From assembly GCA_947038515.1 (NCBI GenBank), contig CAMQWJ010000004.1, positions 62,001 through 126,000 on the forward strand: a DNA stretch of 64,000 bases. Direction: 5' to 3'. Under the pieces are notes generated by a model. It was given only the letters and a program-made list of their open reading frames with translations. It made no database searches and was not told the origin of the DNA. Below, piece after piece: positions 1 to 64,000 of the stretch (within the stretch, counting starts at the first letter, position 1; every line of letters begins with the position of its first letter). The stretch comes from an uncultured Fusobacteriaceae bacterium (GTDB lineage Bacteria; Fusobacteriota; Fusobacteriia; Fusobacteriales; Fusobacteriaceae). The position numbers were made by a program, and so were the translations under genes.

Positions 1-645
1 CATAGCTTTTTTCCCATCTAACAAAAGTGTTTCATAACACAACTTCGCAAGTGCCATTGCAGCCTTTGTAGTATAACCACCACCTAGATTTAGAGCCCCG
101 GCTCTCTCACAGGCTCTAGCTTCAAAATAGGTTGCAAGAGCATCTCCCATTCCACTAACTAGAAGACGAACTGGTGCTTTTGATATTATGTCTGCATCCA
201 TTAAAACTATATTTGGGTTACTTGGTAAGAATAAATACTCATCAAACTTACCCTCTTCTGTATACAAAACAGAAAGGGCAGTACAAGGTGCATCTGTCGA
301 AGCTATCGTTGGAACAACCATAACTGGTAGTCCAGAGTAAAAAGCTATCGTTTTAGCCATATCTAACGTTTTTCCGCCTCCAACTCCAATTATTATTTCA
401 GACTTTACATTTTCAAGTAAAGTTTTTAGCCTATTTAGTTCAATTTTAGAACACTCACCTTTAAAAACTTCAAAATGTACATCTAATTTTTCACTTTTAA
501 AACTTTCCTCAATACTTTTTTTAGTTAAATTTAAAACAAAATCATCAGCTACCACAAACGCCTTTTTCTGAGCATGTTTCGCAATTTCCTTTATACACCC
601 TGAACCTTGGATATATTTATTTGGTGATAATATAATATTAATCAT
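1..645 (-). CDS. gldA: Glycerol dehydrogenase (GldA-type), 3' end cut by window
   Basis: This is the first 215 residues of an iron/zinc-type polyol dehydrogenase that oxidises glycerol to dihydroxyacetone with NAD in the cytoplasm. The frame runs off the left edge, so roughly the C-terminal 150 residues are missing. The nucleotide-binding glycine stretch GVGGGKTLDMAK lies near residues 87-98. The GldA signature STDAPC lies near 116-121, and the conserved metal-ligand segment SGMGDAL near 164-170, with Asp168 the probable ligand. The ATG at 645 is preceded by an AGGAGGGTTAAG-like ribosome-binding site. A 28-bp A/T palindrome (671-698) lies just upstream. Family assignment is firm; substrate preference among polyols is inferred. 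Confidence 0.88.
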   Translation of the reverse strand, partial: MINIILSPNKYIQGSGCIKEIAKHAQKKAFVVADDFVLNLTKKSIEESFKSEKLDVHFEVFKGECSKIELNRLKTLLENVKSEIIIGVGGGKTLDMAKTIAFYSGLPVMVVPTIASTDAPCTALSVLYTEEGKFDEYLFLPSNPNIVLMDADIISKAPVRLLVSGMGDALATYFEARACERAGALNLGGGYTTKAAMALAKLCYETLLLDGKKAM

Positions 646-670
646 AACTCTTAACCCTCCTTCTAACTCA

Positions 671-698
671 ATTATTAATATATATATATATTAATAAT
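671..698. repeat. 28-bp perfect A/T palindrome upstream of gldA
   Basis: A self-complementary stretch made only of A and T runs from ATTATTAATA to its mirror TATTAATAAT with an alternating TA core. It sits between the end of the membrane-protease gene and the start of gldA, both on the minus strand. It could be an operator or a weak terminator stem, or simply an A+T-rich spacer. Confidence 0.55.
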
Positions 699-760
699 AA
701 CTTATTTTTTTTAATAATTCAAGGGGGAAAAAAATTAATTTCAATTCATATTTCCTTACC

Positions 761-1510
761 TTATAATACAATAAATTTATTTAGCAATTCTATAATAAGA
801 AAGAACCCCGGTTCTATAAGGATCGTAAGGAAACCTAAGTATGAAAATACTAGTAAAACTATAATTCCATATCTATCAAAAAAGAAAATTTTATCTCTGA
901 TTTTTTCATTTAAAAAACTAGCAACTATTTTTGAACCATCAAGAGGTGGTATAGGTAATGCATTAAATATGGCCAAAATAGCATTTATCATGACAAAATA
1001 TACAATATATTCATGAGTCATTTTTGTAGCAGTTGCACTCATTATAAAAGGTGCATATCTAAGTAGTACTGCTCCCATAAATGCTAATATCAAATTTACA
1101 CTTATTCCAGCTATTCCTACTAAAAATTCCCCTACTCTACCATTTTTTAGCTTTCCATAGTTTACGGGAATAGGTTTTGCCCACCCAATGACAAAAGCAC
1201 TTCCTGTAGCAATCAATATTAAGGGCAACATCAACCCCAAGGGGTCAATATGTTTTATCGGATTTAATGTTAATCGCCCTGCTCTTTTCGCTGTATCATC
1301 GCCACATAAGTATGCCACAAATCCATGTCCATACTCATGACAAATTATAGCAATCATAAACAACGGAATCTTTATAATAAGTCCCCAACTTAAGGCTCCG
1401 CTGAATATATATCTATAAAAATAATATGATATCATTATAGCAATTATTATTTTTGCTGCTTTAGGCATATTTCTGTTTACTTCTTTTAATTTTTCGTAAA
1501 ATGAATTCAT
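761..1510 (-). CDS. Site-2 protease family (M50) integral membrane metalloprotease
   Basis: A 249-residue polytopic membrane protein. The zinc-binding HExxH motif is present as HEYGH at residues 58-62, inside a transmembrane helix. The second metal-ligand motif, NALPIPPLDG, is near residues 183-192 with Asp191 as probable ligand. No PDZ domain is visible, so this is the short M50 form, also called the Rv1735/YwhC-like type, that cleaves substrates within the membrane. The ATG at 1510 has no adjacent ribosome-binding site. A strong AAGGAGGG lies about 38 nt upstream, separated from the ATG by a small hairpin (1523-1541). Substrate is unknown. It precedes gldA by about 115 bp on the same strand; a functional link is not evident. 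Confidence 0.85.
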   Translation of the reverse strand: MNSFYEKLKEVNRNMPKAAKIIIAIMISYYFYRYIFSGALSWGLIIKIPLFMIAIICHEYGHGFVAYLCGDDTAKRAGRLTLNPIKHIDPLGLMLPLILIATGSAFVIGWAKPIPVNYGKLKNGRVGEFLVGIAGISVNLILAFMGAVLLRYAPFIMSATATKMTHEYIVYFVMINAILAIFNALPIPPLDGSKIVASFLNEKIRDKIFFFDRYGIIVLLVFSYLGFLTILIEPGFFLIIELLNKFIVL

Positions 1511-1720
1511 ATTTAATTATAAGCTTTCTATTGGTGAAAGCCTATTTCCCTCCTTGGGTCAGTTTTTTATCAACTACTACTTTATTTTAGTTGATACCAT
1601 ACTATTATATCAAATCTTAATTAAAAGTTAAATATAAATATAAAATATAGGTAAAGTTAAGGATAAAATTAGATGTTTTTCTGTGAAGCCTTCTCTTACC
1701 TTTTAGAGGTATACTCCATA
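1511..1720 (-). promoter_or_regulatory. Promoter and structured leader of the M50 protease gene
   Basis: Read on the minus strand, TATAAT (1604-1609) is preceded at 17 bp by TTTAAC (1627-1632). Downstream comes an 8-bp hairpin (ATCAACTA at 1569-1576 with TAGTTGAT at 1588-1595). The Shine-Dalgarno-like AAGGAGGG (1548-1555) follows, and then a second hairpin (GCTTTC 1523-1528 with GAAAGC 1536-1541) before the ATG at 1510. The rest of this gap up to 1720 shows nothing else I can name. Confidence 0.5.
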
Positions 1721-1760
1721 TGGTCCATTTCTACTACTTTCCAAATATAACTGATTTCCC

Positions 1761-1789
1761 TTGACACTCTCCCCTTAAAATAATATAAT
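1761..1789 (+). promoter_or_regulatory. Consensus sigma70 promoter for the MATE gene
   Basis: Perfect TTGACA (1761-1766), 17-bp spacer, perfect TATAAT (1784-1789). It points at the MATE exporter gene starting at 1921. Confidence 0.85.
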
Positions 1790-1840
1790 GTACTACACAA
1801 TAATAATATAATTAAAAAGTTTTAAAAACTTTTTCAGTGA

Positions 1841-1885
1841 GAAAAACCACTTTGGACAACCTTAGTGGTTTTTCTTATACTTTTT
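1841..1885 (+). terminator. Leader hairpin, possible attenuator before the MATE gene
   Basis: A 10-bp perfect stem, GAAAAACCAC (1841-1850) with GTGGTTTTTC (1865-1874), is followed by a T-rich run. It lies between the consensus promoter and the start codon, so it would form in the leader RNA. A second, A/T-only stem (AAAAAGTTT with AAACTTTTT, about 1814-1834) lies just before it. Either an attenuator or a 5' stability element is possible. Confidence 0.6.
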
Positions 1886-1920
1886 ATTTTATAAAATCTT
1901 AATCAAACAAAAGGAGTTAC

Positions 1921-3312
1921 ATGAAATTTAATTTTTTAAAAAAATACCTAGAACACAAAAAGTTTTACCTTACTCTTCTTACTGTGACACTACCAATAGT
2001 ACTTCAAAATCTTATTGCCTCTTCCATTAATATGCTTGATACTGTAATGATTGGAAAACTAGGACAATCTGAATTAGCAAGTGTAGGTATTGCAAATCAA
2101 TATTATTTTCTTTTTAGTTTAGCTATTTTTGGTGTTGCTGCAGGATGTGGTGTCTTTATTGCCCAACTTTGGGGAAAAAAAGATGTTAAAAACATCAAAT
2201 CAACCCTTGGCATTGGATTAATTTCTGGTCTTTTAATCACATTAATCTTTGTAATTTTAGGAATGATTTTCCCTAGAAAAATTATGGGTATTTTTAGTAC
2301 TGATCCAAAAGTAATTGAACTGGGTCGGGATTATCTTTTGATTGTTTCGGTAAGTTATATTTTTACTGCTATTAGCTTTACTTATGCTTCGGCTCTAAGA
2401 AGTATCAGAAGTAGTTCTTTACCAATGTGGGCTAGTGTAGGTGCATTATTTTGCAATTGTATTCTAAACTATCTTCTTATTTTTGGTAAATTTGGTTTCC
2501 CACCTATGGGAGTAAAAGGAGCTGCCATTGCCACTTTAATTGCCAGAGCAACTGAAGTTTTTATTATCTTATATTATGTTTATACTAGAGAGCATACTTT
2601 AAAAGCTAGTTCACACGAACTTTTCAAATCTTCAAAAACTATGTTTATTAATATTTTTAAAGTTGCAACTCCAATTATTTTAAATGATATTTGTTTTGGT
2701 CTTTCTACTGTGACATATGCAGCTATTTATGGTCGAATAAGTACTGAAGCTATTGCTTCTATACAGATTTGTACAACTGTTTTTAATTTATTTCTAGTTT
2801 TCATTTATGGTTTAGCCAATTCAGCAGTTGTTATTGTTGGAAACGAGATTGGAGCAGGAAAAAATGAACAGGGTATTTTATATGCCAATAGAATAACGAG
2901 TCTTGCTTTGGAAATTGGAGTTGTTCTAGCACTTCTTCTAGCTTTAATTACACCATATGTAATTAATGTTTTTAATGTTTCTGAAACTGTAAAAAATGAT
3001 GCTTTTATAATTCTAATGATTTACTCTGTACTTATGATTCCTAAAGTTTATAACCTTCTAATCATTGTTGGAATTTTTAGAGGAGGTGGAGAAAATATTT
3101 ATGGTGGAGTTGTTCAAGGACTAACATCTTGGTTTGTTGGTATTCCATTAGCATTTTTTGTAGCTCATATATTGCATCTCCCTATTTATTATGTAGTTGC
3201 ATTTAGCAGTGTTGAAGAGCTTTTAAAAACATTTATTCTATTCAAAAGATACAAATCATACAAATGGATTAAAAATATTACCAAATCTTTTAATGATTCT
3301 GTTACAATTTAA
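1921..3312 (+). CDS. MATE family multidrug/metabolite exporter
   Basis: A 463-residue inner-membrane protein with about twelve hydrophobic helices, the usual MATE length. The first helices carry the typical segment TLPIVLQNLIASSINMLDT followed by IGKLGQSELASVG, matching the MatE domain start. The second MatE half begins around residue 245 with ATPIILNDICFG. Such proteins export cationic drugs or metabolites using Na+ or H+ gradients. The ATG follows AAAGGAG with good spacing. It has its own consensus promoter and a leader hairpin, and leads a plus-strand run of unrelated housekeeping genes. The substrate cannot be deduced. Confidence 0.9.
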   Translation: MKFNFLKKYLEHKKFYLTLLTVTLPIVLQNLIASSINMLDTVMIGKLGQSELASVGIANQYYFLFSLAIFGVAAGCGVFIAQLWGKKDVKNIKSTLGIGLISGLLITLIFVILGMIFPRKIMGIFSTDPKVIELGRDYLLIVSVSYIFTAISFTYASALRSIRSSSLPMWASVGALFCNCILNYLLIFGKFGFPPMGVKGAAIATLIARATEVFIILYYVYTREHTLKASSHELFKSSKTMFINIFKVATPIILNDICFGLSTVTYAAIYGRISTEAIASIQICTTVFNLFLVFIYGLANSAVVIVGNEIGAGKNEQGILYANRITSLALEIGVVLALLLALITPYVINVFNVSETVKNDAFIILMIYSVLMIPKVYNLLIIVGIFRGGGENIYGGVVQGLTSWFVGIPLAFFVAHILHLPIYYVVAFSSVEELLKTFILFKRYKSYKWIKNITKSFNDSVTI

Positions 3313-3379
3313 GCTAAATAATGATAATATATAAGTAAGTACAATATCCTAAATTAATTTGAGGAAGTGAAAGTTAATA

Positions 3380-3574
3380 ATGAACGGAAAAAATAGAAGT
3401 GATATTAAGGCTGGTTTAAATGTTAAAATAGTAAAAAAAGAGGACCAAGCAACAGGTAAATTGACTGTTGGAATAGTCAAAGATCTATTAACTAATTCTT
3501 CTTCTCATCCACACGGTATAAAAGTCAGACTCAGTGATGGTTCCATTGGTAGAGTTCAAGAAATAATAGGTTGA
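3380..3574 (+). CDS. ywbE: YwbE family small protein
   Basis: A 64-residue soluble protein matching the YwbE/DUF2196 family, with the typical opening RSDIKAGLNVKIVKKEDQ and the segment SSSHPHGIKVRLSDG before the C-terminal GRVQEI. The family has a small beta-barrel look suggestive of nucleic-acid binding, but its function is not established. The ATG at 3380 follows a GAGGAAGTG ribosome-binding site. It lies 67 bp after the MATE gene and may be cotranscribed with it. Confidence 0.85.
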   Translation: MNGKNRSDIKAGLNVKIVKKEDQATGKLTVGIVKDLLTNSSSHPHGIKVRLSDGSIGRVQEIIG

Positions 3575-3609
3575 TTATCAGATTTAATTAAATATAAGTG
3601 AGGTGTTTT

Positions 3610-3999
3610 ATGAAAAAATTTATATCCGGATTTTTTTTATCGCTTTTTATGGGCTGCTCAGCAAAAGAAACTATAAAAGATCCTTATCTTCCTGCATGTC
3701 CAGATTCTCCAAATTGTTTTATTGCAATAGTACCATTTGAAGAACCAACTTTACAATTAATTAAAGATAAAATTCTTTTAAATGTATCACTATTAAAAGG
3801 TGACACTCTAGTAGATAAAAATGAATCTTTAAAATTTAGTTTCAAAAGTAATTTCTTTAAATTTGAAGATATTTTAGAATTTTATATTGATATGGACAAT
3901 AAAAAAGTACATATCCGTTCTGCTGCAGAAACTGGTTGGTATGATTTTGGAGTTAACAAAAAAAGAGTTCTCTATTTTTCAACTCTATTAAAAAAATAA
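3610..3999 (+). CDS. DUF1499 lipoprotein
   Basis: A 129-residue secreted protein. The N-terminus MKKFISGFFLSLFMGC is a lipoprotein signal with the lipobox LFMGC, so Cys16 would be lipidated and the protein anchored to a membrane. The mature part contains CPDSPNC, the hallmark of DUF1499 proteins, and ends in a region with RSAAETGWYDFGVN, also typical. The start at 3610 was chosen because GTGAGGTG lies just upstream; a longer frame from an in-frame GTG at 3598 would spoil the signal peptide. Function is unknown. Confidence 0.8.
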   Translation: MKKFISGFFLSLFMGCSAKETIKDPYLPACPDSPNCFIAIVPFEEPTLQLIKDKILLNVSLLKGDTLVDKNESLKFSFKSNFFKFEDILEFYIDMDNKKVHIRSAAETGWYDFGVNKKRVLYFSTLLKK

Positions 4000-4035
4000 A
4001 TTATTCGACAATATTAAGTATAAGGAATTAAATAA

Positions 4036-4773
4036 ATGAAAAACTATGTTTTTTTTGTAAAATATGATGGCAGTAAATATAACGGTTGGCAACGACTACA
4101 AGAAAATAGTGAAAAATCTATTCAAGGAAAAATAGAAACTGTTCTTTCTAGATTACTTGAAGAAGATATCAAAATTATTGGTAGTGGTAGAACAGATGCA
4201 GGAGTTCATGCTCTTCAACAAGTTTGTAATTTTAGGACAGATGCCATAATAAATAGTGATTTCATACTAAACTTTAACCACTATTTGCCTGATGACATTA
4301 AAATTATAGAGTTTAAAGAAGTAGATGACCGTTTTCATGCAAGATATAATGCAACTAGTAAAATTTACATGTATAGGATTGATAATACAACTTATGGTGA
4401 TCCTTTTTTAAGAAAATTTTCTTACTACATAGAGAATCAATTGGATCTAGTCCAAATAGAAAATAGTTTTAATATCTTTCTTGGAACTCATGATTTTACT
4501 TCTTTTTCTAAAAATAACAGTAAAAAAAAGTCCTGTATTAGAACAATAAAAAATATTACCATTCAAGAGAAAGATAGAATTATAGAAATTTATTTTGAAG
4601 GTGATGGCTTTTTATACAATATGGTAAGAATGATTGTAGGAACTCTTGTCAATATTGGACTACACAAAACTTCACTCAAAGAAGTCAAATTACTTTTAGA
4701 AAGTAAATCACGAGAAAATCACAGATTTGTTGCACCACCTCAAGGATTATTTTTATGCAGTGTAAAGTATTAA
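4036..4773 (+). CDS. truA: tRNA pseudouridine(38-40) synthase
   Basis: A 245-residue cytoplasmic enzyme that isomerises uridines 38-40 in the anticodon arm of tRNAs. The catalytic motif GSGRTDAGVHA is at residues 49-59, with Asp54 as the nucleophile. Length is normal for TruA, and the C-terminal half carries GDGFLYNMVRMIVGTLVNIG, also diagnostic. It begins 36 bp after the DUF1499 gene and is probably in the same transcript. Confidence 0.95.
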   Translation: MKNYVFFVKYDGSKYNGWQRLQENSEKSIQGKIETVLSRLLEEDIKIIGSGRTDAGVHALQQVCNFRTDAIINSDFILNFNHYLPDDIKIIEFKEVDDRFHARYNATSKIYMYRIDNTTYGDPFLRKFSYYIENQLDLVQIENSFNIFLGTHDFTSFSKNNSKKKSCIRTIKNITIQEKDRIIEIYFEGDGFLYNMVRMIVGTLVNIGLHKTSLKEVKLLLESKSRENHRFVAPPQGLFLCSVKY

Positions 4774-4817
4774 TTTATTAACATCTAATATAATAAGAAT
4801 AAAGCGAGGGAACCCCA

Positions 4818-5246
4818 TTGAAAGAAATTTTAAAAGGTAATATACAAGTTATTGAAAAAATAGATGACTGGAAAGAAGCCATCAGAATCTCTGCTCAGCC
4901 TATATTAAAAAAACAATATATTCAATCATCTTATATCGAATCTGCCATACAAAACATTGAAGAACTTGGACCATATATAATACTTGTTGATGGAGTTGCT
5001 ATTCCTCATTCAAGACCAGAAGAGGGGGTTTTTTCTACTTCTTCTTCTCTACTTATTATAAAAAATGGAATTTCTTTTTCACCTAAAACAGAAGATGTTA
5101 AATTAATTTTTTTCTTAGCTGCCAAAGACAATAGTGACCATATGGACCTACTAAAACGATTATCTGGTCTATTACTTGATAACGAACAACTATTAGATCA
5201 ATTATTATTGTGCTCCTCTTCTGAAGAAGTGTTAAAGTTATTATAA
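4818..5246 (+). CDS. Orphan PTS EIIA (mannitol/fructose/ascorbate class)
   Basis: A 142-residue EIIA domain of the PTS EIIA type-2 superfamily. The phospho-accepting histidine is visible in GVAIPHSRPEEGV, His64. Such domains take phosphate from HPr and pass it to a sugar-specific EIIB, or act in regulation. No EIIB or EIIC gene is next to it, so a regulatory or remote-partner role is likely (inference). It starts with TTG at 4818, with GCGAGGG about 8 nt upstream. It lies 44 bp after truA. Confidence 0.82.
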   Translation: MKEILKGNIQVIEKIDDWKEAIRISAQPILKKQYIQSSYIESAIQNIEELGPYIILVDGVAIPHSRPEEGVFSTSSSLLIIKNGISFSPKTEDVKLIFFLAAKDNSDHMDLLKRLSGLLLDNEQLLDQLLLCSSSEEVLKLL

Positions 5247-5410
5247 TGTTAATTAATCAAAACCATTATTTTAAAAATATAGATAAATAAAAACATCTTG
5301 AAAAAACAATAAAAAAAGATTATAATGTTGAGTCTTAAATTTATCATAAATTAGAACTATTTCAGTTTTAAACTTCAAATAGTCCTAAAAACAGTCACGA
5401 AAGGAGAAAT

Positions 5411-5650
5411 ATGTTTAATTATACAATTAAATTAAAAGGAGAATCTTTGCCTAAAAAAGATGAAGAAATTTTAGTAATTTTTTTAAAAATGTTAGACTTT
5501 TCAGCAGAGCACCTTACTTCAGTCTATCAGCCTGAAACACTTAGGTTTTGTCCTAATGAAAACGAAATATTGATCACAAATACAAAAAAACATAATGATG
5601 AAATTAATACAATTGCATATAATTATGGGTTTAAATTAAGAAATCAATAG
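5411..5650 (+). CDS. Small protein of unknown function, first of a two-gene pair
   Basis: A 79-residue soluble protein I do not recognise. It has a charged N-terminus, a central hydrophobic helix (ILVIFLKMLDF) and one cysteine in RFCPNENE. The ATG follows an excellent AAAGGAG. It is followed 12 bp later by an HTH-like small gene, and the pair ends at a strong terminator, so the two are probably one transcript. The 164-bp gap before it holds a small inverted repeat (ACTATTT with AAATAGT) and probably the promoter. Confidence 0.6.
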   Translation: MFNYTIKLKGESLPKKDEEILVIFLKMLDFSAEHLTSVYQPETLRFCPNENEILITNTKKHNDEINTIAYNYGFKLRNQ

Positions 5651-5662
5651 GGAGTGATAATT

Positions 5663-5872
5663 ATGTACGATTTTTTAAAAGAACTTAAAGGACTTAAATC
5701 CAAAGAGGGAGTCACATATCAAGAACTGTCTAAAATACTCAACGAAGAGTTTAAATGTACTTTAACAGCAAATAGTTTAGCGAGTAAATTTAGTCGTGGA
5801 ACCTTAACTGGTAAAGAAGTTTCTAAAATTTTAACAGCATTAGGATATGAAGTAAAAGTAGAAAAAAAATAA
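5663..5872 (+). CDS. DUF6471-like small HTH protein
   Basis: A 69-residue protein resembling a helix-turn-helix fold: LKSKEGVTYQELSKILNEE, then NSLASKFSRGTLTGKEVSKILTALG. This is the DUF6471 pattern, an Xre-like single-domain regulator. The ATG at 5663 is favoured over an in-frame GTG at 5654 because GGGAGTGA sits correctly before it. With the preceding 79-residue gene it forms a compact two-gene unit. Toxin-antitoxin or regulator-partner roles are possible, but nothing in the sequence proves one. Confidence 0.65.
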   Translation: MYDFLKELKGLKSKEGVTYQELSKILNEEFKCTLTANSLASKFSRGTLTGKEVSKILTALGYEVKVEKK

Positions 5873-5874
5873 AT

Positions 5875-5913
5875 AAAAAAGTAGTAATAGTTAGAGCTAT
5901 TACTACTTTTTTT
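5875..5913 (+). terminator. Intrinsic terminator after the two-gene pair
   Basis: A stem of about 16 bp, AAAAAAGTAGTAATAG with CTATTACTACTTTTTT, has a 6-nt loop and a long T run. The A-rich 5' side would also let it work on the minus strand. Confidence 0.9.
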
Positions 5914-5954
5914 TATTTATTTTTATTTTTTTTGTTGTCACCAAAGAACAATTC

Positions 5955-5990
5955 TTGTCATATATGACAACTTCATGTCTAATACGACAA
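5955..5990. promoter_or_regulatory. Twin 16-bp palindromic operators upstream of the alcohol dehydrogenase
   Basis: Site 1 (5955-5970) is a perfect palindrome, TTGTCATATATGACAA. Site 2 (5975-5990), ATGTCTAATACGACAA, is an imperfect copy. Their centres are 20 bp apart, about two helical turns. The layout fits a dimeric repressor or activator. TTGT-N8-ACAA resembles Rex (NADH/NAD-sensing) or Crp/Fnr-type sites, but the regulator is an inference. Confidence 0.65.
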
Positions 5991-6004
5991 CATGAACAGG
6001 CAAA

Positions 6005-6059
6005 AACCCCTTTGTTTCATTGGGGTTGTGTTGACAAGTTTCTTTTTTTAAGGTATACT
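6005..6059 (+). promoter_or_regulatory. Promoter of the alcohol dehydrogenase gene
   Basis: TTGACA (6031-6036), 17-bp spacer and TATACT (6054-6059) form a near-consensus promoter. Just before the -35 box is an inverted repeat, AACCCC (6005-6010) with GGGGTT (6022-6027), which could be a further operator. Confidence 0.8.
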
Positions 6060-6116
6060 ATATACATAAGAAAGAACAACTTTTTTAAATAAACTTTTAT
6101 ATAATGGAGGTAACAA

Positions 6117-7283
6117 ATGAAAAGATTTACAATTCCAAGAGATGTATTTTTTGGTGAAAACGCATCTGAACATTTAAAAACTATTAAAGGGAAAAAAGCT
6201 TTTATCGTAGTTGGATCTGAAAGAACTGTTAAAGATGGTACAACTGATATGATTCAAAAATATTTAAAAGAAGCAAATATCGAAAGTCAGTTATTTGTAG
6301 GTATCGAAAACGATCCATCTATAGCAACAGTTAAAAAAGGTGTTGAAAAAATGAATGAATTTCAACCTGATGTAATAATTGGACTTGGAGGAGGTTCTCC
6401 AATAGATGCTGCTAAAGCTATGTGGATTTTCTATGAGCACCCTAACTTTACTTTTGAGGAAGCAGCAATACCTTTCAACTTACCAGAGATGAGAAAAAAA
6501 GCTACATTCTATGCTATTGCTACTACAAGTGGTACAGCTACAGAAGTAACATCTTTCTCAGTTATAACTGATGAGAAAACAGGTATTAAATATCCTATTG
6601 CTGATTATAATATCACTCCTGATGTAGCAATATTAGATACAAACTTAGTAAAATCAATGCCAAAAGCATTAGTAGCAGATACAGGAATGGATGCTTTAAC
6701 TCATGCAATTGAAGCTTATACTTCAGTAGTTGCAAATCCATTTACAGATGCTTTAGCAGGAAAATCTATTGAAATGATAGGTAGTAATTTAGTTAAATCA
6801 TTTAACGGTGAAAATGAAGCAAGAGATAATATGCATATAGCATCTAGTTTGGCAGGAATGTCATTCTCTAATGCAATCTTAGGTATTGTACACTCAATTG
6901 CACATAAAGCTGGAAAAATCTTTAATATCAGTCATGGAATGACAAATGCAATTTGCCTTTCTTATGTAATTCAGTTTAATTCTAAAGATGCAACTCAACA
7001 ATATTCTGAAATTGCAAGAATTTTAAAATTAAAAGGTAGTACTGATTCTGAATTAATAACTTCATTAGTAGATTATATCGGTGAGATGAGAACAAAATTA
7101 AATATGCCACATTCTTTAAAAGAATATGGAGTAGATGAAGCTTTCTTCCTTTCTAAACTAGATGATTTGGCAACAACTGCAGTAGCTGATCCTTGTACTG
7201 GTACAAATCCTAGAAAAATTTCAACTGAAGAAATGAAAAAATTACTTTTAGCTATCTTCAATGGAGAAAAAATTACTTTTTAA
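6117..7283 (+). CDS. Iron-containing alcohol dehydrogenase, butanol dehydrogenase-like
   Basis: A 388-residue group III (iron-dependent) alcohol dehydrogenase. It carries the coenzyme-binding GLGGGSPIDAAKAMW (near 96-110), ATTSGTATEVTSFSV (near 139-153) and the metal-binding DTGMDALTHAIEAY, with further His ligands in GIVHSIAHKAG and NISHGM. Length and motifs match the clostridial NADPH-dependent butanol dehydrogenases, which reduce aldehydes to alcohols at the end of fermentation. It has its own near-consensus promoter with two palindromic operators upstream, and ends at a 66-bp palindrome, so it is a single-gene unit. Aldehyde specificity is not resolvable. Confidence 0.9.
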   Translation: MKRFTIPRDVFFGENASEHLKTIKGKKAFIVVGSERTVKDGTTDMIQKYLKEANIESQLFVGIENDPSIATVKKGVEKMNEFQPDVIIGLGGGSPIDAAKAMWIFYEHPNFTFEEAAIPFNLPEMRKKATFYAIATTSGTATEVTSFSVITDEKTGIKYPIADYNITPDVAILDTNLVKSMPKALVADTGMDALTHAIEAYTSVVANPFTDALAGKSIEMIGSNLVKSFNGENEARDNMHIASSLAGMSFSNAILGIVHSIAHKAGKIFNISHGMTNAICLSYVIQFNSKDATQQYSEIARILKLKGSTDSELITSLVDYIGEMRTKLNMPHSLKEYGVDEAFFLSKLDDLATTAVADPCTGTNPRKISTEEMKKLLLAIFNGEKITF

Positions 7284-7284
7284 T

Positions 7285-7350
7285 AAATTGTATAAATAAA
7301 AAATGTTACAGTTATTTAAATAACTGTAACATTTTTTATTTATACAATTT
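7285..7350. terminator. 66-bp perfect palindrome, bidirectional terminator
   Basis: Positions 7285-7317 and 7318-7350 are exact reverse complements with no loop. The core is AATGTTACAGTTATT with its mirror, flanked by A-rich and T-rich arms. It separates the plus-strand alcohol dehydrogenase from the minus-strand gene ending at 7355, so it can terminate both. Confidence 0.85.
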
Positions 7351-7354
7351 ATAT

Positions 7355-7510
7355 TTATTCTCCGCCCCCACCTTCTCCTTCACATGGCTCAGGTGTTGCT
7401 AGTGGTCTATCTGCTTTATCTTTAGTCTCTTTTATACTCTCAGGTGTTGAAGTTGTATTTTCTTCTGTTTCACCTTTCATTATATTCTTTATCTTTTCAA
7501 TTAAACTCAT
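7355..7510 (-). CDS. 51-residue acidic ORF with a glycine-rich tail
   Basis: Minus-strand frame of 51 codons: MSLIEKIKNIMKG, an acidic Thr/Ser-rich middle, and a C-terminus ending EPCEGEGGGGE. The ATG at 7510 is preceded by AAAAGGAGATAA, a good ribosome-binding site. The N-terminal 12 residues could form a short amphipathic helix, and the single cysteine precedes the glycine run. It lies 30 bp downstream of the cupin gene on the same strand and ends 5 bp before the shared terminator. Not recognised. It could be a small regulatory protein, a peptide precursor or a fortuitous frame; the ribosome-binding site and tight placement argue it is real. Confidence 0.55.
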   Translation of the reverse strand: MSLIEKIKNIMKGETEENTTSTPESIKETKDKADRPLATPEPCEGEGGGGE

Positions 7511-7540
7511 TTTATCTCCTTTTCTACTAAATTCTTAATA

Positions 7541-7801
7541 TTATTCAATTATAGGAATGAGAAATGCAGTTACATACAGGTCTCCATTACTCTTAAGTGA
7601 ATGTTTTTTTCCTGCTGGTACTATCATTGCCTTTCCTACAGAAAACTCTATTTCTCCATCTTCCAAAACTCCAATTCCTGAACCCTTTATACAATAAAAT
7701 ATTTCATCATGTTTTTCATGAGCATGCATAGGCACTTTACTTTCAGCAGATATATGGTATATATTCTTTATCGTAGCTTCCTTAATTAAATTTAAATCCA
7801 T
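7541..7801 (-). CDS. Small cupin-domain protein
   Basis: An 86-residue single-domain cupin. The first metal motif appears as PMHAHEKHDEIFYCIKG and the second as GKAMIVPAGKKHSLKS, giving the usual 3-His/1-Glu metal site. ATG at 7801 with AAGGAGAA upstream. Stand-alone cupins of this size are often sugar or small-molecule binding or isomerising proteins; the substrate is unknown. It probably forms a transcript with the 51-codon ORF downstream. Confidence 0.8.
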   Translation of the reverse strand: MDLNLIKEATIKNIYHISAESKVPMHAHEKHDEIFYCIKGSGIGVLEDGEIEFSVGKAMIVPAGKKHSLKSNGDLYVTAFLIPIIE

Positions 7802-7961
7802 AAATTTTTCTCCTTAGTCTTAATTTTATTATAACTTATTAACATTAAATATTATACCTTTTTCTTTACATAATATCAATGAAAGTTTCTTATAGAATTT
7901 TCTATTTTTAATCTATATTTTTGATAATAGTTTAAAGTCTTAAGAATTTCATATAAAAAAA

Positions 7962-7988
7962 GAGTAACAAGAAAATATCTCGCTACTC
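7962..7988 (-). terminator. Terminator of the NhaC/desulfhydrase operon
   Basis: On the minus strand a 7-bp stem, GAGTAGC with GTTACTC (one G-U pair, 13-nt loop), is followed by seven T. It lies about 75 bp past the NhaC stop codon. The rest of 7802-8063 shows only A+T-rich sequence. Confidence 0.65.
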
Positions 7989-8063
7989 CTTTATTTTATT
8001 AATGAAAAAGGATTTTTTGTTCATTTTATCAAAAAACGAAGCCTTTAAACTTAATTATTCAAC

Positions 8064-9377
8064 TTATACTTCTGATAAAACTTTTGTTTTATTTATTGTA
8101 AAGCTTCTTATAAAAATTGCTATAAATGTTGTTATTATCATAAATATACTATAATAATTAAAAATAATAATATCAAAAGCAGATAACGATGTTGCTATTC
8201 CTAAAATAGCTAACATTGGATTAGAATATGGTAGTATTCCTTGAACTCCTGCAGAAAAGGTATCTAAAATACTAGCAACAATTTTAGGTTCTAACTCATA
8301 TTCGTTTGAAATTTCTTTAGCTATTGGCCCAGCCGATACAATTGCAATTGTATTATTTCCAACACAAATATCTATAACTAAAACTAAAATTCCAATCCAG
8401 AGTTCAGCATCTCTTTTTTTCTTTACTTTAGATTTTATAACATATATTAAATAATCTATACCTCCATTTAATTTTACAAGCTCTATAATTCCACCAACAA
8501 TTATTACAATTATTATAATTTTTCCTGTTCCTTGAATTCCAGTAGAAATCGATTGAATTAATGTTTCTAAAGTCAAATCATTAAGATATAATCCTATTCC
8601 TCCAGAGATAGTAATTCCAAAAATTAATACAATAAAAACATTCATTCCTGATAATGCACTTATTAAAACTAGTATATATGGAACCATTTTAATAATATCG
8701 TATTCATAAATTTTAGATGTTATCTCACTACTGCTACTTTCACCCATTAGATAAAACATTAAAATTGTCATTAATGATGGTATAATCAACAGTTTAAAAT
8801 TAGCTTTAAATTTATCCTTCATTTCACAACCTTGAGTTTTGGTTGCTACTATTGTCGTATCTGATATTATCGATAAATTATCACCAAACATGGCTCCACC
8901 TAAAACTGCAGCACAGCACATTCCTAAAGGATTTCCAGATTGCTCTGATAATCCTATAGCTATTGGGGTTAAAGCAACTATTGTTCCCACAGATGTCCCT
9001 ATTGAAAGAGAAACAAAGCAAGAAATCAGAAAAAGTGCAACTATTAGGACTCTACTTGGAAATATTGATAATCCAAAATTTACGACTGAAGAAACAGCAT
9101 TCATATCTTTTGATACTTGTGAAAATGCTCCTGCTAAAATAAATATTAAACACATTAATATAATATTGGGGTTCCCCCCACCCTTACAAAATATATCTAC
9201 TTTTTCTTGAAATTTTATTTTTTTATTTAAACATAAAGCTACTACTCCACTTAATAAAAATGCAACTTCTACAGGCATACTTTTAAAATTTTTTGTAATT
9301 ATTCCATTACCTAAATATATAATTATAAATAATACCATTGGAAATAAACCATAAATATTACCCTTTTTCTCACCCAT
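8064..9377 (-). CDS. NhaC-family Na+/H+ antiporter-like permease
   Basis: A 437-residue polytopic membrane protein of the NhaC type. It has SFTSMPVEVAFLLSGVVALCLN-like helices and the conserved segment GGAMFGDNLSIISDTTIVATKTQGC. Related carriers exchange Na+ for H+ or for organic anions. It resembles the second NhaC in this window (42777-44087) throughout. The ATG at 9377 is chosen because GGAGG lies 7 nt upstream; the frame could extend 10 codons further to 9407 without support. It is last in a minus-strand operon with a D-cysteine-desulfhydrase-like enzyme, so it may carry that pathway's substrate or product (inference). Confidence 0.85.
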   Translation of the reverse strand: MGEKKGNIYGLFPMVLFIIIYLGNGIITKNFKSMPVEVAFLLSGVVALCLNKKIKFQEKVDIFCKGGGNPNIILMCLIFILAGAFSQVSKDMNAVSSVVNFGLSIFPSRVLIVALFLISCFVSLSIGTSVGTIVALTPIAIGLSEQSGNPLGMCCAAVLGGAMFGDNLSIISDTTIVATKTQGCEMKDKFKANFKLLIIPSLMTILMFYLMGESSSSEITSKIYEYDIIKMVPYILVLISALSGMNVFIVLIFGITISGGIGLYLNDLTLETLIQSISTGIQGTGKIIIIVIIVGGIIELVKLNGGIDYLIYVIKSKVKKKRDAELWIGILVLVIDICVGNNTIAIVSAGPIAKEISNEYELEPKIVASILDTFSAGVQGILPYSNPMLAILGIATSLSAFDIIIFNYYSIFMIITTFIAIFIRSFTINKTKVLSEV

Positions 9378-9416
9378 AAAATACCTCCATATTTTAAATT
9401 TAAACATCTTAAAATA

Positions 9417-10598
9417 TTAATTTATTATATGTTTTGTAGCATCTTCTATATTTTTTGTAATTTCTTTAACCGTTTCAACAGTTATTGCTAAATATTCTGC
9501 TAATTCCTTATCTGTTAAGAATGGAATTGGGTTTTCTTGGCTATACTCTTCTGTTACAACAAGATTTATGACTGCTGAAGTTTTTTTAATCATACCAGCA
9601 CCACCTATTTCTTCATGCAAAGAATTACTCATAAAACTAATTCCACCACAATCTTGACTAACAACAAGGGCTAATTCAGCTATAATATTTACTTTTTCTT
9701 CTGATGTTTCTGCTTTACTTAAATTTTCTCCTAAAGATTTAATTTTTTCTCCAACATTTTTTGTATTTGTTCTTAAAGCATCCTTTGTTCTTTTCATTCC
9801 TGTCAAGTGATGTCTTATTGGAAGATTTAAAGTTGAACAAGCACTTTTAATTGCTTCAACTACATAAGGATTATCATCCTCTTCATCTCCTCTTACAAAA
9901 TATGTATTTTCAGTTAATCCTTTAGAAAATCCTGATGAAATCATCGCTTCTACAACAATTGTTGGAAGTTTATCCATTCCTAATTTTTCAATTATCTCTT
10001 TCTTAGAAAAATTTGGTGAATTTCCTTCCAAATCTTCATTTGGACCTATTCCACCTATAGTAGCATTCACAGTTCCAAGAACACTTACAGGAATTCCATC
10101 GATATCAAGGACTGTTCCCACTATATTTCCATAATTTCCAGGAACTGTTTCAATAACTCCTGAGAAATTTTTAGGAAAATTTATTAAAAAACTGTTAAGT
10201 GCTGCATTTGCAAGTGCTGTTTGAACAGCAACAGGAGTTTCTGTAACTCCTTGTCCATATATTCTTCCAAATTGCTCTAATACCATTGTATGAGTATTAA
10301 TAACTTCTTTCCCTATAATTCTTTTTATCATAATTTGTTCATGTTTTGTTATCTCACGTCTTGCTATTCCAAAACCTATTCCACCATTTTCTAAGACAGC
10401 AATTACCTTATTTGGTTCAAATATAAACTCTTTAACCTTCAATGTTGTACCTGTTGCTTCTTTAAATAGCTTTAGTACAACAGAAAGCCCAGCTGAATCG
10501 TCCTGTACTTGATTATTCAAACTATGACAATGTCCACATCCCACATGTCCTGCAATAGCTATAATACCTCTCTCATTATTACTTAAATTTATTTTCAT
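9417..10598 (-). CDS. Unrecognised Cys/His-rich protein in the desulfhydrase operon
   Basis: A 393-residue soluble protein. I do not recognise its family. The N-terminus contains AGHVGCGHCHSLNNQVQDD (near 16-34), a Cys/His cluster suited to metal or sulfur chemistry. Glycine-rich stretches follow (NGGIGFGIARRE near 71-82; GNYGNIVGTVLDIDGIPVSV). Near the C-terminus come VVSQDCGGISFMSNSLHEE and GGAGMIKKTS. No transmembrane helix or signal peptide is seen. ATG at 10598 with GTGAGGTGATGG upstream. It sits between the TSUP permease and the NhaC permease genes, with 26 and 39 bp gaps, so it is cotranscribed with a D-cysteine-desulfhydrase-like enzyme and is probably a catabolic enzyme of that route (inference). 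Confidence 0.7.
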   Translation of the reverse strand: MKINLSNNERGIIAIAGHVGCGHCHSLNNQVQDDSAGLSVVLKLFKEATGTTLKVKEFIFEPNKVIAVLENGGIGFGIARREITKHEQIMIKRIIGKEVINTHTMVLEQFGRIYGQGVTETPVAVQTALANAALNSFLINFPKNFSGVIETVPGNYGNIVGTVLDIDGIPVSVLGTVNATIGGIGPNEDLEGNSPNFSKKEIIEKLGMDKLPTIVVEAMISSGFSKGLTENTYFVRGDEEDDNPYVVEAIKSACSTLNLPIRHHLTGMKRTKDALRTNTKNVGEKIKSLGENLSKAETSEEKVNIIAELALVVSQDCGGISFMSNSLHEEIGGAGMIKKTSAVINLVVTEEYSQENPIPFLTDKELAEYLAITVETVKEITKNIEDATKHIIN

Positions 10599-10624
10599 TT
10601 ATCCATCACCTCACATTTTTTTAA

Positions 10625-11350
10625 TTATAGAAATAGTGATAACCCTGAAATAATAAGTAAAACATATACAATTTTCAAAAATTTCTCTGTCGATAATATT
10701 TTAGATAAGTATCCACCAATTGCAACACCTACAAATACACATGGTATACCTATTAATGTTACAATAATATTGTGTTGTGTAAATTGACCAGTTAAATATT
10801 GACTTAACATCATATATCCATTTAAAAAGATCCAAATGAAGCATAAAGTACCTCTAATTTGATTTTTCTCTTTAAGTTTTTTAGCAACATATATTATAAG
10901 TAATGGTCCACCCGAAACAAATAGTCCTTGAAATAGACCAGCTAATAATACAATAGCAATTAATGATTTATCTCCAAAATCCAATTCACCTTTATAAAAC
11001 ATTTCTTTACAGGCAATTAATACTATAAATATTGCATAAACTTTTAACAATATAGCAGATTCAACAATATTAGAAAGATAAATTCCACCAATAAGACCAA
11101 TTCCCATTAATACTAATAGTTTTTTAGCCTCTTTCCAATCTATTTGTTTATAGTTTTTTGAAAAAATTAATATAGAACTGATTAAGCCATATGTATTAAC
11201 TGCAACTTTGGCTGTGGCTAGTCCTTGAAGATGTATTGAAGGCGGCATAGCAAGTAGAGAACCTGCAAATCCTGTAAGTCCTTGAATAATGTTAGCGATA
11301 AAAATTCCTAATCCAAATAATAAATTCCCACCGGATAAAATCTCTTCCAT
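10625..11350 (-). CDS. TSUP (TauE/SafE) family permease
   Basis: A 241-residue membrane protein with about seven to eight hydrophobic helices. It carries the TSUP repeats, each centred on a glycine-rich helix (GLTGFAGSLLAMP near 25-37; GLFQGLFVSGGPLLIIY near 138-154). Family members carry sulfite, sulfoacetate, taurine-derived or other sulfur-containing organic anions. ATG at 11350 after TAGGAGGAA. Being next to a D-cysteine-desulfhydrase-like enzyme suggests a sulfur-compound substrate (inference). Three consecutive perfect hairpins lie upstream of it (11372-11467). Confidence 0.85.
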   Translation of the reverse strand: MEEILSGGNLLFGLGIFIANIIQGLTGFAGSLLAMPPSIHLQGLATAKVAVNTYGLISSILIFSKNYKQIDWKEAKKLLVLMGIGLIGGIYLSNIVESAILLKVYAIFIVLIACKEMFYKGELDFGDKSLIAIVLLAGLFQGLFVSGGPLLIIYVAKKLKEKNQIRGTLCFIWIFLNGYMMLSQYLTGQFTQHNIIVTLIGIPCVFVGVAIGGYLSKILSTEKFLKIVYVLLIISGLSLFL

Positions 11351-11371
11351 TTTTTCCTCCTAAGTTCTGTA

Positions 11372-11467
11372 TTACTAAGAATATATATATACCTATATAT
11401 ATATTCTTAGTAACTATACTTTATAGTAGTCTATCTATATATCTATTTATAGATATATAGATAGACT
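11372..11467. repeat. Three back-to-back perfect palindromes between desulfhydrase and TSUP genes
   Basis: Palindrome 1 (11372-11413) has 20-bp arms, beginning TTACTAAGAATATA, with a 2-nt loop. Palindrome 2 (11413-11427) has 6-bp arms, ACTATA and TATAGT, with a 3-nt loop. Palindrome 3 (11428-11467) has 19-bp arms, beginning AGTCTATCTATATA, with a 2-nt loop. Together they fill the gap between two genes of one apparent operon. They lack the usual T tract, so transcript-processing or stability hairpins, or protein-binding sites, are as likely as terminators. Confidence 0.8.
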
Positions 11468-11472
11468 CTTCA

Positions 11473-12474
11473 TTATTTCTTTAAAACTGTTTCTTCATAT
11501 GCATATAATGCTGGAGATCCACCTGTATGTAAGAAAAGAATATTATCTTCTTTTTTGAATTTTCCTTTTCTTACCATTCCAATTAATCCTGCCATAACTT
11601 TTCCAGTGTATACTGGATCTAATAAAATTCCTTCTGTTCTAGCAAGTAACTGAACAGCTTCTACCATCCCATCAGAAGGTATAGAGTATCCTGGTCCTAC
11701 ATATTCATCAGTAACCTGAATCATATCTTTAGTAATTTCAGCAGCAACTCCAACTCTTTCAGCAGTTGCTTTTGCAAGGTTCCAAACTGCATTAGTTTGA
11801 AGTTCCTTATTTCTATTAACACTTACACCTGTTACAGGTATATTAGCATTAACTCCAACCAATCCAGTAATAATACCTGCATGAGTTCCCGCAGATCCTG
11901 AAGGTATAACCATATGGTCTATATTAATTCCTTTATCAAATAATTGAGCCATTATCTCTTCAGCACAAGCAACATATCCAGTTGAACCAATAGGATTCGA
12001 ACCTCCACCTGGAACAATATATGGTTTTCTTCCTTTTGCATTTAATTTAGCAGCTAATTTCTCAAGTTCACCCATCATATCTGTTCCACCTGGAACTACA
12101 AAAGTATCTTCTACACCTAATAAATTAAATAAAAAATTATTTCCACTTCCTTCAGGTTTATAGCTTCCTTTAACTCGTTCTTCTAATATTAATTGACATT
12201 TTAATCCCTCTTTTACTGCTGCAGCCAAAGTTAATCTACAGTGGTTTGATTGTACTGCTCCACAAGTTAAAATTGTATCTGCACCTTTTGCTATTGCATC
12301 TGCCATTAAAAACTCTAACTTTCTAGTCTTGTTTCCTCCAGAAGTTAAACCTAGAAGATCATCTCTTTTTATATAAATTGTTGGTCCCCCTAAAGCTTTA
12401 GAAAAATTCTCTAACTTTTCAATAGGTGTTTGTCCCTCTGTGTATCTTCTTCTTGGAAATTTTGCTAAATTCAT
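11473..12474 (-). CDS. D-cysteine desulfhydrase / ACC-deaminase-like PLP enzyme
   Basis: A PLP-dependent tryptophan-synthase-beta-fold enzyme of about 333 residues. The PLP lysine lies in LTSGGNKTRKLEFLMADA, preceded by the typical YIKRDDLLGL. The phosphate-binding loop appears as VIPSGSAGTHAGI. Close family members are DcyD (D-cysteine to pyruvate, H2S and ammonia) and ACC deaminase; the GGNKTRK context favours DcyD. The ATG at 12474 is preferred over one at 12483 because the AAAGGGG site abuts the first with no spacing. It is first in a minus-strand operon and diverges from a regulator gene. Confidence 0.85.
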   Translation of the reverse strand: MNLAKFPRRRYTEGQTPIEKLENFSKALGGPTIYIKRDDLLGLTSGGNKTRKLEFLMADAIAKGADTILTCGAVQSNHCRLTLAAAVKEGLKCQLILEERVKGSYKPEGSGNNFLFNLLGVEDTFVVPGGTDMMGELEKLAAKLNAKGRKPYIVPGGGSNPIGSTGYVACAEEIMAQLFDKGINIDHMVIPSGSAGTHAGIITGLVGVNANIPVTGVSVNRNKELQTNAVWNLAKATAERVGVAAEITKDMIQVTDEYVGPGYSIPSDGMVEAVQLLARTEGILLDPVYTGKVMAGLIGMVRKGKFKKEDNILFLHTGGSPALYAYEETVLKK

Positions 12475-12628
12475 TTCTATCATCCCCTTTTTGTATTATA
12501 AAATTATAAAAAATTTTCTTTGATATTTAGAACTATAACTCAAAAAATACTAAAAGTAAAATTTTTCAACTCTTATTTTTCCTGAAAATAGCTTTTTTTT
12601 CTTTAAAAACTTTTACTTTTAATAATAA

Positions 12629-12664
<36 letters not shown>

Positions 12665-12720
12665 AAAAAAAAGTACCACCTAAGTATTATCATGTTGAAT
12701 GAGGAGATTAAGGGGGAAAA

Positions 12721-14127
12721 ATGAAACTGACTAAAGACGATTTTGATTTTATAACTACACTCATATCACTCAATAAAAAAAGGATTACAACTCTTGATTT
12801 TATTTCTTTAAAAAGTTCACAAATACAATATAAATTTAATAAAATTAATTCTCTTTTAGAAATAACAAATAAAAAAATTATAAAAAAAAGATTTAGTAAT
12901 TTTTATATCCATAATTTTTCAGATTTAGAAGAATTAATATCTAATTTTGATTTTACATTTTTAAATAAAACTCAAAGATTAAACATCATTATGAAAAAAT
13001 TATTAGTTGAAAACTATATCAATGTACATGATTTAGAAATTTTTTTTTCTCAAAGTAACAGTTCTATAAAAAAGGATTTAAAAGAGTTAAAAGAAAGGGC
13101 CAAAAAAAACTCAGTAGAGCTTATTTATAAAAATAAACTAGGATTTTTTTTAAGTGGAGATGAAAATAATATTAGATTTTTTTTCTTGAACTATTTTTTA
13201 AATGATTTTGATTTTTTTGAAAACCATGTAAAAATTAAAGAAGCTGAATATCTAGTTTTTAATATGCTAAGAAAAAAAAATTCACCTTTTGAAACTTCTA
13301 AAATTATTTCTATTATGCTATCTATCCAATATTATAGAGTGAGAAATAAAGAAATTTTAATCAAATTAAAAGATTCTCTTTTTATTATTTCAGATCCCTC
13401 AAGATATAAACTAAAAACATACTATAAATTTACTGATTGTTTAACCAAAAATTTAGGTAATAATTTTGAAAAAAAATCTATGTTGTTTGTATTATCTGTA
13501 CTTTGCTACTCTAGAAGTAACCCAGTTATTTTAAAAAAAGAAGAAACCTTTCATTCCATATTAATATCTTTACTCGAAGGCATTGGAACAGAATATCAAT
13601 TACCTTTATCTAAAGATGAGTATCTCATAAAAACTTTAGGTTCTCATATAAAATCTGTATTTTTTAAAATATCAAATGGAATACATACTCAAAAACCTTA
13701 TTTAAAAGATATTGTTACTGAATATTCTAAATTATTTTCTCTTCTAAAAAAAGAATGTAATATATTTAAAACTTATTTTAATATTAAATTAAGTGATGAT
13801 GAAATTATTTTTATACTTTTTCATATAAAGTCTAGTATTTTAAGATTAGAGAAAGCTAAGATCCATAAACAAAATGTCCTACTTGTATGCAATTTAGGTG
13901 GAGGTGCTACAAAACTATTAAGCAATCAATTATCTACAATTTTTTCTCTAAATATTATCGATGAAATATCATTCTATCAATTTCAAGTTTACCAATTAGA
14001 TAATATAGACGTAATTATCCATACTGTAGATTTTTTTAAAAGTAATGTCAAATCAATAAAAGTAAACCTTCTTTTAACAACAAAAGATATTCAAACTCTT
14101 GAACAAATTGGTTTTACAAAATTATAA
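12721..14127 (+). CDS. PRD-type transcriptional regulator with PTS EIIB-like C-terminus
   Basis: A 468-residue protein. The N-terminal ~170 residues contain a Mga/HTH-11-like DNA-binding region (NVHDLEIFFSQSNSSIKKDLKEL near 100-122). The middle looks like PRD repeats (e.g. DDEIIFILFHIKSSILRLEKAK near 359-380). The C-terminus carries a PTS EIIB-like loop, VLLVCNLGGGATKLLSNQL, with the cysteine at the phosphorylation position. Such proteins are activators controlled by PTS phosphorylation. Codon use is strikingly A+T-rich with many Phe/Lys/Asn. ATG follows AAGGGGGAAAA. It faces the desulfhydrase operon, which it probably controls (inference); no PTS permease is nearby. Confidence 0.72.
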   Translation: MKLTKDDFDFITTLISLNKKRITTLDFISLKSSQIQYKFNKINSLLEITNKKIIKKRFSNFYIHNFSDLEELISNFDFTFLNKTQRLNIIMKKLLVENYINVHDLEIFFSQSNSSIKKDLKELKERAKKNSVELIYKNKLGFFLSGDENNIRFFFLNYFLNDFDFFENHVKIKEAEYLVFNMLRKKNSPFETSKIISIMLSIQYYRVRNKEILIKLKDSLFIISDPSRYKLKTYYKFTDCLTKNLGNNFEKKSMLFVLSVLCYSRSNPVILKKEETFHSILISLLEGIGTEYQLPLSKDEYLIKTLGSHIKSVFFKISNGIHTQKPYLKDIVTEYSKLFSLLKKECNIFKTYFNIKLSDDEIIFILFHIKSSILRLEKAKIHKQNVLLVCNLGGGATKLLSNQLSTIFSLNIIDEISFYQFQVYQLDNIDVIIHTVDFFKSNVKSIKVNLLLTTKDIQTLEQIGFTKL

Positions 14128-14223
14128 TATTTTTAACTTGTAAAAATAAAAATTATCCTATATAACATATTGTAATTTTCAAAGTTGATATTAATTAAAA
14201 AAGTTAGTTTAAAGCGGGAAAAT

Positions 14224-14493
14224 ATGGCAAGGGAAATATTTTTAGTTAAGGATGGTGTACAAAAGGTATCTTTTTTAGGGTTTAGTTGGACAACTCTTTT
14301 TATTGTATTCTCTTTAGTTGTAGCTTTAGGTAGTTTTATGTTTATTTTTAATATTGTGGCTATTATTCTTCAGATTGTTGCTGCAATTTATTATAACAAA
14401 TATTATACAAGTCAACTTATAGCTCGTGGATTTAGACCATCTAATGAAACAACCGAGATTGAACTTGAAAAGGAAGGAATATCATATAATTAA
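14224..14493 (+). CDS. Small HrgC/DUF2628-like membrane protein
   Basis: An 89-residue protein: charged N-terminus MAREIFLVKDG, the family-like GFSWTTLF, one long or two short hydrophobic helices, then NKYYTSQLIARGFRPSNETTE. This resembles HrgC/DUF2628 small membrane proteins, whose role is unknown. The ATG at 14224 follows AAGCGGGAA; an upstream in-frame start at 14185 has no ribosome-binding site. A broken relative follows at 14627-14875, so the two are remnants of a small family array. Confidence 0.6.
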   Translation: MAREIFLVKDGVQKVSFLGFSWTTLFIVFSLVVALGSFMFIFNIVAIILQIVAAIYYNKYYTSQLIARGFRPSNETTEIELEKEGISYN

Positions 14494-14522
14494 CTACTGC
14501 AACAACTTATATTATCTTCAAA

Positions 14523-14571
14523 AACTCACCTCCTACACAATCATTTAATTTGTGAAGAGGTGAGTTCTTTT
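14523..14571 (+). terminator. Terminator after the HrgC-like gene
   Basis: AACTCACCTC (14523-14532) pairs perfectly with GAGGTGAGTT (14557-14566). An inner CACAA/TTGTG stem extends it, and a T-rich run follows. Confidence 0.85.
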
Positions 14572-14587
14572 ATATATTCAAGACTTT

Positions 14588-14646
14588 TAGCTCCTTGCTA
14601 CATATTTAACTAAAGTTATCTTGTAGGAGCTATTTATCTTTTTTGG
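14588..14646 (+). terminator. Second hairpin, abutting the gene remnant
   Basis: TAGCTCC (14588-14594) pairs with GGAGCTA (14626-14632), with an inner TACA/TGTA step, and is followed by TTTATCTTTTTT. Its 3' arm runs into the truncated reading frame that begins at 14627. Confidence 0.6.
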
Positions 14647-14875
14647 ATTTTGGGTACCTCTTTTTAGAAAAGATTTGAAAGGATTTGGAATTATTTTACT
14701 TGCAACTATTGTTTTATCTACTTTTACTTACGGTGGTGGGGGGATCATTATTTCGATTGCAGCAGCAATATTCTATAATAATTATTCCACCGAAGAACTT
14801 ATAAAATTAGGTTTTAGACCTTTGGATGAGAGAAGTGAATTGGAACTTAAAAATGCAGGAATATTCTATAATTAA
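14627..14875 (+). pseudogene. 5'-truncated HrgC-like gene remnant
   Basis: The open frame from 14627 reads ELFIFFGFWVPLFRKDLKGFG, then a hydrophobic helix, then SIAAAIFYNNYSTEELIKLGFRPLDE. The last part parallels the intact protein just upstream (AAIYYNKYYTSQLIARGFRP). The FGFWVPLFRKDLKG segment is what full-length relatives carry before the first helix, but here a TAG at 14624 and a terminator hairpin replace the N-terminus. The only possible start inside the frame is a TTG at 14675 with no clear ribosome-binding site. It is best read as a remnant left by deletion, though a short product from TTG cannot be excluded. Confidence 0.6.
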
Positions 14876-14911
14876 TCATCTTAAAAATTAAGAGGAGTAT
14901 ACAAAAAAGAA

Positions 14912-15151
14912 GTGATAACATCATATTTTAAAAATGGTAAGAAATCTTTTGAAATAGACACTAATGGTGAAACTGATCCAGCCAAATATAGAAAACTGAG
15001 AGAGTGGAATAAAGCTGGGGTTCTTCTACAGGACATAAATGTTAAGGAACGAACAGGTACTACTTATTACCCCGTTAGTGGTAAAAAACATATAGTTTTG
15101 ACTAAAAAGAAACGTACAGAATATAGAGAAAATGGTTCTAAAATGGATTAA
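14912..15151 (+). CDS. Small YwqK/MORN-like protein, possibly a fragment
   Basis: A 79-residue frame starting with GTG at 14912. SYFKNGKKSFEI and RTEYRENGSKMD resemble the YxNGxxxxE repeats of YwqK/MORN-type proteins, with a divergent middle (LREWNKAGVLLQDINVKE). No signal peptide. The best Shine-Dalgarno, GAGGAG at 14891, is about 15 nt from the GTG, longer than usual. Like its truncated neighbour it may be a leftover C-terminal piece of a longer gene. Family assignment is tentative. Confidence 0.4.
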   Translation: MITSYFKNGKKSFEIDTNGETDPAKYRKLREWNKAGVLLQDINVKERTGTTYYPVSGKKHIVLTKKKRTEYRENGSKMD

Positions 15152-15262
15152 AAAATTGTAACACGTAATATAACAGACAGTATGTTAAACTATAAATAGG
15201 TAGGTATTGACCAAGGGACTTTTTCAACTTTTATTTAAATTCTAAAAGATTAATTTTTAAGA

Positions 15263-15300
15263 AGATGTGTCAGTATTTCTTATACTGACACATCTTTTTA
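15263..15300 (+). terminator. Strong intrinsic terminator
   Basis: A 14-bp perfect stem, AGATGTGTCAGTAT (15263-15276) with ATACTGACACATCT (15282-15295), has a 5-nt loop and is followed by T's. It lies 110 bp past the 79-codon ORF. A short unannotated transcript ending here is possible, but I see no convincing promoter of its own. Confidence 0.85.
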
Positions 15301-15383
15301 TATTAAAATAAAAGCTCTATTATCATAATATAATAATTTACTCTTTCTAACGTAGTAAAACAAAGGCTTTTCTACTATTATTT

Positions 15384-15427
15384 TTGGTGACTTCTTGGTG
15401 ACTTCTTGGTGACTTCTTGGTGACTAC
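15384..15427. repeat. Four tandem copies of an 11-bp unit
   Basis: TTGGTGACTTC is repeated at 15384, 15395 and 15406, and with one change (TTGGTGACTAC) at 15417. The last copy continues into GTGAC-TACC-GTCAC, a small inverted repeat. It lies in the gap between convergent transcription units, past the rpsI terminator. Confidence 0.85.
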
Positions 15428-15471
15428 CGTCACGTTTTTTCACACTTTTTCTAATTCTCTCAACATATAAA

Positions 15472-15500
15472 AACCCCACAAACATTGAGTTTGTGGGGTT
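15472..15500 (-). terminator. Bidirectional terminator of the rplM-rpsI operon
   Basis: A 12-bp stem, AACCCCACAAAC (15472-15483) with GTTTGTGGGGTT (15489-15500), has a 5-nt loop and is flanked by A's and T's on both sides. Confidence 0.92.
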
Positions 15501-15516
15501 TGTTTTTTGTTTGTAA

Positions 15517-15915
15517 TTATCTCTTCGAGAATTGAGGAGATTTTCTTGCTTTTCTCTTTCCGAATTTCTTTCTCTCAACCATTCTTGAGTCTCTAGTTAA
15601 GAATCCAGCTTCTCTTAAAGCAGGTCTTAATGTCTCATCAGAAACAAGTAAAGCTCTTGACACACCGTGTCTGATAGCTCCTGCTTGTCCAGAGTTTCCT
15701 CCACCAGAAACATTAACTTTAATTCCAAATTTCTCAAGACTTTCAGTTAATACTAATGGCTGCTCAACTATTCTAGATAGAATGTCTCTTCCACCAAAAT
15801 ATTCTTTCATAGATTTTCCATTTATTTCAATACCTTGTCCACCTGGGATAAGTCTTACTCTTGCTACTGAAGTTTTTCTTCTTCCTGTTCCTAAATACTG
15901 TATCATTTCCGCCAC
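15517..15915 (-). CDS. rpsI: 30S ribosomal protein S9
   Basis: A 132-residue S9 protein. It has the N-terminal [19 protein letters not shown], the central [36 protein letters not shown], and the basic C-terminal tail [11 protein letters not shown] that reaches the P site. GTG at 15915 is chosen as start because GGAGGG lies 7 nt upstream; a TTG at 15921 would leave only 1-2 nt. Second gene of the rplM-rpsI operon, 16 bp after rplM. Confidence 0.97.
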
Positions 15916-15931
15916 TGTCAATCCCTCCTAA

Positions 15932-16366
15932 TTAAAATTCTGCTTTTACTGGTTTTTGAGCATTATGCTCGTGCTCTGTTCCTACAAATACTCTAAGTCT
16001 TGTAAGTTGTTGAGCTCCTAGTTTGTTCTTTGGAAGCATTCTTCTAACAGCTAACATTAAAGCTTCTTCAGGTCTTTTTTCCATTATTTCACCTAAAGTT
16101 CTCTCTCTAATTCCACCTGGAAATCCTGAGTGACTATAATATTTTTTATCTGTTAATTTTTTTCCTGTTACTACTAATTTTTCTACATTTGTTATTACTA
16201 CGAAGTCTCCTCCGTCAATATGTGGAGTAAAAGTTACTTTTCCTTTACCCATTAGTCTTTTAGTTACTTCAACTGCTAATCTACCTAAAATTGCACCTTC
16301 AGCATCATAATGAAACCAATCTCTTACAACATCTTCATTTCTTTGCATATCTGTGTATTTCTTCAT
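15932..16366 (-). CDS. rplM: 50S ribosomal protein L13
   Basis: A 144-residue L13 protein with the family landmarks WFHYDAEGAILGRLAVEVTKRLMGKGK, YYSHSGFPGGIRERTLGE and RRMLPKNKLGAQQLTRLRVF. ATG at 16366 follows AGGAGGAAAAG. It heads the rplM-rpsI operon, has its own promoter (16452-16480) and a structured leader that may mediate autoregulation. Confidence 0.97.
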   Translation of the reverse strand: MKKYTDMQRNEDVVRDWFHYDAEGAILGRLAVEVTKRLMGKGKVTFTPHIDGGDFVVITNVEKLVVTGKKLTDKKYYSHSGFPGGIRERTLGEIMEKRPEEALMLAVRRMLPKNKLGAQQLTRLRVFVGTEHEHNAQKPVKAEF

Positions 16367-16451
16367 GTTTTCTTTTCCTCCTAAATCTTTATATTGCGTT
16401 CTAAATTTAACGCAACGGTCCTTTGTGGGAAAGGTTAAATTTTACCTGTTC
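16367..16451 (-). promoter_or_regulatory. Structured leader of rplM (L13-leader-like)
   Basis: On the minus strand the leader contains TTGCGTT and AACGCAA forming a 7-bp hairpin (about 16395-16417) between the promoter and the ribosome-binding site. It also contains ACCTTTCCCACAAAGG, which can fold on itself. L13 leaders that bind the protein and repress translation are known in other bacteria; equivalence here is an inference. Confidence 0.5.
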
Positions 16452-16480
16452 ATTTTAACACTTTCATCAAAGAATGTCAA
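16452..16480 (-). promoter_or_regulatory. Promoter of rplM-rpsI
   Basis: On the minus strand, TTGACA (16475-16480), 17-bp spacer, TAAAAT (16452-16457). It lies just before the stop codon of the gene upstream. Confidence 0.8.
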
Positions 16481-16483
16481 GTA

Positions 16484-17188
16484 TTAATTATTTAAAGACG
16501 GTTCTATTTTATTTTCTTTCTCATTTTCTTCTTGTGTAGTAGGCATTGGAGAACCAAACATCCATTCTACATGTCGTCTTATTCCTGTCAAATCATACTC
16601 TTTACCACTTACAACTACTTTATCATCTTTAGGCATAGCAATATATCCCTCTTCTATCACTTCATTTGGGTCTAATGATATTTGAACTTTTACTTGTTCG
16701 TCTTGATTATCATATGGTCTAAATTCTGTTTTTAAACTTTTTACTACTCCATCTTTAGCAAGTATTTTATCTATAATATCTTGATTAAGAGGTCTTTGTG
16801 GAGGATACTCTGCTATGAATAATTTTGTTGTTGCTATAAATTTATTCGTCCCATCTATTTTTTCAATAATATCCATTGTATATATTCCACGCTCTTGCAA
16901 TAATATTTTCTCTAAATCTACAACTTTTTTTCCTACTCCAAAAGGATCTACCATTAGTTCAAATTCCCCTTTTGATATTAATTCATCACTTGGAGAATTA
17001 ACTCTTATCTCAACTATTGCCCCTTGTCTAACTTCTTCCAACATTAAAACAATTGAAAGACTTAATATTGGCATTGGAAATAAAGGATTTATAATATTAT
17101 CAAACGCTCCCATTATATCAATTTTTCCACTACCTTTTTGACTCATAGTTGCTTTATCACAGATTATTACATTTTTTAAAATTGCCAT
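16484..17188 (-). CDS. DUF6941-like protein of unknown function
   Basis: A 234-residue soluble protein. The opening MAILKNVIICDKATMSQKGSG and then IDIMGAFDNI match the pattern of DUF6941-type proteins, which begin with a short beta-sandwich-like domain (INPLFPMPILSLSIVLML; AEYPPQRPL). The C-terminal 40 residues are polar and rich in Glu/Asn (PMPTTQEENEKENKIEPS). The start at 17188 is set by GGAGGGAAAA; the frame could begin at 17200, but that ATG overlaps the ribosome-binding site. No clear functional link to its neighbours. Confidence 0.65.
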   Translation of the reverse strand: MAILKNVIICDKATMSQKGSGKIDIMGAFDNIINPLFPMPILSLSIVLMLEEVRQGAIVEIRVNSPSDELISKGEFELMVDPFGVGKKVVDLEKILLQERGIYTMDIIEKIDGTNKFIATTKLFIAEYPPQRPLNQDIIDKILAKDGVVKSLKTEFRPYDNQDEQVKVQISLDPNEVIEEGYIAMPKDDKVVVSGKEYDLTGIRRHVEWMFGSPMPTTQEENEKENKIEPSLNN

Positions 17189-17279
17189 TTTTCCCTCCAT
17201 TTTTTATTAAAATTTTAATTTATTTACTTCTAAATATTTTTTCAATTATACTTTAATTTTATCTTTTTTGTCAATCTTT

Positions 17280-18164
17280 TTAACTTTCACGATTAGCTAT
17301 ATAATTTCCTAATTCTATCAAAATATTAGCTGAGTCACCGACAAAATTCTCTTTTATAATATTTTGTGCTTCCTCAATTGAATTTTTCAGCAATCGTTTA
17401 GTCTTTTCCATTCCTAGTAACCCCGGATATGTTGATTTTTCTATCTTCACATCACTTCCTAGAGATTTTCCAAGTTTTAAGAAATCACCTTCTATATCAA
17501 GAATATCATCTTTAATTTGAAAAGCTAATCCTATCAGTTCTGAATACTTAATTAACTTCTCTGTTATTGATTTTTCTGTTTTTGCTATTAAACAGGCTAT
17601 TTCTACTGGTAACTTTATCATTTTTCCTGTTTTATGTGAATGTATATATTTTAAAGTTTCTATATCTACTTGTTTTCCTTCACTTTGAATATCAACAGTT
17701 TGTCCACCGATCATACCCTTAATTCCAGCAGATTTTGCAGTCAAAGCAACTATGTTTAAAGCTGTTTTACTATCTAACAACTCATTTTTTTCTGAAAGAA
17801 CTGTAAATGCATAAGTAAGAAGAGAGTCCCCTATAAGAATAGCTTCTGCTTCACCATATTTTTTATGTGTAGTTAACTTACCACGACGAAATTCGTCATT
17901 ATCTAGGGCTGGTAAATCATCATGCACTAATGAATATGAATGTATTAATTCAATTGCAACAGCTGAAGAAAAACCTAATTTTTCCTCTACTCCTAAGAGC
18001 TCTAAAACTAATAGTAGTAAAATAGGTCTTAAACGCTTACCACCATTCATAACAGAATATTTCATTCCCTCACTTATTACTTGTGGATATTGAAGTTCAT
18101 TTAAAGATTTTTCCAACTCTGTCTCAATTTTAGCTTTCTTCAATTTCAGATACTCTTTCAGCAT
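17280..18164 (-). CDS. ispA: Short-chain polyprenyl (farnesyl/geranyl) diphosphate synthase
   Basis: A 294-residue trans-isoprenyl diphosphate synthase. The first aspartate-rich motif is LVHDDLPALDND (near 85-96), the second is QIKDDILDIEGD, and GGKRLRPILLLL is present near 41-52. Members condense isopentenyl diphosphate onto an allylic starter to give C15 or C20 chains for quinones and cell-wall lipid carriers. It immediately follows xseB, a common xseB-ispA pairing. Chain length is inferred from the family. Confidence 0.92.
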   Translation of the reverse strand: MLKEYLKLKKAKIETELEKSLNELQYPQVISEGMKYSVMNGGKRLRPILLLLVLELLGVEEKLGFSSAVAIELIHSYSLVHDDLPALDNDEFRRGKLTTHKKYGEAEAILIGDSLLTYAFTVLSEKNELLDSKTALNIVALTAKSAGIKGMIGGQTVDIQSEGKQVDIETLKYIHSHKTGKMIKLPVEIACLIAKTEKSITEKLIKYSELIGLAFQIKDDILDIEGDFLKLGKSLGSDVKIEKSTYPGLLGMEKTKRLLKNSIEEAQNIIKENFVGDSANILIELGNYIANRES

Positions 18165-18165
18165 C

Positions 18166-18432
18166 CTAAACCTCCTGAAGTTCTATTTCATTTTCATTTT
18201 TCTCTACTACTTTTAAGATTTTTCCTTCAGCAACATTAAGTAAGTCAGAAGATTTTTTCAATAATTTCATAGCTTTTTCATACTCTTTAATACTTTCTTC
18301 AAGAACTAATTCACCGTTTTCTAATTTTTCAATAATTTTATCTATATTTTCTATATTTTCTTCAAAACTATTCCCACTTTCAGGTTTTTTTTCAGATTTT
18401 TTTACCTTTTTTACTATTTCTTTCGTTTCCAT
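18166..18432 (-). CDS. xseB: Exodeoxyribonuclease VII small subunit
   Basis: An 88-residue helical protein. The XseB signature lies in ENIDKIIEKLENGELVLEES, followed by IKEYEKAMKLLKKSSDLLNVAE. The N-terminal 24 residues are a Lys/Glu-rich extension. With XseA it forms the nuclease that degrades single-stranded DNA; xseA itself is not in this window. It sits 1 bp before ispA. Confidence 0.9.
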   Translation of the reverse strand: METKEIVKKVKKSEKKPESGNSFEENIENIDKIIEKLENGELVLEESIKEYEKAMKLLKKSSDLLNVAEGKILKVVEKNENEIELQEV

Positions 18433-18454
18433 ATTTTCTCCTTATACTAGAAAG

Positions 18455-19003
18455 TTATCTTGTATAAAATGTCATAGTTTTCTTTCCATATTTTCTTTGA
18501 TCTGCTTTTTTAAAAGTAGCAACCTCGTCTCCTAGTTCTTCAAATGCATGATGTTCACAAATTATCAATCCATCTTCTGCAAGAATATTATTTTTTTCAA
18601 TCGCTATTAGAGATTTACTACAAAAATCTTGTTTATATGGCGGATCCATAAAGATAATATCAAATTTTTCACCTTTTCTACCCAATATTTCAATAGCTCT
18701 TATTGAATCATTTTTATAGGCTCTTGACTTATTTTCATACCCCAAGTGATTTATATTTTCGATTATTACTTTAAGAGCCCCCTGATCTTGCTCTATCATT
18801 ATTGCTTTTTGAGCTCCACGACTCAGAGCTTCCAAAGCTATATTTCCTGTTCCTGAAAACAAATCAAGTATTCTAGCATTTTCTATATAAGGTGCTATTA
18901 TTGAAAAAAGTGATTCTTTTATACTACCAAGTGTTGGTCTCGTTTCTATTCCTTTTCTTGTTTTCAATTTTTTATTTTTAGATTCTCCCGCTATTATTCT
19001 CAT
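18455..19003 (-). CDS. rsmD: 16S rRNA (guanine966-N2)-methyltransferase
   Basis: A 182-residue Rossmann methyltransferase. The N-terminus MRIIAGESKNKKLKTRKG and TRPTLGSIKESLFSII are the RsmD hallmark. The SAM site is LDLFSGTGNIALEALSRGA and the catalytic motif is IIFMDPPYKQ. ATG at 19003 after AAGGAGGTAAAAA. Second-position gene in the queA-rsmD-xseB-ispA run. Confidence 0.94.
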   Translation of the reverse strand: MRIIAGESKNKKLKTRKGIETRPTLGSIKESLFSIIAPYIENARILDLFSGTGNIALEALSRGAQKAIMIEQDQGALKVIIENINHLGYENKSRAYKNDSIRAIEILGRKGEKFDIIFMDPPYKQDFCSKSLIAIEKNNILAEDGLIICEHHAFEELGDEVATFKKADQRKYGKKTMTFYTR

Positions 19004-19070
19004 TTTTTACCTCCTTAATTAGTTTTACAGATTTTTCTTAATTAATTTTAAGAAAAACATTTAAATATCA

Positions 19071-20102
19071 TTAATAAATAAACATTCCGTCACCAAAACT
19101 AAAAAAATGATACTCTTCTTTTACTGCTTCTTTATATATTTCCATTATAAATTCTCTGTTTGAAAAAGCTGAAACAAGCATTAATAAAGTAGATTTTGGT
19201 AAATGAAAATTAGTTATTAAACAATCCACTACTTTAAATTTGTAACCTGGATAAATAAAAATTTCAGTTTCACCCATTCCTGCCATAAGTTCATCATTTT
19301 CACCAATACTAGATTCTAAACATCGCGTTGTTGTTGTACCAACTGATATAATTCTTCTACCCTCTTTTTTTGCTTGATTTATTTTTTCAGCAGCTTGAAT
19401 AGAGATTTCAAATTTTTCACTGTGCATTTTATGATCAAGAACATCCTCTGTCTGAACAGGTCTAAATGTCCCAAGTCCCACTTCTAAAAAAATATCTACT
19501 ATTTCTATCCCTTTTTCTTCTATTTTTTTTAAAAGTTCTTCTGTAAAATGTAACCCTGCTGTTGGAGCTGCTACTGATTCACCTTTTAGTGCATAAACAG
19601 TTTGATATCTTCCTTTTTCTTTCAAGGTTTCTTGAATATATGGGGGCAAAGGCATTGTTCCTAAATTATCTAACACATCTTCAAAAATTCCTTCATAGAC
19701 AAATTTTAAGATTCGATTACCATCCTCTTTTACTTCTAAAAGTTCTGCTATCATTTCTTTATTATTGCCTATATACAGTTTTTGTCCTACTTTTAATTTT
19801 TTAGCGTGTTTTATTAAGCACTCCCAAGTATCTAAACTTAATCTTTTAACTAATAATACCTCTAAAACTCCACCAGTTTCCTTCTTTCCAAATAACCTAG
19901 CTGGAATTACTTTTGTGGAATTTCTAACCAATATATCACTTGGATTTAAATAGTCTATTATATCGGAAAATATTTTATGTTCTATTTTATTTTTATTTTT
20001 ATCGATTGTCATTAATCTTGCACTATCTCTTGGAGTTCTTGGTAATTGTCCAATTAAATTTTCTGGCAATTCATAATCATAATCCAATAATTTTGTTGAC
20101 AT
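19071..20102 (-). CDS. queA: S-adenosylmethionine:tRNA ribosyltransferase-isomerase
   Basis: A 343-residue enzyme that transfers the ribosyl part of SAM to 7-aminomethyl-deazaguanine in tRNA, a late step of queuosine synthesis. It has DYDYELPENLIGQLPRTPRD, SARLMTIDK, VAAPTAGLHFTEELL, LEVGLGTFRPVQTEDV and the terminal HFFSFGDGMFI. The ATG at 20102 is chosen because GTGAGGA precedes it; it overlaps the end of prmC by 26 bp, showing translational coupling. Confidence 0.95.
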   Translation of the reverse strand: MSTKLLDYDYELPENLIGQLPRTPRDSARLMTIDKNKNKIEHKIFSDIIDYLNPSDILVRNSTKVIPARLFGKKETGGVLEVLLVKRLSLDTWECLIKHAKKLKVGQKLYIGNNKEMIAELLEVKEDGNRILKFVYEGIFEDVLDNLGTMPLPPYIQETLKEKGRYQTVYALKGESVAAPTAGLHFTEELLKKIEEKGIEIVDIFLEVGLGTFRPVQTEDVLDHKMHSEKFEISIQAAEKINQAKKEGRRIISVGTTTTRCLESSIGENDELMAGMGETEIFIYPGYKFKVVDCLITNFHLPKSTLLMLVSAFSNREFIMEIYKEAVKEEYHFFSFGDGMFIY

Positions 20103-21204
20103 CTGCTTCCTCACCACTCTTTATTCCAATAACTACTCGGGCTTTTCCTCCATAGTCATTCACTATTTTTACTACTTTCAACTTATTTTGGATCATTAAA
20201 TCACTGACTTTTTCAGCTTGATTATATCCTACTTCAAAAGCTAAATATCCACCTTCTTTTAAATATTTTCCTGCTTCTTTTGTTATTTTTTCATAAAAAA
20301 AGTAGCCATCTCCATTATCAGTAAGTGCTAATTTAGGTTCATGATTTTTAACCTCTATTTGAAGTTCTTCATATTCATCTTTAGGGATATATGGTGGATT
20401 TGAAACTATAAGTTCATAAGTTTCTGTTACTGCTGAAAATATATCTGATTTTCTAAAGCTAACATTTTTAGTATTATTTAGTTCAGCATTTATTTTTGCC
20501 ATTTTAAGTGCTTCTTCACTTATATCAACACCTAATATTGCACTATTAGAAAGTTCTTTTCCTAGTACAACACTTATAGCTCCACTTCCAGTTCCAATAT
20601 CTAAAATTTTCACATCTATTTTATCCATCATAAGGAATTTACATTGCTCTACAAGTATTTCTGTATCACTTCTTGGAATTAAAACATTTTCATTTATTTT
20701 AAATGGATATCCATAAAATTCCCAATTTCCTAAAATTTGTTGGATAGGTTTTCTAAATTTTCCTCTTAAAATAGTCATTCTTTTTATTTCATTTAAAACT
20801 TCAATATTTAGCTCTTTTGATAATTGAATACTTAAAAAACTTCTGTTGCAACCAAGAGCAGTAGAAAATATATATTCCGAATCCAGCTTATACTCCTCAA
20901 CTCCATAATCTTTCAGATATTTCTTAGTTTTTTCTAATAATTCCATATTAACTTCTTTAAAATCAGAATTTTTATTTTTTTCTAATTTGTCAAAAGAACT
21001 ATTCTCTTCAACCATTCTCTTCAAATATTTTTTAATTTCATTTTTTTCCTCTATACTTAATACCAATTCAAAGTTTGTATATAGTCCTATTCTATCTAAA
21101 TTCAGTACATAACTTATTATTTTTTCAGCTTCTAATCGAGGTTTTGAAAAGGAGTATTTCAGTAAATACTCCTCAGCAAATTTAACTATTTCTAGTAGTT
21201 CCAT
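20077..21204 (-). CDS. prmC: Release-factor glutamine methyltransferase with a doubled N-terminal domain
   Basis: A 375-residue protein that methylates the glutamine of the GGQ motif in release factors. The SAM site is ILDIGTGSGAISVVLG and the catalytic motif is VSNPPYIPKDEYEEL. Usual PrmC length is about 280 residues. The extra ~90 residues come from a second copy of the N-terminal helical substrate-binding domain: compare LLEIVKFAEEYLLKY...RLEAEKIISYVLNLDR (3-36) with LLEKTKKYLKDYG...KLDSEYIFSTALGCNR (about 88-120). The last part of the second copy leads into the standard linker RKPIQQILGNWEFYG. It lies 2 bp after prfA, whose product is its substrate. Confidence 0.93.
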   Translation of the reverse strand: MELLEIVKFAEEYLLKYSFSKPRLEAEKIISYVLNLDRIGLYTNFELVLSIEEKNEIKKYLKRMVEENSSFDKLEKNKNSDFKEVNMELLEKTKKYLKDYGVEEYKLDSEYIFSTALGCNRSFLSIQLSKELNIEVLNEIKRMTILRGKFRKPIQQILGNWEFYGYPFKINENVLIPRSDTEILVEQCKFLMMDKIDVKILDIGTGSGAISVVLGKELSNSAILGVDISEEALKMAKINAELNNTKNVSFRKSDIFSAVTETYELIVSNPPYIPKDEYEELQIEVKNHEPKLALTDNGDGYFFYEKITKEAGKYLKEGGYLAFEVGYNQAEKVSDLMIQNKLKVVKIVNDYGGKARVVIGIKSGEEADVNKIIGL

Positions 21205-21206
21205 AA

Positions 21207-22280
21207 TTATACTTCCGAACTACTCAACATTTCAGCTTGACTGAACGTTATTAAAGCATCTATCATTTCATCAATATCTCCATCCATAAATGCTGCAAAT
21301 TGATGGATAGTATGCTTGATTCTATGGTCAGTTATTCTACCTTGTGGATAGTTGTATGTTCTTATTTTCTCTGATCTATCCCCTGTTCCAACCTGTAATT
21401 TTCTATCATTGGCTATTGAACTTCTCTGCTTTTCAGCTTCCATTTCATATAATTTAGCATTTAAATGCTTCATGGCTTTTTCTCTATTCTTTATTTGAGA
21501 CCTTTCATCCTGACACTGTACTACAACTCCAGAAGGAAGATGTGTTATTCTAACTGCAGAATCTGTCATGTTTACGTGCTGTCCTCCAGCTCCTCCAGCT
21601 CTATAAGTATCTATCTTTAGATCTTTAGGATTTATTATAACTCCTTTAACTTCATCAACTTCTGCCATAACGGCAACAGTTGCTGTTGACGTATGAATTC
21701 TTCCTGAAGATTCAGTTTCTGGAACTCTTTGAACTCTATGTACTCCAGATTCAAATTTAAGTCTAGAATATGCACCTTGTCCTGTCATCATAAAAACAAC
21801 CTCTTTCATTCCACCAACACCAACTTCTTGTTGCTCCAATATTTCATATTTCCATTTTCTTCTTTCAGCATATCTACAATACATTCTAAATAAATTTCCA
21901 GCAAAAAGTGCTGCTTCATCTCCTCCAGCTCCACCTCTTATTTCAATAATTACATTCTTATCATCATTTTCATCTTTAGGTAATAAAAGTATTTTTAATT
22001 CTATCTCAAGTTCAGGTAGTAACACCTCTAATTCTTTTATTTCTTCCTGTAACATTTCACGCATTTCTGAGTCTTTTTCATTTTTTATGCTTTCTTTTGA
22101 AAATTCATACCCCTCTAAACATTGCTTATATTTATTATATACTTCTACTATTTCATTTATTTTATTCAAAGCTATATTATATTCCATCATTTTTTTAGGA
22201 TCTGATAGAACTTCAGAAGTACCTAAAAGCTCTAGTAATTCATTATGTCTTGTAACAACCTCTTCCAATTTTTTAAACAC
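21207..22280 (-). CDS. prfA: Peptide chain release factor 1
   Basis: A 357-residue RF1, normal length. It carries the catalytic GGQ in [22 protein letters not shown], the PAT-like recognition region, and GPGGDEA-type segment [19 protein letters not shown]. The start is the GTG at 22280 preceded by GAGGAGATGGG; the frame stays open about 39 codons further upstream, but that part encodes an unrelated hydrophobic stretch. prmC follows at once, a classic pairing of enzyme and substrate. Confidence 0.96.
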
Positions 22281-22481
22281 TTTCCCATCTCCTCTATATA
22301 AATTTCTTATTTTATATTCTATTATATCATAATAAATAAAGAAAATCAAAAATATCCCTATACTATCTCCTAATAATATCTTTGATATTACAATCAAATT
22401 TTCTTTTTCAAGATAATTATAAAGTCATTAATTAAATAAATTAATATAATATAGAATAATTAAAAAAATGGATTGGTGTAA

Positions 22482-23036
22482 ATGGAAAAAAAATTGCAAA
22501 AAGGCTTTACCCTAATAGAATTTATTTGTATCACCTCTATAGTTTCTATTTTATTATTTGGAGTTCAATATGCCCATAACATTTTTAAAGAAAGAGTTCT
22601 AATAACTGAAGCAACTATAAAAATAGTGAAAAATTTTAATAGCTACCGTGATTTAGCCTATTACAAAGAAAAAAGTTACAATGTTGAAATAAATGGTAGA
22701 GAAAAAAGATTAATTTTTAAATTAGGTACCTCAGAAATTGAAAGAGTTGAATTACCCAAAAAACTAAGATATCGAATTTCAGTTGAAAGAAGTTTTGATA
22801 GATTAAATACTTGGGTTACTAGAGATGGAAATTTAGGTCATTCTTTCTCAATCTATATTTTTGGAAAAAGTAATCTTGCAAAATATAGAATAAGTTTTTA
22901 TACCTTTTCAAAATTAAAATATTTGTCCGTAAATATTTACAAAAATATTAGTGCAAAAGAAGCTATTTACGAAAACATCCTCCAGTATCATCAAACACAA
23001 AATGCTATTAATCATATTGGTTGGAAAAAGGAGTGA
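22482..23036 (+). CDS. Type II secretion/pilin-like pseudopilin (GspH-like)
   Basis: A 184-residue secreted-type protein with a class III prepilin signal: KKLQKG then FTLIEFICITSIVSILLFG. The cleavage glycine and Glu at +5 are present, followed by a single hydrophobic helix. The C-terminal globular part does not match a named pilin. Cleavage would need a prepilin peptidase encoded elsewhere. It heads a seven- to eight-gene plus-strand operon, and its ribosome-binding site GGTGTAA is weak. Called GspH-like from operon order; could equally be a type IV pilus minor pilin. Confidence 0.7.
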   Translation: MEKKLQKGFTLIEFICITSIVSILLFGVQYAHNIFKERVLITEATIKIVKNFNSYRDLAYYKEKSYNVEINGREKRLIFKLGTSEIERVELPKKLRYRISVERSFDRLNTWVTRDGNLGHSFSIYIFGKSNLAKYRISFYTFSKLKYLSVNIYKNISAKEAIYENILQYHQTQNAINHIGWKKE

Positions 23037-23038
23037 AC

Positions 23039-23293
23039 ATGAAAATCTTCTTAAAGTTATTTTTATTTTTTTTACTAATTGGCAATAATGGAAAAATTTT
23101 AGGAAATGAAAATCTCACTTTAGAAAATTATAAAATTCAAATTAAAAATGAAAATTTCAAATTATTTTATGTTGAAATGAGACTGCAAAACTCTACAGCT
23201 CTAAATATAAAACTGAAAGTTGCTATTGATAATAAAAAAAATAATAGATCTTGGTTTAAAATTTTAACAAATGATTTTTCAAAAAACCAATAA
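23039..23293 (+). CDS. Small exported protein in the pseudopilin operon
   Basis: An 84-residue protein with an N-terminal signal-like helix (KIFLKLFLFFLLIGNNG) and a polar C-terminal part (NLTLENYKIQIKNENFKLF). I do not recognise it. ATG at 23039 follows AAAAAGGAGTGA, and the start lies just 2 bp after the previous stop codon. Its position, between the pseudopilin and the GspF-like gene, suggests an envelope component of the same machine. Confidence 0.6.
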   Translation: MKIFLKLFLFFLLIGNNGKILGNENLTLENYKIQIKNENFKLFYVEMRLQNSTALNIKLKVAIDNKKNNRSWFKILTNDFSKNQ

Positions 23294-23306
23294 TACTAGG
23301 AGTCCT

Positions 23307-24500
23307 ATGAAAACATATGTTTATACGGCTTATTCCAAAGAAAAAATTAAAATTTATGGGGAAATAGAACTTGATGATGATGTCAGTTTAAGAGAGGCAC
23401 TAAAAAGAGAAAAGTTAATATTAATAAATTTTAAGATTAAAAAAGAATTTATTTTATTTCCAAAAAAAATTAAAAAAAGTGAAATAATAAATTTTAGTTA
23501 TGAAATGGGAATTATGTTAGAAAGTGGAATCGGAATTTTGGAAACTCTTAAAATACAAAAGGAAATTATCACAAATAAAAAATTTAAAGAAATCATTAGT
23601 GAAGTTTCAAAAAAAATAACTCAAGGAAATGGATTAGGGGATTCATTAAAAAATTATCAAATTTATTTTGGAGATTTATATATAAACATTGTCATTGTTG
23701 GAGATATTAGTGGTACTCTTCCCATCGTTTTAAATGCTCTCGCCCTACGGCTAGAAGAATCTGAAAAAGTTAAAAAAAAAATTTATCTAATGTTAATTTA
23801 TCCCACACTAGTTGTCATTTTATCTGTCTTACTTTCCTTATTTTTAATATTTTTTATTTTACCTCAATTTGTTGAAATTTTTGCTACAACCAATCAAAAA
23901 CTTCCATTCATTACAAAACTATTAATATCTACATTTAATCTTTTTCATAAAAAGTTTTTCTATATAACTGTATGTGGAATTTCTTTATTAATATTCTTAA
24001 TAAGAAAAAAATATTCTCTACAAATAAAAAACATATTAAACATAGTATTAATAAAAACACCATTAATAAAAAAAATTTTCATCAATTATTTTACTATAAC
24101 TTTCTTAAGAAATTTTTATCTATTGATTAAATCAGGGGTCTCTATTCTCAAAACCTTAGAAATATTGATTAAATTAGAAAAAAATTTGAACTTTAAGAAA
24201 GAATTAAAAAAATTAAAAGAAAACCTAAAAATAGGAGTTTCAATGAGTGACTCTCTAGAGGGAAGTATCTATTTTGATAAAATTTCAATAACAATGTTTA
24301 GAATAGGAGAAAAAAGTGGAACACTCTTGGAAATGATTGAAAAAAATATAGAGTTTAATGAAATTAAATTTAAAGAAACAACTGATTTTTTCCTAATTAT
24401 TTTGGAGCCTTTATTAATTATTTTTTTAGGGTTAACAGTGGGAACAATTATTATTGGAATTTATTTACCGATGTTTGACATGATTAATTTAGCGGGGTGA
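23307..24500 (+). CDS. Type II secretion inner-membrane platform protein (GspF/PilC family)
   Basis: A 397-residue protein with two GspF domains. Each has the characteristic segment (ISFSYEMGIMLESGIGILETL-like near 65-85 and NFYLLIKSGVSILKTLEIL-like near 265-285), and there are three hydrophobic helices including one near the C-terminus (LEPLLIIFLGLTVGTIIIGIYLPMF). The family forms the cytoplasmic-membrane platform that couples an ATPase to pilus or pseudopilus assembly. ATG at 23307 follows AGGAGTCC. No ATPase gene of the GspE type is nearby. Confidence 0.85.
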   Translation: MKTYVYTAYSKEKIKIYGEIELDDDVSLREALKREKLILINFKIKKEFILFPKKIKKSEIINFSYEMGIMLESGIGILETLKIQKEIITNKKFKEIISEVSKKITQGNGLGDSLKNYQIYFGDLYINIVIVGDISGTLPIVLNALALRLEESEKVKKKIYLMLIYPTLVVILSVLLSLFLIFFILPQFVEIFATTNQKLPFITKLLISTFNLFHKKFFYITVCGISLLIFLIRKKYSLQIKNILNIVLIKTPLIKKIFINYFTITFLRNFYLLIKSGVSILKTLEILIKLEKNLNFKKELKKLKENLKIGVSMSDSLEGSIYFDKISITMFRIGEKSGTLLEMIEKNIEFNEIKFKETTDFFLIILEPLLIIFLGLTVGTIIIGIYLPMFDMINLAG

Positions 24501-24503
24501 AGT

Positions 24504-24833
24504 ATGAAAAAAAAAGGTTATATTTTAATAGAAGTTGTAATAGCTTTAGGGATTATTTCCTTGCTCTTTGTACCACTACAAAAATTAATATCCATACACT
24601 TTAATTTGGAAAGAAGTGAAAAAAGGATAAAATTACTATCTGAATCTGAAATTAATCTGAAATTTTTAGAAGGGTATGGGAAAAATTTAATAGATTCTAA
24701 TGCAAAGATAGGAAAAATAACTGGGCTTGGTACGGATAAATTTCCTCTTAATAACAATATCATAATTTTAAGAATTGAAAATAAAGAAAACTATATAAAA
24801 ATAATTGTTCCTCCCTTTCAGAGGAATTTATGA
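24504..24833 (+). CDS. Pseudopilin (GspI-like)
   Basis: A 109-residue protein with the prepilin N-terminus MKKKG then YILIEVVIALGIISLLFVP, with Glu at +5. GspI-like in size and operon position. The C-terminal half is short. It starts 3 bp after the GspF-like gene and its stop overlaps the next start by 4 bp, so translation is coupled. Confidence 0.75.
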   Translation: MKKKGYILIEVVIALGIISLLFVPLQKLISIHFNLERSEKRIKLLSESEINLKFLEGYGKNLIDSNAKIGKITGLGTDKFPLNNNIIILRIENKENYIKIIVPPFQRNL

Positions 24834-25480
24834 ATAAAAAAAATGGTAGTTTAACTTTAGAATTACTTGTAGGAACACTTCTCATGGGCTTAGTCATTGC
24901 TCTCTTGACCCCCATTACTAAAATCTATTATAAAACCTATTTAAAATTAAAAGAAAAAAGTAATTTAAAAGAGGTTTCAATCCTTACTTCTGAAATTTCA
25001 AACTATGTTTTTTCTACAACAATTGAAACAGAAAACAGTAATCTCTATGGAATACAGAATTTAGGATTAGGAGTTTTTAAATTAAAAAGTGAAGTATTAA
25101 ATAATAGAACAATGTATCTGAAAAATAATACTGTCCCCTTTGGAGAAAAAGGTGATACCCTTTACATTGAAAATCCTTTTATTACATTAACAACAGATGG
25201 TAAAATAAGTTTTTCTAATGAATATTCAATTTTTAGATTTTTTGAATCTCATACTACAACAAACAAAAACAATATCGAACTTAGACATATAAAAAGCAAT
25301 GAAAATTATAGTAATATTCCAGGAAATAGAAATAATATTTATAAATTTGGCTCTGAAGAAACACTTATTAAAGGGTTAAAAAAAGGGGTTTTTTATGAAA
25401 TAAAAGGTGGTATTATTATGGAATTTGAAGGAAAAGAAGGGATAAAATATAAAGAAGTTTTCCTAAGGGGTCAAAACTAA
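24830..25480 (+). CDS. Pseudopilin (GspJ-like)
   Basis: A 216-residue protein whose start MNKKNG then SLTLELLVGTLLMGLVIALL matches a class III prepilin signal with Glu at +5. The globular C-terminus has no recognised motif, though the length fits GspJ. Overlaps the gene before by 4 bp and the gene after by 1 bp. Confidence 0.72.
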   Translation: MNKKNGSLTLELLVGTLLMGLVIALLTPITKIYYKTYLKLKEKSNLKEVSILTSEISNYVFSTTIETENSNLYGIQNLGLGVFKLKSEVLNNRTMYLKNNTVPFGEKGDTLYIENPFITLTTDGKISFSNEYSIFRFFESHTTTNKNNIELRHIKSNENYSNIPGNRNNIYKFGSEETLIKGLKKGVFYEIKGGIIMEFEGKEGIKYKEVFLRGQN

Positions 25481-26028
25481 TGAATAAAAAAGGTTTTATT
25501 CTACCATTTACTTTAATTGTTTTAAGTCTTGTTCTGTCTGTTTTTCATTTATTTAATCTCTCACTAAATAGTAGGGTTAGTCTTAATCTTTTACAAGAAA
25601 AAAATCGAATTTTAAAAAGTGATTTTATGAATATGAACAATATTATAACCTATGAGCTTGAAATTATGAGTAATTCTATAAAAAATGGAGAAATAGAAAA
25701 TATCGATCAATATTTTTTTCATTCTCTAAGTGGAGACCCCATATGGAGCAATAAAGACTTAAGAAATAAAAAAAGTATCGGTGGATATTACATTGTAAAG
25801 ATTTCTCCTCCAATAGAAACATTAAATATGGGGAATAAAAGTGATATAGAAATTTTTTTCCATAAAAAAATGGAAATTACTGATGAAAATAATAATAAAT
25901 ATATGACTCTAACCATGAAACTAGACAAAATAAAAATGAAGTGTATTTTATTAAATTCAAAAAAAGATTTAAAATGTGAGCTTGAAGAAAGAGCGATAGA
26001 AAACATAAGGGTAGTAGGTGAATTATAA
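25480..26028 (+). CDS. Pseudopilin (GspK-like) lacking Glu5
   Basis: A 182-residue protein starting MNKKG then FILPFTLIVLSLVLSVFHLF. The position +5 glutamate found in the other pilins of this operon is missing. This is typical of GspK and PilX tip pilins, supporting a tip role. No other motif was recognised. Overlaps its neighbours by 1 bp at both ends. Confidence 0.68.
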   Translation: MNKKGFILPFTLIVLSLVLSVFHLFNLSLNSRVSLNLLQEKNRILKSDFMNMNNIITYELEIMSNSIKNGEIENIDQYFFHSLSGDPIWSNKDLRNKKSIGGYYIVKISPPIETLNMGNKSDIEIFFHKKMEITDENNNKYMTLTMKLDKIKMKCILLNSKKDLKCELEERAIENIRVVGEL

Positions 26029-26912
26029 TGTTCAAAAACTATATCAATAGAAAAACTAAAAATGAAGAAATAGAAAAAAATGTAATTAATCTTGAATTTT
26101 TGGAAGATTTAGAAAAAAATTTTACTCAAGATAAAAAAAAATTAAAAACAGAAATATTCTTATCAGACAACCTATTCATCATGGAAGAACTTACTTACTT
26201 TGATGAAGAACAATATAATATTTTTGATTATATTGTAGAGTTTAATTCCGGATATTTTTTTGCAGTTTCTAGGGAAGTTATCGATGATATAATAGGAAAA
26301 ATGAAGGTTCAAAATATCTATTTAATTGGAATTTATTTATCCTATGAAGATATTAAAGAGATTCAAAATATAAATTTTATGAGCATTGACCAAAGAAAAG
26401 AGTTTATAAAAGAAGAAATTAATTATTTGAAATATATAGTTCTAATTATTATTACCTTAGTAATTCATTTGTTTTTTAGAGGATATAATAATAAGATAAT
26501 CGCAAAAATAGACTTGATAGATAAACAACATATTGCTTTAAAAACAAAAATTAAGGAGAATCAAAATATTATTTTAAATATTGAAAAAAAAATAGAACAA
26601 CAACATACATTTGAAAAAAATTTAATGGGACGAGATACAGGAGTGGCTAAAATTCTGAACAAAATTTTTAATGAAACAATAGAAGATTTTTTCATAGAGA
26701 GCTTAACAATAACAAAAAATCAAGTGGCAATTGTAGGGAGTAGCTCTAATCTCAATGCTGTCTATAATTTCAAAAAAAAGCTCTTTAATGAAGGCTTTAA
26801 AAAAATAAATAATGATTTTATAAAAAATGAATCTGGAAATATTTTGTATAAAATTGATTTTCATTATTATAATAATATTTCTAAAATAGAAAAAGTTGAA
26901 AAAAATGATTGA
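26028..26912 (+). CDS. GspL/PilN-like inner-membrane assembly protein
   Basis: A 294-residue protein. The N-terminal ~130 residues are cytoplasmic, acidic and low in recognised motifs. A single transmembrane helix follows (YLKYIVLIIITLVIHLFF near 133-150), then a coiled-coil-like stretch and a C-terminal ferredoxin-like domain (VAIVGSSSNLNAVYNFKKKLF). This is the GspL or PilN plan. The actin-like GspL/PilM domain is not evident, so the N-terminus may be a reduced form. Paired with the next gene, as L-M and N-O are. Confidence 0.6.
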   Translation: MFKNYINRKTKNEEIEKNVINLEFLEDLEKNFTQDKKKLKTEIFLSDNLFIMEELTYFDEEQYNIFDYIVEFNSGYFFAVSREVIDDIIGKMKVQNIYLIGIYLSYEDIKEIQNINFMSIDQRKEFIKEEINYLKYIVLIIITLVIHLFFRGYNNKIIAKIDLIDKQHIALKTKIKENQNIILNIEKKIEQQHTFEKNLMGRDTGVAKILNKIFNETIEDFFIESLTITKNQVAIVGSSSNLNAVYNFKKKLFNEGFKKINNDFIKNESGNILYKIDFHYYNNISKIEKVEKND

Positions 26913-27750
26913 AAAAATGAGAGAAATATTTTTAAATAAAATAGGAAAAGAAAAAATACGAGATGCCCTAAAAATAGCAATAGCTATCATCACTCTATAT
27001 TTTTTAATTTTTATTCCTATCAAAGATATTTGGAATAAAAAAAATATAGTTTCAAAAAAATCTCTTGAGAAAGAAAAACTTCTTTTAGATATAGAAATAT
27101 CCAATTTAAAAGTAAAAACTATTCAAAAAAAATTGGAAAAAATTAAACTAGAAAAAATTAAATTTGATGTTAAATTAAAAGAAATTGTTTTTTTAAATAC
27201 AGCAATGGAAACAATTGAAATTAATGAAGTCTTAAAAAAATTCAACTTAAAAATAAAAACTATGGCTCGAAGAAAAAGCTTATTATTTTCAGAAGAAAAA
27301 AAAATATTTAAATTAATTTCCCCCTATGAAATATTAGGAAAAATTGAAGATATATTCTTATTTTTAAAATGGTTAGAAAGTAAAAATGAAAAATATGAAA
27401 TTGTTAATGATAATTTTAATATTACATTACTCTCAAAAGAAATAGCTAAATTAAATATAAATATAAGTTATCTTTCCTTTGAATTTAGTGATCAGAAAAA
27501 TTTAAATGCTATAGAAATAGTTCCGTCACAAAAAATATTATCAAGTAATTTTAATTTTATACCACCAATTAATAAGACTCATCTTGTGGAAATAAAAGAA
27601 GTTATTTTTTATGGTTCTAAATATTATGAGCTTACCTATAATAAAAATCAAAAAAAAATACTCAAAAAAAATACTGTATTTATAATTGATAGAATTCCTT
27701 ATATTATTGAAGAAAAAAATGGAAATTTTACACTCAAAGTAAAAAATTAA
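26905..27750 (+). CDS. GspM/PilO-like inner-membrane assembly protein
   Basis: A 281-residue protein: short cytoplasmic N-terminus, one transmembrane helix (ALKIAIAIITLYFLIFIPI near 22-40), a long Lys/Glu-rich coiled coil, then a small periplasmic-type domain. This is the GspM/PilO layout. The ATG at 26905 overlaps the preceding gene by 8 bp; a TTG at 26896 is also possible, and no clear ribosome-binding site decides. Last gene of the pseudopilin operon. Confidence 0.58.
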   Translation: MIEKMREIFLNKIGKEKIRDALKIAIAIITLYFLIFIPIKDIWNKKNIVSKKSLEKEKLLLDIEISNLKVKTIQKKLEKIKLEKIKFDVKLKEIVFLNTAMETIEINEVLKKFNLKIKTMARRKSLLFSEEKKIFKLISPYEILGKIEDIFLFLKWLESKNEKYEIVNDNFNITLLSKEIAKLNINISYLSFEFSDQKNLNAIEIVPSQKILSSNFNFIPPINKTHLVEIKEVIFYGSKYYELTYNKNQKKILKKNTVFIIDRIPYIIEEKNGNFTLKVKN

Positions 27751-27823
27751 AAAAAAATATGCAGAATTGTGTAAAATAGTGTAATATAGTAATATAAGAA
27801 TAATTATAGGAGAATATAAAAAC

Positions 27824-28807
27824 ATGGAAAAAAATAGACTTATTGAAATTTTAGAAAAATTTAAAAAAATAAAAATAGCTGTAGTTGGTGATATTATGCT
27901 TGATGATTATATCATTGGAGATGTTGAAAGAATTTCACCTGAAGCACCTGTTCCAATTGTTAAGGTAAAAAAAGAAAGATTTGTTCTCGGTGGAGCTGCA
28001 AATGTTATCAGTAATCTTGCCTCTTTAGGTGCTCAAACTATTTCTTTTGGAATCGTTGGTAATGATTTTGATGGAAAAAGACTTATTAAGGAGCTAGAAA
28101 ATAAAAAAATTGATATTTCTGGAATAATAAAAACTAATGATAGACCTACAATAGTAAAAAGAAGAATAACTAGTGGACAACAACAGCTCCTTAGAATTGA
28201 TTGGGAAGATACTACCCATATTACTTATGAACAAGAAAACCTTATCATTGAAGGAATTAAAAAAAATATAAAAGATATTCATGCAATTATTCTTTCTGAT
28301 TATGATAAAGGAGTTTTAACACCTCGAGTTGCAACAGAAATAATAAAAATAGCTCGAGAAAATAATATTATAGTTAATGTTGATCCTAAACCTAAAAATA
28401 TTGAAAATTATAGAGGAGCAACTTCAATGACTCCCAATAGGAAAGAAGCAAGAGAGTGCTTAGGGATTCCACAAGAGAATGATTTCTATAAAATAGGAAA
28501 AGAACTTAAAGAAAAATTACAATTAAAAAATTTATTACTTACAAAAAGTGAAGAAGGAATGAGTCTATTTTTAGATGAAACAGTTGATATTCCTACATAT
28601 GCTAAGGAAGTTTATGATGTTACTGGTGCTGGGGATACTGTTATCTCTGTATTTACTCTAGCGGCTGCGTCTGGAATAGAATGGTATGAAGCTGCTAAAA
28701 TAGCTAATACTGCGGCTGGAGTTGTAGTTGGACGAATTGGTACATCTACCGTAACTGTAGATGAGATTTTAGAGTTTTACGATAGAATTTATCACGAATG
28801 GAAATAA
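27824..28807 (+). CDS. rfaE1: D-glycero-beta-D-manno-heptose-7-phosphate kinase
   Basis: A 327-residue PfkB-family kinase with the HldE domain-I pattern: AVVGDIMLDDYIIGDVERISPEAPVPIV (near 19-46), GGAANVISNLASLGA, NVDPKPKNIENYRG and the catalytic DVTGAGDTVIS. It phosphorylates heptose-7-phosphate on the way to ADP-heptose for lipopolysaccharide. The nucleotidyltransferase half of HldE is absent, so this is the stand-alone kinase form. ATG at 27824 after TAGGAG. Supports a lipopolysaccharide-bearing organism. Confidence 0.92.
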   Translation: MEKNRLIEILEKFKKIKIAVVGDIMLDDYIIGDVERISPEAPVPIVKVKKERFVLGGAANVISNLASLGAQTISFGIVGNDFDGKRLIKELENKKIDISGIIKTNDRPTIVKRRITSGQQQLLRIDWEDTTHITYEQENLIIEGIKKNIKDIHAIILSDYDKGVLTPRVATEIIKIARENNIIVNVDPKPKNIENYRGATSMTPNRKEARECLGIPQENDFYKIGKELKEKLQLKNLLLTKSEEGMSLFLDETVDIPTYAKEVYDVTGAGDTVISVFTLAAASGIEWYEAAKIANTAAGVVVGRIGTSTVTVDEILEFYDRIYHEWK

Positions 28808-28819
28808 ATAGGAGAAAAA

Positions 28820-29302
28820 ATGTTTAAAATTGGTAATGGATATGACGTACATAGGTTAGTTGAAGGAAGAAAATTAATACTTGGTGGAGTAGAAATACCT
28901 CATACAAAAGGTGTTTTAGGTCATTCAGATGGTGATGTCGTTCTTCATAGTATTATGGATGCAATGTTGGGTGCTCTCTCTCTTGGTGATATTGGAAAAC
29001 ATTTTCCTGATACAGACTCAAAATATTTAAATATAAATAGTACAATATTATTAAAAGAGGTTAATTCCTTATTAAAAAAAGAGGGATATAAAATAAATAA
29101 TATAGACTCTATTATTGTTTTAGAAAAACCAAAAATAGCCAATTATATCGAAGAAATGAGAAAAATAATATCTGAAATTTTAGAGGTAACTATTAACTGT
29201 GTAAGTATTAAAGCAACAACCGAAGAAAAACTTGGTTTTACTGGTTTAGAAGAAGGTGTTAAGTCTTACTGTGTTGTTCTTTTAGAAAAAATAAACATCT
29301 AA
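28820..29302 (+). CDS. ispF: 2-C-methyl-D-erythritol 2,4-cyclodiphosphate synthase
   Basis: A 160-residue IspF of normal length. The metal-binding motif is GNGYDVHRL, followed by LGGVEIPHTKGVLGHSDGDV, and KATTEEKLGFTG near the C-terminus. It catalyses a cyclisation step of the non-mevalonate isoprenoid pathway. ispE of the same pathway is also in this window (37609-38496). It starts 12 bp after the heptose kinase. Confidence 0.95.
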   Translation: MFKIGNGYDVHRLVEGRKLILGGVEIPHTKGVLGHSDGDVVLHSIMDAMLGALSLGDIGKHFPDTDSKYLNINSTILLKEVNSLLKKEGYKINNIDSIIVLEKPKIANYIEEMRKIISEILEVTINCVSIKATTEEKLGFTGLEEGVKSYCVVLLEKINI

Positions 29303-29317
29303 TAATATAAGGAGGAT

Positions 29318-30283
29318 ATGATAGGACGTTCAGATCCTGTCATTAATAAAACTATGAAATTATCAAGCCACTTAGACCCCAAATTTATAATGTTAAATTT
29401 TCAAGGTAATACAATTGAAGATGTTATCTCAAAAATGATAGATAAAATATCATATGAAACCTGTGAAATTAATAATGATAACAGGGAACTTATTAAGCAA
29501 ACTGTACTAAAAAGGGAAACTGAACTATCTACTGCAATTGGTAATGGAATAGCAATACCACACGGAAGATTAAAAGATTTTAAAGATTTTATAATAGCTA
29601 TTGCTGTTATGGAAACACCTTTTAAAATGAATCTAATCGGTCACAAAGAAGAAGAGAAAGTAGATTTTGTTGTACTAATTCTCTCGGATATTCTAAAAAA
29701 TAAAAATATGTTAAAAGCCATGAGTGCTATTTCAAAATTATCTATGAAAAATACTGTGATTTTTGAAAAATTAAAAAAATCAAAAACTCCATCAGAACTT
29801 ATAGACTTAATTCAAGAATCTAATATAGAAATAGAACATCAAATAGTCGCTTCTGACCTCTTTGATAGTAACCTACAGCCTGTAACTCCTACAACAACTT
29901 TAGAAGTAGTTGCTCAAAGATTAATCTCTGAGCAAATAAGTGGATTACCAGTAGTTGATGAACAAGGAAATATCATAGGTGAGATAACAGAGCGAGAATT
30001 AATCTCATTCGGTATGCCTAAATATACTCATCTTTTAGATGATTTAAACTTTTTAACAGTTGGTGAACCTTTTGAAGAATATTTATTAAATGAAAATATA
30101 ACAACCATAGAAACTCTTTATAGAAAAGAAGGAATTTTTACTGTTGATCTTGAAGCAGGAGTAATGGCTATTTGTTCTATTATTATCAAGAAAAATGCAA
30201 CTAGAATCTATGTTATTGAAAATAATAAATATATAGGAATAATTAAAAGAGCAGATATTATAAAAAAAGTCCTTCACTTGTAG
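29318..30283 (+). CDS. PTS EIIA domain fused to paired CBS domains
   Basis: A 321-residue two-part protein. Residues about 1-165 are a PTS EIIA type-2 domain with GNGIAIPHGRLKDF (His82, phospho-acceptor). Residues about 174-321 are a CBS pair: DLQPV-like start, then ISGLPVVDEQGNIIGEITERELIS, and ATRIYVIENNKYIGIIKRADII. CBS pairs bind adenine nucleotides, so this looks like a sensor linking PTS phosphorylation to energy state (inference). The ATG at 29318 follows AAGGAGGAT. No permease partner is present. Confidence 0.85.
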   Translation: MIGRSDPVINKTMKLSSHLDPKFIMLNFQGNTIEDVISKMIDKISYETCEINNDNRELIKQTVLKRETELSTAIGNGIAIPHGRLKDFKDFIIAIAVMETPFKMNLIGHKEEEKVDFVVLILSDILKNKNMLKAMSAISKLSMKNTVIFEKLKKSKTPSELIDLIQESNIEIEHQIVASDLFDSNLQPVTPTTTLEVVAQRLISEQISGLPVVDEQGNIIGEITERELISFGMPKYTHLLDDLNFLTVGEPFEEYLLNENITTIETLYRKEGIFTVDLEAGVMAICSIIIKKNATRIYVIENNKYIGIIKRADIIKKVLHL

Positions 30284-30302
30284 AAAGTGAAGGACTTTTT
30301 TT
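30262..30302 (+). terminator. Terminator overlapping the EIIA/CBS stop codon
   Basis: A-rich plus GTCCTTCACTT (up to 30279) pairs with AAGTGAAGGAC, followed by seven T's. The 5-nt loop contains the stop codon TAG. Confidence 0.92.
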
Positions 30303-30349
30303 AATATGATCTCTTTAACGTGTCACTAATAGGAACACCAATTACTGTC

Positions 30350-30382
30350 AATGCTCTGAGTTCTTAATAAACTCAGAGCATT
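30350..30382 (-). terminator. Terminator hairpin after hcp
   Basis: AATGCTCTGAGTT (30350-30362) pairs perfectly over 13 bp with AACTCAGAGCATT (30370-30382). The minus-strand T tract is poor, so termination efficiency of hcp transcripts is uncertain. Confidence 0.7.
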
Positions 30383-30387
30383 TTAAA

Positions 30388-31932
30388 TTATCCTAAAATC
30401 TTCTTAAGATCATCTTGTGGTATCGATATTGGTGTTAAGTTAAATTTTTCAACAAGAACATTCAAAATATTAGGTGAAATAAATGATGGTAATGACGGAC
30501 CAACAAGTATATTTTTAATCCCCAGTGATAGAAGTGTTAGCAGTACACAGACTGCTTTTTGCTCATACCATGAAAGGACTAAAGTTAATGGTAACTCATT
30601 TACCGTACATTCAAAGGACTCTGATAATGCAACCGCTACTTTAATTGCACTATATGCATCATTACATTGCCCCATATCCATAATACGAGGAAAATCTCCA
30701 ATTGTTCCAATATTTAAATCATTAAAACGATATTTTGCACAACCAAGAGTCAGAATTATTGTATCCTGAGGAGATTGTTTCACAAATTCAGTATAATAAT
30801 TTCTTTCATTTTTTCTTCCATCACAACCACCAACAAGGAAAAAATGCTTAATATCTCCTTGCTTTACTGCTTCAATTATTGCATCTGCAACACTTAAAAT
30901 AGCTCCGTGTGCAAATCCAGTTGTCATAGTTGTACCACCTCCATTAATTCCTAACATTTCATGAAGTTCCTTGTATCCACCAAGTTCAAGTGCTTTTTCA
31001 ATAATTATTGAAAAGTCCTTATTATCATCAATATGACACATATTTGGATATGCAACAACAGATGTTGTGAAAATTCTATCTGAGTAGTTTTTAAGAACAG
31101 GCATAATACAATTTGTTGTAAATAATATAGGGGCTGGAATATCTATAAATTCTTTTTGCTGTGCATGCCATGCAGAACCAAAATTCCCTTTTAAGTGTCC
31201 ATATTTTCTCAATTCTGGATAGCCGTGAGCTGGTAACATTTCAGAGTGGGTATAAATATTAATTCCTTTACCTTCCGTTTGATCTAAAAGAAGTTTTAAA
31301 TCATGTAAATCATGACCTGTTACCACAATAAATGGACCAGGTTCAATATTACAGTTTACTAACTGCGGGCTAGGTGAACCATAAGTAGAGATATTTGCAC
31401 TATCTAGTAATTCCATACACTTTAAATTTATACTCCCGGTTTCCATAACAAGAGATAGTAGTTCCTCAGAACTCAGATTTTCAGATATTGCAGACAGACC
31501 TTTGTAGAAGAATGTATTAACTTCTTCACTTTTTTTTCCAAGAATAGATGCATGATGTGCATATGCAGCTACACCACGTAATCCAAATAGTATTAAAGAC
31601 TTCAAAGAACGAATATCCTCATTACTTGTCCAAAGTGTATCCATATCCACTCTGTTAATATCTAAAATTCCTATTTTCTTAATTTTATTACGAAAATTTT
31701 CAATAAAATTGTTATCAAAATTCACATTTGTAACAGTAATAAAGAGCCCTTCGATTAAAAGTTTATCTGTCTGTGGAGTATTTTTTCCTTTAAAAGTCAC
31801 AGCAAGAGCAATAAGATCGCTCGTTAGATCATCTTGAAGATTTGCTGTATCCGATTTTTTCCCACACACCCCATTTACTGTGCATCCCTTTCCATTATCA
31901 GTTTCTTCGCATTGAAAGCAAAACATTGACAT
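30388..31932 (-). CDS. hcp: Hydroxylamine reductase / hybrid cluster protein
   Basis: A 514-residue Hcp. The N-terminal cysteine set is C5, C8, C17 and C23 (MFCFQCEETDNGKGC then GVC), which binds a [4Fe-4S] or [2Fe-2S] cluster. The hybrid cluster ligands appear in CGGTTMTTG-like NGGGTTMTTGFAHG, GGCDGRKNERNYY, TLGCAKYR and GQCNDAYSAI. Hcp reduces hydroxylamine and nitric oxide, in nitrosative-stress defence. ATG at 31932 after AGGAGGAATAA. It follows a ferredoxin-type gene and is controlled by the divergent Crp/Fnr regulator (inference). Confidence 0.94.
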   Translation of the reverse strand: MSMFCFQCEETDNGKGCTVNGVCGKKSDTANLQDDLTSDLIALAVTFKGKNTPQTDKLLIEGLFITVTNVNFDNNFIENFRNKIKKIGILDINRVDMDTLWTSNEDIRSLKSLILFGLRGVAAYAHHASILGKKSEEVNTFFYKGLSAISENLSSEELLSLVMETGSINLKCMELLDSANISTYGSPSPQLVNCNIEPGPFIVVTGHDLHDLKLLLDQTEGKGINIYTHSEMLPAHGYPELRKYGHLKGNFGSAWHAQQKEFIDIPAPILFTTNCIMPVLKNYSDRIFTTSVVAYPNMCHIDDNKDFSIIIEKALELGGYKELHEMLGINGGGTTMTTGFAHGAILSVADAIIEAVKQGDIKHFFLVGGCDGRKNERNYYTEFVKQSPQDTIILTLGCAKYRFNDLNIGTIGDFPRIMDMGQCNDAYSAIKVAVALSESFECTVNELPLTLVLSWYEQKAVCVLLTLLSLGIKNILVGPSLPSFISPNILNVLVEKFNLTPISIPQDDLKKILG

Positions 31933-31987
31933 AATTATTCCTCCTATTTTAATTTAATTTATTTTTATTAAATAGATCCTCTCTAAT

Positions 31988-32698
31988 CTAAACTTCTAAT
32001 ATCTCCCCATCAGTTGTAAGTGTCACAACCTCCCATGGTATTAATTTCCCACAATCTTTCAATGCTGATATAATCGCATTTTCAAGACCACCACAACATG
32101 GTACATCCATGCGTACAACTGTCACTGTTTTTATATTATTGTTTGTAAGCACTTCAGTTAATTTTATAGAATAGTCAATATTATCTAACTTTGGACATCC
32201 TATTAATGTTATCTTATTTCTCATAAATTCTTGATGAAAATTACCATAAGCATATGCTGCACAGTCAGCAGCAATAAGAAGTTTTGCACCATGAAAATAA
32301 GGAGCATTTTCTGGTACAAGTTTTATTTGTACAGGCCACTGATTTAAATTTGTGGTAATTGTTTTAAATTCTTCAGATATTCCACTAACTATTTTTTCTC
32401 TTTTAATTGTCTTAGAATTTTTACCAGGACAACTAAATGGAATGTTCTTTACTTCTTTTTTATCAACTAATATATCAGGTAAAACTTTTTCATTAGATCT
32501 ATTAACTTCTTTTTCAACAAAACTAATTGCATTAGTAGGACAAACTGGTAAACAATTCCCTAGTCCATCACAGTAATCTTCACGTAAGAGAGTTGCTTTC
32601 CCTTCAACCATACCTATTGCACTTTCTTTACAAGCATTTACACAAAGACCACACCCTACACATTTTTCTTTATCAATTGTAATAATTTTTTTTATCAT
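31988..32698 (-). CDS. 4Fe-4S ferredoxin-type protein, probable Hcp electron donor
   Basis: A 236-residue protein. The N-terminus carries one canonical ferredoxin cluster motif, CVGCGLCVNACKE, and a variant second, CDGLGNCLPVCP (near 43-54). The C-terminal half contains SCPGKNSK and cysteines in AADCAAYAYG, GCPKLDN and VPCCGGLE, a pattern of extra redox centres. In other anaerobes such genes sit directly upstream of hcp and are coregulated; a role as reductant for Hcp is inferred. ATG at 32698 follows GGGAGGTTCAAC. Confidence 0.85.
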   Translation of the reverse strand: MIKKIITIDKEKCVGCGLCVNACKESAIGMVEGKATLLREDYCDGLGNCLPVCPTNAISFVEKEVNRSNEKVLPDILVDKKEVKNIPFSCPGKNSKTIKREKIVSGISEEFKTITTNLNQWPVQIKLVPENAPYFHGAKLLIAADCAAYAYGNFHQEFMRNKITLIGCPKLDNIDYSIKLTEVLTNNNIKTVTVVRMDVPCCGGLENAIISALKDCGKLIPWEVVTLTTDGEILEV

Positions 32699-32712
32699 AA
32701 GTTGAACCTCCC

Positions 32713-32769
32713 TTGTATTTACAAATTTATTATAGTATACTTAACATAATAAGTATGTTGTAACTACAA
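32713..32769. promoter_or_regulatory. Paired Crp/Fnr-type operators in the hcp/regulator divergent promoter
   Basis: Two 12-bp palindromes of the form TTGTA-N2-TACAA: TTGTATTTACAA (32713-32724) and TTGTAACTACAA (32758-32769), 45 bp apart. Between them is ATACTTA-N6-TAAGTAT (32737-32756). On the minus strand TATAAT lies at 32729-32734 with a poor -35 region. A start site 7 nt past it would put the 32763.5 operator centre at about -41.5, the class II activation position. Confidence 0.72.
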
Positions 32770-32783
32770 CAAAAGAGGTGGCT

Positions 32784-33437
32784 ATGAAAGAAATTTTTGA
32801 TATTTTAAAACATAATGATTTATTTAACGGAATAATATTAAGTGATTTTGAAAAAATGATTACTTGTTTATCTCCAATACGAAAAAAATTTAATAAAGCA
32901 GAGACTATTTTAAATACTGGGGATAGAGTCGATTGTATATATATTATTTTATCTGGTTCAGTTAAAGTAGTGAAAAACACCATAGATGGGAAAGAAAATA
33001 TTCTTACAGAATTATCTACTTCTGAAATTTTTGGAGAGGTCTTTTCTTGTGCAAATATTTTACATAGCCCTGTTACTGTTATATCTTTAGGAGAAAGTGA
33101 AGTACTTTTTCTAGATTATAAAAAAAGTATTACTTCTTGTCAATCCATATGTTCCTATCACTCAAAATTAATATTAAATATGCTTAAACTACTTGCTAAC
33201 AAAAATATTATGTTACATCAAAAGATCGAACTTATTTCAAAACGGACAACAAGAGAGAGGTTATTACTGTATTTTGATCTTAATCGGGGCCTCAAAAAAA
33301 AATTTACAATACCCCATAATCGTGAAAATCTTGCATCCTATCTTTGTGTAGATAGAAGTGCCATGTCAAATGAGTTAAGTAAAATGCAAAAAGAAGGGAT
33401 TATTAAATATAATAAAAATCAATTTGAGATTTTATAG
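32784..33437 (+). CDS. Crp/Fnr-family regulator, HcpR-like
   Basis: A 217-residue regulator. The N-terminal cyclic-nucleotide-like beta-barrel is visible (NTGDRVDCIYIILSGSVKVVK; ILTELSTSEIFGEVFS). A long dimerisation helix follows (MLKLLANKNIMLHQKIELIS), then the winged-helix domain with the recognition helix VDRSAMSNELSKMQKEGII. No Fnr-type cysteine cluster is seen, though several cysteines occur (residues in SCANI and TSCQSICSYH). It is divergent from the ferredoxin-hcp pair, which is the arrangement of HcpR regulators that sense nitrosative stress. The ATG at 32784 is favoured over GTG at 32778, which overlaps the AGAGG site. Confidence 0.85.
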   Translation: MKEIFDILKHNDLFNGIILSDFEKMITCLSPIRKKFNKAETILNTGDRVDCIYIILSGSVKVVKNTIDGKENILTELSTSEIFGEVFSCANILHSPVTVISLGESEVLFLDYKKSITSCQSICSYHSKLILNMLKLLANKNIMLHQKIELISKRTTRERLLLYFDLNRGLKKKFTIPHNRENLASYLCVDRSAMSNELSKMQKEGIIKYNKNQFEIL

Positions 33438-33476
33438 AAATAAGCATTTATCAAAAATAAAAAAGGAGGAAATATT

Positions 33477-34577
33477 ATGTCATATGTTGAAAAAATTTTT
33501 GAAAGACTACATGATGTTCCAGAAAGAGGATTTGAAGAATTTAAAACCTCTAAAATTTTAGCAGAAGAATTAAAAAATTTAGGCTATGAAGTATTTGAAA
33601 ATGTTGGAAGAACTGGTGTTCTAGGAATTCTTGATTCAAAAAAAGAAGGTCCAACTCTCGCTCTTCGGGCAGATATGGATGCTTTGGAGTTTGTTATTGA
33701 TGGAGAAATAAAAAATATTCATGCTTGTGCCCATGATGCTCATAGTGCCATAGTTTTAGCTACTGCCAAAAATTGTAAAGAACTAGGTCTCAAAAAAGGA
33801 AAACTTAAAATTATATTTCAACCTGCTGAAGAATTAACTGGTGGTGCTCTTGAAATGATGAAAGATAAAAGATTAGGTAAAATAGATGAAATTATAGGAT
33901 GCCATCTAAGACCAGTTGAAGATATGAAATTAGGAGAAGCTTCTGAGGCTGTTTATCATAGTGCAACAGTTCAGATGCAATATAAAATAACTGGGCTTTC
34001 TTCCCATGGTGCTAGACCACACCTTGGTATAAGTGCATTAGATGCTGCAGTTATTGCAACAAATGCTATTAATGCTATAAGAATTAATCCTGCTATTCCA
34101 CACTCTATAAAAGTTACTAATATTTCTGTTGAAGGAAGAACATATAATAAAATTCCTTCTGAGGCGACTATAGCCTTAGACTTAAGAGCAGAAACTAATA
34201 ATATTATAGAAGAAATAAAGGAAAAAGTTAAAAATGCAGTTACATATTCAGTTAAATCAATAGGAGCTAGTGCAGAACTTATTGGTTTTGGGGAAGTTAT
34301 TGCTGCAGAATATGACAAGGAAATTATAGAAAGTTGTAAAGAGGCCATTATAAATGTTTTAGGGAAAAGTTTTGGAAAATTATATAATTATGGTGGTGAA
34401 GATTTTCATTATTTTAGAAGAGATTTAAATTGTAAAGCATCATATATTGGAATTGGAGCAGAGGCCTCTCCAGGATTACATCATGAAAAAATGACTTTTA
34501 AAATAGAAGCACTTGAAATAGGTGAAAAAATCATGACAGAAATTGTAAATATTCGACTTGGATTAGGTAAAAAATAA
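33477..34577 (+). CDS. M20-family amidohydrolase (aminoacylase/hippurate-hydrolase type)
   Basis: A 366-residue di-metal hydrolase. It carries LHDVPERGFEEFKTS, ALRADMDALEF, CAHDAHSAIVL, FQPAEELTGGA and ITGLSSHGARPH, the M20D pattern, with ligands in HDAH and the base in PAEE. Members hydrolyse N-acylated amino acids, hippurate or p-aminobenzoyl-glutamate. ATG follows AAGGAGGAAAT. It lies 39 bp after the Crp/Fnr gene and may be cotranscribed. Substrate is unknown. Confidence 0.9.
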   Translation: MSYVEKIFERLHDVPERGFEEFKTSKILAEELKNLGYEVFENVGRTGVLGILDSKKEGPTLALRADMDALEFVIDGEIKNIHACAHDAHSAIVLATAKNCKELGLKKGKLKIIFQPAEELTGGALEMMKDKRLGKIDEIIGCHLRPVEDMKLGEASEAVYHSATVQMQYKITGLSSHGARPHLGISALDAAVIATNAINAIRINPAIPHSIKVTNISVEGRTYNKIPSEATIALDLRAETNNIIEEIKEKVKNAVTYSVKSIGASAELIGFGEVIAAEYDKEIIESCKEAIINVLGKSFGKLYNYGGEDFHYFRRDLNCKASYIGIGAEASPGLHHEKMTFKIEALEIGEKIMTEIVNIRLGLGKK

Positions 34578-34710
34578 AAATTAATGAAAAATTTAACTTA
34601 CAATTTACATAATTAATTATCAGCTAACTTATATTGAATTTACCCTTATTTACAATATCTTATTAAGGGAACTATTACTTTATCTTTAGAAACTAGAAAA
34701 GTATAGTAAA

Positions 34711-34750
34711 AAAAAATGGAAAAGAAATCAAATGATTTTTTCCATTTTTT
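34711..34750. terminator. Bidirectional terminator between M20 and DUF2023 genes
   Basis: AAAAAATGGAAAA (34711-34723) pairs with TTTTCCATTTTTT (34738-34750), with an inner AATC/GATT step, and A's and T's flank both sides. The rest of 34578-34758 shows no gene. Confidence 0.85.
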
Positions 34751-34758
34751 TATTTATT

Positions 34759-35100
34759 TTATTCACTTTTCATTTTTAAATATCTTTTACATTGTTGCTC
34801 TGTATTGTAACCTAAAAGTACACCTAATATAAAATCTTCTTCTGGTGAATATTTTTTTAATGAATCTTTACTAAATCTTTTTAAAACCTCTATCGGTTCT
34901 TTTGTTCCAAAAAAAATATTCACATATTTTTCTTCTAATTCTTCCACTAAAAACTCATAGTTACATTTTTCTAATCTTTCTTTCACAATCTCTAGATTAT
35001 CTGGGGTAGTTGTAAGAAGAGCAAGATTTCTAAGACCTTTATTCAACTCATAAATCATATGAAAAAAAACAGCTAACTCCTTCCCTTGTTTATTACTCAT
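34759..35100 (-). CDS. DUF2023 family protein, flavodoxin partner
   Basis: A 113-residue soluble protein. FFHMIYELNKGLRNLALLTT, VNIFFGTKEP and SPEEDFILGVLLGYNTEQQCKRY match the DUF2023 family. These genes regularly accompany flavodoxin in anaerobes; function is unknown. It starts 3 bp after the flavodoxin stop, so the two are cotranscribed. Confidence 0.82.
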   Translation of the reverse strand: MSNKQGKELAVFFHMIYELNKGLRNLALLTTTPDNLEIVKERLEKCNYEFLVEELEEKYVNIFFGTKEPIEVLKRFSKDSLKKYSPEEDFILGVLLGYNTEQQCKRYLKMKSE

Positions 35101-35103
35101 AGC

Positions 35104-35580
35104 TTACCTTACACTCTCAATCCATAATTTTATTCTTCCATCAGTTAAATTACTTTGATTATTTTCATCTATTACAAGACCTAAAAAATCTCCATCTAAA
35201 ATCCCTGTAGAGTTTGAATATGAGTAACCATCTGTGGATGTTTGACCTATTAAAGTTATTCCTTTATCTTTTATTTCTTCATAAATAATCCCAATTCCAT
35301 CTACAAAACTATCTCCAAAAGATTCTTGATCTCCAACTCCTATAAAAGCAACTTTTTTTCCAGTTAAATTCTTTGTTTTTAATATCTCTAAACCTTCTTG
35401 CCAATTATCTTGTAAATCTCCCATTCCCCATGTAGAGGTTGCAAATATAGCTATATCATATTCTTCAACTTTAGAGATTTCTGCTACTTCCATAACATCA
35501 GCCTTTAAAAGAGTTCCCACTCGATTTGCTATATCTTCTGTAATTCCTGTTGTGCTTCCATAAAAAATTCCTATTTTCAT
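35104..35580 (-). CDS. fldA: Flavodoxin
   Basis: A 158-residue long-chain-type flavodoxin. The FMN-phosphate loop is FYGSTTGITEDIA at the N-terminus. The isoalloxazine-contacting parts are ATSTWGMGDLQDNW and GVGDQESFGDSFVDG, with the tyrosine-bearing loop STDGYSYSN. A low-potential electron carrier that can replace ferredoxin. ATG at 35580 follows AAAGGAGAT. It has its own consensus promoter and is followed by DUF2023. Confidence 0.93.
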   Translation of the reverse strand: MKIGIFYGSTTGITEDIANRVGTLLKADVMEVAEISKVEEYDIAIFATSTWGMGDLQDNWQEGLEILKTKNLTGKKVAFIGVGDQESFGDSFVDGIGIIYEEIKDKGITLIGQTSTDGYSYSNSTGILDGDFLGLVIDENNQSNLTDGRIKLWIESVR

Positions 35581-35620
35581 AACTATCTCCTTTTTAATTT
35601 TTTATCTAATGACTAAAATT

Positions 35621-35649
35621 ATTATATTCTTTTTTTATTTGTTTGTCAA
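35621..35649 (-). promoter_or_regulatory. Consensus promoter of the flavodoxin gene
   Basis: On the minus strand, TTGACA (35644-35649), 17-bp spacer and TATAAT (35621-35626), both perfect matches. Confidence 0.88.
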
Positions 35650-35890
35650 ACTATTTTATTTGCTTTAAATTTAAGTTACGAATATTTTTCACTTGAAAAA
35701 GAAAAAAAATCTAAAATTATAACAAACTCTACATTATATTTTAATCCCATCCAAAGATTAAAAATAAAAATGAGATTTTTAATAAAAAAATTTAAAAGCT
35801 CACATACTCCTAATATCTCTAGCTTTTATTAGATTTATATGGTACTATTATCTAATATAAATTAAAATAATAGCTTTGGGGGATTGCAAA
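35650..35890 (+). promoter_or_regulatory. Upstream region of the AGCS symporter gene
   Basis: Two inverted repeats are present: AAAAGCT (35794-35800) with AGCTTTT (35821-35827), and TATTAGAT (35827-35834) with ATCTAATA (35850-35857). They sit where promoter and leader elements are expected. No gene is seen in the gap. Confidence 0.4.
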
Positions 35891-37216
35891 ATGGATATCA
35901 TATATAAAATAGTAGATTTTGTTAATAACATACTTTGGGGAAAAAATATATTAGTGGTTTTATTAATTTCTACAGCCCTTTTTCTTACCTATAAAACTAG
36001 ATTTATGCAAGTTAGATTATTTAAAGAAATTTTTAAAACAATTTTTATAACTAATAAAGAAAAAAATGGTGTTAGTTCCTTTGAAGCATTTTGCCTTGGG
36101 ACTGCTTGTAGAGTAGGAGCTGGTAATATTATAGGAGTTGTATCTGCTATATCTATTGGTGGAGCAGGTGCACTATTTTGGATGTGGATTGTTGGTTTAT
36201 TAGGTGCCTCTACAGCCTTTGTTGAGTGTACACTAGCAGTTCTATATAGAGAGAAACAAAAAGACGGTTCTTACCGTGGTGGAACTCCTTGGATTTTAGA
36301 AAAAAGACGAAACAACAGATGGCTTGGAATTGTATATGCTTTAATGTCTATTATTTGCTATATTGGAGTTATTCAAGTTATGTCTAACTCTATAACAGAA
36401 TCTATACATGGAGCTTCTTCTATCAATAAAACATATATTGCTTACTCTTTAGTTGCTATTGTTGGATTTATTGTTTTAAGAAAAAATGACAAAATAATTT
36501 CAAGTCTAAATAAAGTAGTACCTGTAATGGCTGTTCTCTACTTAGGAGTTATTACTTTTATTCTTTTAAAAAATATCACATTAATTCCAAATATGTTTTC
36601 TGAAATAATTTCACAGGCTTTTGGAGGGAAACAATTTTTAGGAGGAGTTTTTGGTGCTGCTATAATGGAAGGGGTTAAAAGAGGACTTTTCTCTAACGAA
36701 GCAGGAAGTGGAAATTCAAGCTATGCTGCTGCAATCGCTAATCATAGTAATCCTGTTAAGCAAGGAATGTTGCAAGTTTTAGGGGTTTTTGTTGATACTC
36801 TAGTTATCTGTAGTGCTACTGGTTTTGTTGTTCTTCTAGCAAAAAATTCTATTAGTAGTTCTTTTAAAGGAATTATTCTTTTTCAAGAATCTTTAAAATA
36901 TCATATTGGTTCTGCTGGAGTACCATTTTCTGTAAGTATTATATTCTTATTTTCACTAAGTACAATTTTAGGAGTTGCATTTTTTGGAAAAAATGCTCTA
37001 GGTTTTATTAGTGACAATAAATTTCTTAATATTGGTTACAAAGTTTTAATTGTTATGATGGTTTTTTGGGGAGCGATTGAAAGTAATCATTCGATTTGGT
37101 CCCTTGCAGATTTTGGACTAGGAATAATGACAATTATTAATTTATATGCTATCCTACCTATTTCACATGAAGCTATTCATGAATTAAATCTTTATGAAAA
37201 AGATCTAAACTCTTAA
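35891..37216 (+). CDS. Sodium:alanine/glycine symporter (AGCS family)
   Basis: A 441-residue membrane protein with about ten to eleven helices. AGCS landmarks: NNILWGKNILVVLL, the TRFMQVRLFKEIFKT loop, GVSSFEAFCLGTACRVGAGNIIGVVSAI, and FSNEAGSGNSSYAAAIANHSNPVKQGMLQ. It imports alanine, glycine or serine with Na+. The ATG at 35891 follows TTGGGGGATTG; the five-codon longer form from TTG would overlap this site. Single-gene unit with its own terminator. Confidence 0.93.
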   Translation: MDIIYKIVDFVNNILWGKNILVVLLISTALFLTYKTRFMQVRLFKEIFKTIFITNKEKNGVSSFEAFCLGTACRVGAGNIIGVVSAISIGGAGALFWMWIVGLLGASTAFVECTLAVLYREKQKDGSYRGGTPWILEKRRNNRWLGIVYALMSIICYIGVIQVMSNSITESIHGASSINKTYIAYSLVAIVGFIVLRKNDKIISSLNKVVPVMAVLYLGVITFILLKNITLIPNMFSEIISQAFGGKQFLGGVFGAAIMEGVKRGLFSNEAGSGNSSYAAAIANHSNPVKQGMLQVLGVFVDTLVICSATGFVVLLAKNSISSSFKGIILFQESLKYHIGSAGVPFSVSIIFLFSLSTILGVAFFGKNALGFISDNKFLNIGYKVLIVMMVFWGAIESNHSIWSLADFGLGIMTIINLYAILPISHEAIHELNLYEKDLNS

Positions 37217-37220
37217 AATA

Positions 37221-37269
37221 AAAAAATTCCCTTTAATAGTTACTAAACTATATAAAGGGAATTTTTTTT
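37221..37269 (+). terminator. Terminator of the AGCS gene
   Basis: AAAAAATTCCCTTTA (37221-37235) pairs with TAAAGGGAATTTTTTT (37254-37269). Flanking A's and T's would also let it end the minus-strand spoVG transcript. Confidence 0.9.
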
Positions 37270-37282
37270 ATTTTTTATTAAA

Positions 37283-37576
37283 TTAATATTGAATCTCATT
37301 TAGGTTCTCTAATTTTTTTACTTCTTCATATTTTTCGATTACAGCCTCTGTGATTTCTTTTCTTAATTCTGGATTTATTGGATGAGCAATATCTTTATAC
37401 TCTCCTCCAGGCATTTTTCTAGAAGGCATAGCTACAAAAATTTCTTTCTCTCCCTCTATAACCTTCAAACCATGAACAACGAAACTATTATCAAAATTTA
37501 TGTCTGCATAAGCTTTTAATTTTAAATCTTCATTTTGAGTTTTTACCATTCGTAGACGTACATCAGTAACTTCCAT
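37283..37576 (-). CDS. spoVG: SpoVG family RNA-binding regulator
   Basis: A 97-residue SpoVG. MEVTDVRLRMVKT, LKAYADINFDNSFVVHGLKVIEG, FVAMPSRKMPGGEYKDIAHPI are the family signature. These proteins bind RNA and DNA and regulate envelope and division genes in many bacteria. The ATG at 37576 follows AGGAAGGTG. It follows ispE by 23 bp, an order also found in Firmicutes. Confidence 0.93.
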   Translation of the reverse strand: MEVTDVRLRMVKTQNEDLKLKAYADINFDNSFVVHGLKVIEGEKEIFVAMPSRKMPGGEYKDIAHPINPELRKEITEAVIEKYEEVKKLENLNEIQY

Positions 37577-37608
37577 TTTATGCACCTTCCTTTAGTATAT
37601 TTTTATGT

Positions 37609-38496
37609 TTATAAAAAATCACAAATATAAAAATCACATTTTGGTAACTTTATCTTTAGCTCTGCTTCAACTTCTTTTATTTCTGCATTTTTAATAAGTA
37701 AATAGTAACAGCTTCCACTTCCAGACATAAAAAAATTGTGATGTGTTAAATCCATAATTTTTTTTCTAAACTCTTGAATCTGTGGATTATTTATTAGAAG
37801 AGCTTGTTCTAGTTGATTTTCAATATTTGTTACAACTATATACATTTTATTTTCTTCTATTCCTTTTATTATTTGAGAAATATTTGATTTTTTTAATTTT
37901 TTCTCATCTTTAATACTTTTTTTTAAATTTTCTTTTTCATAATTTATAAAAGCCTCTACAGTTGAAACCCCAAATTCTGGTTTTATTAATAATAAACTAA
38001 CATCTAAATTATTCTGAAAGAAATCTAATTTTTCTCCTATTCCTCTTGCACGACAACTTTTATTTTTTATGAAAAAAGGGATATCTGCACCAATATTTTT
38101 AAATTTTTCCATTAATTCTTCATCAGTAAAAATCATTTTATGAAACTTATTAAGTTCTTTTAAAAAAAATCCACCATTGGAACTTCCCCCACCTAATCCA
38201 GCTTCCAATGGGATTTTTTTATCTAAATAAATCTCTATTTCTTCTGGTTCTAGTCCTGCTAGTTCATAAAATTTATTATAGACTTTACTCAATATATTTT
38301 TCTCATCAGTGGGAACTTTGGGATTATTAACAAATATTTTTAATTTCCCTTTTTTTTCAAAAAATTCAATATTCATTTTATCACTAAGATTAATTGGTAA
38401 CATTGTCATATCTAAGTTATGATATCCATTTTCTAGCTTTTCTTCTATATTTAATCCTATATTTATTTTTGCATTGGAAAAAATCTCAAGCTTCAC
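37609..38496 (-). CDS. ispE: 4-diphosphocytidyl-2-C-methyl-D-erythritol kinase
   Basis: A 295-residue GHMP kinase. It has the N-terminal SNAKINIGLNI, the ATP loop IPLEAGLGGGSSNGGFFLK and the C-terminal MSGSGSCYYLL. It phosphorylates CDP-methylerythritol in the non-mevalonate isoprenoid pathway. The start is the GTG at 38496, which shares a base with the stop codon of the S4 gene, so translation is coupled. Confidence 0.94.
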   Translation of the reverse strand: MKLEIFSNAKINIGLNIEEKLENGYHNLDMTMLPINLSDKMNIEFFEKKGKLKIFVNNPKVPTDEKNILSKVYNKFYELAGLEPEEIEIYLDKKIPLEAGLGGGSSNGGFFLKELNKFHKMIFTDEELMEKFKNIGADIPFFIKNKSCRARGIGEKLDFFQNNLDVSLLLIKPEFGVSTVEAFINYEKENLKKSIKDEKKLKKSNISQIIKGIEENKMYIVVTNIENQLEQALLINNPQIQEFRKKIMDLTHHNFFMSGSGSCYYLLIKNAEIKEVEAELKIKLPKCDFYICDFL

Positions 38497-38789
38497 TAAT
38501 AAATCAGCTCCTCACCATCTAAATCAACATTTTCTACTCCTCTAACTTCCAATAATGATATTAATTCTGAAGTTTTACTCTTGGTTACATTTCCTGTTGG
38601 AACCTCCAACACTTGAAACTTAAAATATTTATCATAATATTCAAGTTCAAGAATGGAACCTACCTTTATTTCCACACTAGGTTTTACAACTTTTCCATCT
38701 ATTTTTGCTTTTCCACCTTCAACAACTATTTTAGCAATTGATCTTCTTTTTATTATTCGGCTTACTTTAAGAAATTTATCAATTCTCAT
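38496..38789 (-). CDS. S4-domain RNA-binding protein (RqcP/Hsp15 type)
   Basis: A 97-residue protein with an S4 domain at its N-terminus: MRIDKFLKVSRIIKRRSIAKIVVEGGKAKIDGKVVKPS. Length and neighbours (mazG and mfd upstream) match YabO/RqcP, which helps remove stalled nascent chains from 50S subunits. The C-terminal ~25 residues are an acidic tail (SLLEVRGVENVDLDGEELIY). Confidence 0.85.
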   Translation of the reverse strand: MRIDKFLKVSRIIKRRSIAKIVVEGGKAKIDGKVVKPSVEIKVGSILELEYYDKYFKFQVLEVPTGNVTKSKTSELISLLEVRGVENVDLDGEELIY

Positions 38790-38799
38790 ATTAAATCAC

Positions 38800-39561
38800 C
38801 TATCCTAAATTTTTTTTAGCTTCATTCCAAAGCTTATCCATAGAATCTAAATCTGTATTTTGAATATCACACTTATTTTCTATATAGTTAAATCTTTTTT
38901 TAAATTTTTTATTTGTTTTTTCTAATAATTCACTGCTATTATATCCTAAATAATTAGAAAATGTAATAATTGAAAATAAAATATCTCCTATCTCTTCACC
39001 TGTTTTTTCTTTATCACCTTTTTCAAGTTCAATTTTCATTTCATTTATTTCTTCCATAATTTTATCTAAAAAGCCTTCTTTATTTTCCCACTGAAACCCT
39101 ACTTCTGCAACTTTTTTAGCTATTTTTTCAGTTCTTAACATAGCTGGAAAAGTGGTTGGAATACCGTCTAATATAGATTTTCTATCTTTATGCTCTTTTT
39201 CTTCACTCTTTATCTTGTTCCATTGTTTTTTAACTTCTTCTGGTGTCAAATTTCCATCTTTTTCTAAAAAAATATGCGGATGTCTTCTAATTAGTTTTTG
39301 ACATATTGACTCTATTACATCTTTCATATTAAATTCATTTTTTTCTTCACAAATTTGAGCTTGAAAGGCTATATTTAAAAGTAAGTCTCCAAGTTCTCCT
39401 TTCAAGTTATCTCCACCTTGATCCATAGCCTCTAAAGTCTCATAAGTCTCTTCTAAAAGATATTCTTTCAGACTTTCTAAAGTCTGCTTTTTATCCCACG
39501 AACACCCTTCACTTCCCCTTAATTTCTTTAATATATCAACCAATTTGTTAATTTCTGCCAT
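38800..39561 (-). CDS. mazG: Nucleoside triphosphate pyrophosphohydrolase MazG
   Basis: A 253-residue all-helical protein with two MazG repeats. The first contains CSWDKKQTLESLKEYLLEETYE and ELGDLLLNIAFQAQICEE. The second contains FQWENKEGFLDKIMEEINE and EEIGDILFSIITFSNY. EExxE and D-rich metal sites are evident. It degrades aberrant or excess (d)NTPs. It lies 20 bp after mfd. Confidence 0.93.
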   Translation of the reverse strand: MAEINKLVDILKKLRGSEGCSWDKKQTLESLKEYLLEETYETLEAMDQGGDNLKGELGDLLLNIAFQAQICEEKNEFNMKDVIESICQKLIRRHPHIFLEKDGNLTPEEVKKQWNKIKSEEKEHKDRKSILDGIPTTFPAMLRTEKIAKKVAEVGFQWENKEGFLDKIMEEINEMKIELEKGDKEKTGEEIGDILFSIITFSNYLGYNSSELLEKTNKKFKKRFNYIENKCDIQNTDLDSMDKLWNEAKKNLG

Positions 39562-39580
39562 TTTCCCTCCAATTTTTTAT

Positions 39581-42500
39581 TTAAGAATAGTCCGAAATAA
39601 ATTCTTCTATTGTTCCGTTATATAAAAAAGAATTTTCTATTTTAATATATTTTCCTTTTCCTTTTTCCATTAATTCAATAATTTTTTCAATATTTATTTT
39701 GTTATTAATATCATCCTCTATAAATTTAATGCTCACTTTATCTTCTTTTTCTATTACTTCTTGAATACCAAACTCTATTGCATTAATTTTTACTCGCTCC
39801 CCTCTAAAATATGATAGCGTTTCTGTAGGCATAACTCCAAATCTATCTCTAATTTCCTCTTCTAACTCATTTAATTCTTCTAACTTATTTATATCACTAA
39901 TCCTTTTATATATTATAATTTTCTCATTCTGATTAATATATGCCTCTGAAATATATCTTGGGATATTTAATTGAACTCTAAACTTTTCTAATTTAACTTG
40001 TGGAGATATCCCTTTTAATTTATTCAGTTCTTCATTTAATAATTTTGTATATAGATTATACCCTAAAACTTCTAAAGCACCATGTTGTTTGTCTCCTAAA
40101 ATTTCACCTGCTCCTCTAATTCTCATATCTTCCAATGATAAATGGAAACCTGTTCCTGTTCCCAATCCAGCCAGCGTTTTTAGCGACTCTTCTCTCATTT
40201 TAGATTTAGCATTCATCTTACTATTTTCATCCATGATAATATAGCAATATCCCCTTTCAGAGCCACGTCCAACACGGCCTCTTAATTGATACATTTGAGA
40301 TAATCCTAACTTTTTCATTCCCTCTATAATAATAGTATTTGCATTCTCTATATCTATTCCATTTTCTATAATTGTTGTAGATAATAAAATATCCAATTCT
40401 CCACTTTCAAACTGCATTAATCTAGATCTAATCTCTTTTGGTGGCATTTGACCATGTATATAATCTATTTTTACAAAGCTAGGAAGCATTTTTTCAATCT
40501 CTTTTTTCTTTGATTCCATGCCTTTTACTGAATTAAAAATATAAAAACATTGCCCTTCACGAGAAAATTCTCTAAGTAAAGCTTCTCTAATATTCTCACT
40601 TTTATTTTCAATAAAAATATCTTTTATTGGAACTCTATTTTCAGGTAAAGTCTCAATAATTGAGATATCTCTTATTCCTAAAAGTGCTAGATTTAAAGTT
40701 CTTGGAATAGGGGTAGCAGTTAAAGTCAACATATCAACACTATTTTTTAACGTTTTTAATTTTTCTTTAGCCCTTACTCCAAATTTTTGTTCTTCATCTA
40801 TTATTACAAGACCAAGATTTGAAAATTTTATTCCTTCAGATAACACTTTATGTGTTCCAATAATAATATCTATTCCACCACTAGCTATTCTTTTTATTAT
40901 TTCTTTTTGTTCTTTCTCTGTTTTCAATCGACTTAATAACTCAATTGTAAAAGGATAGTTTTTAAACCTTTCTATAAACCTTTCATAGTGTTGTTGTGCA
41001 AGAACTGTTGTTGGCACCATTAAAACAACTTGTTTCCCTGAATCTACTGCCTTAAATGAGGCTCTCATTGCGACCTCTGTCTTCCCACAACCAACATCTC
41101 CACATATTATTCGGTCCATGACTCTTGTAGACTCCATATCCCTTTTGGTGTCTTCAATGGCTTTGCTTTGATCTGGTGTCAAGTTATAAGGAAAACCATC
41201 TTCAAATTCTTCTTGTAAAACACTATCAAAATCAAAACTATATCCTTTTTCTAAGTTTCTCTTAGCTTGAACTTCAATTATTTCAAGAGCAAATTTAAGT
41301 AACTCTTCTTGTAATTTCTCTCTTTTCTTTTTAAATCCTTTTCGCCCTAATTTATATATATCAGGTTCTTTTCCCGCATCAACAATAAATTTTTCTATTC
41401 TATCCAAATTATTTACAGAAACAAAGAGTTTATCTTCATCTGCATATTTTATAAGAAGATACTCTTCACCATTTATAATTTCTAAACCTTGATATTTTCC
41501 CACTCCAAAATTTCCATGAATAATATAATCTCCAACTTCTACTTCTAAAAAATTATGCTGACTTATTTCTTGACGATTCTTTTTCTCTCTTCTTACTCTT
41601 ATTCCTTTTAATTCTCTATCAGAAATATAGACTTCACCAGAGTTTGTAAATCCTTCATATAAAGGATATTTATATACTTTAATATTTTTATCTTCTTGAA
41701 ATATTTCAGAATATCTTTTTTCTTCATCACTATAAATATTAATTTTTAAATCCTTTGATAACTTCTTTAACGTTTCAAAATTTTGATATTGTTCTATATC
41801 AACACTTGAAAAACTTTCTGTTTTTATCTCTGAAAATTTATTAATATTATTTATAAAATCATCTTTAATTTTATTCTTTTTTTCTGTATTATTAAATGTA
41901 ATTTCTTCTAATTTATAGTCAAGAATCTCTTTATTTTCATAAAAATATTTAATTTTACTATTTTTTTCATTTTCTTTTTTTTCTGAGTTAAAAATTTCTA
42001 AAAAATTCTTCCCCTCAGACTTATTATTCTCTATATACAGTTCTATTTCATCTAATTTTTCTAAAGTTTTTTGAGTCTCTAGACTAAAATAAGTTATTCT
42101 TTCCACAACATTGTCAAAAAGTTCTATTCTTATTGGTAATTTTTCTCCAACTGAAAAAATATCTAATATGTCGCCTCTAATGGAATATTCCATCTTTTCT
42201 TCAACCAAATATCCCTTTTTATATCCATTTTCTTCTAATTTTTCTATTATATTTTTTAAATTAATACTTTTACCCAATTTTAAACTTATTTTTTCTCCAA
42301 TAAAAATATATTCTTTTATAAAGAATTCTATTGGGGCTAAAATTATGAATTTTTCTCTATTTTCTACACTTTTTTTTATAGTATATATAAACTGAGTATA
42401 ATCGTCCTCTTTATAATCGTCTGTTTTTATTATTTTTCCTTTATATATATCTTTTAATACCCAATAATAATCGTTCATATTCTTCTTTGAAGAGCACAAA

Positions 42501-42592
42501 TATACAATATTTTCTTTTTGTGAATTTAAAAAGAAGGGAATCTCTCCCCTATAAAGAGTACTGCAATTTTTAAAACTTAATTTTTTAAACAT
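39581..42592 (-). CDS. mfd: Transcription-repair coupling factor
   Basis: A 1003-residue SF2 ATPase that removes RNA polymerase stalled at DNA damage and recruits UvrA. The UvrB-like N-terminus ends in EYSIRGDILDIFSVG. The RNA-polymerase-binding domain carries HGNFGVGKYQGLE. The translocase has Walker A CGDVGCGKTEVAMRA and box II IIDEEQKFGV. The C-terminus is RGRVGRGSERGYCYI then the TRG motif. It is about 150 residues shorter than typical Mfd, with the shortage in the N-terminal UvrB-homology region. ATG follows AGGAGTAAAT. Confidence 0.95.
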   Translation of the reverse strand: MFKKLSFKNCSTLYRGEIPFFLNSQKENIVYLCSSKKNMNDYYWVLKDIYKGKIIKTDDYKEDDYTQFIYTIKKSVENREKFIILAPIEFFIKEYIFIGEKISLKLGKSINLKNIIEKLEENGYKKGYLVEEKMEYSIRGDILDIFSVGEKLPIRIELFDNVVERITYFSLETQKTLEKLDEIELYIENNKSEGKNFLEIFNSEKKENEKNSKIKYFYENKEILDYKLEEITFNNTEKKNKIKDDFINNINKFSEIKTESFSSVDIEQYQNFETLKKLSKDLKINIYSDEEKRYSEIFQEDKNIKVYKYPLYEGFTNSGEVYISDRELKGIRVRREKKNRQEISQHNFLEVEVGDYIIHGNFGVGKYQGLEIINGEEYLLIKYADEDKLFVSVNNLDRIEKFIVDAGKEPDIYKLGRKGFKKKREKLQEELLKFALEIIEVQAKRNLEKGYSFDFDSVLQEEFEDGFPYNLTPDQSKAIEDTKRDMESTRVMDRIICGDVGCGKTEVAMRASFKAVDSGKQVVLMVPTTVLAQQHYERFIERFKNYPFTIELLSRLKTEKEQKEIIKRIASGGIDIIIGTHKVLSEGIKFSNLGLVIIDEEQKFGVRAKEKLKTLKNSVDMLTLTATPIPRTLNLALLGIRDISIIETLPENRVPIKDIFIENKSENIREALLREFSREGQCFYIFNSVKGMESKKKEIEKMLPSFVKIDYIHGQMPPKEIRSRLMQFESGELDILLSTTIIENGIDIENANTIIIEGMKKLGLSQMYQLRGRVGRGSERGYCYIIMDENSKMNAKSKMREESLKTLAGLGTGTGFHLSLEDMRIRGAGEILGDKQHGALEVLGYNLYTKLLNEELNKLKGISPQVKLEKFRVQLNIPRYISEAYINQNEKIIIYKRISDINKLEELNELEEEIRDRFGVMPTETLSYFRGERVKINAIEFGIQEVIEKEDKVSIKFIEDDINNKINIEKIIELMEKGKGKYIKIENSFLYNGTIEEFISDYS

Positions 42593-42713
42593 AAATTTAC
42601 TCCTAGAAAATTTTACTTTTTTATCTTTCTTTATTAATATTTCTCTCTAGTATTAGTATATCATTTTTTTTAATTATATAATATTATTTCTAGTATTATT
42701 TGCATTTCTTAAA

Positions 42714-42763
42714 TTTTAATTGTATAATTTTAGAATAAATATTTTAAAATTATACAATTAAAA
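42714..42763 (+). promoter_or_regulatory. 19-bp hairpin abutting the nhaC ribosome-binding site
   Basis: TTTTAATTGTATAATTTTA (42714-42732) pairs exactly with its reverse complement at 42745-42763, with a 12-nt loop. The ribosome-binding site AAGGAGGAG begins directly at the foot of the stem. It may be an operator, or an RNA element controlling access to the ribosome-binding site. Confidence 0.7.
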
Positions 42764-42776
42764 AGGAGGAGATAAA

Positions 42777-44087
42777 ATGAAAGAAAATTCTAATACAAAT
42801 TACAAAAGTTTTATCGGCTTAACACCCCTTATTTTATTTATTTTAATACTTATTACCGCTGGTCTTGCGACTAAAAGCTTTACTAGTATGCCTGTATTAG
42901 TGGCTTTCATGCTCGTTGCGGCTTATACTCTATGTTTAAATAGAAAAGATGAAAAAATTTCTTTAGAAGAAAAAGTTGAAATTTTTGCTAAAGGTGCAGG
43001 AAACTCAACTATTATGCTTATGGTTATTATCTTTATTTTAGCAGGTGCCTTTTATTCAGTGGCAAATTCCATGGGAGCTGTTGAATCCACTGTGAATTTT
43101 GGACTTAGTATTCTACCTACAAATTGGATTTTACCAGGTCTTTTTCTAGTTAGTTGTATTATATCATTTTCCATGGGAACCTCTATGGGAACTATTACAG
43201 CTATAACTCCTATAGCAATTGGTCTAGCTACTCATACTGATATTTCTCTACCTCTATTGATTGGAACAGTTGTTGGTGGGTCAATGTTTGGAGATAACCT
43301 ATCTTTTGTATCAGATACTACTATTGCTGCTTCAAGAACACAAAATATTGAATTAAAAGAAAAATTTAAAGTAAATTCTATAATGGTTTTACCAGCTGTA
43401 ATAATAACTATATTTATTTTAACTTTTAATCATACTTCAAATAATGAAATTATATATAGTCAATACTCTTTAATTAGAATTCTTCCATATCTATGTATTA
43501 TTATAAGTGCACTTATTGGACTTAATGTTATAGCAGTTTTAGGAATTGGAATAGGAGTTGGTTCTGGATTAGGTCTTTATCTTGGCTCTTTTACTTTCTT
43601 AGAATTATTAATGATAATTCAAAATGGATTTAGTGGAATGCAAGATTTAGCATTAATCTCAATTGTAGTAGCTGGAATAATCTCTCTTATGGAATATCAT
43701 GGTGGAATAAATTATCTTTTAGATAAGTCTATAAAAAATATTAAAACAAAGAAAGGAGCTGAAATGGGAATTGCAACTTTAGCTTCTCTACTTGATATCG
43801 CAGCTGCCAATAATACAATCGCCATTGTAACTGCTGGTCCACTTGCTAAAGATATTTCTAAAGAATATTCTATTGATCCTAGGAGAACAGCTAGCCTTTT
43901 AGATATATTTTCTTCTGCTTTTCAAGGCTTAATTCCATATACTCCTCAAATTTTATTAGCAGCAGGATTAGCTAAAATTTCTCCACTAGAAATAGTCTCT
44001 TTTAATTATTACTCAATGCTCATGATTGTATTTGGTTCTCTTTCAATTATAACAGGAATCCCAAAACTCAAGCAAAAAATTAAGTAA
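42777..44087 (+). CDS. NhaC-family Na+/H+ antiporter-like permease
   Basis: A 436-residue polytopic membrane protein similar along its length to the NhaC at 8064-9377: KSFTSMPVLVAFMLVAAYTLC, MGTSMGTITAITPIAIGL and GGSMFGDNLSFVSDTTIAASRTQN. ATG follows AAGGAGGAGATAA. Single-gene unit with a leader hairpin and its own terminator. The likely exchange is Na+/H+, but organic-anion exchange is also known in this family, so the substrate is open. Confidence 0.87.
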   Translation: MKENSNTNYKSFIGLTPLILFILILITAGLATKSFTSMPVLVAFMLVAAYTLCLNRKDEKISLEEKVEIFAKGAGNSTIMLMVIIFILAGAFYSVANSMGAVESTVNFGLSILPTNWILPGLFLVSCIISFSMGTSMGTITAITPIAIGLATHTDISLPLLIGTVVGGSMFGDNLSFVSDTTIAASRTQNIELKEKFKVNSIMVLPAVIITIFILTFNHTSNNEIIYSQYSLIRILPYLCIIISALIGLNVIAVLGIGIGVGSGLGLYLGSFTFLELLMIIQNGFSGMQDLALISIVVAGIISLMEYHGGINYLLDKSIKNIKTKKGAEMGIATLASLLDIAAANNTIAIVTAGPLAKDISKEYSIDPRRTASLLDIFSSAFQGLIPYTPQILLAAGLAKISPLEIVSFNYYSMLMIVFGSLSIITGIPKLKQKIK

Positions 44088-44107
44088 ATAATATATAATT
44101 AAAATAA

Positions 44108-44166
44108 AAAAAGTCACTAAACTACCATACTTCTGTAATACAGAGTAATTGTTTAGTGATTTTTTC
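44108..44166 (+). terminator. Terminator of the second nhaC
   Basis: A-rich plus GTCACTAAAC (44113-44122) pairs with GTTTAGTGAT (44151-44160) with one wobble, then six T's. Confidence 0.85.
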
Positions 44167-44242
44167 TTTATTCTATCAATTTTTTAAAAGTTCGCTCTTA
44201 AAAAATTTCAACTTATTAATTTTTAAATTTTTATTAAAAATC

Positions 44243-45088
44243 TTATTTATTATAAATATCGATTTTTTGATAAGGAATTTCAATCCCATTTTCATCAAAC
44301 TTCTTTTTAACTAATTCATTCATATCAAATGTTACAGCAAAATAATCTTCTTTCTTACACCAAACTCGATATACAAAATCCAAAGAACTTGAATTATGTT
44401 TCATTAATCTAATTGTAATATCCTTTTCTTGATTAACTTTAGGGTGACTTGTTGCAACTTCTGTCATAAGGTCTATAGCCTTATCAATTGGTGTATCATA
44501 CGAAACTGAAAATATTAAATCTACTCTTCTTTCAGCATTTTTAGAATAATTTATTATCGGATGATTTGCTAATACACCATTAGGTACAATTATTGTCTTA
44601 TTATCAAAAGTTAATAATTCAGTGTATAAAATTTTAATTTTTTCAACAGTTCCATCTATTCCAGAGTTATTAGAAATATAATCTCCTTTATTGAATGGTC
44701 TAAAAAATAGTATTAACATTCCTCCAGCTAAGTTTGATAAACTCCCTTGAAGTGCTAAACCTACTGCTAAACCTGCTGTTCCTAAAAGAGTTACTATTGA
44801 AGTCGCTTGAACCCCTGCAACACCAATAACTACAAATAAAACCACTACATAATATACCGTTGTAATTAATGAAGCAATAAAACTTTCTAAAAGTGGATCT
44901 ATTTTTTTTATTCTAACTGTTTTTTTATATAATGATAAAATATATGATAAAATTTTCTTAGCAAGTGCCACTATAACAAATATTATTACTATTTTTGTTA
45001 CTAATGATGGTAGACCCAATACTACATGAGTTATTAATTTTTTTAACCCTATTAAAATTTCCCCCGATACTCCTTTTGCACTTTCCAT
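44243..45088 (-). CDS. mscS: Small-conductance mechanosensitive channel (MscS)
   Basis: A 281-residue membrane protein with three N-terminal helices. The pore-lining TM3 lies in LGTAGLAVGLALQGSLSNLAGGMLILFFRPFNKGDYI, which is the MscS signature. A soluble beta/alpha domain follows, with VPNGVLANHPIINYS. It releases solutes on hypo-osmotic shock. Only three TM helices are seen, as in E. coli MscS. ATG at 45088 follows AGGAGGAG. Confidence 0.93.
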   Translation of the reverse strand: MESAKGVSGEILIGLKKLITHVVLGLPSLVTKIVIIFVIVALAKKILSYILSLYKKTVRIKKIDPLLESFIASLITTVYYVVVLFVVIGVAGVQATSIVTLLGTAGLAVGLALQGSLSNLAGGMLILFFRPFNKGDYISNNSGIDGTVEKIKILYTELLTFDNKTIIVPNGVLANHPIINYSKNAERRVDLIFSVSYDTPIDKAIDLMTEVATSHPKVNQEKDITIRLMKHNSSSLDFVYRVWCKKEDYFAVTFDMNELVKKKFDENGIEIPYQKIDIYNK

Positions 45089-45104
45089 TTTTCTCCTCCT
45101 GTTA

Positions 45105-45662
45105 CTAGTTATAACTTTTCATTATTTCTGAATTATCTATTCCATCTATAAATTTTTCTATACATTCTGTTGCTTTTAGTAACATTTCATTAACTACAAT
45201 TTGCTCTTCTTTTGAAAACTTACTCGTCACAAAATCTATATTTTCATTTTTTAATATAGGTTTTCCTATCCCACATTTTACTCTTGAGAACTCTTGACCA
45301 ATACAACTAATTATAGATTTTATTCCGTTATGTCCGCCAGAACTTCCTTTTTCTTTGAACCTTATTTGGCCAAGTGGTAAATCCATATCATCGTAAACTA
45401 TTAAAATATCCTGTTTTTCAATTTTATAGAATTTTATAACTGCTCCTACACAGTCTGCACTTAAATTCATAAATGTTTGTGGTTTTAAAAGTAATACTTT
45501 TTCACCATTTGAATTAAACTCTCCTATAATTCCATTAAATTTTTCTTTAATTGAATTAAGTTTTACCTTTTTTCCTAAAAGCTCTAAAGTATCAAATCCA
45601 ACATTATGTCTTGTTTTTTCATACTTTACTCCTGGATTTCCAAGCCCTACTATTAATTTCAT
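45105..45662 (-). CDS. pth: Peptidyl-tRNA hydrolase
   Basis: A 185-residue Pth. MKLIVGLGNPGVKYEKTRHNVGF contains the catalytic His19. DDMDLPLGQIRFKEKGSSGGHNGIKSII is also diagnostic. It frees tRNA from prematurely released peptidyl-tRNA. It lies 15 bp after pheT. Confidence 0.95.
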   Translation of the reverse strand: MKLIVGLGNPGVKYEKTRHNVGFDTLELLGKKVKLNSIKEKFNGIIGEFNSNGEKVLLLKPQTFMNLSADCVGAVIKFYKIEKQDILIVYDDMDLPLGQIRFKEKGSSGGHNGIKSIISCIGQEFSRVKCGIGKPILKNENIDFVTSKFSKEEQIVVNEMLLKATECIEKFIDGIDNSEIMKSYN

Positions 45663-45677
45663 TTCAACCCCTAATTT

Positions 45678-48065
45678 TTAAACTTGTCTTATTTGTCCAT
45701 TATATTTAACATCAATTAAATTTAAAATTTTATCTATTGTTTCTTTTATTTCACTTTCTTCCAATGTTCCACTTTCTTTTCTTAAAACAATTTCAAGAGC
45801 AATAGATTTTTTACCTTTTTCAATGTTTTCCCCTTGATAAACATCAAAAATATTTACATTTTCAACTAATTTATTAGTTTTCTTTATTTCGGTAATCATA
45901 GTTCCAACCAAAATTGTTTCATCTAAAAGGATGGCTAAATCTCTTGTTACTTCAGGATACTTTACTATTTTTTTATACTTGAATTTAATTTTAATATAAT
46001 TTACTAGTTTTGTCAAATTAAGTTCTGCAATATATGCTCTCTCTTTTTTAATATCCATATTTTCAGCTACTCTTGGATGAATCTCACCAAAAGTACCTAG
46101 ATATTCTTTTCCAATATAGATATCAGCTGCTCGACCTGGATGAAAATTCTTATCTAAAGTCTTAACAAGTGAATAGTTTGAAATTCCTAACTTTTCCAGA
46201 AAAACTTCTACGTAGCCTTTTAATGTATAAAAGTCATATGATTTTGCTTTGGAGTCCCATAAACTTCTCTCTTCTTTCCCTGAAAGAGCTATCCCAACTC
46301 TATATTCTTCATTTGCCAATTCTGAACTTTCTAAGAAAATTTTTGACACTTCATAAAAAGCTAAACTATCCTGATTTCTATTCAAATTATCTTTTATATT
46401 AGCCAATAGACTATATGTTAAAGTGGGACGCATTACTGCAAACTCTTCATTTATAGGATTAATTATTTCTATCGTTTTTTCTTCTATTCCCAATATTTCT
46501 ATCGCTTTTTTTGAAATAAAACTATAGTTAATAACCTCTTGAAGTCCACTTTCTTTTAAAATATTTTTTATTTTATCTACAATCTCTATTTTATCATCTT
46601 TTTTTCCTGCTCTTATCTCTTCAGAAGGCATTATATCTTCTATGTTTTCAAAACCATACATTCTTATAATCTCTTCATATATATCCTCTGTTCTTTTCAA
46701 ATCTTCACGATATGATGGAGGGATTACTAAAATTTGTGATGTATTTATTATTTTTAATTCAAGATTAAGACTCGTTAAAATTCTACCTATTTCATCAAAA
46801 TCTATTTTTTTACCAATAAAACTACAAAGTTTATTTATATTTAAAGGTATTTCAACTTTTTCAGTGTTTTTATTTAATTCTGATATTACACCATTTAAAT
46901 TTTCACCACCACATTCTTCAACAACAAGACCAGCCATTCTATCTAGAACAAGTTTAATATTTTTATAATCTACCCCTCTTTCAAATCTATAAGAAGCATC
47001 TGTTGAGACTCCTAATTTTTTAGAAGTCTTTCTTATATTTTCAGGTGTAAAATATGCAACTTCTATAAATATATTTTTTGTGTTCTCATCAACTTCTGAT
47101 CCAACACTACCTATAATACCTGCTACAGCAAGTATTTTTTCTGTATCTGCTACAACTAACTCTCCATTTAACTCTCTTTCAATTCCATCAAGTGTCACTA
47201 CTTTCTCATTTTCTTTTGCGATTCTAACAGTAATACTTTTATCCGCTATTTTATCTGCATCATAAACATGTATCGGATTATTATATTCAAACATCACAAA
47301 ATTACTTAAATCAACAATATTATTAATTGATTTTAAGCCCATTGCATTAATTCTTTTCTTAAGCCATAATGGAGATTCGGTAACTTTAATATTTTTTATA
47401 TATCTTCCTGTATAACCAGGACACAATTCTTTATTATTTATTTCCAAAGAAATATTTTTTTCTAGTTTTTCAAGAACTTCACGTGGGTCAATCTGTGGAT
47501 ATTTTACACTTCTTTTATAATAGGCAGCTATTTCTCTAGCAATTCCAATATGAGATAGACAATCTGGTCTATTTGGAGTTATTTCTAATTCAAATATTGT
47601 ATCTTTTAATCCCAATACTTCTCTATATTCTGCACCTATTTCAGAATCTTTGGAAAGAATAATTATTCCTTCACTATCTTTTCCTAAACCAAGTTCTAAT
47701 TCTGAACAAAGCATTCCTTCAGACTCTATTCCTCGTATTTTATTCTTTTTTATTTTAAAATCTCCTGGTAAGTTAGCTCCGATTTTTGCTACAACAACTT
47801 TATCAAACAATTTATGGTTTTTAGCACCACAAACTATTTGAAGTGGAACTTCTTCTCCAACATTTACTTTTAATAAAGTTAGATTTTCACTATCTGGATG
47901 CTTTCCAAATTCTATTATTTCTCCAACAACAACATTTGTCAAATTTTTTCCTTGAACTTCTATTCCTTCAACTTCTTGTCCAATCATTGTAAGAGATGAA
48001 CTTAGTTCTTCTACTGTCTCTTTTATTTCTACGTATTGTCTTAACCATTCTAATGATATTAACAT
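45678..48065 (-). CDS. pheT: Phenylalanyl-tRNA synthetase beta subunit
   Basis: A 795-residue PheT of normal length. The tRNA-binding (EMAP-like) domain lies near residues 40-150 (GEIIEFGKHPDSENLTLLKVNVG; IRGIESEGMLCSELELG). B3/B4 editing elements follow (LEITPNRPDCLSHIGIAREIAAYY), then the B5 domain and the C-terminal FDX-ACB fold (KYPEVTRDLAILLDE). With PheS it forms the alpha2-beta2 enzyme. Lies after pheS. Confidence 0.96.
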   Translation of the reverse strand: MLISLEWLRQYVEIKETVEELSSSLTMIGQEVEGIEVQGKNLTNVVVGEIIEFGKHPDSENLTLLKVNVGEEVPLQIVCGAKNHKLFDKVVVAKIGANLPGDFKIKKNKIRGIESEGMLCSELELGLGKDSEGIIILSKDSEIGAEYREVLGLKDTIFELEITPNRPDCLSHIGIAREIAAYYKRSVKYPQIDPREVLEKLEKNISLEINNKELCPGYTGRYIKNIKVTESPLWLKKRINAMGLKSINNIVDLSNFVMFEYNNPIHVYDADKIADKSITVRIAKENEKVVTLDGIERELNGELVVADTEKILAVAGIIGSVGSEVDENTKNIFIEVAYFTPENIRKTSKKLGVSTDASYRFERGVDYKNIKLVLDRMAGLVVEECGGENLNGVISELNKNTEKVEIPLNINKLCSFIGKKIDFDEIGRILTSLNLELKIINTSQILVIPPSYREDLKRTEDIYEEIIRMYGFENIEDIMPSEEIRAGKKDDKIEIVDKIKNILKESGLQEVINYSFISKKAIEILGIEEKTIEIINPINEEFAVMRPTLTYSLLANIKDNLNRNQDSLAFYEVSKIFLESSELANEEYRVGIALSGKEERSLWDSKAKSYDFYTLKGYVEVFLEKLGISNYSLVKTLDKNFHPGRAADIYIGKEYLGTFGEIHPRVAENMDIKKERAYIAELNLTKLVNYIKIKFKYKKIVKYPEVTRDLAILLDETILVGTMITEIKKTNKLVENVNIFDVYQGENIEKGKKSIALEIVLRKESGTLEESEIKETIDKILNLIDVKYNGQIRQV

Positions 48066-48117
48066 TTGTTCACTCCCGTTATTTCTAGTTTTATTAGTAT
48101 TTTATACTTTTTATTTT

Positions 48118-49134
48118 TTAATTAAATTGTCTTAAAAATCTAACATCATTTTCAAAAAAAGCTCTTAAATCATCTATTCCAAATCTCAACATAGTTACCC
48201 TTTCTATACCCATTCCAAAAGCAAAACCTGTATATTTTTCATGATCATATCCAACTGCTTTTAGAACTTCTGGATCTACCATTCCGCATCCCATAATTTC
48301 TAGCCAACCGCTATTTTTACATAATCTACACCCTTGACCTTTACAAATAACACATTCTACATCCATTTCTGCACTTGGCTCTGTGAAAGGAAAAAAATGT
48401 GGACGAAATCTTACTTTAGTTTCTCCAAAAACTTTTTTCACAAATTCTGTTAAAATTGCCTTTAAATTTGCAAAAGAAATATTTTCTCCAACCATAAGTC
48501 CCTCTAGCTGATGAAACATAGGAGTATGTGAAATATCATAATCAGATCTATAAACTTTTCCTGGTGCAATCATTCTAAAAGGAGGTTTATTTTCAAGCAT
48601 ATACCTAACTTGAACTGGTGATGTATGAGTTCTTAAAACTTCATTTTCTTTTATATAAAAAGTATCTTGATAATCTCTTGAAGGGTGTGATTCTGGAATA
48701 TTTAAAGCATCAAAATTATATTCTGTTTTTTCAATTTCTGGTCCTTCACTAACATCAAACCCCATATTCATAAAAATTTCTTTTAAATAATTTGTTGTCT
48801 GAGTTATAGGATGCTCTCCACCTTTATTTACTTTTCTTCCTGGTAAGCTTATATCTAAAGTTTCATCTTTTAATTTACTAAGCTGTTCTATATTTTTTAA
48901 AATTTCTTTTTTATTTTCAATAGCTTCTATTATTGAATCCCTTAATTCATTTAATTTTTGTCCAAATTCTCTTTTCTCTTCATTGGAAATCTCTTTCATT
49001 TTTTTTGATAGTTCTGTTATTGTCCCTTTTTTTCCTAATAATTCAACTCTAACTTGCTCTATTTCTAAAACATTTGTAGATTCTTCTATTCTTTTCAAAG
49101 CAGTTTCTTTCATCTCTAGATTTATTATACTCAT
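48118..49134 (-). CDS. pheS: Phenylalanyl-tRNA synthetase alpha subunit
   Basis: A 338-residue PheS. An N-terminal coiled coil is followed by class II motifs: GEHPITQTTNYLKEIFMNMGFDVSEGPEIE, then SHPSRDYQDTFYI, RTHTSPVQVRYM, and motif 3 GFAFGMGIERVTMLRFG. The ATG at 49134 is chosen because TGGAGGAAG precedes it. No T-box leader is seen in the 57 bp before it, so control may come from an upstream promoter. Confidence 0.96.
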   Translation of the reverse strand: MSIINLEMKETALKRIEESTNVLEIEQVRVELLGKKGTITELSKKMKEISNEEKREFGQKLNELRDSIIEAIENKKEILKNIEQLSKLKDETLDISLPGRKVNKGGEHPITQTTNYLKEIFMNMGFDVSEGPEIEKTEYNFDALNIPESHPSRDYQDTFYIKENEVLRTHTSPVQVRYMLENKPPFRMIAPGKVYRSDYDISHTPMFHQLEGLMVGENISFANLKAILTEFVKKVFGETKVRFRPHFFPFTEPSAEMDVECVICKGQGCRLCKNSGWLEIMGCGMVDPEVLKAVGYDHEKYTGFAFGMGIERVTMLRFGIDDLRAFFENDVRFLRQFN

Positions 49135-49191
49135 TGCTTCCTCCAAAACTTCTAAAATCAAACAAAATTATTTTTTATTATCTCTCAGAAC

Positions 49192-49704
49192 TCATATTTT
49201 TTTATGACTGAACTCTATTTCATTATCTAAAATTTTTATTATTCCATATTCTTGATTTGCAATAGAACCAGGGTTAAAATAAAATATTCCTTCTTTTTTT
49301 TCAAAATATTTTATATGAGTATGACCAAAAATAACTATGTCTGCTCTCCTCTCTTTTCCCATTTTTTCTATTTCATTTTTTGAATATTTTACATTATAAG
49401 CATGACCATGACTTAATAAAAATTTCTTTTCTCTAATTTCAAAAAACTTCTCTAATTCACTATTTTCATTACGGTCACCTATAAATTTTATCTCTGTTTT
49501 TATTTCTTCCGCTGAGCTTTGTAAATAATCACAATTCCCGAGAACTGTGATTATTTCTTTATTATCAAACATATACATAAAATTTTTAATATCTTCTATA
49601 TGATCTCCTGCACCTATTATTATATCTGGCATCTCTTTTTTATAAGCCTCAATTATATATTCTAAAAAACCGTGGGAATCAGAGATTACTAATATTTTCA
49701 ACAT
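49192..49704 (-). CDS. YfcE/MJ0936-type metallophosphodiesterase
   Basis: A 170-residue calcineurin-like phosphoesterase: SDSHGFLEYI (metal ligands D and H), GAGDHIEDI, VLGNCDYLQ, LSHGHAYNV and FGHTHIKYFE. Enzymes of this type cleave phosphodiesters in vitro; the natural substrate is unknown. It begins 5 bp after the preceding gene, overlapping its transcript. Confidence 0.88.
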   Translation of the reverse strand: MLKILVISDSHGFLEYIIEAYKKEMPDIIIGAGDHIEDIKNFMYMFDNKEIITVLGNCDYLQSSAEEIKTEIKFIGDRNENSELEKFFEIREKKFLLSHGHAYNVKYSKNEIEKMGKERRADIVIFGHTHIKYFEKKEGIFYFNPGSIANQEYGIIKILDNEIEFSHKKI

Positions 49705-49709
49705 AATAA

Positions 49710-50480
49710 TTATCCTATGTAGATTGATAAATGAGTTTGCTTCAATAATTTCATTCCTATCTTTCCTGTAATTCTCTCTAAGAAATAACCTCTACTTAGA
49801 TTTCCCATAATTAAGATTCCATTTAGAGATTTATCTGATAAAAAATCCACAACTTCTTCTTTTTTTTCCAATATCTCACTCTTACAGTTATAAGAATGGG
49901 AAGTCAAATATTCTAAAAGGGATCTTTTCTCTGCAATATTCTTTCCCTCTATTAACTTTATATCTTTATGCAATGGAAAACAATTCATAAACTGATAACA
50001 GCTTCTATTTATTTTGACTCCATTATCATTTGCAACAAAAATATTAGTAAAATCTAATGGAGCTTCTCCTTGAATTAATACCGATTTATAATTCTCTTTT
50101 AAAACTTCTAAAAGTAAATCAGAAACTAAGTTTCCTTTTCCAATATAGAGAATATCATTAGTTTTCATTTCCTCTCTTATTATTTCATCAAATATCCCTG
50201 TTTCAAGTTTTATTTCCATTTCAAAATCAATATTTTTTAATTTGGTCTTAATATTTTTTATTTCTTGTTTTCTTAGCTCCAGAAATTCTTCTCTCATAAT
50301 TGTTCGAGTTGTATCATAGATTGCACCCTCTATTCCTTGAGTCATGACACCATCTCGACGTATGTCATTAATATACAATCCTGAAACAGTAAATCCCATT
50401 TTTTCTTTCAAATAAATAGCACCTTCAATTAAGTTTTCTGTTGTTATTTCATTTTCAAATAAAACTAAGATTTTTTTCAC
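49710..50480 (-). CDS. Uncharacterised protein, possible universal-stress-like fold
   Basis: A 256-residue soluble protein I cannot place with certainty. The N-terminal KKILVLFENEITTENLIEGAIYLKEK resembles a universal-stress/adenine-nucleotide alpha-hydrolase fold, followed by a helical region and VLIQGEAPLDFTNIFVANDNG like a second half. GTG at 50480 is set by GGGAGGG six nt upstream. It lies between gyrA and the phosphodiesterase gene. Confidence 0.5.
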   Translation of the reverse strand: MKKILVLFENEITTENLIEGAIYLKEKMGFTVSGLYINDIRRDGVMTQGIEGAIYDTTRTIMREEFLELRKQEIKNIKTKLKNIDFEMEIKLETGIFDEIIREEMKTNDILYIGKGNLVSDLLLEVLKENYKSVLIQGEAPLDFTNIFVANDNGVKINRSCYQFMNCFPLHKDIKLIEGKNIAEKRSLLEYLTSHSYNCKSEILEKKEEVVDFLSDKSLNGILIMGNLSRGYFLERITGKIGMKLLKQTHLSIYIG

Positions 50481-50506
50481 TTTAATCCCTCCCAATATAC
50501 GATTTA

Positions 50507-53086
50507 TTAGTCTACACTTTCATAAATTTCTTCTTCCTCTTCACTTTCTACCAATACCTCTGCACTATCTATATCTTCTGTTATTTTTACTGCATTTCCT
50601 TTTTCTAAATTTTCTAATTTTTCTAATTCTTCTAAAAATTCATCTTCAACCTCTGCTTCTACTTTAGTTATAGAAACAAGTTTCTCTTCATCAGCAATTT
50701 TCATTATTTTAACACCTTGAGTAGCTCTTCCAATAATATTAATTGCTGAAGCTGGTGTTCTTATTACTATACCAGAAGAAGTTATTGCCATTATTTCCTC
50801 ATCTTCTTTTATTGAAGCAACAGAGACTACATCTCCTGTTTTTTCATTACACCTAATATTTATAACACCTTTTCCTGCTCTACCCTGTAAAGGATACTCA
50901 TCTATTCTTGTTCTCTTTCCATATCCATTTTCTGTTATAGTAAATATTATAGAATCATCTGTTACAATGGAAGCTGTTACAACTTCATCTGTTGGTTTTA
51001 AAGAGATCCCTTTAACTCCAGAGGCATTTCTACCTATTTCACGAATTTCATTCATATAAAATCTTATAGAATGACCATTTTTAGTTGCCATAAACATTTG
51101 ATCTTTCTTATCTTCCATAAGTCCAACATAGATAATATCATCATTTTCTCTAAGTTTTATAGCTTTTATTCCATTACTACGAAGATTTTTAAATTCATCT
51201 AAGTTAGTTTTCTTTAAAGTTCCTCTTTTAGTAGCAAAAATAATACTTCTATGCTCTGAAAATTCTGTAACTTTAATTATTGTTTGAACTTTTTCATCTT
51301 CATCTAATTTAATAATATTAGAAATCAATTTCCCTCTCGATTGTTTTGAGAAATCTGGAATTTCATAAACTTTAAGAGCAAAAACCCGCCCTCTATTGGT
51401 AAATATCATTAAAGAGTTTAGATTAGAAGCTGAGTATATTCTTTCTACAAAATCATCTTCTATTGTGTTTTGAGTAGAAACTCCTTTTCCACCTCTCTTC
51501 TGTGCTTTATATTTACTAACTTCCATTCTCTTTACATAACCTTTTTTTGTTACTGTTATTATAACATTCTCATCTTTTATTAAATGTTCTGGTAATATAT
51601 CTAACCGTTCTTCTTCTATCTGTGTTCTACGATTATCATTATATTTTTCTTTTATTTCTATCAAATCAAGTTTTATTATTTCATAAATTCTAGATTCATT
51701 ATTTAATATATCTTTTAAATCAAGAATTAAGATTTGTAATTCTTCAAATTCCTTATCTATTTTACCTTTTTCCATACCTGTAAGTCTTTGTAATCTTAAT
51801 TCCAAAATTGCCTTAGCTTGAGGCTCTGTAAAATTATATTTTGCAATCAAATTTTCTTTTGCTATAGTTGCATCCATTGATCCTCTTATTATCTCTATTA
51901 CACGGTCAATATTTTCTAATGCAATTATAAATCCTTGTAAAATATGAGCTCTTTTTTCTGCTTTATCTAGCTCAAAAACAGATCTTCTTGTTAAAACTTC
52001 CATTCTATGTTTTAAATATTCTTCTAGTATTTCTTTAAGTGTTAAAACTTTAGGTACATTATCACAAAGAGCTAATAAAATTATTCCAAATGTATTTTGA
52101 AGTTCAGTATATTTATATAGTTTATTTAAAATTAACTCAGGCTCTTCACCTTTTTTTATTTCTATTACAACTCTTATTCCATCTCTATCCGACTCATCTC
52201 TAAGATCTGTTATCCCTGTTATTTTCTTCTCTTTTGCTAACATAGCAATTTTTTCTACAAGGGATGCCTTATTTAGCTGATAAGGAATTTCTTTTATTAT
52301 TATACTAGATTTTCCACTTTTTGAAGTTTCAATCTCTACTTTACCTCTAACACGAACTCTACCTCTTCCTGTTAAATAAGCGTCATAGATACCTTTGGTT
52401 CCATCAATTATTCCACCAGTTGGGAAATCTGGACCTTTAATATATTTTATCAGTTCTACAGGTTCTATATCTCTATTTTCAATTAAAGCCAAAACTCCAT
52501 CAACTACTTCTCCAAGATTGTGAGGTGGAATATTAGTTGCCATTCCAACTGCTATTCCTGTTGCACCATTAAGAAGTAAATGTGGAACTCTTGCTGGTAA
52601 AACACAAGGTTCATCTAAAGAGTCATCAAAGTTTTTTCTAAAATCTACTGTATTTTTTTCTAGGTCATCTAATAATTCCCATGTGATTTTAGACATTCTT
52701 GCTTCCGTATATCTCATTGCAGCAGCTCCATCTCCATCAATAGAACCAAAGTTTCCATGTCCATCAACAAGGGGATACCGATAACTAAACTCTTGAGCCA
52801 TTCTTACCATAGTATTATATACAGAAGAATCTCCGTGAGGATGATACTTACCTAAAACTTCTCCAACTATTCTTGCAGATTTTTTGTGAGGCTTATCATG
52901 GGTCATTCCCATTTCACTCATTGCAAATAAAACTCTTCTATGAACAGGTTTTAAACCATCTCTAACATCTGGTAAAGCACGACTTACTATTACACTCATT
53001 GAATAGTCTAAATATGATTGCTTCATCTCATCTTCTATATATCTATTACTTATAGCATCTATTGTATTATCTATACTATTTGACAT
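50507..53086 (-). CDS. gyrA: DNA gyrase subunit A
   Basis: An 859-residue GyrA. The active-site tyrosine lies in [10 protein letters not shown] (Tyr126). The quinolone-determining region reads [18 protein letters not shown]. The GyrA box appears as [12 protein letters not shown] near residue 560, followed by six beta-propeller blades and an acidic C-terminal tail. It introduces negative supercoils with GyrB. It lies 25 bp after gyrB. ATG follows AGGAGAAATA. Confidence 0.97.
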
Positions 53087-53111
53087 TTATTTCTCCTTCA
53101 AACTCACAATT

Positions 53112-55016
53112 TTATACATCTAAATTCTTTACATAAGTTGCATTTTCCTCTATAAATTCTCTTCTTGGTTCAACTTTGTCTCCCATAAGTTTATCAAATA
53201 ATAAGTCTGCTTGACGAGCATCATCAATGGAAACTTGTAATAATGTTCTACTATCTGGATTCATTGTTGTACTCCAAAGTTGTTCTGGATTCATTTCTCC
53301 AAGACCTTTATATCTTTGTAAAGTGTAACGTTTGTTCTCTCTATCAAGATTACTTGTTGCTTCTTTAAGTTGTTTCTCACTATAAGCATAAACTGAACTT
53401 TTTCCTGAACTTACTTTATATAGTGGAGGTTGAGCAATAAAAATATTTCCATTTTGTACAAGTTCAACCATATATCTATAAAGAAAAGTTAATATTAATG
53501 TTCTAATATGTGCACCATCCACATCGGCATCGGTCATTATTATTATTTTTCCATATCTTAATTTTTCGCCATTAAAATTATCTCCAATTCCCGTTCCAAA
53601 GGCTGTTATCATACTTCTAATCTCTGTGTTTTCAAGAGCTCTATGAAGTCCTGATTTTTCAACATTGATAATTTTACCTCTCAATGGCAAAATTGCTTGA
53701 AACGATCTATCTCTTCCTTGTTTAGCAGAACCACCAGCAGATTCTCCCTCAACTATATAAACTTCACATTCTTCAGGTTTTTTAGATGAACAATCTGCTA
53801 ATTTCCCTGGTAATGAACCTACATCTAATGCTGATTTTCTTAAAACTAGTTCCCTTGCTCTTTGAGCTGCTTCTCTTGCTCTTTTAGAATTCAACACTTT
53901 TTCAACTAATTTTCTTGTTTCTTCTGGATTATCTTCTAAAAACATTTTTAAGAAATCTCCTGAAACCTTTGAAGTTATTCCTGTTACTTCTGAATTTCCA
54001 AGTTTTGTTTTTGTTTGTCCTTCAAATTGAGGTTGTGCAACTTTTACAGAAATAATCGCTGTTAGCCCCTCTCTTATATCTCCACCTTGAAGTTTTCCAT
54101 CTTTTTCTTTTAACAACCCTTGAGTTTTAGCTACATCATTTATAACTCTTGTTAAAGCTGTTCTAAAACCACTTACATGAGTTCCACCTTCAGGGGTGTT
54201 TATATTATTTACAAAGGAATATATTGTTTCTTTTTGTGTTATATTATATGTCATAGCGATCTCAACATCAACATTGTCTACATTTCCAGACATAAAGACT
54301 GGAGTAGACATGATAGGAGTCTGTCCTTGCTCTATTTCTTTTATGTAATCTAAAATTCCACCATCAAATTTTAAATCAGAAACTTTATTTTCTTCTTTTC
54401 TTGAGTCTGTAAAAATTATATTTAATCCTCTATTCAAATAAGCTAATTCTTTAAATCTTGTTTCTAAAATAGAAAAACTATATATTAATGTTTCAAAAAT
54501 TTCATGATCTGCTTTAAATTTAAAAGCTGTTCCTGTCCCTTCAGAAACACCTATTACCTCTAAAATACCACAAGGAATACCCCTTTCAAACCTTTGAAAA
54601 TAAAGTTTTTCATCTCTTTTTACTGTAACTTCTGTCCATTCAGATAGAGCATTAACAACTGAAGCACCTACACCGTGAAGTCCTCCTGAAACTTTATAAT
54701 TATCATTCTCAAATTTTCCACCTGCATGTAAGACTGTCATTACTACTTCAAGAGCACTTTTTCCATACTTAGGATGGATACCAGTTGGGATTCCACGTCC
54801 ATTATCTATTATTTCAACTATATTGTCTGGTAAAAGATTCACGTATATTTTATTACAATACCCTGCTAACGCTTCATCTATTGAATTGTCTATAACTTCC
54901 CATACTAAATGGTGTAACCCTCTTTCTGATGTACTTCCTATATACATCCCAGGCCTTTTTCTTACTGCTTCTAGTCCTTCTAAGACTGTTATATCTTCTG
55001 CTTGATAATTATTCAT
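53112..55016 (-). CDS. gyrB: DNA gyrase subunit B
   Basis: A 634-residue GyrB. ATPase motifs [12 protein letters not shown] and [17 protein letters not shown]; Toprim motifs [15 protein letters not shown] and [12 protein letters not shown]. The length is the short type without the large C-terminal insertion. The ATG at 55016 follows GGAGGAAAAA and overlaps the end of the DciA-like gene by 8 bp. Confidence 0.97.
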
Positions 55017-55332
55017 TTTTTCCTCCACAATACTTCATTTTCTCTACTTGAACCGGTCCTACTTTTATTCGGATATTTTTAATATAATTTTCTTGAATCA
55101 ACTTATTACATTTTTCTACAATCATGTTTTCTCTCATGCTTAAATAATGAGAAATAACACTATTCTCTGTTATAATATAAAGGGTTGAATCCTTTAATGT
55201 TTTAGGAAAACTTTTTTTATCTATCTCCCCAACTATATCTTTCCAATTGTTTTTTATAAATACTTCTTTCAATTTTATACTTTTTTTCAAAGCATTTTCT
55301 ATGAGAGTTTTAATATCTATCACTTCTATCAT
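55009..55332 (-). CDS. DUF721/DciA-like protein, probable helicase loader
   Basis: A 107-residue protein with the DUF721 pattern: [39 protein letters not shown]. DciA proteins bind DnaB and assist helicase loading in many bacteria. It lies between recF and gyrB and overlaps both by a few bases, so it is part of the replication cluster. Confidence 0.8.
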
Positions 55333-56432
55333 ATGAATTCCTCTTGAATTTTTCCTTTTTCTATTTTAAACTTTTTATTTTGTATTTCAATCTCTTCTGT
55401 TGAACTTATAAAAAGTTGAATCTCTCTTTTTTTTAAGTATTCTAATATATTTTTTTTTCTATTAGAATCAAAGTATGATGAAATATCATCTATTATAAAT
55501 ATTGGATTTTCTTTTTTTTCACGAAAGATCATATCAATCTCTGAGAGTTTTAAAGAAAAAACTATAGATTTTTTTTCCCCTTGAGATGAGTATGATTTTG
55601 CATCTTTTCCATCTAATAAAAACTTAAATTCATCTCTTTGTGGACCAACTAATGAATAACCATATTTTTTTTCTAAAAGAGTTTGTTTTTTTATCTCTTC
55701 GCTTATTTTAAACTCTATTTCTTTTAAAGTATCTTTTCTACTATACTCTATATTTGAAATATAACTTAGTCCCAACTCTTTTTTATCATCAAAAATTTTT
55801 CTATAATTTAAATTAAGGATTATTCCAATATTTTTCATATATTCCATACGATTCAAAACTATTTTTCCTGCTAAAGTTATAAACTCATTTTCATATATAG
55901 AAAAAATTTCTTCTTTTGTCTTTTTTTCTTTTAAATATTGATTTCTAATTTTCAAAATTTTATTATAATTTTTAAGGTTTATATAATATTCGTTTTGTGC
56001 TTGGGAAATTTCTTCATCAAAAAATTTTCTTCTCACACTGGGAGAACCAGTTATTAACTCTATATCTTCTGGAATAAAAATAACAACATTTATTTTTCCA
56101 AAAAATTCTTCATGTGATACTTTTTTACCGTTAAAATTATAATCTTTCTTTTTGTCATTAAATTTAACAGTTAAATTTTTCTCCCCTTCTCTATCCTTAA
56201 AAGCTATGTAAGTTCCACATTTAGCATTATTATACTTTATAAGCTCAACTACCTTACTAGTTCGAAAACTTTTTCCTGTTGCAGTGAAATAAATGGCTTC
56301 AAGTATGCTTGTTTTACCTTGACCATTTTTACCATGAAATAAGTTGAAACCTGATTCAAACTTTATATTAAAATCATCTAAATTTCTAAAATTTATAAAA
56401 TTAATTTCTTTTATTTCCACCAATTTCACCAC
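55329..56432 (-). CDS. recF: DNA repair/replication protein RecF
   Basis: A 367-residue RecF, an SMC-like ATPase. Walker A is FHGKNGQGKTSILEA near residues 32-46. The signature motif is YSSQGEKKSIVFSL, and the Walker B is FIIDDISSYFDSNR. It binds at single-strand gaps and helps load RecA. GTG at 56432 is the longest frame; internal GTG or TTG codons at the start are also possible, and no ribosome-binding site decides. It overlaps the DciA-like gene by 4 bp. Confidence 0.94.
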   Translation of the reverse strand: MVKLVEIKEINFINFRNLDDFNIKFESGFNLFHGKNGQGKTSILEAIYFTATGKSFRTSKVVELIKYNNAKCGTYIAFKDREGEKNLTVKFNDKKKDYNFNGKKVSHEEFFGKINVVIFIPEDIELITGSPSVRRKFFDEEISQAQNEYYINLKNYNKILKIRNQYLKEKKTKEEIFSIYENEFITLAGKIVLNRMEYMKNIGIILNLNYRKIFDDKKELGLSYISNIEYSRKDTLKEIEFKISEEIKKQTLLEKKYGYSLVGPQRDEFKFLLDGKDAKSYSSQGEKKSIVFSLKLSEIDMIFREKKENPIFIIDDISSYFDSNRKKNILEYLKKREIQLFISSTEEIEIQNKKFKIEKGKIQEEFI

Positions 56433-56438
56433 TCATTT

Positions 56439-56654
56439 TTATTTTTCTTGAACAACTTCATAAATTTTTTCTTGGAAACTAATTATATCACCGTGATAGA
56501 GTTTTCTTCCTCTTCTAAGTTCTTTTTCATTGTTTACTAAAACTTTACCCTCTTGAATATAATATTTTGCATCTGTACCACTATTTACTGTTCCACTCCA
56601 TTTTAAAAATTGATCAAGCTTTATAAACTCACTTTGTATTTTTATTTTTTCCAT
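56439..56654 (-). CDS. yaaA: S4-domain protein YaaA
   Basis: A 71-residue S4 RNA-binding domain: IKLDQFLKWSGTVNSGTDAKYYIQEGKVLVNNEKELRRGRKL. YaaA genes sit between dnaN and recF in many Gram-positive origins; the same position beside recF is kept here, but dnaA and dnaN are not. The ATG at 56654 follows TTGGAGGAAAA. Confidence 0.87.
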   Translation of the reverse strand: MEKIKIQSEFIKLDQFLKWSGTVNSGTDAKYYIQEGKVLVNNEKELRRGRKLYHGDIISFQEKIYEVVQEK

Positions 56655-56770
56655 TTTTCCTCCAAATAAAAACATTTTCTTCCACATCTATAATACCATA
56701 TTTTTTTTGAAAAATATAGTTCTACTTTCAACAATACTCTTTTCACACCTTATATTATTTAATACTATTT

Positions 56771-58669
56771 TTATTTTCCTTCCTCATCCATTACTTTTTT
56801 TATAAATTCTTTTATTGTGTTTTTATATGCTGGTTTCAACTTGTCTCGCATAGTTAATATAATTTTTTCTGTTATTTCCATTTCTTTTGAACATAATTTT
56901 ATTGCTTTTTTTTCAATTTGAGCCTTTCTATATTCGTCACTTTTTTCAAATTTTTCCATGGCTTTTTTTAGTTCTTTTTCATGAGCGTCAACATTATCGT
57001 TTAAAGTTGTATCAAATAATTTTTGTGTTGTCTCTATATCTTTTTTCTCCAGTGTTGTTACTGCTTTATTAAAAGTTTTTCCAACTCTTTTTATCCCTGT
57101 CTTTGTAAATTTTTGTAAGTTTTCTTTTTTCTCATCTTCTGTAAATCCATTAAATAATGTTAAATTTCTTTTTTTAGGTACTTCTGAATCAGTTAAAATA
57201 TTTTTAACAACACCATTTATATATTGAACAAGTGTTGTTTTTATTGGTGAAGTCAAATTTTTATAAATTTCATTCAAGATTTTAATAATAAACTCTTCCC
57301 CCTCTTGAATAAAAATTTTATATATTTTGTTCTCACTTCTTTTATCCCAACTTTTATTGACATATAAATTTCTTTTTACTTTTTTTATTTTTTCAAGTAC
57401 TTCCACAGGATAATTATATCCTATAGTTTTCGGTGCTAAACTCTCTTTTTTTACTATTTCTTTTTTTTCTAACACTTCATTGATTTCTATTTTATTTTTT
57501 GTTAATAATTTTACTTTATTTTTTGCTGCTATTTGAGTTTTTTCTTTATTAGTTTTACTATCTATGTAAGTAGAAATATGACAAGTTCCATCTTTTTCTT
57601 TATTAAATTTATAAGTTATATTATAAGTATTTTGTTCTTTTATTTCTTCTATACTATAAACTTCTATATATCCAAGCTCCAATATAACATCAAAAGCTTT
57701 TTGAATTCTACTTAAAACTTGTTTTAATCTACATAATATATATTGTTTTGTTTTTCCATTTTTTCCAACTCTCTCAGTAATTTGATCTGTTTTTAAAGGG
57801 ATAATCGCAGCCAATGTTCTAATATTAATAGTATCTATGGTTTGTTCATATCTTATTTTACTTATATATTTATAGATTCTAGCAGCTATTGGATCTAAAT
57901 TCATTATTTCAACTAGTGTTTTCGAATTATATTTCACATATCTTTTTTCTTTTATTTTTTTTCTTATATTTTTATTTAATGTTACTCTATAGTATATTTT
58001 TTTCCCCATTTTTAATTTTTGATATGTTAACAATTTAAATTCTTCATCTTCAAACTTATATTTTCCTAACTTAGTATGATTGGAAACTACAAATTGATAC
58101 TCAGTACTTTTTAAGTTTTTTAAAGCTTGTTCTACTTTAGTATAATAAGTTCTATTCATTTTGTTTCCTAAAAAATTAACAATAAAATCTGAGATTTCAA
58201 AATCAATATACTCATCTCCCTCTTCAACATCCATTTTAGATTCATATAATGATATTAAATAAGTATAAATTTTTTCTTCAAATATAGAGGGTTGAAAAAC
58301 TTTATCTGCACTATTTTTAGCAATTAAAGTACACATCATATTCACTCCCATATCTTCAAAAGTATACTGGATATTGACTCTTTTTTTCTGTTTCTGGGGA
58401 GTAAAGAATGGAAAAATTAACATTTCAACCGGAATATTTATAATATTATCTTTTAAATTTAAAAAGTTTCCTGTCTCTTTTATTACAACTTCTCTGACTT
58501 CAATATCAGGTAGCTCTTCTAATTTTATTTCAACTTTTTGTATTTCCTCTATTAACAAAGGATTTGAACCTATAATTTCTTTTTCTAAATTTTCTTCTTT
58601 ATTTTTTTCTATTAAAGTTGTAGAATCTATTATCTCATAAATTTCAATTTTTTCTTTTTCATTATTCAT
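56771..58669 (-). CDS. Plasmid RepA-like replication initiator in the dnaA position
   Basis: A 632-residue protein resembling plasmid initiators of the RepA (PF10134-type) or Rep_3 winged-helix class. The N-terminal ~85 residues are acidic and low in structure. Two winged-helix blocks follow (about 85-235: FFTPQKQKKRVNIQYTFEDMG; YLISLYESKMDVEEG; FIVNFLGNKMNRTYYTKVEQ. About 240-355: EIMNLDPIAARIYKYISKIRYEQ; LAAIIPLKTDQITERVGKNG; CRLKQVLSRIQKAFDVI). The C-terminal ~270 residues are Lys/Glu-rich and helical. No AAA+ Walker motif or DnaA domain IV is present. It is upstream of yaaA-recF-gyrB-gyrA and divergent from rpmH, the usual dnaA-dnaN slot. Family fit is by pattern, not search. Confidence 0.65.
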   Translation of the reverse strand: MNNEKEKIEIYEIIDSTTLIEKNKEENLEKEIIGSNPLLIEEIQKVEIKLEELPDIEVREVVIKETGNFLNLKDNIINIPVEMLIFPFFTPQKQKKRVNIQYTFEDMGVNMMCTLIAKNSADKVFQPSIFEEKIYTYLISLYESKMDVEEGDEYIDFEISDFIVNFLGNKMNRTYYTKVEQALKNLKSTEYQFVVSNHTKLGKYKFEDEEFKLLTYQKLKMGKKIYYRVTLNKNIRKKIKEKRYVKYNSKTLVEIMNLDPIAARIYKYISKIRYEQTIDTINIRTLAAIIPLKTDQITERVGKNGKTKQYILCRLKQVLSRIQKAFDVILELGYIEVYSIEEIKEQNTYNITYKFNKEKDGTCHISTYIDSKTNKEKTQIAAKNKVKLLTKNKIEINEVLEKKEIVKKESLAPKTIGYNYPVEVLEKIKKVKRNLYVNKSWDKRSENKIYKIFIQEGEEFIIKILNEIYKNLTSPIKTTLVQYINGVVKNILTDSEVPKKRNLTLFNGFTEDEKKENLQKFTKTGIKRVGKTFNKAVTTLEKKDIETTQKLFDTTLNDNVDAHEKELKKAMEKFEKSDEYRKAQIEKKAIKLCSKEMEITEKIILTMRDKLKPAYKNTIKEFIKKVMDEEGK

Positions 58670-59286
58670 CCAAGCACCTCTTTAAAATATTTTTTAATTA
58701 GCTAAAAATATTATACCTTTTTTTGTGTCTATGTACAATAATATTTTTAATAACTTTAATTATCGTTTTTCTTTTTTAACTCCTAGAAAAAATTTACAAT
58801 TCAATTTTTCTTACAAACAATAATAAAAAATAAACTTGCATTTAATTATCTTTATATTTAAAAAAATTATTTTTATTCAACAAATCAAACAGAAAAATTA
58901 ATGTCTACTCACAATAATATAAAGTGTCGGTTAAAATTTTAAGTCTCTCAACAAATAATAAAATTATAAATAAATAAATAATAATAAAATTATAAAGTTT
59001 TTTCATTGTATAAGGTTAATAATAAAAAATAAAAAATAAAGTTTTTTTTCATTTGTAATGACTCAAATTTTTCACTCTTAAATAAAAGTTTAGTCATTAC
59101 ATTATACATCCTACATAAACAACTAAAACTTTTTATCTGTTGTTGTTTTTTATTTTTTATTTTTCTCTTATAGATAAAACTATCAAAATGCTTTTAGTTC
59201 CTTTTTTAAATAACTCTTGACAAATATCAAATAATCTTATAAGATAATAGTCTGAATGAAGTAAAAATCTAGGAGGTGAAACATAT
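58670..59286. other. Candidate chromosomal origin: 617-bp A+T-rich spacer
   Basis: No gene is seen. Transcription diverges from here, and the flanking genes are those of a typical oriC. Visible repeats: AATAATAAAATTATAAA at 58954-58970 and again at 58980-58996; AATAATAAAAAATAAA at 58819-58834 and 59018-59033; AAAGTTTTTTCATTG (58994) and AAAGTTTTTTTTCATTTG (59039). Also an inverted repeat TGTAATGACT (59054-59063) with AGTCATTACA (59092-59101). No sequence matching TTATNCACA was found on either strand by eye. Confidence 0.6.
59217..59245 (+). promoter_or_regulatory. Promoter of rpmH
   Basis: Perfect TTGACA (59217-59222), 17-bp spacer, TAAGAT (59240-59245); a GATAAT 3 bp further is an alternative -10. 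Confidence 0.7.
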
Positions 59287-59421
59287 ATGAAAAGAACGTT
59301 CCAACCTAATAATCATAAAAGAAAAAAAGACCACGGTTTTAGATCTAGAATGAAGACTAAAAACGGAAGAAAAGTCTTGAAAAGAAGAAGAGATAGAGGA
59401 AGAGCTGTATTATCAGCATAA
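59287..59421 (+). CDS. rpmH: 50S ribosomal protein L34
   Basis: A 44-residue L34: [39 protein letters not shown] and VLSA. The ATG at 59287 follows TAGGAGGTGAA. It is first of the rpmH-rnpA-yidD-yidC-jag-mnmE run that marks the origin in many bacteria. Confidence 0.97.
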
Positions 59422-59449
59422 AACCCGGTGCATATTTCACCGGGTTTTT
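59421..59449 (+). terminator. Hairpin overlapping the rpmH stop codon
   Basis: AAACCCGGTG (59421-59430) pairs with CACCGGGTTT (59438-59447), followed by T's. It probably makes rpmH far more abundant than the downstream genes by partial termination. Confidence 0.85.
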
Positions 59450-59491
59450 CAAAATATAAATTTCTTTTTTTATTTATTTTAAGGAGAGAAG

Positions 59492-59854
59492 ATGGAAATA
59501 TCTAGATTAAAAAAAGATAAAGAGTTTCAAATAGTATATAATAGTGGAAATAAAGAATTTGGATATTATTCTTTAATTTTTTATAAAAAAATGAAAAATA
59601 AAAATGAAGTATCAAAGATAGGATACGTAGCTAGTAAAAAAACAGGAAATGCAGTATGTAGAAATAGATTAAGAAGATTATTAAAAGAATTTTTCAGATT
59701 AAATACCTTAAAATTAAAAACAGGGTATAATATAGTCTGTGTAGCTAAAAAAAAAGCTGGTGAAAACATTACAGTTTTAAAATATCAAGATATAGAAAAG
59801 GATATGAATAAAGTATTAAAAAAAGCTAACCTAATAGAAAGTAAGATAAAATAA
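59492..59854 (+). CDS. rnpA: Ribonuclease P protein component
   Basis: A 120-residue basic protein: RLKKDKEFQIVYNSGNKEFGYYSLIFYKK, then IGYVASKKTGNAVCRNRLRRLLKEFFR, the RNR motif of RnpA. It binds RNase P RNA and matures tRNA 5' ends. ATG follows AAGGAGAGAAG. Confidence 0.95.
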   Translation: MEISRLKKDKEFQIVYNSGNKEFGYYSLIFYKKMKNKNEVSKIGYVASKKTGNAVCRNRLRRLLKEFFRLNTLKLKTGYNIVCVAKKKAGENITVLKYQDIEKDMNKVLKKANLIESKIK

Positions 59855-59864
59855 AAAGAGTATA

Positions 59865-59895
59865 TCCTAATTATTTATTAAAAAGTATTAGGAGG
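59865..59895 (+). promoter_or_regulatory. Hairpin overlapping the yidD ribosome-binding site
   Basis: TCCTAAT (59865-59871) pairs with ATTAGGA (59887-59893), which contains part of AGGAGG. The distance from AGGAGG to the ATG at 59910 is 14 nt, longer than usual. Confidence 0.5.
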
Positions 59896-59909
59896 TTAAA
59901 AAATTAAAA

Positions 59910-60119
59910 ATGAAAATAATAATTTTATCATTAATAAAATTTTATCAATTATATATTTCAAAAATTTTTGGAAAAAAATGTAGATTTTACCCAACTTGTT
60001 CAGCTTATACCTATCAAGCAATTGAGAAATATGGAGTAATAAAAGGTATATACTTGGGTATAAAAAGAATTGTAAAATGTCATCCCTTTCATCCAGGAGG
60101 AATAGATTTTTTACCATAA
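59910..60119 (+). CDS. yidD: Membrane protein insertion efficiency factor YidD
   Basis: A 69-residue Yid[36 protein letters not shown] and HPGGIDFLP, the complete family pattern with three cysteines. It is membrane-associated and aids YidC-dependent insertion. Lies between rnpA and yidC as in many genomes. Confidence 0.94.
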
Positions 60120-60133
60120 TAACGGAGGAAAAA

Positions 60134-60805
60134 ATGAGTGTATTATATGAATTTATAGCAACAATACTAACAAAATTATTTGAATTAACTGGTAATTTTG
60201 GATTGGCAATTATAGCAATAACAATATTAACTAAAATAGTAACCTTACCTTTGACACTAAAACAAGATAAATCGATGAGAGCTATGAAAGAATTACAACC
60301 AAAATTAGAAAAAATCAAGCAAAAATATAAAGATGATCCAACAATGATTAATCAAAAAACGATGGAACTATATAAAAGTGAAAAAATAAACCCAGCGGCA
60401 GGATGTTTACCATTATTGATACAAATGCCAATCTTATTTGCACTTTTTGGTGTTTTAAGAATAAATCCAGAGATAGTTTCAAAAGCAGGAGAAGTTGTAT
60501 ATCCTTTTATATACTTACCAACAGTACCTTCAACTGAAACATTTTTATGGCTATCACTAGGAGTTCCTGATCACCTATATATTTTACCAGCTCTAAATGG
60601 TATTTTATCTTTCTTCCAGCAAAAAATGACAGGTGCTGGAGATTCAAATCCACAAATGAAAAATATGATGTATATATTTCCTGTTATGATGGTATTTATT
60701 TCTTATAAAATGCCGGCTGGATTGCAATTATACTGGGTAGTGTCGAGTTTAGCGGGACTAGTTCAACAATATTGGATTGTAAAAAGAGGAGAGAAAAGAA
60801 ATTAA
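60134..60805 (+). CDS. yidC: Membrane protein insertase YidC (short form)
   Basis: A 223-residue protein with five hydrophobic helices and no large periplasmic domain, like Gram-positive YidC/SpoIIIJ. NFGLAIIAITILTKIVTLPLTLKQDKSMRAMKELQP and AAGCLPLLIQMPILFALFGVL are the core signature. The ATG at 60134 follows GGAGGAAAAA. No lipobox is seen. Confidence 0.93.
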   Translation: MSVLYEFIATILTKLFELTGNFGLAIIAITILTKIVTLPLTLKQDKSMRAMKELQPKLEKIKQKYKDDPTMINQKTMELYKSEKINPAAGCLPLLIQMPILFALFGVLRINPEIVSKAGEVVYPFIYLPTVPSTETFLWLSLGVPDHLYILPALNGILSFFQQKMTGAGDSNPQMKNMMYIFPVMMVFISYKMPAGLQLYWVVSSLAGLVQQYWIVKRGEKRN

Positions 60806-60806
60806 T

Positions 60807-61553
60807 ATGAAAAAAACTATTGAAATAAAATCAATGTCAAAAGAAGCTGCAGTTAAAAGAGCATTAAAAATATTAGATGCTGTGGAAGAAAATGTTGTAA
60901 GCATTCAAGAGAAAGTAAAAAGTAGATCATTTTTTGGATTATTTAATAAAGAAGGAATTTATGATATAACTATTGATACAGAACAAAAAAAATCTACTAT
61001 AAATAAAGAAGTTATAAAAACAGAAGCAACAAAAGAAATAAAAAAAGAAGTGAAGATAGAAAATATTAGTGAAGATAGAAAATTAGAAGCACAACCAAAT
61101 AAATATTCAGAAAAAGAAGATAAAAGCGAATTTATTTTAGAAAAAGTACAAAAAATAATCGATTTGATGGATTTAACTTTAACTGCCACTGTCTCAAAGG
61201 GAGAAGGAACAGTTTATAATGTTAATTTATTTGGAGAAGAAAAAGGTATTATAATTGGTAAAAAAGGTAAAACTTTAATGGCTCTTGAAAATATATTAAA
61301 TTGTATTATTAGAGGTTGTAGAATAGAGGTTAATGTTGAAGATTTTAAAGAAAAAAGAAATGAAACATTAAGAGAAGTAGCAAGAAAAATGTCTGAAAAA
61401 GCTTTAGCGACAGGTAAAACAATAAGATTAAATTCAATGCCTGCAAAAGAAAGAAAGATTATACATGAAGTTGTAAATACTTATTCTGAATTAGATACAT
61501 TTAGTGAAGGAAAAGAACCAAAAAGATATATTGTTATAAAAAGAAAAAAGTAG
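60807..61553 (+). CDS. jag: RNA-binding protein Jag/KhpB
   Basis: A 248-residue protein. The N-terminal Jag-N domain carries [19 protein letters not shown] charged linker follows, then a type II KH domain [19 protein letters not shown] and an R3H domain [31 protein letters not shown]. KhpB binds RNAs and affects envelope growth in other bacteria. Starts 1 bp after yidC. Confidence 0.92.
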
Positions 61554-61560
61554 GTGTAAC

Positions 61561-62928
61561 ATGTATGATACTATAGCAGCTATTTCAACTCCCAAAGGTG
61601 AAGGTGGAATAGGAATTGTTAGAATTTCAGGTAAAGACGCATTTGAAATATTAGAAAAAATATTTAAACCACATTCAAAAAAAAAAATTAGTGAAATGAA
61701 AACTTTTACAATTAACTATGGAATACTTCATAATAATGATGAAGTAATAGATGAGGTATTAGTATCTATTTTAAGAGCACCAAGTACTTATACAAGAGAA
61801 AATATGGTTGAAATTAACTGTCATGGTGGATATATCGTAACAGAAAAAGTACTAGAAACAGTATTAAGATATGGTGCACGTCATAGTGAAATTGGTGAAT
61901 TTACTAGAAGAGCTTTTTTAAATGGAAGAATTGATTTAACACAGGCAGAAGCAGTACTGGATATAATACATGGAAAGACAGAGAAGAGTGTTTCTCTGTC
62001 TTTGAATCAGTTAAGAGGAGATTTAAAAGAGCAAATAGCAACATTAAAAAAATTATTATTAGATGTAGCAGCTCATATAAATGTAGTATTAGACTATCCT
62101 GAAGAAGGAATAGAAGATCCTTTACCTCTTAATCTTGTTGATAATCTTAATTTTGTTATGAAAACAACTGATCTTTTAATTGGTTCTTATGATAAAGGAA
62201 AATTAATAAAAGAAGGATTGAAAACAGCAATAGTAGGGAAACCAAATGTTGGAAAATCTAGTTTATTAAACTCAATATTACGTGAAGATCGAGCTATAGT
62301 AACACATATTCCTGGTACAACAAGAGATATAATAGAAGAAGTAATAAATCTAAACGGAATCCCTTTAGTACTTATTGATACAGCAGGAATAAGAAAAACA
62401 GAAGATTTAGTTGAACATATGGGAATAGAAAAATCTAAAAAAATGATGAAAGAGTGTGAACTTCTTTTATTCGTAATTGATGGTTCTAAAAAAATTGATA
62501 AAGAAGATATAGCAATTCATGAAAATATTAAAGATGAAAACGTTATAGGGATTATCAATAAGATTGATATAAAAGAAAAAATAGATCTTACACCTCTTTC
62601 TAAGGTGAAAAATTGGATTGAAATTTCTACTAAAGAAAATATTGGAATAGAAGAAATGGAAGAGAAGATTTATTCATTTATAATAAGAGAAGATATTGAA
62701 GAAACCTCTCAAAAATTAATTATTACCAACATTAGACATAAGACAGCTTTAGAAAAAACAAAAGATGCAATAAATAATATATTTGAAACTATAAATACAG
62801 GATTACCAATGGATTTAATAGCAGTGGATTTGAAAGAAGCACTAGATTCATTATCTGAAGTTACTGGTGAAATAAGTAGTGAAGACTTATTAGATCATAT
62901 ATTTAAAAATTTTTGTGTTGGAAAATAA
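61561..62928 (+). CDS. mnmE: tRNA modification GTPase MnmE
   Basis: A 455-residue MnmE. The formyl-THF-binding N-terminus has [20 protein letters not shown] helical domain follows, with the inserted G domain: [32 protein letters not shown]. The C-terminus ends CVGK, the catalytic motif. With MnmG it modifies wobble uridine in tRNA. Starts 7 bp after jag; GTGTAAC is the only nearby ribosome-binding site. Confidence 0.95.
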
Positions 62929-62961
62929 ATAAATTAATTATTTAAATAAAATATTTATAAA

Positions 62962-63002
62962 AAAAATAACTTTAATAGTATAAATCTATTAGAGTTATTT
63001 TT
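62962..63002 (+). terminator. Terminator after mnmE
   Basis: AAAAATAACTTTAATAG (62962-62978) pairs with CTATTAGAGTTATTTTT (62986-63002) with one wobble and a 7-nt loop, followed by a few T's. mnmG is not seen directly after. Confidence 0.82.
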
Positions 63003-63023
63003 AATAATAGTGGGGGAGAAAAA

Positions 63024-63857
63024 ATGAAAAATAAAATTAATCTTAATTTTTTTAAAGTATTTATAGTGGTATTAGCCATAGTTTTAGCTACAGAATTCAT
63101 AGGAGAAACAACTGTAAATATAGGGAAAATAAAATTAGCCTTTTTTCCTATGTTGTATGCTGTAATTATCGGGTTACTGATAACTCCGGATTTATTAGGA
63201 AAGAAAATAAAAGAATTAAAAAAAATTGTAGGAGAAAAGGAAATAGACATAGCTGGAGAAGTTGTTGGAATAGTATTAATAATGTTAGGAATTAAATATG
63301 GAACTTCAGTAGGACCTAATTTAGAAAAAATACTAGGAGCAGGACCTGCTTTTTTGGCTCAAGAATTAGGACATATTATAGCTCCTATAATAGCATTACC
63401 AATTGCAATTATGATGGGAATGAAAAGAGAAGCTATCGGGGCAGCTACAAGTATAAGTAGAGAACCTTCCTTAGGGGTAATTAGTGAAAAATATGGAATA
63501 AATTCACCAGAGGGAAATGGAATATTAGGAACATATCTTGTTGGAACTGTACTGGGTACGATTTATTTTGGAATATTAGGATCTGTATCAATTTACAGTG
63601 GTTTACACCCATATGCTTTGGCAATGGCTTGTGGAGTAGGAAGTGGAAGTATGACAACAGCAGCAGTATCTTCATTGGCATTGGTAGTTCCTTCTGAAAT
63701 GAAAGAAACAGTTGTTGCATATGCAGCTACGAGTAATATGCTTTCAGGAATAACAGGAGTTAATTTTTTAATATTTGTAACTTTGCCTTTTTCAAATTGG
63801 TTTTATAAGAAATTAATAAAAATAAAATTAAGGGGGGAAAGTAATGAAATTAAATAA
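63024..63857 (+). CDS. DUF3100 membrane protein
   Basis: A 277-residue membrane protein with about eight helices. It starts FKVFIVVLAIVLATEFIGETTVNIGKIKLAFFPMLYAVIIGLL, contains GTSVGPNLEKILGAGPAFLAQELG and REAIGAATSISREPSLGVISEKYG, and matches the DUF3100 pattern. These genes occur with amidohydrolases and are thought to be transporter-like (inference from general context). ATG follows GGGGGAGAAA. Overlaps the next gene by 14 bp. Confidence 0.8.
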   Translation: MKNKINLNFFKVFIVVLAIVLATEFIGETTVNIGKIKLAFFPMLYAVIIGLLITPDLLGKKIKELKKIVGEKEIDIAGEVVGIVLIMLGIKYGTSVGPNLEKILGAGPAFLAQELGHIIAPIIALPIAIMMGMKREAIGAATSISREPSLGVISEKYGINSPEGNGILGTYLVGTVLGTIYFGILGSVSIYSGLHPYALAMACGVGSGSMTTAAVSSLALVVPSEMKETVVAYAATSNMLSGITGVNFLIFVTLPFSNWFYKKLIKIKLRGESNEIK

Positions 63858-64000
63858 TGAAAAATTAGCTTATCAATTATTGGTAATGCTCTTTGCAGGT
63901 TTAATAATATTATTAGGTCAAAAAATAGGAATGGGAATCTCAATTATAAAAGCTTTACCAGGAATGTTACTACTTATTGCAGCAGCAATGAGTGCAATGG
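63844..64000 (+). CDS. Partner membrane protein of DUF3100, cut by window
   Basis: The frame begins with ATG at 63844 after GGGGGGAAAG, inside the end of the DUF3100 gene, and is open to the window edge. The 52 visible residues are MKLNNEKLAYQLLVMLFAG, then IILLGQKIGMGISI, then LLIAAAMSA, i.e. two hydrophobic helices. In related operons the partner of DUF3100 is a small membrane protein; here only its N-terminus is visible. Confidence 0.6.
   Translation, partial: MKLNNEKLAYQLLVMLFAGLIILLGQKIGMGISIIKALPGMLLLIAAAMSAM

Follow-up and report, generated by a model that had tools for sequence, protein, structure and literature searches.

At class II promoters of E. coli CRP, the operator is centred at -41.5 and overlaps the place of the -35 element. 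The HcpR regulon, its link to frdX-hcp and the Ser181 variants of the regulator were described in 2004-2005 by Rodionov and others, and the text of these reports already predicts hcp-frdX activation in Desulfovibrio from site position (PMC545781, PMC1274295); Ser181 members of HcpR2 with other motifs are listed in PMC1274295. In C. difficile, according to the text of PMC12915319, nitric oxide (NO) raises frdX and hcp about 200-fold in the wild type, a response that an hcpR mutant lacks. For D. desulfuricans HcpR2, the text of PMC5701242 draws a repressor model in which NO damage to an iron-sulfur cluster abolishes DNA binding, and it describes the hcpR2 gene as unresponsive to NO. The heme ligand of P. 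gingivalis HcpR is Met68, as stated in the text of PMC12750200. Bidirectional promoters are called ubiquitous, and their control wholly uncharacterised, in the text of PMC12825309, where CRP, placed at -40.5 in a bidirectional promoter of E. coli, stimulates transcription in one direction and prevents it in the other, and where bound regulators sometimes let transcription transit unhindered.

Organization of the frdX-hcp/hcpR locus

The locus lies in the window, by which we mean the whole 64-kb stretch of DNA analysed, and consists of frdX and then hcp, both on the minus strand, divergent from hcpR, with a palindrome between. The hcpR gene (32784-33437, plus strand; ATG at 32784, Shine-Dalgarno sequence by eye at about 32774-32781) encodes a Crp/Fnr-family regulator with PF00027 (cNMP-binding, 60.5 bits) and PF13545 (Crp-type HTH, 32.7 bits) domains, both above cut-off. 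Ferredoxin-like protein is encoded by frdX (31988-32698, minus strand; Shine-Dalgarno sequence by eye at about 32707-32711), and hybrid cluster protein by hcp (30388-31932, minus strand; TIGR01703, 667.8 bits versus a cut-off of 360.8). An M20 amidohydrolase gene (33477-34577) starts 39 bases past hcpR and may be cotranscribed with it, and a flavodoxin gene adjoins a DUF2023 gene at 34759-35580 on the minus strand.

The intergenic gap between frdX and hcpR measures 85 bases and contains two exact TTGTA-N2-TACAA words, TTGTATTTACAA at 32713-32724 and TTGTAACTACAA at 32758-32769, 45 bp apart from centre to centre. These words flank a minus-strand TATAAT, as an earlier note on this DNA had observed, and are the sole exact matches in the window. 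The conserved operator is broader than the 12-mer described in that note: the predicted HcpR operator, TGTTGTAACTACAACA, occupies 32756-32771, with its core GTTG-N6-CAAC at 32757-32770.

Comparative set of HcpR loci

Named records provided eight HcpR loci, of which the closest (82% identical) comes from a MAG named Spirochaetia, six (52-57%) come from MAGs named Clostridiales, Defluviitaleaceae and Oscillospiraceae, and one is a fragment. A search of the genome's own phylum recovered HcpR relatives in 13 of 98 genomes (E of 1e-22 or better). In the class of the genome carrying locus L017, Clostridia by name, 141 of 291 genomes had matches at 1e-25, in 150 places; 30 and a further 80 of these places were taken in as loci and 40 were left out. 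Altogether 160 loci were entered, with an HcpR match in 146.

The operator was located by its own letters alone, the -10 being ignored, and a GTTG-N6-CAAC word with at least 7 of the 8 bases was found upstream of the regulator in 101 of the 146 loci. Alignment was possible for 36 of the 45 loci without this word, and 19 of them carry Arg-Pro in the recognition helix. Two subsets were defined: a nonredundant set of 62 loci (HcpR less than 65% identical; L016 excluded, its protein being cut at a stop) and a set of 86 loci in which no more than 35 nt separate the operator from hcpR. Of 100 aligned GTTG-site loci, 75 show a divergent frdX or hcp; for many of the 100 the sequence reaches just about 400 nt upstream.

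Several individual loci depart from this arrangement. Four from the own phylum (L026 and L056-L058) keep the operator and the divergent -10, yet no divergent frdX or hcp was detected within the available stretch. In two loci from MAGs named Spirochaetia, hcpR has an in-frame stop and lacks an ATG start (L016, 1387-2037), or a deletion fuses the 3' parts of frdX and hcpR (L023, 2697-3171); these two loci are decaying or misassembled.

Class II spacing toward frdX-hcp

The minus-strand -10 of frdX-hcp, TATAAT at 32729-32734, stands exactly 22 nt from the 14-base operator core, and this distance is conserved. At offset 22, at least 4 of the 6 TATAAT bases are matched in 91 of 101 loci and at least 5 in 79; in the nonredundant set the corresponding counts are 54 and 48 of 62. 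The nonredundant mean at this offset is 4.85 of 6, versus 2.97 for the best value at any offset in 1000 mononucleotide shuffles. The exceptions, with fewer than 4 of 6 bases, number 10 of 101 and include the near relative L021. In 10 own-phylum loci the layout differs, the operator being 32-47 nt upstream of hcpR, and in 9 of them the divergent -10 is retained at this distance. The spacing also recurs in loci without a GTTG word: a different palindrome of GT...AC type stands in 13 of the 36, with a -10 of at least 4/6 at 22 nt in 9 of them, a figure that is somewhat flattering since ties between palindromes were resolved in favour of the -10.

A distance of 22 nt from the 14-base core corresponds to 29.5 bp between the -10 and the centre of the operator, which is therefore at -41.5. 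In the window, with the frdX-hcp start predicted at 32722 on the minus strand, 7 nt downstream of the -10, the predicted operator centre at 32763.5 lies 41.5 bp away (32763.5 - 32722). A -35 at a 17-nt spacer reaches 4 of 6 bases in just 2 of 101 loci. The earlier note had claimed a class II activator geometry, with the centre of the hcpR-proximal palindrome at about -41.5 from a predicted start and no good -35 accompanying the TATAAT; the spacing and the missing -35 are supported, the spacing by its recurrence in 91 of 101 loci. The distance from operator to -10 thus fits a class II Crp/Fnr promoter. Sequences, spacing and conservation are observed directly, and the start itself is predicted.

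A predicted opposed hcpR promoter interlocked with that of frdX-hcp

Facing the frdX-hcp promoter is a plus-strand promoter for hcpR, with -35 TTGTAT at 32713-32718, a 17-nt spacer and -10 TATACT at 32736-32741, the latter separated from the opposite-strand frdX -10 by a single base. The predicted hcpR start at 32748, placed from the -10, is 26 bp from the predicted frdX start, which puts the operator centre at about +16 of hcpR. Both elements are widely retained: the -10 (at least 4/6) in 79 of 101 loci, ending 15 nt before the operator core at a plus-strand peak, and the TTGACA-like -35 (at least 4/6) in 64 of 101, ending 38 nt before the core, again with a 17-nt spacer. Across the 86-locus set, TTG occupies the -35 place in 69 loci, the hexamer being TTGACT in 31 and TTGATT in 19, and the consensus reads ttt.TTGa.TTt.t......AttaTA.TAtAaT.aa...aaaAa.TctGTTG.attT.CAAC.

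The left half of the palindrome at 32713-32724, TTGTAT 17 bp ahead of TATACT, is read as the hcpR -35. The earlier note had suggested that this palindrome may mediate autoregulation; with its left half serving as the -35 and the palindrome nearly absent elsewhere, that assignment is not supported. Its two-site interpretation therefore holds in half, retaining the class II spacing and the missing -35 and losing autoregulation through the 32713 site. Judged from the sequences, autoregulation would be better explained by the operator at 32757-32770, at about +16 of hcpR.

Genome-wide distribution of the operator words

The genome-wide search for TTGTA-N2-TACAA that the earlier note had proposed was carried out and gave 7 exact sites in the 1.78-Mb genome, versus 2 for a reversed control pattern; the 5 sites outside the locus all lie inside open frames. 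Searching the window at up to 2 mismatches gave 88 matches, versus a shuffle mean of 95. Being no commoner than in shuffles at that level, the word carries weight only as an exact match, and conservation was accordingly taken as the test.

The core word GTTG-N6-CAAC occurs 32 times in the genome, and all 32 occurrences were inspected. Open frames of at least 90 aa (with an ATG start, or running off the stretch) contain 28 of them; the 4 outside such frames are the hcpR operator, one in a confirmed tRNA-Ala gene, and two others. Only the hcpR operator has a -10 of at least 5/6 at 22 nt on either side, the best match at that distance among the remaining words being 4/6. None of the other 31 words is operator-like, hence no sign of a regulon beyond frdX-hcp was seen among them, and the regulator seems to serve the frdX-hcp/hcpR locus alone. 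The genome has a second, longer hcp (L054, contig C10:258-1904), on a contig whose start resembles, by eye, the end of a 5S rRNA gene. No HcpR palindrome occurs in the first 400 nt of that locus, which include 257 nt before the match.

Possible sensor residues, DNA specificity and descent of HcpR

Profile search placed Listeria Lmo0753 first (E = 2.2e-26) and P. gingivalis HcpR (PDB 9DAY) second (2.2e-20). In the profile alignment, Met68 of P. gingivalis HcpR falls on Lys64 of the window's HcpR, the numbering offset of 14 having been fixed by matching Ser72, Lys74 and Gln75 as named in the text of PMC12750200. In this residue the protein differs from heme-sensing HcpR of the P. gingivalis type. 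Met is not among the six commonest residues at position 64, which account for 87 of 100 GTTG-site HcpRs, and it occurs there in 2 of the 36 HcpRs from non-GTTG loci. Four other residues, Cys28, Cys119, Cys123 and His126, are all present in 106 of 136 aligned HcpRs, all absent in 19 and mixed in 11, a pattern suggesting that they form a single site, which may be an iron-sulfur cluster.

In the recognition helix, the window's HcpR has Arg-Ser at residues 180-181. Residue 185 (CRP numbering) covaries with the fifth operator base across the 86 loci: Arg accompanies C in both halves in 33 of 33 cases and Asn accompanies T in both halves in 20 of 23, while Ala is found with G, A or T and a single Lys with C. 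On the tree, this covariation amounts to 1 independent change on well-supported branches and 6 on all branches; with such thin support for independent changes, shared descent may underlie it.

A quick tree of the 86 HcpRs, which contains no named HcpR2 members, groups the window's HcpR with six others (SH-aLRT 99): five are from MAGs that bear Clostridia names, and the sixth came from the class search. The regulator of a same-genus genome lies apart on this tree and is 43% identical to the window's HcpR. Horizontal gain of hcpR is likely.

A proposed two-way switch

We consider it likely that the intergenic region acts as a promoter in both directions and contains a single HcpR operator, which would turn frdX-hcp on and hcpR down when HcpR is activated. 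HcpR binding, activation, autorepression and the signal are what we infer from the sequences. In unstressed cells, polymerase would transcribe hcpR at a basal level from its standard promoter (TTGTAT-N17-TATACT), and the opposed frdX-hcp promoter, with its good -10 and no -35, would be nearly silent. Once a signal, most likely nitric oxide, has activated HcpR, the dimer on 32757-32770 would touch polymerase at -41.5 and switch frdX-hcp on. Expression of hcpR would be lowered in two ways: the dimer would cover about +10 to +23 of hcpR, and polymerase at the frdX promoter would keep polymerase off the interlocked hcpR promoter, since the predicted starts are divergent and 26 bp apart, so that two polymerases should not fit together. 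Autorepression could be weak, as bound regulators do not always hinder transit in the promoters described in the text of PMC12825309.

More tentatively, and with rather less confidence than in the switch itself, we propose a single-operator toggle conserved in Clostridia and the own phylum. In it, HcpR would be a class II activator of frdX-hcp and a self-repressor through competition and steric block, giving a self-limiting NO response, with a Cys3His (possibly iron-sulfur) sensor and no Met68 heme.

Alternative explanations

In the two-site model, the regulator binds both palindromes, activating hcp from the hcpR-proximal one and controlling itself from 32713. Both words are exact and the window holds no others; moreover, the 32713 palindrome recurs at its aligned place with at most one mismatch in 4 of the 86 loci (exact in 1), versus a mean of 0.23 in column shuffles, in which 4 was reached in 1 of 5000. 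It is absent, however, from the other 82 loci. The word at 32713 lacks the operator's outer G and C, reading C...A there, its left half is already accounted for as a -35, and its right half is broken in the 82%-identical relative L016. TACAA stands at the aligned right half in 7 of 86 loci versus 1.2 expected from column frequencies, an unexplained excess. We regard the two-site model as unlikely; TTGTATTTACAA is probably not the main operator, and an accessory site at this palindrome in a few lineages is possible.

Two other readings differ from the two-way switch in the role given to HcpR or to the -10. As an iron-sulfur repressor, HcpR would silence frdX-hcp and release it when NO destroys the cluster, which is the model published for D. 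desulfuricans HcpR2 in the text of PMC5701242 and which the nearly all-or-none Cys3His set would suit. Nevertheless, the site lies upstream of the -10 at a constant class II distance and there is no -35 for it to cover, and the C. difficile hcpR mutant loses both expression and induction of frdX-hcp according to the text of PMC12915319; we consider a repressor of this kind distinctly unlikely. Finally, the ATTATA-N-TATAAT block might serve only the hcpR promoter or another regulator, leaving the divergent -10 incidental. Being near-palindromic, the block gives TATA on each strand by symmetry, and a second minus-strand peak does accompany this symmetry at offset 17. That peak is lower than the one at offset 22 (77 versus 91 of 101 loci). 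Moreover, 7 of the 10 own-phylum loci carry a perfect hcpR TATAAT on the operator's other side and 6 of these 7 keep the divergent -10 at 22 nt, which argues against a by-product of the hcpR promoter and makes an incidental -10 highly improbable.

Comparison with known systems

If the two-way switch is correct, it would represent natural control of a bidirectional promoter, with fixed geometry, in many bacteria and tied to nitrosative-stress defence, and it would speak against a pure repressor model for the window's HcpR branch; the Cys3His set gives a testable handle on sensing chemistry. No published report of the interlocked layout, or of an operator at about +16 of hcpR, was found, figures and most subscription papers lying outside the scope of the search. 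As far as the literature was searched, three things are new: a class II spacing that is exact to the base across these bacterial groups, an hcpR promoter that interlocks with that of frdX-hcp and has the operator at about +16, and the Cys3His residues.

The closest known system is the HcpR regulon in its HcpR2 branch (Clostridia and others), for which the text of PMC1274295 likewise describes a Crp/Fnr regulator beside frdX-hcp, a palindromic operator and predicted control of hcp. Ser181 in the recognition helix is shared with the HcpRs of C. difficile and C. thermocellum, as given in the text of that report. Its common HcpR2 motif is GTAACnnnnGTTAC, whereas the motif here is GTTGY-N4-RCAAC. 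The window's protein, with Arg-Ser at 180-181 and a GTTG motif, differs from the HcpR2 definition of GTAACnnnnGTTAC plus Pro181; judged by its sequence, it is HcpR-like, and the published motif for Ser181 proteins may be the same as GTTGY-N4-RCAAC. P. gingivalis HcpR (PDB 9DAY) is also a Crp-type protein with hcp as a target, but its heme ligand Met68 is replaced by Lys64 here, and Cys28, Cys119, Cys123 and His126 are conserved instead.

The predicted -41.5 operator centre is common to this locus and E. coli CRP class II promoters, from which the locus differs in operator sequence, in the likely signal and in the second position of the predicted site, about +16 relative to the promoter of the regulator itself. 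With the bidirectional promoters in the text of Warman and others (2026, PMC12825309) it would share opposed promoters so close that polymerase can use only one, and an activator of one direction that can repress the other. Those promoters have a shared -10, and the CRP versions are semi-synthetic; here, by contrast, each direction has its own -10 with one base between the two, 26 bp separate the predicted starts, and the arrangement occurs naturally and is conserved.

What the first reader, a model, noticed from the sequence alone, without database searches (positions are those of the whole stretch)
56771..58669. Plasmid-type initiator occupies the dnaA position of the chromosomal origin
Seen: a 632-residue gene with two winged-helix-like blocks and no AAA+ motif sits upstream of yaaA-recF-dciA-like-gyrB-gyrA and divergent from rpmH-rnpA-yidD-yidC-jag-mnmE. 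Known: this neighbourhood normally contains dnaA and dnaN at exactly this point. Inference: a RepA/Rep_3-like protein has replaced, or works with, DnaA at the chromosome origin. This would be an uncommon initiation system, and the DciA-like loader next door would fit it.
Basis: partly seen in the sequence, partly recalled or inferred. Interest (0 to 1): 0.8.

Follow-up and report, generated by a model that had tools for sequence, protein, structure and literature searches.

The report
Plasmid-type initiator replaced DnaA chromosomally
A whole family of free-living bacteria, including relatives of the human mouth and colon bacterium Fusobacterium nucleatum, appears to have lost DnaA, the near-universal protein that starts chromosome copying, and to start from a plasmid-style protein and its own set of repeated DNA sites instead.

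Summary
ORF 56771-58669 (-) encodes 632 aa and sits where dnaA-dnaN normally lies, between rpmH-rnpA-yidD-yidC-jag-mnmE and yaaA-recF-dciA-gyrB-gyrA. The window is from an uncultured genus of Fusobacteriaceae. No DnaA (neither AAA+ nor DNA-binding domain) was found in this genome (100% complete). None of the 61 Fusobacteriaceae genomes searched for the AAA+ domain had a convincing DnaA; nearly all genomes of other Fusobacteriota families do. Instead, 35 of 37 Fusobacteriaceae encode this protein; the other two assemblies break beside recF. The protein borders on Pfam RPA, and its models match only iteron initiators (RctB, Pi, RepE) significantly in the PDB. GC skew flips at this gene in five genomes. 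The Rep-rpmH gap has no DnaA boxes. It carries directional iterons (TATTATTGnnnATATACA; 156 sites against 12 expected in 19 origins), often about 105 or 94 bp apart; the last usually overlaps the -35 box of the rep promoter. A second element is shared with plasmids that use related Reps. Haliovirga abyssi keeps DnaA on its chromosome and this Rep on a megaplasmid, a plausible intermediate. Best reading: a plasmid initiator took over the chromosome origin and DnaA was lost. Origin firing and DNA binding are not shown experimentally.

The parts
56771..58669 (-). rep: plasmid-type replication initiator, 632 aa; conserved core about residues 54-366 (two winged-helix-like domains), helical C-terminal part about 425-630
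   Evidence: ORF; PF10134 RPA E=4.8e-6, 26.7 bits against cut-off 27; 26-sequence alignment; PDB fold matches RctB, Pi, RepE
58726..58743 (-). iteron 1 (TATTATTGTACATAGACA, 1 mismatch), overlapping the -35 box of the rep promoter
58710..58738 (-). rep promoter: -35 TTGTAC inside iteron 1, 17-bp spacer, -10 TATAAT
   Evidence: sequence; the same arrangement in 13 of 19 origins
58808..58825 (-). possible degenerate iteron (4 mismatches), weak
58902..58919 (-). iteron (TATTATTGTGAGTAGACA, 2 mismatches)
59007..59024 (-). iteron (TATTATTAACCTTATACA, 2 mismatches), 105 bp from the previous one
59091..59120 (-). second conserved origin element (GTTTATGTAGGATGTATAATGTAATGACTA), on the rpmH side; candidate unwinding or initiation site
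   Evidence: 27.5 bits in the family motif; 18.6-37.9 bits in the other 18 origins; plasmids pHIC and pILYOP01, not in the training set, score 21.7 and 23.7 bits
58670..59286 (.). proposed chromosomal origin: AT-rich rep-rpmH intergenic region where GC skew changes sign
55009..55332 (-). dciA, the only helicase-loader candidate found in the genome
   Evidence: PF05258 E=4.9e-9; no IstB/DnaC-like gene found in the genome
56439..56687 (-). yaaA (S4 domain)
   Evidence: TIGR02988
55329..56432 (-). recF
   Evidence: TIGR00611
53112..55028 (-). gyrB
   Evidence: conserved position in relatives
50507..53086 (-). gyrA
   Evidence: conserved position in relatives
59287..59421 (+). rpmH, divergent boundary of the origin region
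   Evidence: sequence; tblastn of relatives

Best explanation
The 632-aa protein is the initiator of the main chromosome in Fusobacteriaceae. It is an iteron-binding plasmid-type Rep protein that replaced DnaA in the ancestor of the family. SHOWN by sequence: its conserved place at the GC-skew switch; no detectable DnaA or DnaA boxes; an array of directional iterons between rep and rpmH, mostly about 94, 105 or 116 bp apart; an iteron overlapping the -35 box of the rep promoter in most origins; a second element next to rpmH, also present at origins of plasmids with related Rep proteins; DciA as the only loader candidate found. INFERRED: Rep binds the iterons head-to-tail, opens the AT-rich DNA near the second element, and DnaB is loaded there with DciA without DnaA. 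Rep represses its own promoter, and extra iterons within about 10 kb of the origin titrate or handcuff it to limit initiation.
For: No Bac_DnaA at E<=1e-3 in G000, while the controls ring. In 61 family-f1 genomes the only PF00308 matches are weak; of six of these scanned, five are best matched by IstB_IS21 and one by generic AAA then IstB, each above DnaA. Other Fusobacteriota families match at E 1e-45 to 1e-75, bar one incomplete genome. No DnaA_C above background in 37 f1 genomes, against a clear match in all 24 sister-family genomes. Rep orthologue in 35 of 37 f1 genomes, and in the other two the contig ends just beyond recF. Conserved gene order. Skew flips within about 2 kb of rep in three closed genomes and in the window, and at rep in F. 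vincentii. Iterons: 156 against 11.9 expected, 111 on one strand against 7 on the other at 2 mismatches; recovered by unbiased word counts; about 16 per f1 genome against 2.3 for the reversed pattern; concentrated at the origin. DnaA boxes: none in 19 intergenic regions, present at DnaA-type origins. Fold: RctB, Pi and RepE are the only PDB hits at E<=1e-3 over two models. Promoter and iteron overlap. Shared second element. Plasmid relatives with ParA/ParB or megaplasmid context. Chromosomal Reps form one side of a branch, support 78/87.
Against: No experiment shows binding, essentiality or origin firing. AlphaFold confidence is modest (mean pLDDT 59-62) and TM-scores are low (0.24-0.50), so the fold assignment rests on Foldseek ranking plus weak RPA similarity. 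The window's own iterons are degenerate and few (3 good sites). Support for a single chromosomal clade is moderate and several branches are long. The promoter-iteron overlap is clear in 13 of 19 origins, not all. Some iteron-like sites lie inside genes far from the origin (e.g. 19760).
Confidence: 0.88

Rival explanations
1. The protein is only a transcription or maintenance factor, or the relic of an integrated plasmid, while initiation at this spot is driven by something else not recognised here.
For: No functional data exist; Rep-like proteins can act as repressors, and an iteron overlaps the rep promoter.
Against: A relic would not be kept at the same spot in nearly all genomes of the family with a highly conserved core. 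The iteron array and the skew switch coincide with it, and no other initiator was detected.
Confidence: 0.06
2. A strongly diverged or unassembled DnaA exists and works together with Rep.
For: The window's assembly has 23 contigs; profile searches can miss extreme divergence.
Against: Both DnaA domains are missing across the family, including single-contig genomes. There are no DnaA boxes in the origin. All six weak matches scanned resemble IstB or other AAA proteins more than DnaA.
Confidence: 0.04
3. The chromosome replicates without a dedicated initiator (from R-loops or recombination), as may be the case in some DnaA-less cyanobacteria and symbionts.
For: DnaA loss in those groups goes with DnaA-oriC-independent replication (PMC7198777).
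Against: The cyanobacterial clade concerned has irregular GC skew (PMC7198777), whereas here the skew has a sharp switch at rep.
Confidence: 0.02

Closest known systems
RctB / ori2 of Vibrio cholerae chromosome 2
   Same: Iteron initiator and a top fold hit; directional iterons beside the gene; initiator site overlapping its own promoter; clustered titration sites on the same replicon (PMC6090056).
   Different: RctB drives a secondary chromosome in a cell that still has DnaA, and ori2 holds a DnaA site; its 12-mers are spaced 10-11 bp (PMC6090056). Here the main chromosome is served, DnaA is absent, and sites are about 105 bp apart.
Pfam PF10134 RPA (Replication initiator protein A) and iteron plasmid Rep proteins (RepE of F, Pi of R6K)
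   Same: Borderline RPA match; fold hits to Pi and RepE bound to DNA.
   Different: Sequence match just under the curated cut-off; long extra N- and C-terminal parts; a chromosomal role.
Rep proteins of Fusobacteriota megaplasmids (pHIC of Haliovirga abyssi, pILYOP01 and pILYOP02 of Ilyobacter)
   Same: Homologues (33-38% identity); rep at the start of the record; own repeats upstream; shared second element in pHIC and pILYOP01.
   Different: On plasmids, with different repeat sequences; pHIC and pILYOP02 carry parA next to rep; Haliovirga keeps DnaA on its chromosome.
DnaA-less cyanobacteria and insect symbionts
   Same: Loss of dnaA from the main chromosome.
   Different: According to PMC7198777 no free-living species outside cyanobacteria had been reported without dnaA; the cyanobacterial clade has irregular skew, whereas here a dedicated candidate initiator sits at a sharp skew switch.

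Membership tests
DnaA | AAA+ domain (PF00308) | tested here: not met
   No match in the protein at E<=1 or in the genome at E<=1e-3
DnaA | Domain IV (PF08299) and DnaA boxes at the origin | tested here: not met
   No PF08299 match in G000; no TTATCCACA (up to 1 mismatch) in 19 intergenic regions
PF10134 RPA | Score over the Pfam gathering cut-off | tested here: inconclusive
   26.7 bits against 27 for the window protein; 19 of 26 orthologues match at E<=0.1, best 1.2e-7
PF01051 Rep_3 | Match to the profile | tested here: not met
   Not among matches at E<=1, though RepE and Pi (Rep_3-type, from general knowledge) are fold hits
Iteron-type initiators (fold) | Tandem winged-helix domains like RepE, Pi, RctB | tested here: met
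   The only PDB hits at E<=1e-3, probability 0.99-1.00; TM-scores low
Iteron-type replicons | Directional repeats beside the initiator gene, in an AT-rich origin | tested here: met
Iteron-type replicons | Initiator binds the repeats and is essential for replication | not testable with these tools
   needs DNA-binding, depletion and plasmid assays
Iteron-type replicons | Repeats about two turns (20-22 bp) apart, as in most such plasmids (general knowledge) | tested here: not met
   Spacings cluster at 91-95, 101-107 and 115-118 bp
DciA-type helicase loader | PF05258 domain, no resident DnaC/DnaI | tested here: met
   PF05258 E=4.9e-9; no IstB/DnaC-like gene at E<=1e-3

The most novel reading that the evidence does not exclude
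A single capture of a plasmid Rep-iteron module in the ancestor of Fusobacteriaceae replaced the DnaA-oriC system of the main chromosome for a whole free-living bacterial family. Rep with DciA carries out all of initiation without DnaA, using an origin with unusually long, possibly helically phased iteron spacing.
Probability: 0.75. Interest if true: 0.93.

Novelty: new variant of a known kind. Interest (0 to 1): 0.88.

Why it matters
DnaA is treated as the near-universal bacterial initiator. [quoted passage not shown] If right, an entire family that includes Fusobacterium is a natural case of a plasmid-type system running a main chromosome. It would explain the 2007 note on F. [quoted passage not shown] It makes testable how a plasmid-type initiator can meet once-per-cycle control, how a helicase is loaded with DciA but no DnaA, and how an initiator swap evolves, with Haliovirga as a plausible intermediate. 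It also implies that DnaA-directed inhibitors should not act on fusobacteria.

Tried and rejected
Profile search of the PDB by sequence gave only chance hits to ETS factors. NCBIfam and PHROGs gave no meaningful match for Rep. A scan of IMG/VR viral contigs confirmed no relative, so a phage source is not indicated. Weak PF00308 matches in family genomes: six were scanned and resemble IstB or other AAA proteins more than DnaA. The two f1 genomes with no rep match were explained by contigs ending beyond recF. A Rayleigh test on iteron spacing did not single out 10.5 bp, because the 105-bp class dominates, so helical phasing is only suggested. Rfam found nothing in 50000-64000. Ten literature searches found no report of DnaA loss in fusobacteria, only the 2007 remark; most subscription papers and preprints are not covered, so prior notice cannot be excluded.

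Full report
OBSERVATION. The ORF at 56771-58669 (-) is real: 632 aa with an ATG start. Its neighbours are yaaA, recF, dciA, gyrB and gyrA on its own strand and rpmH, rnpA, yidD, yidC, jag and mnmE on the other. dnaA and dnaN are not there. Beta-clamp genes lie on two other contigs and DnaB on another.

WHOSE GENOME. The window belongs to a 1.78-Mb, 23-contig assembly estimated 100% complete. Rep orthologues with identified names come from Cetobacterium, Propionigenium, Ilyobacter, Psychrilyobacter, Fusobacterium and unnamed Fusobacteriaceae; two other genomes share the window's genus. So it is an uncultured genus of Fusobacteriaceae (inference from these names).

NO DnaA. PF00308 has no match at E<=1e-3 in the own genome while control genomes ring. 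In a set of 100 genomes, the 61 of family f1 give only weak matches (best 3e-12). Of the other Fusobacteriota families, all but one incomplete genome (G094, 82% complete) give E 1e-45 to 1e-75. PF08299 is absent above background from all 37 f1 genomes tested and present in all 24 sister-family genomes. Six of the weak f1 matches were scanned against Pfam; five score best to IstB_IS21 and the sixth to generic AAA and IstB, each above DnaA. In the own genome no IstB/DnaC-like gene was found at E<=1e-3, leaving DciA as the only loader candidate.

THE REPLACEMENT. An orthologue was found in 35 of 37 f1 genomes. In the other two, G003 and G019, recF sits within about 0.3-0.5 kb of a contig end, so rep would lie beyond it; G030, counted among the 35, has only a fragment at a contig edge. 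Gene order on the rpmH side is conserved in the named loci wherever the contig reaches far enough; on the other side yaaA-recF is not within the fetched flank in several, e.g. Cetobacterium L041-L046. F. vincentii has the whole arrangement. The core at residues 54-366 is highly conserved. The window protein scores 26.7 bits to PF10134 RPA against a cut-off of 27; 19 of 26 orthologues match at E<=0.1, best 1.2e-7. AlphaFold2 models of the full protein and of the core are of modest confidence, but the only PDB hits at E<=1e-3 are RctB, Pi with iteron DNA, and RepE with operator DNA.

THE ORIGIN IS HERE. In closed genomes not rotated to the origin, G006, G018 and G021 (F. gastrosuis), sampled GC skew, AT skew and coding strand flip within about 2 kb of rep. 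The window flips between 58 and 60 kb, and F. vincentii flips at rep. Skew is a proxy for replication direction, not a measurement of initiation.

ITERONS. The rep-rpmH gap holds TATTATTGnnnATATACA repeats: 156 sites (up to 3 mismatches) against 11.9 expected in 19 origins. At 2 mismatches 111 lie on the rep strand and 7 on the other, and 57 of 92 neighbour spacings fall at 91-95, 101-107 or 115-118 bp, near 9, 10 and 11 helical turns (my tally). Some origins come from related species, so these counts are not all independent; unbiased word counts in 12 more divergent origins recover the same motif. Genome-wide, f1 genomes average about 16 sites against 2.3 for the reversed pattern, and DnaA-bearing family f4 about 2.9 against 1.25 (my averages). 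Sites cluster at the origin and within about 10 kb on either side in three closed genomes. In 13 of 19 origins the rep-proximal iteron supplies the TTG of a -35 box with a TATAAT-like -10 at 17-18 bp; in the window this is TTGTAC-17-TATAAT. No DnaA box (up to 1 mismatch) occurs in the 19 gaps, while DnaA-type origins of sister families have them. The window's own array is degenerate, with three sites at 58726, 58902 and 59007.

SECOND ELEMENT. All 19 gaps hold a strand-specific motif near TTTTTTGTATnATGTTAnATGTACAGACTA, mostly 115-280 bp from rpmH. Plasmids pHIC and pILYOP01, not used to train it, score 21.7 and 23.7 bits against shuffle maxima of 16.0 and 15.0; pILYOP02 does not (2.9 bits) but holds a similar string by eye. 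Its role as unwinding site is a guess.

ANCESTRY. Haliovirga abyssi, of a sister family, has DnaA on its chromosome (G038 C1) and a Rep relative at the start of a 298-kb plasmid followed by ParA and ParB. Ilyobacter plasmids of 962 and 124 kb carry other relatives, each with its own repeats. In a tree, chromosomal Reps are one side of a branch (78/87), with several long branches. This fits one capture followed by vertical descent, though the root is not fixed.

MECHANISM. Shown: position, absence of detectable DnaA, iterons, promoter overlap, shared element, DciA. Inferred: Rep binding, melting, DciA-assisted DnaB loading, autorepression, titration or handcuffing by nearby extra sites (by analogy with RctB, PMC6090056).

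LITERATURE. The 2007 F. [quoted passage not shown] PMC7198777 says no free-living species outside cyanobacteria was reported without dnaA. PMC5109545 lists Fusobacteria among phyla with dciA by recF/gyrB. I found no report of the replacement; most subscription journals and preprints are not covered.

VERDICT. The finding stands and is broader than stated. Interest 0.88; a new variant of a known kind: iteron-Rep initiation, newly seen as the apparent sole system of a main chromosome in a free-living family.

Noticed in passing
G000:C6:49176-49862 and G000:C2:108397-109113 (L120, L121): Two beta-clamp (dnaN-like) genes, in frames of 367 and 383 aa, on different contigs of one genome; neither is at the origin.
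   Followed up: no
G000:C11:2621-2941 (L140): A second, distant Rep relative (529-aa frame) on a 51.7-kb contig of the own genome, probably a plasmid.
   Followed up: partly
L126 (NZ_CP084075.1): A 2.1-Mb F. vincentii record filed as plasmid pSB055A holds rpmH, rnpA, recF, gyrB, gyrA and this rep, so it is evidently the chromosome.
   Followed up: yes
window 19760 and 42022; G006 272951-284934; G018 381999-392410; G021 606866-622857: Iteron-like sites outside the intergenic region, mostly near the origin and some inside genes; possible titration or handcuffing sites.
   Followed up: partly
G000: No ParB_N (PF02195) match at E<=1e-3 in the whole genome, so no standard ParABS partition system was detected.
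   Followed up: no
G028 (rep on C6, recF on C2); L041-L046: In some relatives yaaA-recF-gyrBA is not next to rep within the fetched flank, so the rpmH-rep side is the more stable boundary.
   Followed up: partly
L130/L129 (pILYOP02), L128/L125 (pILYOP01), L127/L124 (pHIC): Each plasmid seems to have its own repeat family upstream of rep (e.g. ATTCTCCGCAAGTGTGATGG in pILYOP02), seen by eye and not counted.
   Followed up: partly

What the first reader, a model, noticed from the sequence alone, without database searches (positions are those of the whole stretch)
58670..59286. Origin-like spacer lacks DnaA boxes but holds A+T-rich direct repeats
By eye, no TTATNCACA appears on either strand in this 617 bp. 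Instead AATAATAAAATTATAAA is repeated 26 bp apart, AATAATAAAAAATAAA occurs twice, the AAAGTTTTTTCATT motif occurs twice, and there is a 10-bp inverted repeat with a 28-nt loop. Repeats at regular spacing near a RepA-like gene recall plasmid iterons; the A+T richness would suit an unwinding element.
Basis: partly seen in the sequence, partly recalled or inferred. Interest (0 to 1): 0.6.

Follow-up and report, generated by a model that had tools for sequence, protein, structure and literature searches.

The report
Plasmid-type origin replaced DnaA in Fusobacteriaceae
This stretch looks like the chromosome's replication origin in a family of bacteria (relatives of Fusobacterium) that seems to have lost DnaA, the near-universal starter protein, and to start chromosome copying with a plasmid-type starter protein and its repeated binding sites instead.

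Summary
The spacer (58670-59286) is very probably the chromosomal origin. The GC-skew minimum is here, and two complete relatives switch skew at the same locus. The divergent 632-aa ORF (56771-58669, -) occupies the dnaA slot of sister families (S4-recF-dciA-gyrB on one side, rpmH-rnpA-yidD-yidC-jag-mnmE on the other) but is not DnaA: its model matches RctB (Z 15.4) and RepE/pi (Z 11-12). Full DnaA is absent from 61 of 61 genomes of this family and present in 36 of 37 other Fusobacteriota genomes; the Rep-type gene is strong in 56 of 61. Nearest relatives are plasmid rep genes (Haliovirga pHIC, Ilyobacter pILYOP01/02). A different repeat, TGTMTAYNNNCAATAATA, is found in 29 of 29 spacers; all 156 PWM sites lie on one strand, often about 105 bp apart. 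The window has two strong and two weak copies. Best reading: an iteron/Rep module replaced DnaA-oriC in situ in the ancestor of Fusobacteriaceae. Binding, unwinding and essentiality are not shown. No report of it was found in the searched library.

The parts
56771..58669 (-). Rep-type (RctB/RepE-fold) initiator gene, 632 aa, in the dnaA slot
   Evidence: Pfam RPA PF10134 E 4.8e-6, just under cut-off; fold match RctB Z 15.4, RepE/pi Z 11-12; strong in 56 of 61 family genomes; synteny
58670..59286. Putative chromosomal origin spacer, 82% A+T
   Evidence: Cumulative GC-skew minimum; skew switch at the homologous locus in relatives; no DnaA box
58726..58743 (+). Iteron 1, TGTCTATGTACAATAATA, 22 bits
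   Evidence: PWM trained without this genome
58808..58825 (+). Weak iteron-like site, 3' half only (CAATAATA), 7.2 bits
58902..58919 (+). Iteron 2, TGTCTACTCACAATAATA, 21.7 bits
   Evidence: PWM
59007..59024 (+). Degenerate iteron, TGTATAAGGTTAATAATA, 12.1 bits, 105 bp after iteron 2
   Evidence: PWM
58940..59045 (.).
   Evidence: Least stable 60-bp windows of the spacer; 89% A+T at 58930-59050
55009..55332 (-). dciA, helicase operator
   Evidence: Pfam DciA E 4.9e-9
55329..56432 (-). recF, conserved neighbour
56439..56687 (-). S4-domain gene, conserved neighbour
59287..59421 (+). rpmH, conserved neighbour on the other side of the origin

Best explanation
The spacer is the single chromosomal origin. 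It is fired not by DnaA but by the divergently encoded 632-aa Rep-type protein, a two-winged-helix initiator of the RctB/RepE/pi fold. Inferred mechanism: Rep monomers bind the same-orientation 18-bp iterons (TGTMTAYNNNCAATAATA), often about 105 bp (ten helical turns) apart, melt the A+T-rich stretch around 58940-59045, and DciA helps load DnaB. Evolution: an iteron/rep module from a plasmid took over the dnaA slot in the ancestor of Fusobacteriaceae and dnaA was lost, a natural and permanent integrative suppression. Shown here: absence of recognisable DnaA, position of the Rep gene, its fold match, the conserved iterons, the skew switch, the plasmid relatives. Inferred: binding, melting, helicase recruitment, essentiality, direction of transfer.
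For: DnaA: no full PF00308 match in 61 of 61 family f1 genomes (best 3.4e-12 in short frames), full matches in 36 of 37 others; DnaA domain IV PF08299 in 0 of 61 against 36 of 37. Rep gene: E <= 1e-130 in 56 of 61. Slot: same neighbours as dnaA in G062, G063 and others, also in Fusobacterium vincentii, F. mortiferum, Propionigenium maris as far as the loci reach. Origin: skew minimum in the window; signs of 20 of 20 samples in G038 and 19 of 20 in G026 fit one origin here. Iterons: exact core in 29 of 29 spacers; 156 of 156 PWM sites on one strand, 44 of 127 spacings 103-107 bp; 0 DnaA boxes in 29 spacers against 37 per roughly 10 kb at the dnaA loci of G068 and G065. Fold: RctB Z 15.4, RepE/pi 11-12, first unrelated row 6.8. 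Plasmid kin: pHIC rep-parA-parB, pILYOP02 rep-parA, conjugative, pILYOP01, each with its own same-strand repeat arrays. Tree: 22 chromosomal rows on one side of a branch, 100/99.
Against: No experiment shows binding or firing. No strong initiator copy was found in 5 of 61 family genomes (G040, G046, G051, G056, G060; drafts of 62-93% completeness; in G051 and G056 the match is cut by a contig end). One window iteron is degenerate and a further one is half a site. Near-exact iterons also occur elsewhere in G000 (two zero-mismatch sites on the same contig). Sequence-profile support for the Rep family is weak (26.7 bits against a cut-off of 27; 11 of 16 members match at E 0.01); the fold model has mean pLDDT 68.9. 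Plasmid rows have very long branches, so the root is unsure.
Confidence: 0.86

Rival explanations
1. The 632-aa protein is only a very divergent DnaA, and the origin is an ordinary DnaA-oriC with altered boxes. (The 2007 F. [quoted passage not shown]
For: Same slot beside recF/gyrB (PMC1924603 passages).
Against: No PF00308 or PF08299 match at the gene; profile comparison with ten sister DnaAs gives probability 0.3% and E 0.18; no conserved Walker A (one unconserved GxxxxGKT string in the window protein only, 17 of 18 rows have none); fold matches RctB/RepE.
Confidence: 0.02
2. The Rep-type gene is an integrated plasmid relic or a transcription regulator, and the chromosome starts by another, unknown initiator at the same spacer or independently of any initiator, as in dnaA-less cyanobacteria.
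For: DnaA-independent replication without a known substitute exists in cyanobacteria (PMC7198777 passages); Rep proteins often autoregulate their promoters (recalled).
Against: The protein is well conserved (mean column identity 65% over 16 members) and strong in 56 of 61 genomes; a clear single skew switch, unlike the multi-origin cyanobacteria; iterons conserved at the spacer in 29 of 29.
Confidence: 0.09
3. The repeats are chance consequences of 82% A+T, and nothing special is bound here.
Against: CAATAATA excess count 64 against 0.55 in shuffles; second-best same-strand PWM score of the window spacer is 21.7 against a maximum of 6.4 in 1000 shuffles; 156 of 156 sites on one strand.
Confidence: 0.02

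Closest known systems
RctB / ori2 of Vibrio cholerae chromosome 2
   Same: Plasmid-like initiator of the same fold (RctB domains 2-3, Z 15.4), iteron array, works on a chromosome (PMC6284228 passages)
   Different: RctB runs a secondary chromosome in a cell that keeps DnaA-oriC on chromosome 1; here DnaA is gone and the main chromosome is served. Protein identity in the structural alignment is 11%.
Iteron plasmids F (RepE), R6K (pi), pPS10 (RepA)
   Same: Two winged-helix initiator fold (Z 11-12 for RepE and pi, 7.9 for the pPS10 RepA N-terminal domain), direct repeats beside rep
   Different: Classic iterons are near-contiguous, about 22 bp apart (recalled); here 18-bp sites often lie about 105 bp apart. 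Plasmid against chromosome; the protein has a longer C-terminal part.
Plasmids pHIC (Haliovirga abyssi), pILYOP01 and pILYOP02 (Ilyobacter polytropus)
   Same: Homologous initiator at 33-38% identity, same-strand repeats upstream of rep; pILYOP02 repeats alternate about 44/61 bp, i.e. a 105-bp period
   Different: Independent replicons; different iteron sequences; parA (and parB) beside rep on pHIC and pILYOP02
dnaA-less cyanobacteria (Cyanobacterium aponinum, Geminocystis)
   Same: Free-living bacteria without dnaA (PMC7198777 passages)
   Different: Multiple origins and no named substitute initiator there; here one origin with an evident substitute

Membership tests
Iteron/Rep (Rep_3/RepA-like winged-helix) replicon | Initiator with two winged-helix domains | tested here: met
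   On a predicted model: VIA-align Z 15.4 RctB, 11-12 RepE/pi, over model residues 78-360
Iteron/Rep (Rep_3/RepA-like winged-helix) replicon | Sequence-profile membership over curated cut-off | tested here: inconclusive
   PF10134 RPA 26.7 bits against cut-off 27 for the window protein; 11 of 16 members match at E 0.01; no relevant NCBIfam match
Iteron/Rep (Rep_3/RepA-like winged-helix) replicon | Direct repeats of about 18-22 bp next to rep, same orientation | tested here: met
   Core in 29 of 29 spacers; 156 of 156 PWM sites on one strand; a few opposite-strand sites in distant members
Iteron/Rep (Rep_3/RepA-like winged-helix) replicon | Rep binds the iterons and melts an A+T-rich element | not testable with these tools
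   Needs purified protein or footprints
DnaA-oriC | DnaA gene (AAA+ domain and domain IV) | tested here: not met
   0 of 61 family genomes for PF08299; no full PF00308
DnaA-oriC | DnaA boxes at the origin | tested here: not met
   0 TTWTNCACA in 29 spacers; none within one mismatch in the window spacer
RctB-type secondary chromosome replicon | Second replicon beside a DnaA-driven chromosome | tested here: not met
   Gene lies on the main chromosome beside recF/gyrB/rpmH and DnaA is absent

The most novel reading that the evidence does not exclude
A whole family of bacteria, including Fusobacterium, gave up DnaA in its ancestor and replicates its main chromosome from a single origin with a plasmid-derived RctB/RepE-fold initiator installed in the dnaA slot. 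Extra copies of the iteron scattered within about 100 kb of the origin serve as a titration or handcuffing array that couples initiation to origin-region copy number.
Probability: 0.6. Interest if true: 0.92.

Novelty: new variant of a known kind. Interest (0 to 1): 0.85.

Why it matters
DnaA is treated as the near-universal bacterial initiator, and a 2020 paper states that outside cyanobacteria no free-living species without dnaA had been reported (PMC7198777 passages). If confirmed, a family that includes the human-associated Fusobacterium is a natural, stable case of integrative suppression. It would let one ask directly how a cell cycle is timed without DnaA-ATP, would put these bacteria outside the reach of DnaA-directed antibacterials, and would offer a family-specific target.

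Tried and rejected
Helical phasing of all spacings: the mean resultant at a 10.5-bp period was only 0.39 and no better than at other periods, so I claim only the frequent 105-bp spacing. Genome-wide enrichment of the iteron at up to 3 mismatches in G000: slight at most (258/263 against 237/238 in the control); at up to 1 mismatch 7/5 against 2/1. A second conserved motif (AAAATCAAG) showed no fixed place. Search of solved structures by sequence profile gave no meaningful hit. The clustering of iterons near the origin is strong in G026, G027, G028 but weak in G038 (2 of 6 outside sites within 100 kb, P 0.15), G039 (3 of 9) and G016 (4 of 8). That the weak PF00308 hits of the family are IstB/DnaC-like proteins is my inference from their length, not tested. 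All 10 paper searches showed no report of DnaA loss in Fusobacteriaceae in their listings; preprints and most subscription journals are not held.

Full report
What is there. The spacer 58670-59286 separates a 632-aa ORF on the minus strand (56771-58669) from rpmH on the plus strand. Downstream of the ORF come an S4-domain gene, recF, dciA, gyrB and gyrA; beyond rpmH come rnpA, yidD, yidC, jag and mnmE. The window's cumulative GC skew is lowest in the 58001-60000 bin.

Most of it is correct.

DnaA is missing. The window's genome G000 (listed as 100% complete) has no DnaA AAA+ match. Across 98 Fusobacteriota genomes, family f1 (61 genomes, G000 included) has no full DnaA: its PF00308 matches reach at best 3.4e-12 in short frames, while 36 of the other 37 genomes have full matches at 4.3e-45 or better. 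DnaA domain IV gives 0 of 61 against 36 of 37; the one exception outside f1 (G086) is a draft of 82% completeness. f1 corresponds to Fusobacteriaceae: related records carry names such as Fusobacterium, Cetobacterium, Propionigenium, Ilyobacter and Psychrilyobacter.

What took its place. The window protein has strong relatives (E 1e-130 or better) in 56 of 61 f1 genomes; the five without are drafts, and a profile search of these five found only contig-end fragments (G051, G056), plasmid-like copies (G060) or nothing (G040, G046). In sister families dnaA sits in exactly this slot: Haliovirga abyssi (G062) has dnaA, S4, recF, dciA, gyrB, gyrA at the start of its chromosome record and rpmH to mnmE at its end. 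So the substitute occupies the old dnaA place, with the same neighbours.

Kind of protein. Sequence profiles barely name it (Pfam RPA 26.7 bits, cut-off 27), and profile comparison with ten DnaAs of sister families is negative. A fold predicted from an alignment of 18 rows (mean pLDDT 68.9; residue blocks from 90 to 360 mostly over 70) matches RctB domains 2-3 at Z 15.4 (247 aligned, rmsd 4.5) and RepE and pi at Z 11-12; the first unrelated row has Z 6.8. RctB is the iteron-binding, plasmid-like initiator of Vibrio chromosome 2 (PMC6284228, passages seen).

Plasmid kin. Among 72,556 plasmid records, 6 hold a relative, all Fusobacteriota; one of these, a 2.1-Mb Fusobacterium vincentii 'plasmid', carries the chromosomal neighbourhood and is evidently the chromosome. 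On pHIC of Haliovirga the gene heads a rep-parA-parB set; on conjugative pILYOP02 it precedes parA. Each of three plasmids has its own same-strand direct repeats upstream of rep: 11 copies on pHIC, 9 on pILYOP01, 10 on pILYOP02 with alternating steps of about 44 and 61 bp, a 105-bp period (pHIC also shows 4 opposite-strand matches of the loose pattern). In a tree of 30 rows the 22 chromosomal proteins lie on one side of a branch (support 100/99), pHIC nearest; long branches leave the root unsure.

The conserved repeat. In 29 spacers the k-mer CAATAATA has an excess count of 64 against 0.55 in shuffles. Extended, the element is TGTATATNNNCAATAATA; a weight matrix trained without the window finds 156 sites, all on the same strand, and 44 of 127 adjacent spacings are 103-107 bp. 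The core TGTMTAYNNNCAATAATA is exact in 29 of 29 spacers. The same spacers have no TTWTNCACA, whereas about 10 kb at the dnaA loci of G068 and G065 hold 37 each. In 20 further loci, many of them records of the same genomes, the array is again present in all; some distant members (L118-L122, L124) also have opposite-strand sites. In the window the sites are 58726 and 58902 (22 and 21.7 bits), 59007 (12.1 bits, 105 bp on) and a half site at 58808 (7.2 bits).

An origin. In complete G038, 20 of 20 sampled 20-kb pieces fit one switch from negative to positive skew between 260 and 280 kb, where the initiator lies at 277-278 kb; in G026 19 of 20 fit a switch at 1.36 Mb, again the initiator; fine profiles of G039 and G016 also switch at the gene. 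This single V-shaped pattern differs from the multi-origin dnaA-less cyanobacteria (PMC7198777, passages seen).

Mechanism. None of these steps is shown for this protein.

Satellite sites. Outside the spacer, 19 of 34, 14 of 35 and 15 of 24 near-exact sites in G026, G027 and G028 lie within 100 kb of the origin, where 1.4 to 1.9 are expected; the effect is weak or absent in G038, G039 and G016. At up to 1 mismatch most f1 genomes carry more sites than the reversed control, and sister genomes mostly do not. This recalls DnaA-box clusters or plasmid incompatibility sites (recalled), and could be a copy-number sensor.

Prior knowledge. The 2007 F. [quoted passage not shown] Ten searches of the open-access library showed no statement that Fusobacteriaceae lack DnaA (calls listed under Tried and rejected; for most papers I saw only the listing); preprints are not held, so a prior report cannot be excluded.

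Noticed in passing
NZ_CP084075.1 (L125): A 2.1-Mb 'plasmid pSB055A' of Fusobacterium vincentii holds the chromosomal origin neighbourhood (rep, recF, gyrB, gyrA, rpmH to mnmE) and is evidently the mislabelled chromosome.
   Followed up: partly
G009:C6 (L060): A 22-kb contig carries the origin region twice in inverted orientation, one initiator copy full of stops: probably an assembly artefact.
   Followed up: no
G000:C11:2621-2941: A second frame (529 aa) matches the C-terminal part of the initiator at 34% identity: possible plasmid or integrated-element rep gene.
   Followed up: no
G043:C2, G044:C4, G054:C3, G059:C1: Contigs of about 0.87-1.15 Mb carry initiator paralogues with their own repeats; these look like secondary replicons, so some genomes may run all replicons on Rep-type initiators.
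   Followed up: partly
window 19758-19778 (-), 32132-32152 (-): Strong iteron-like sites (20.3 and 17.6 bits) away from the origin on the same contig, candidate satellite sites.
   Followed up: partly
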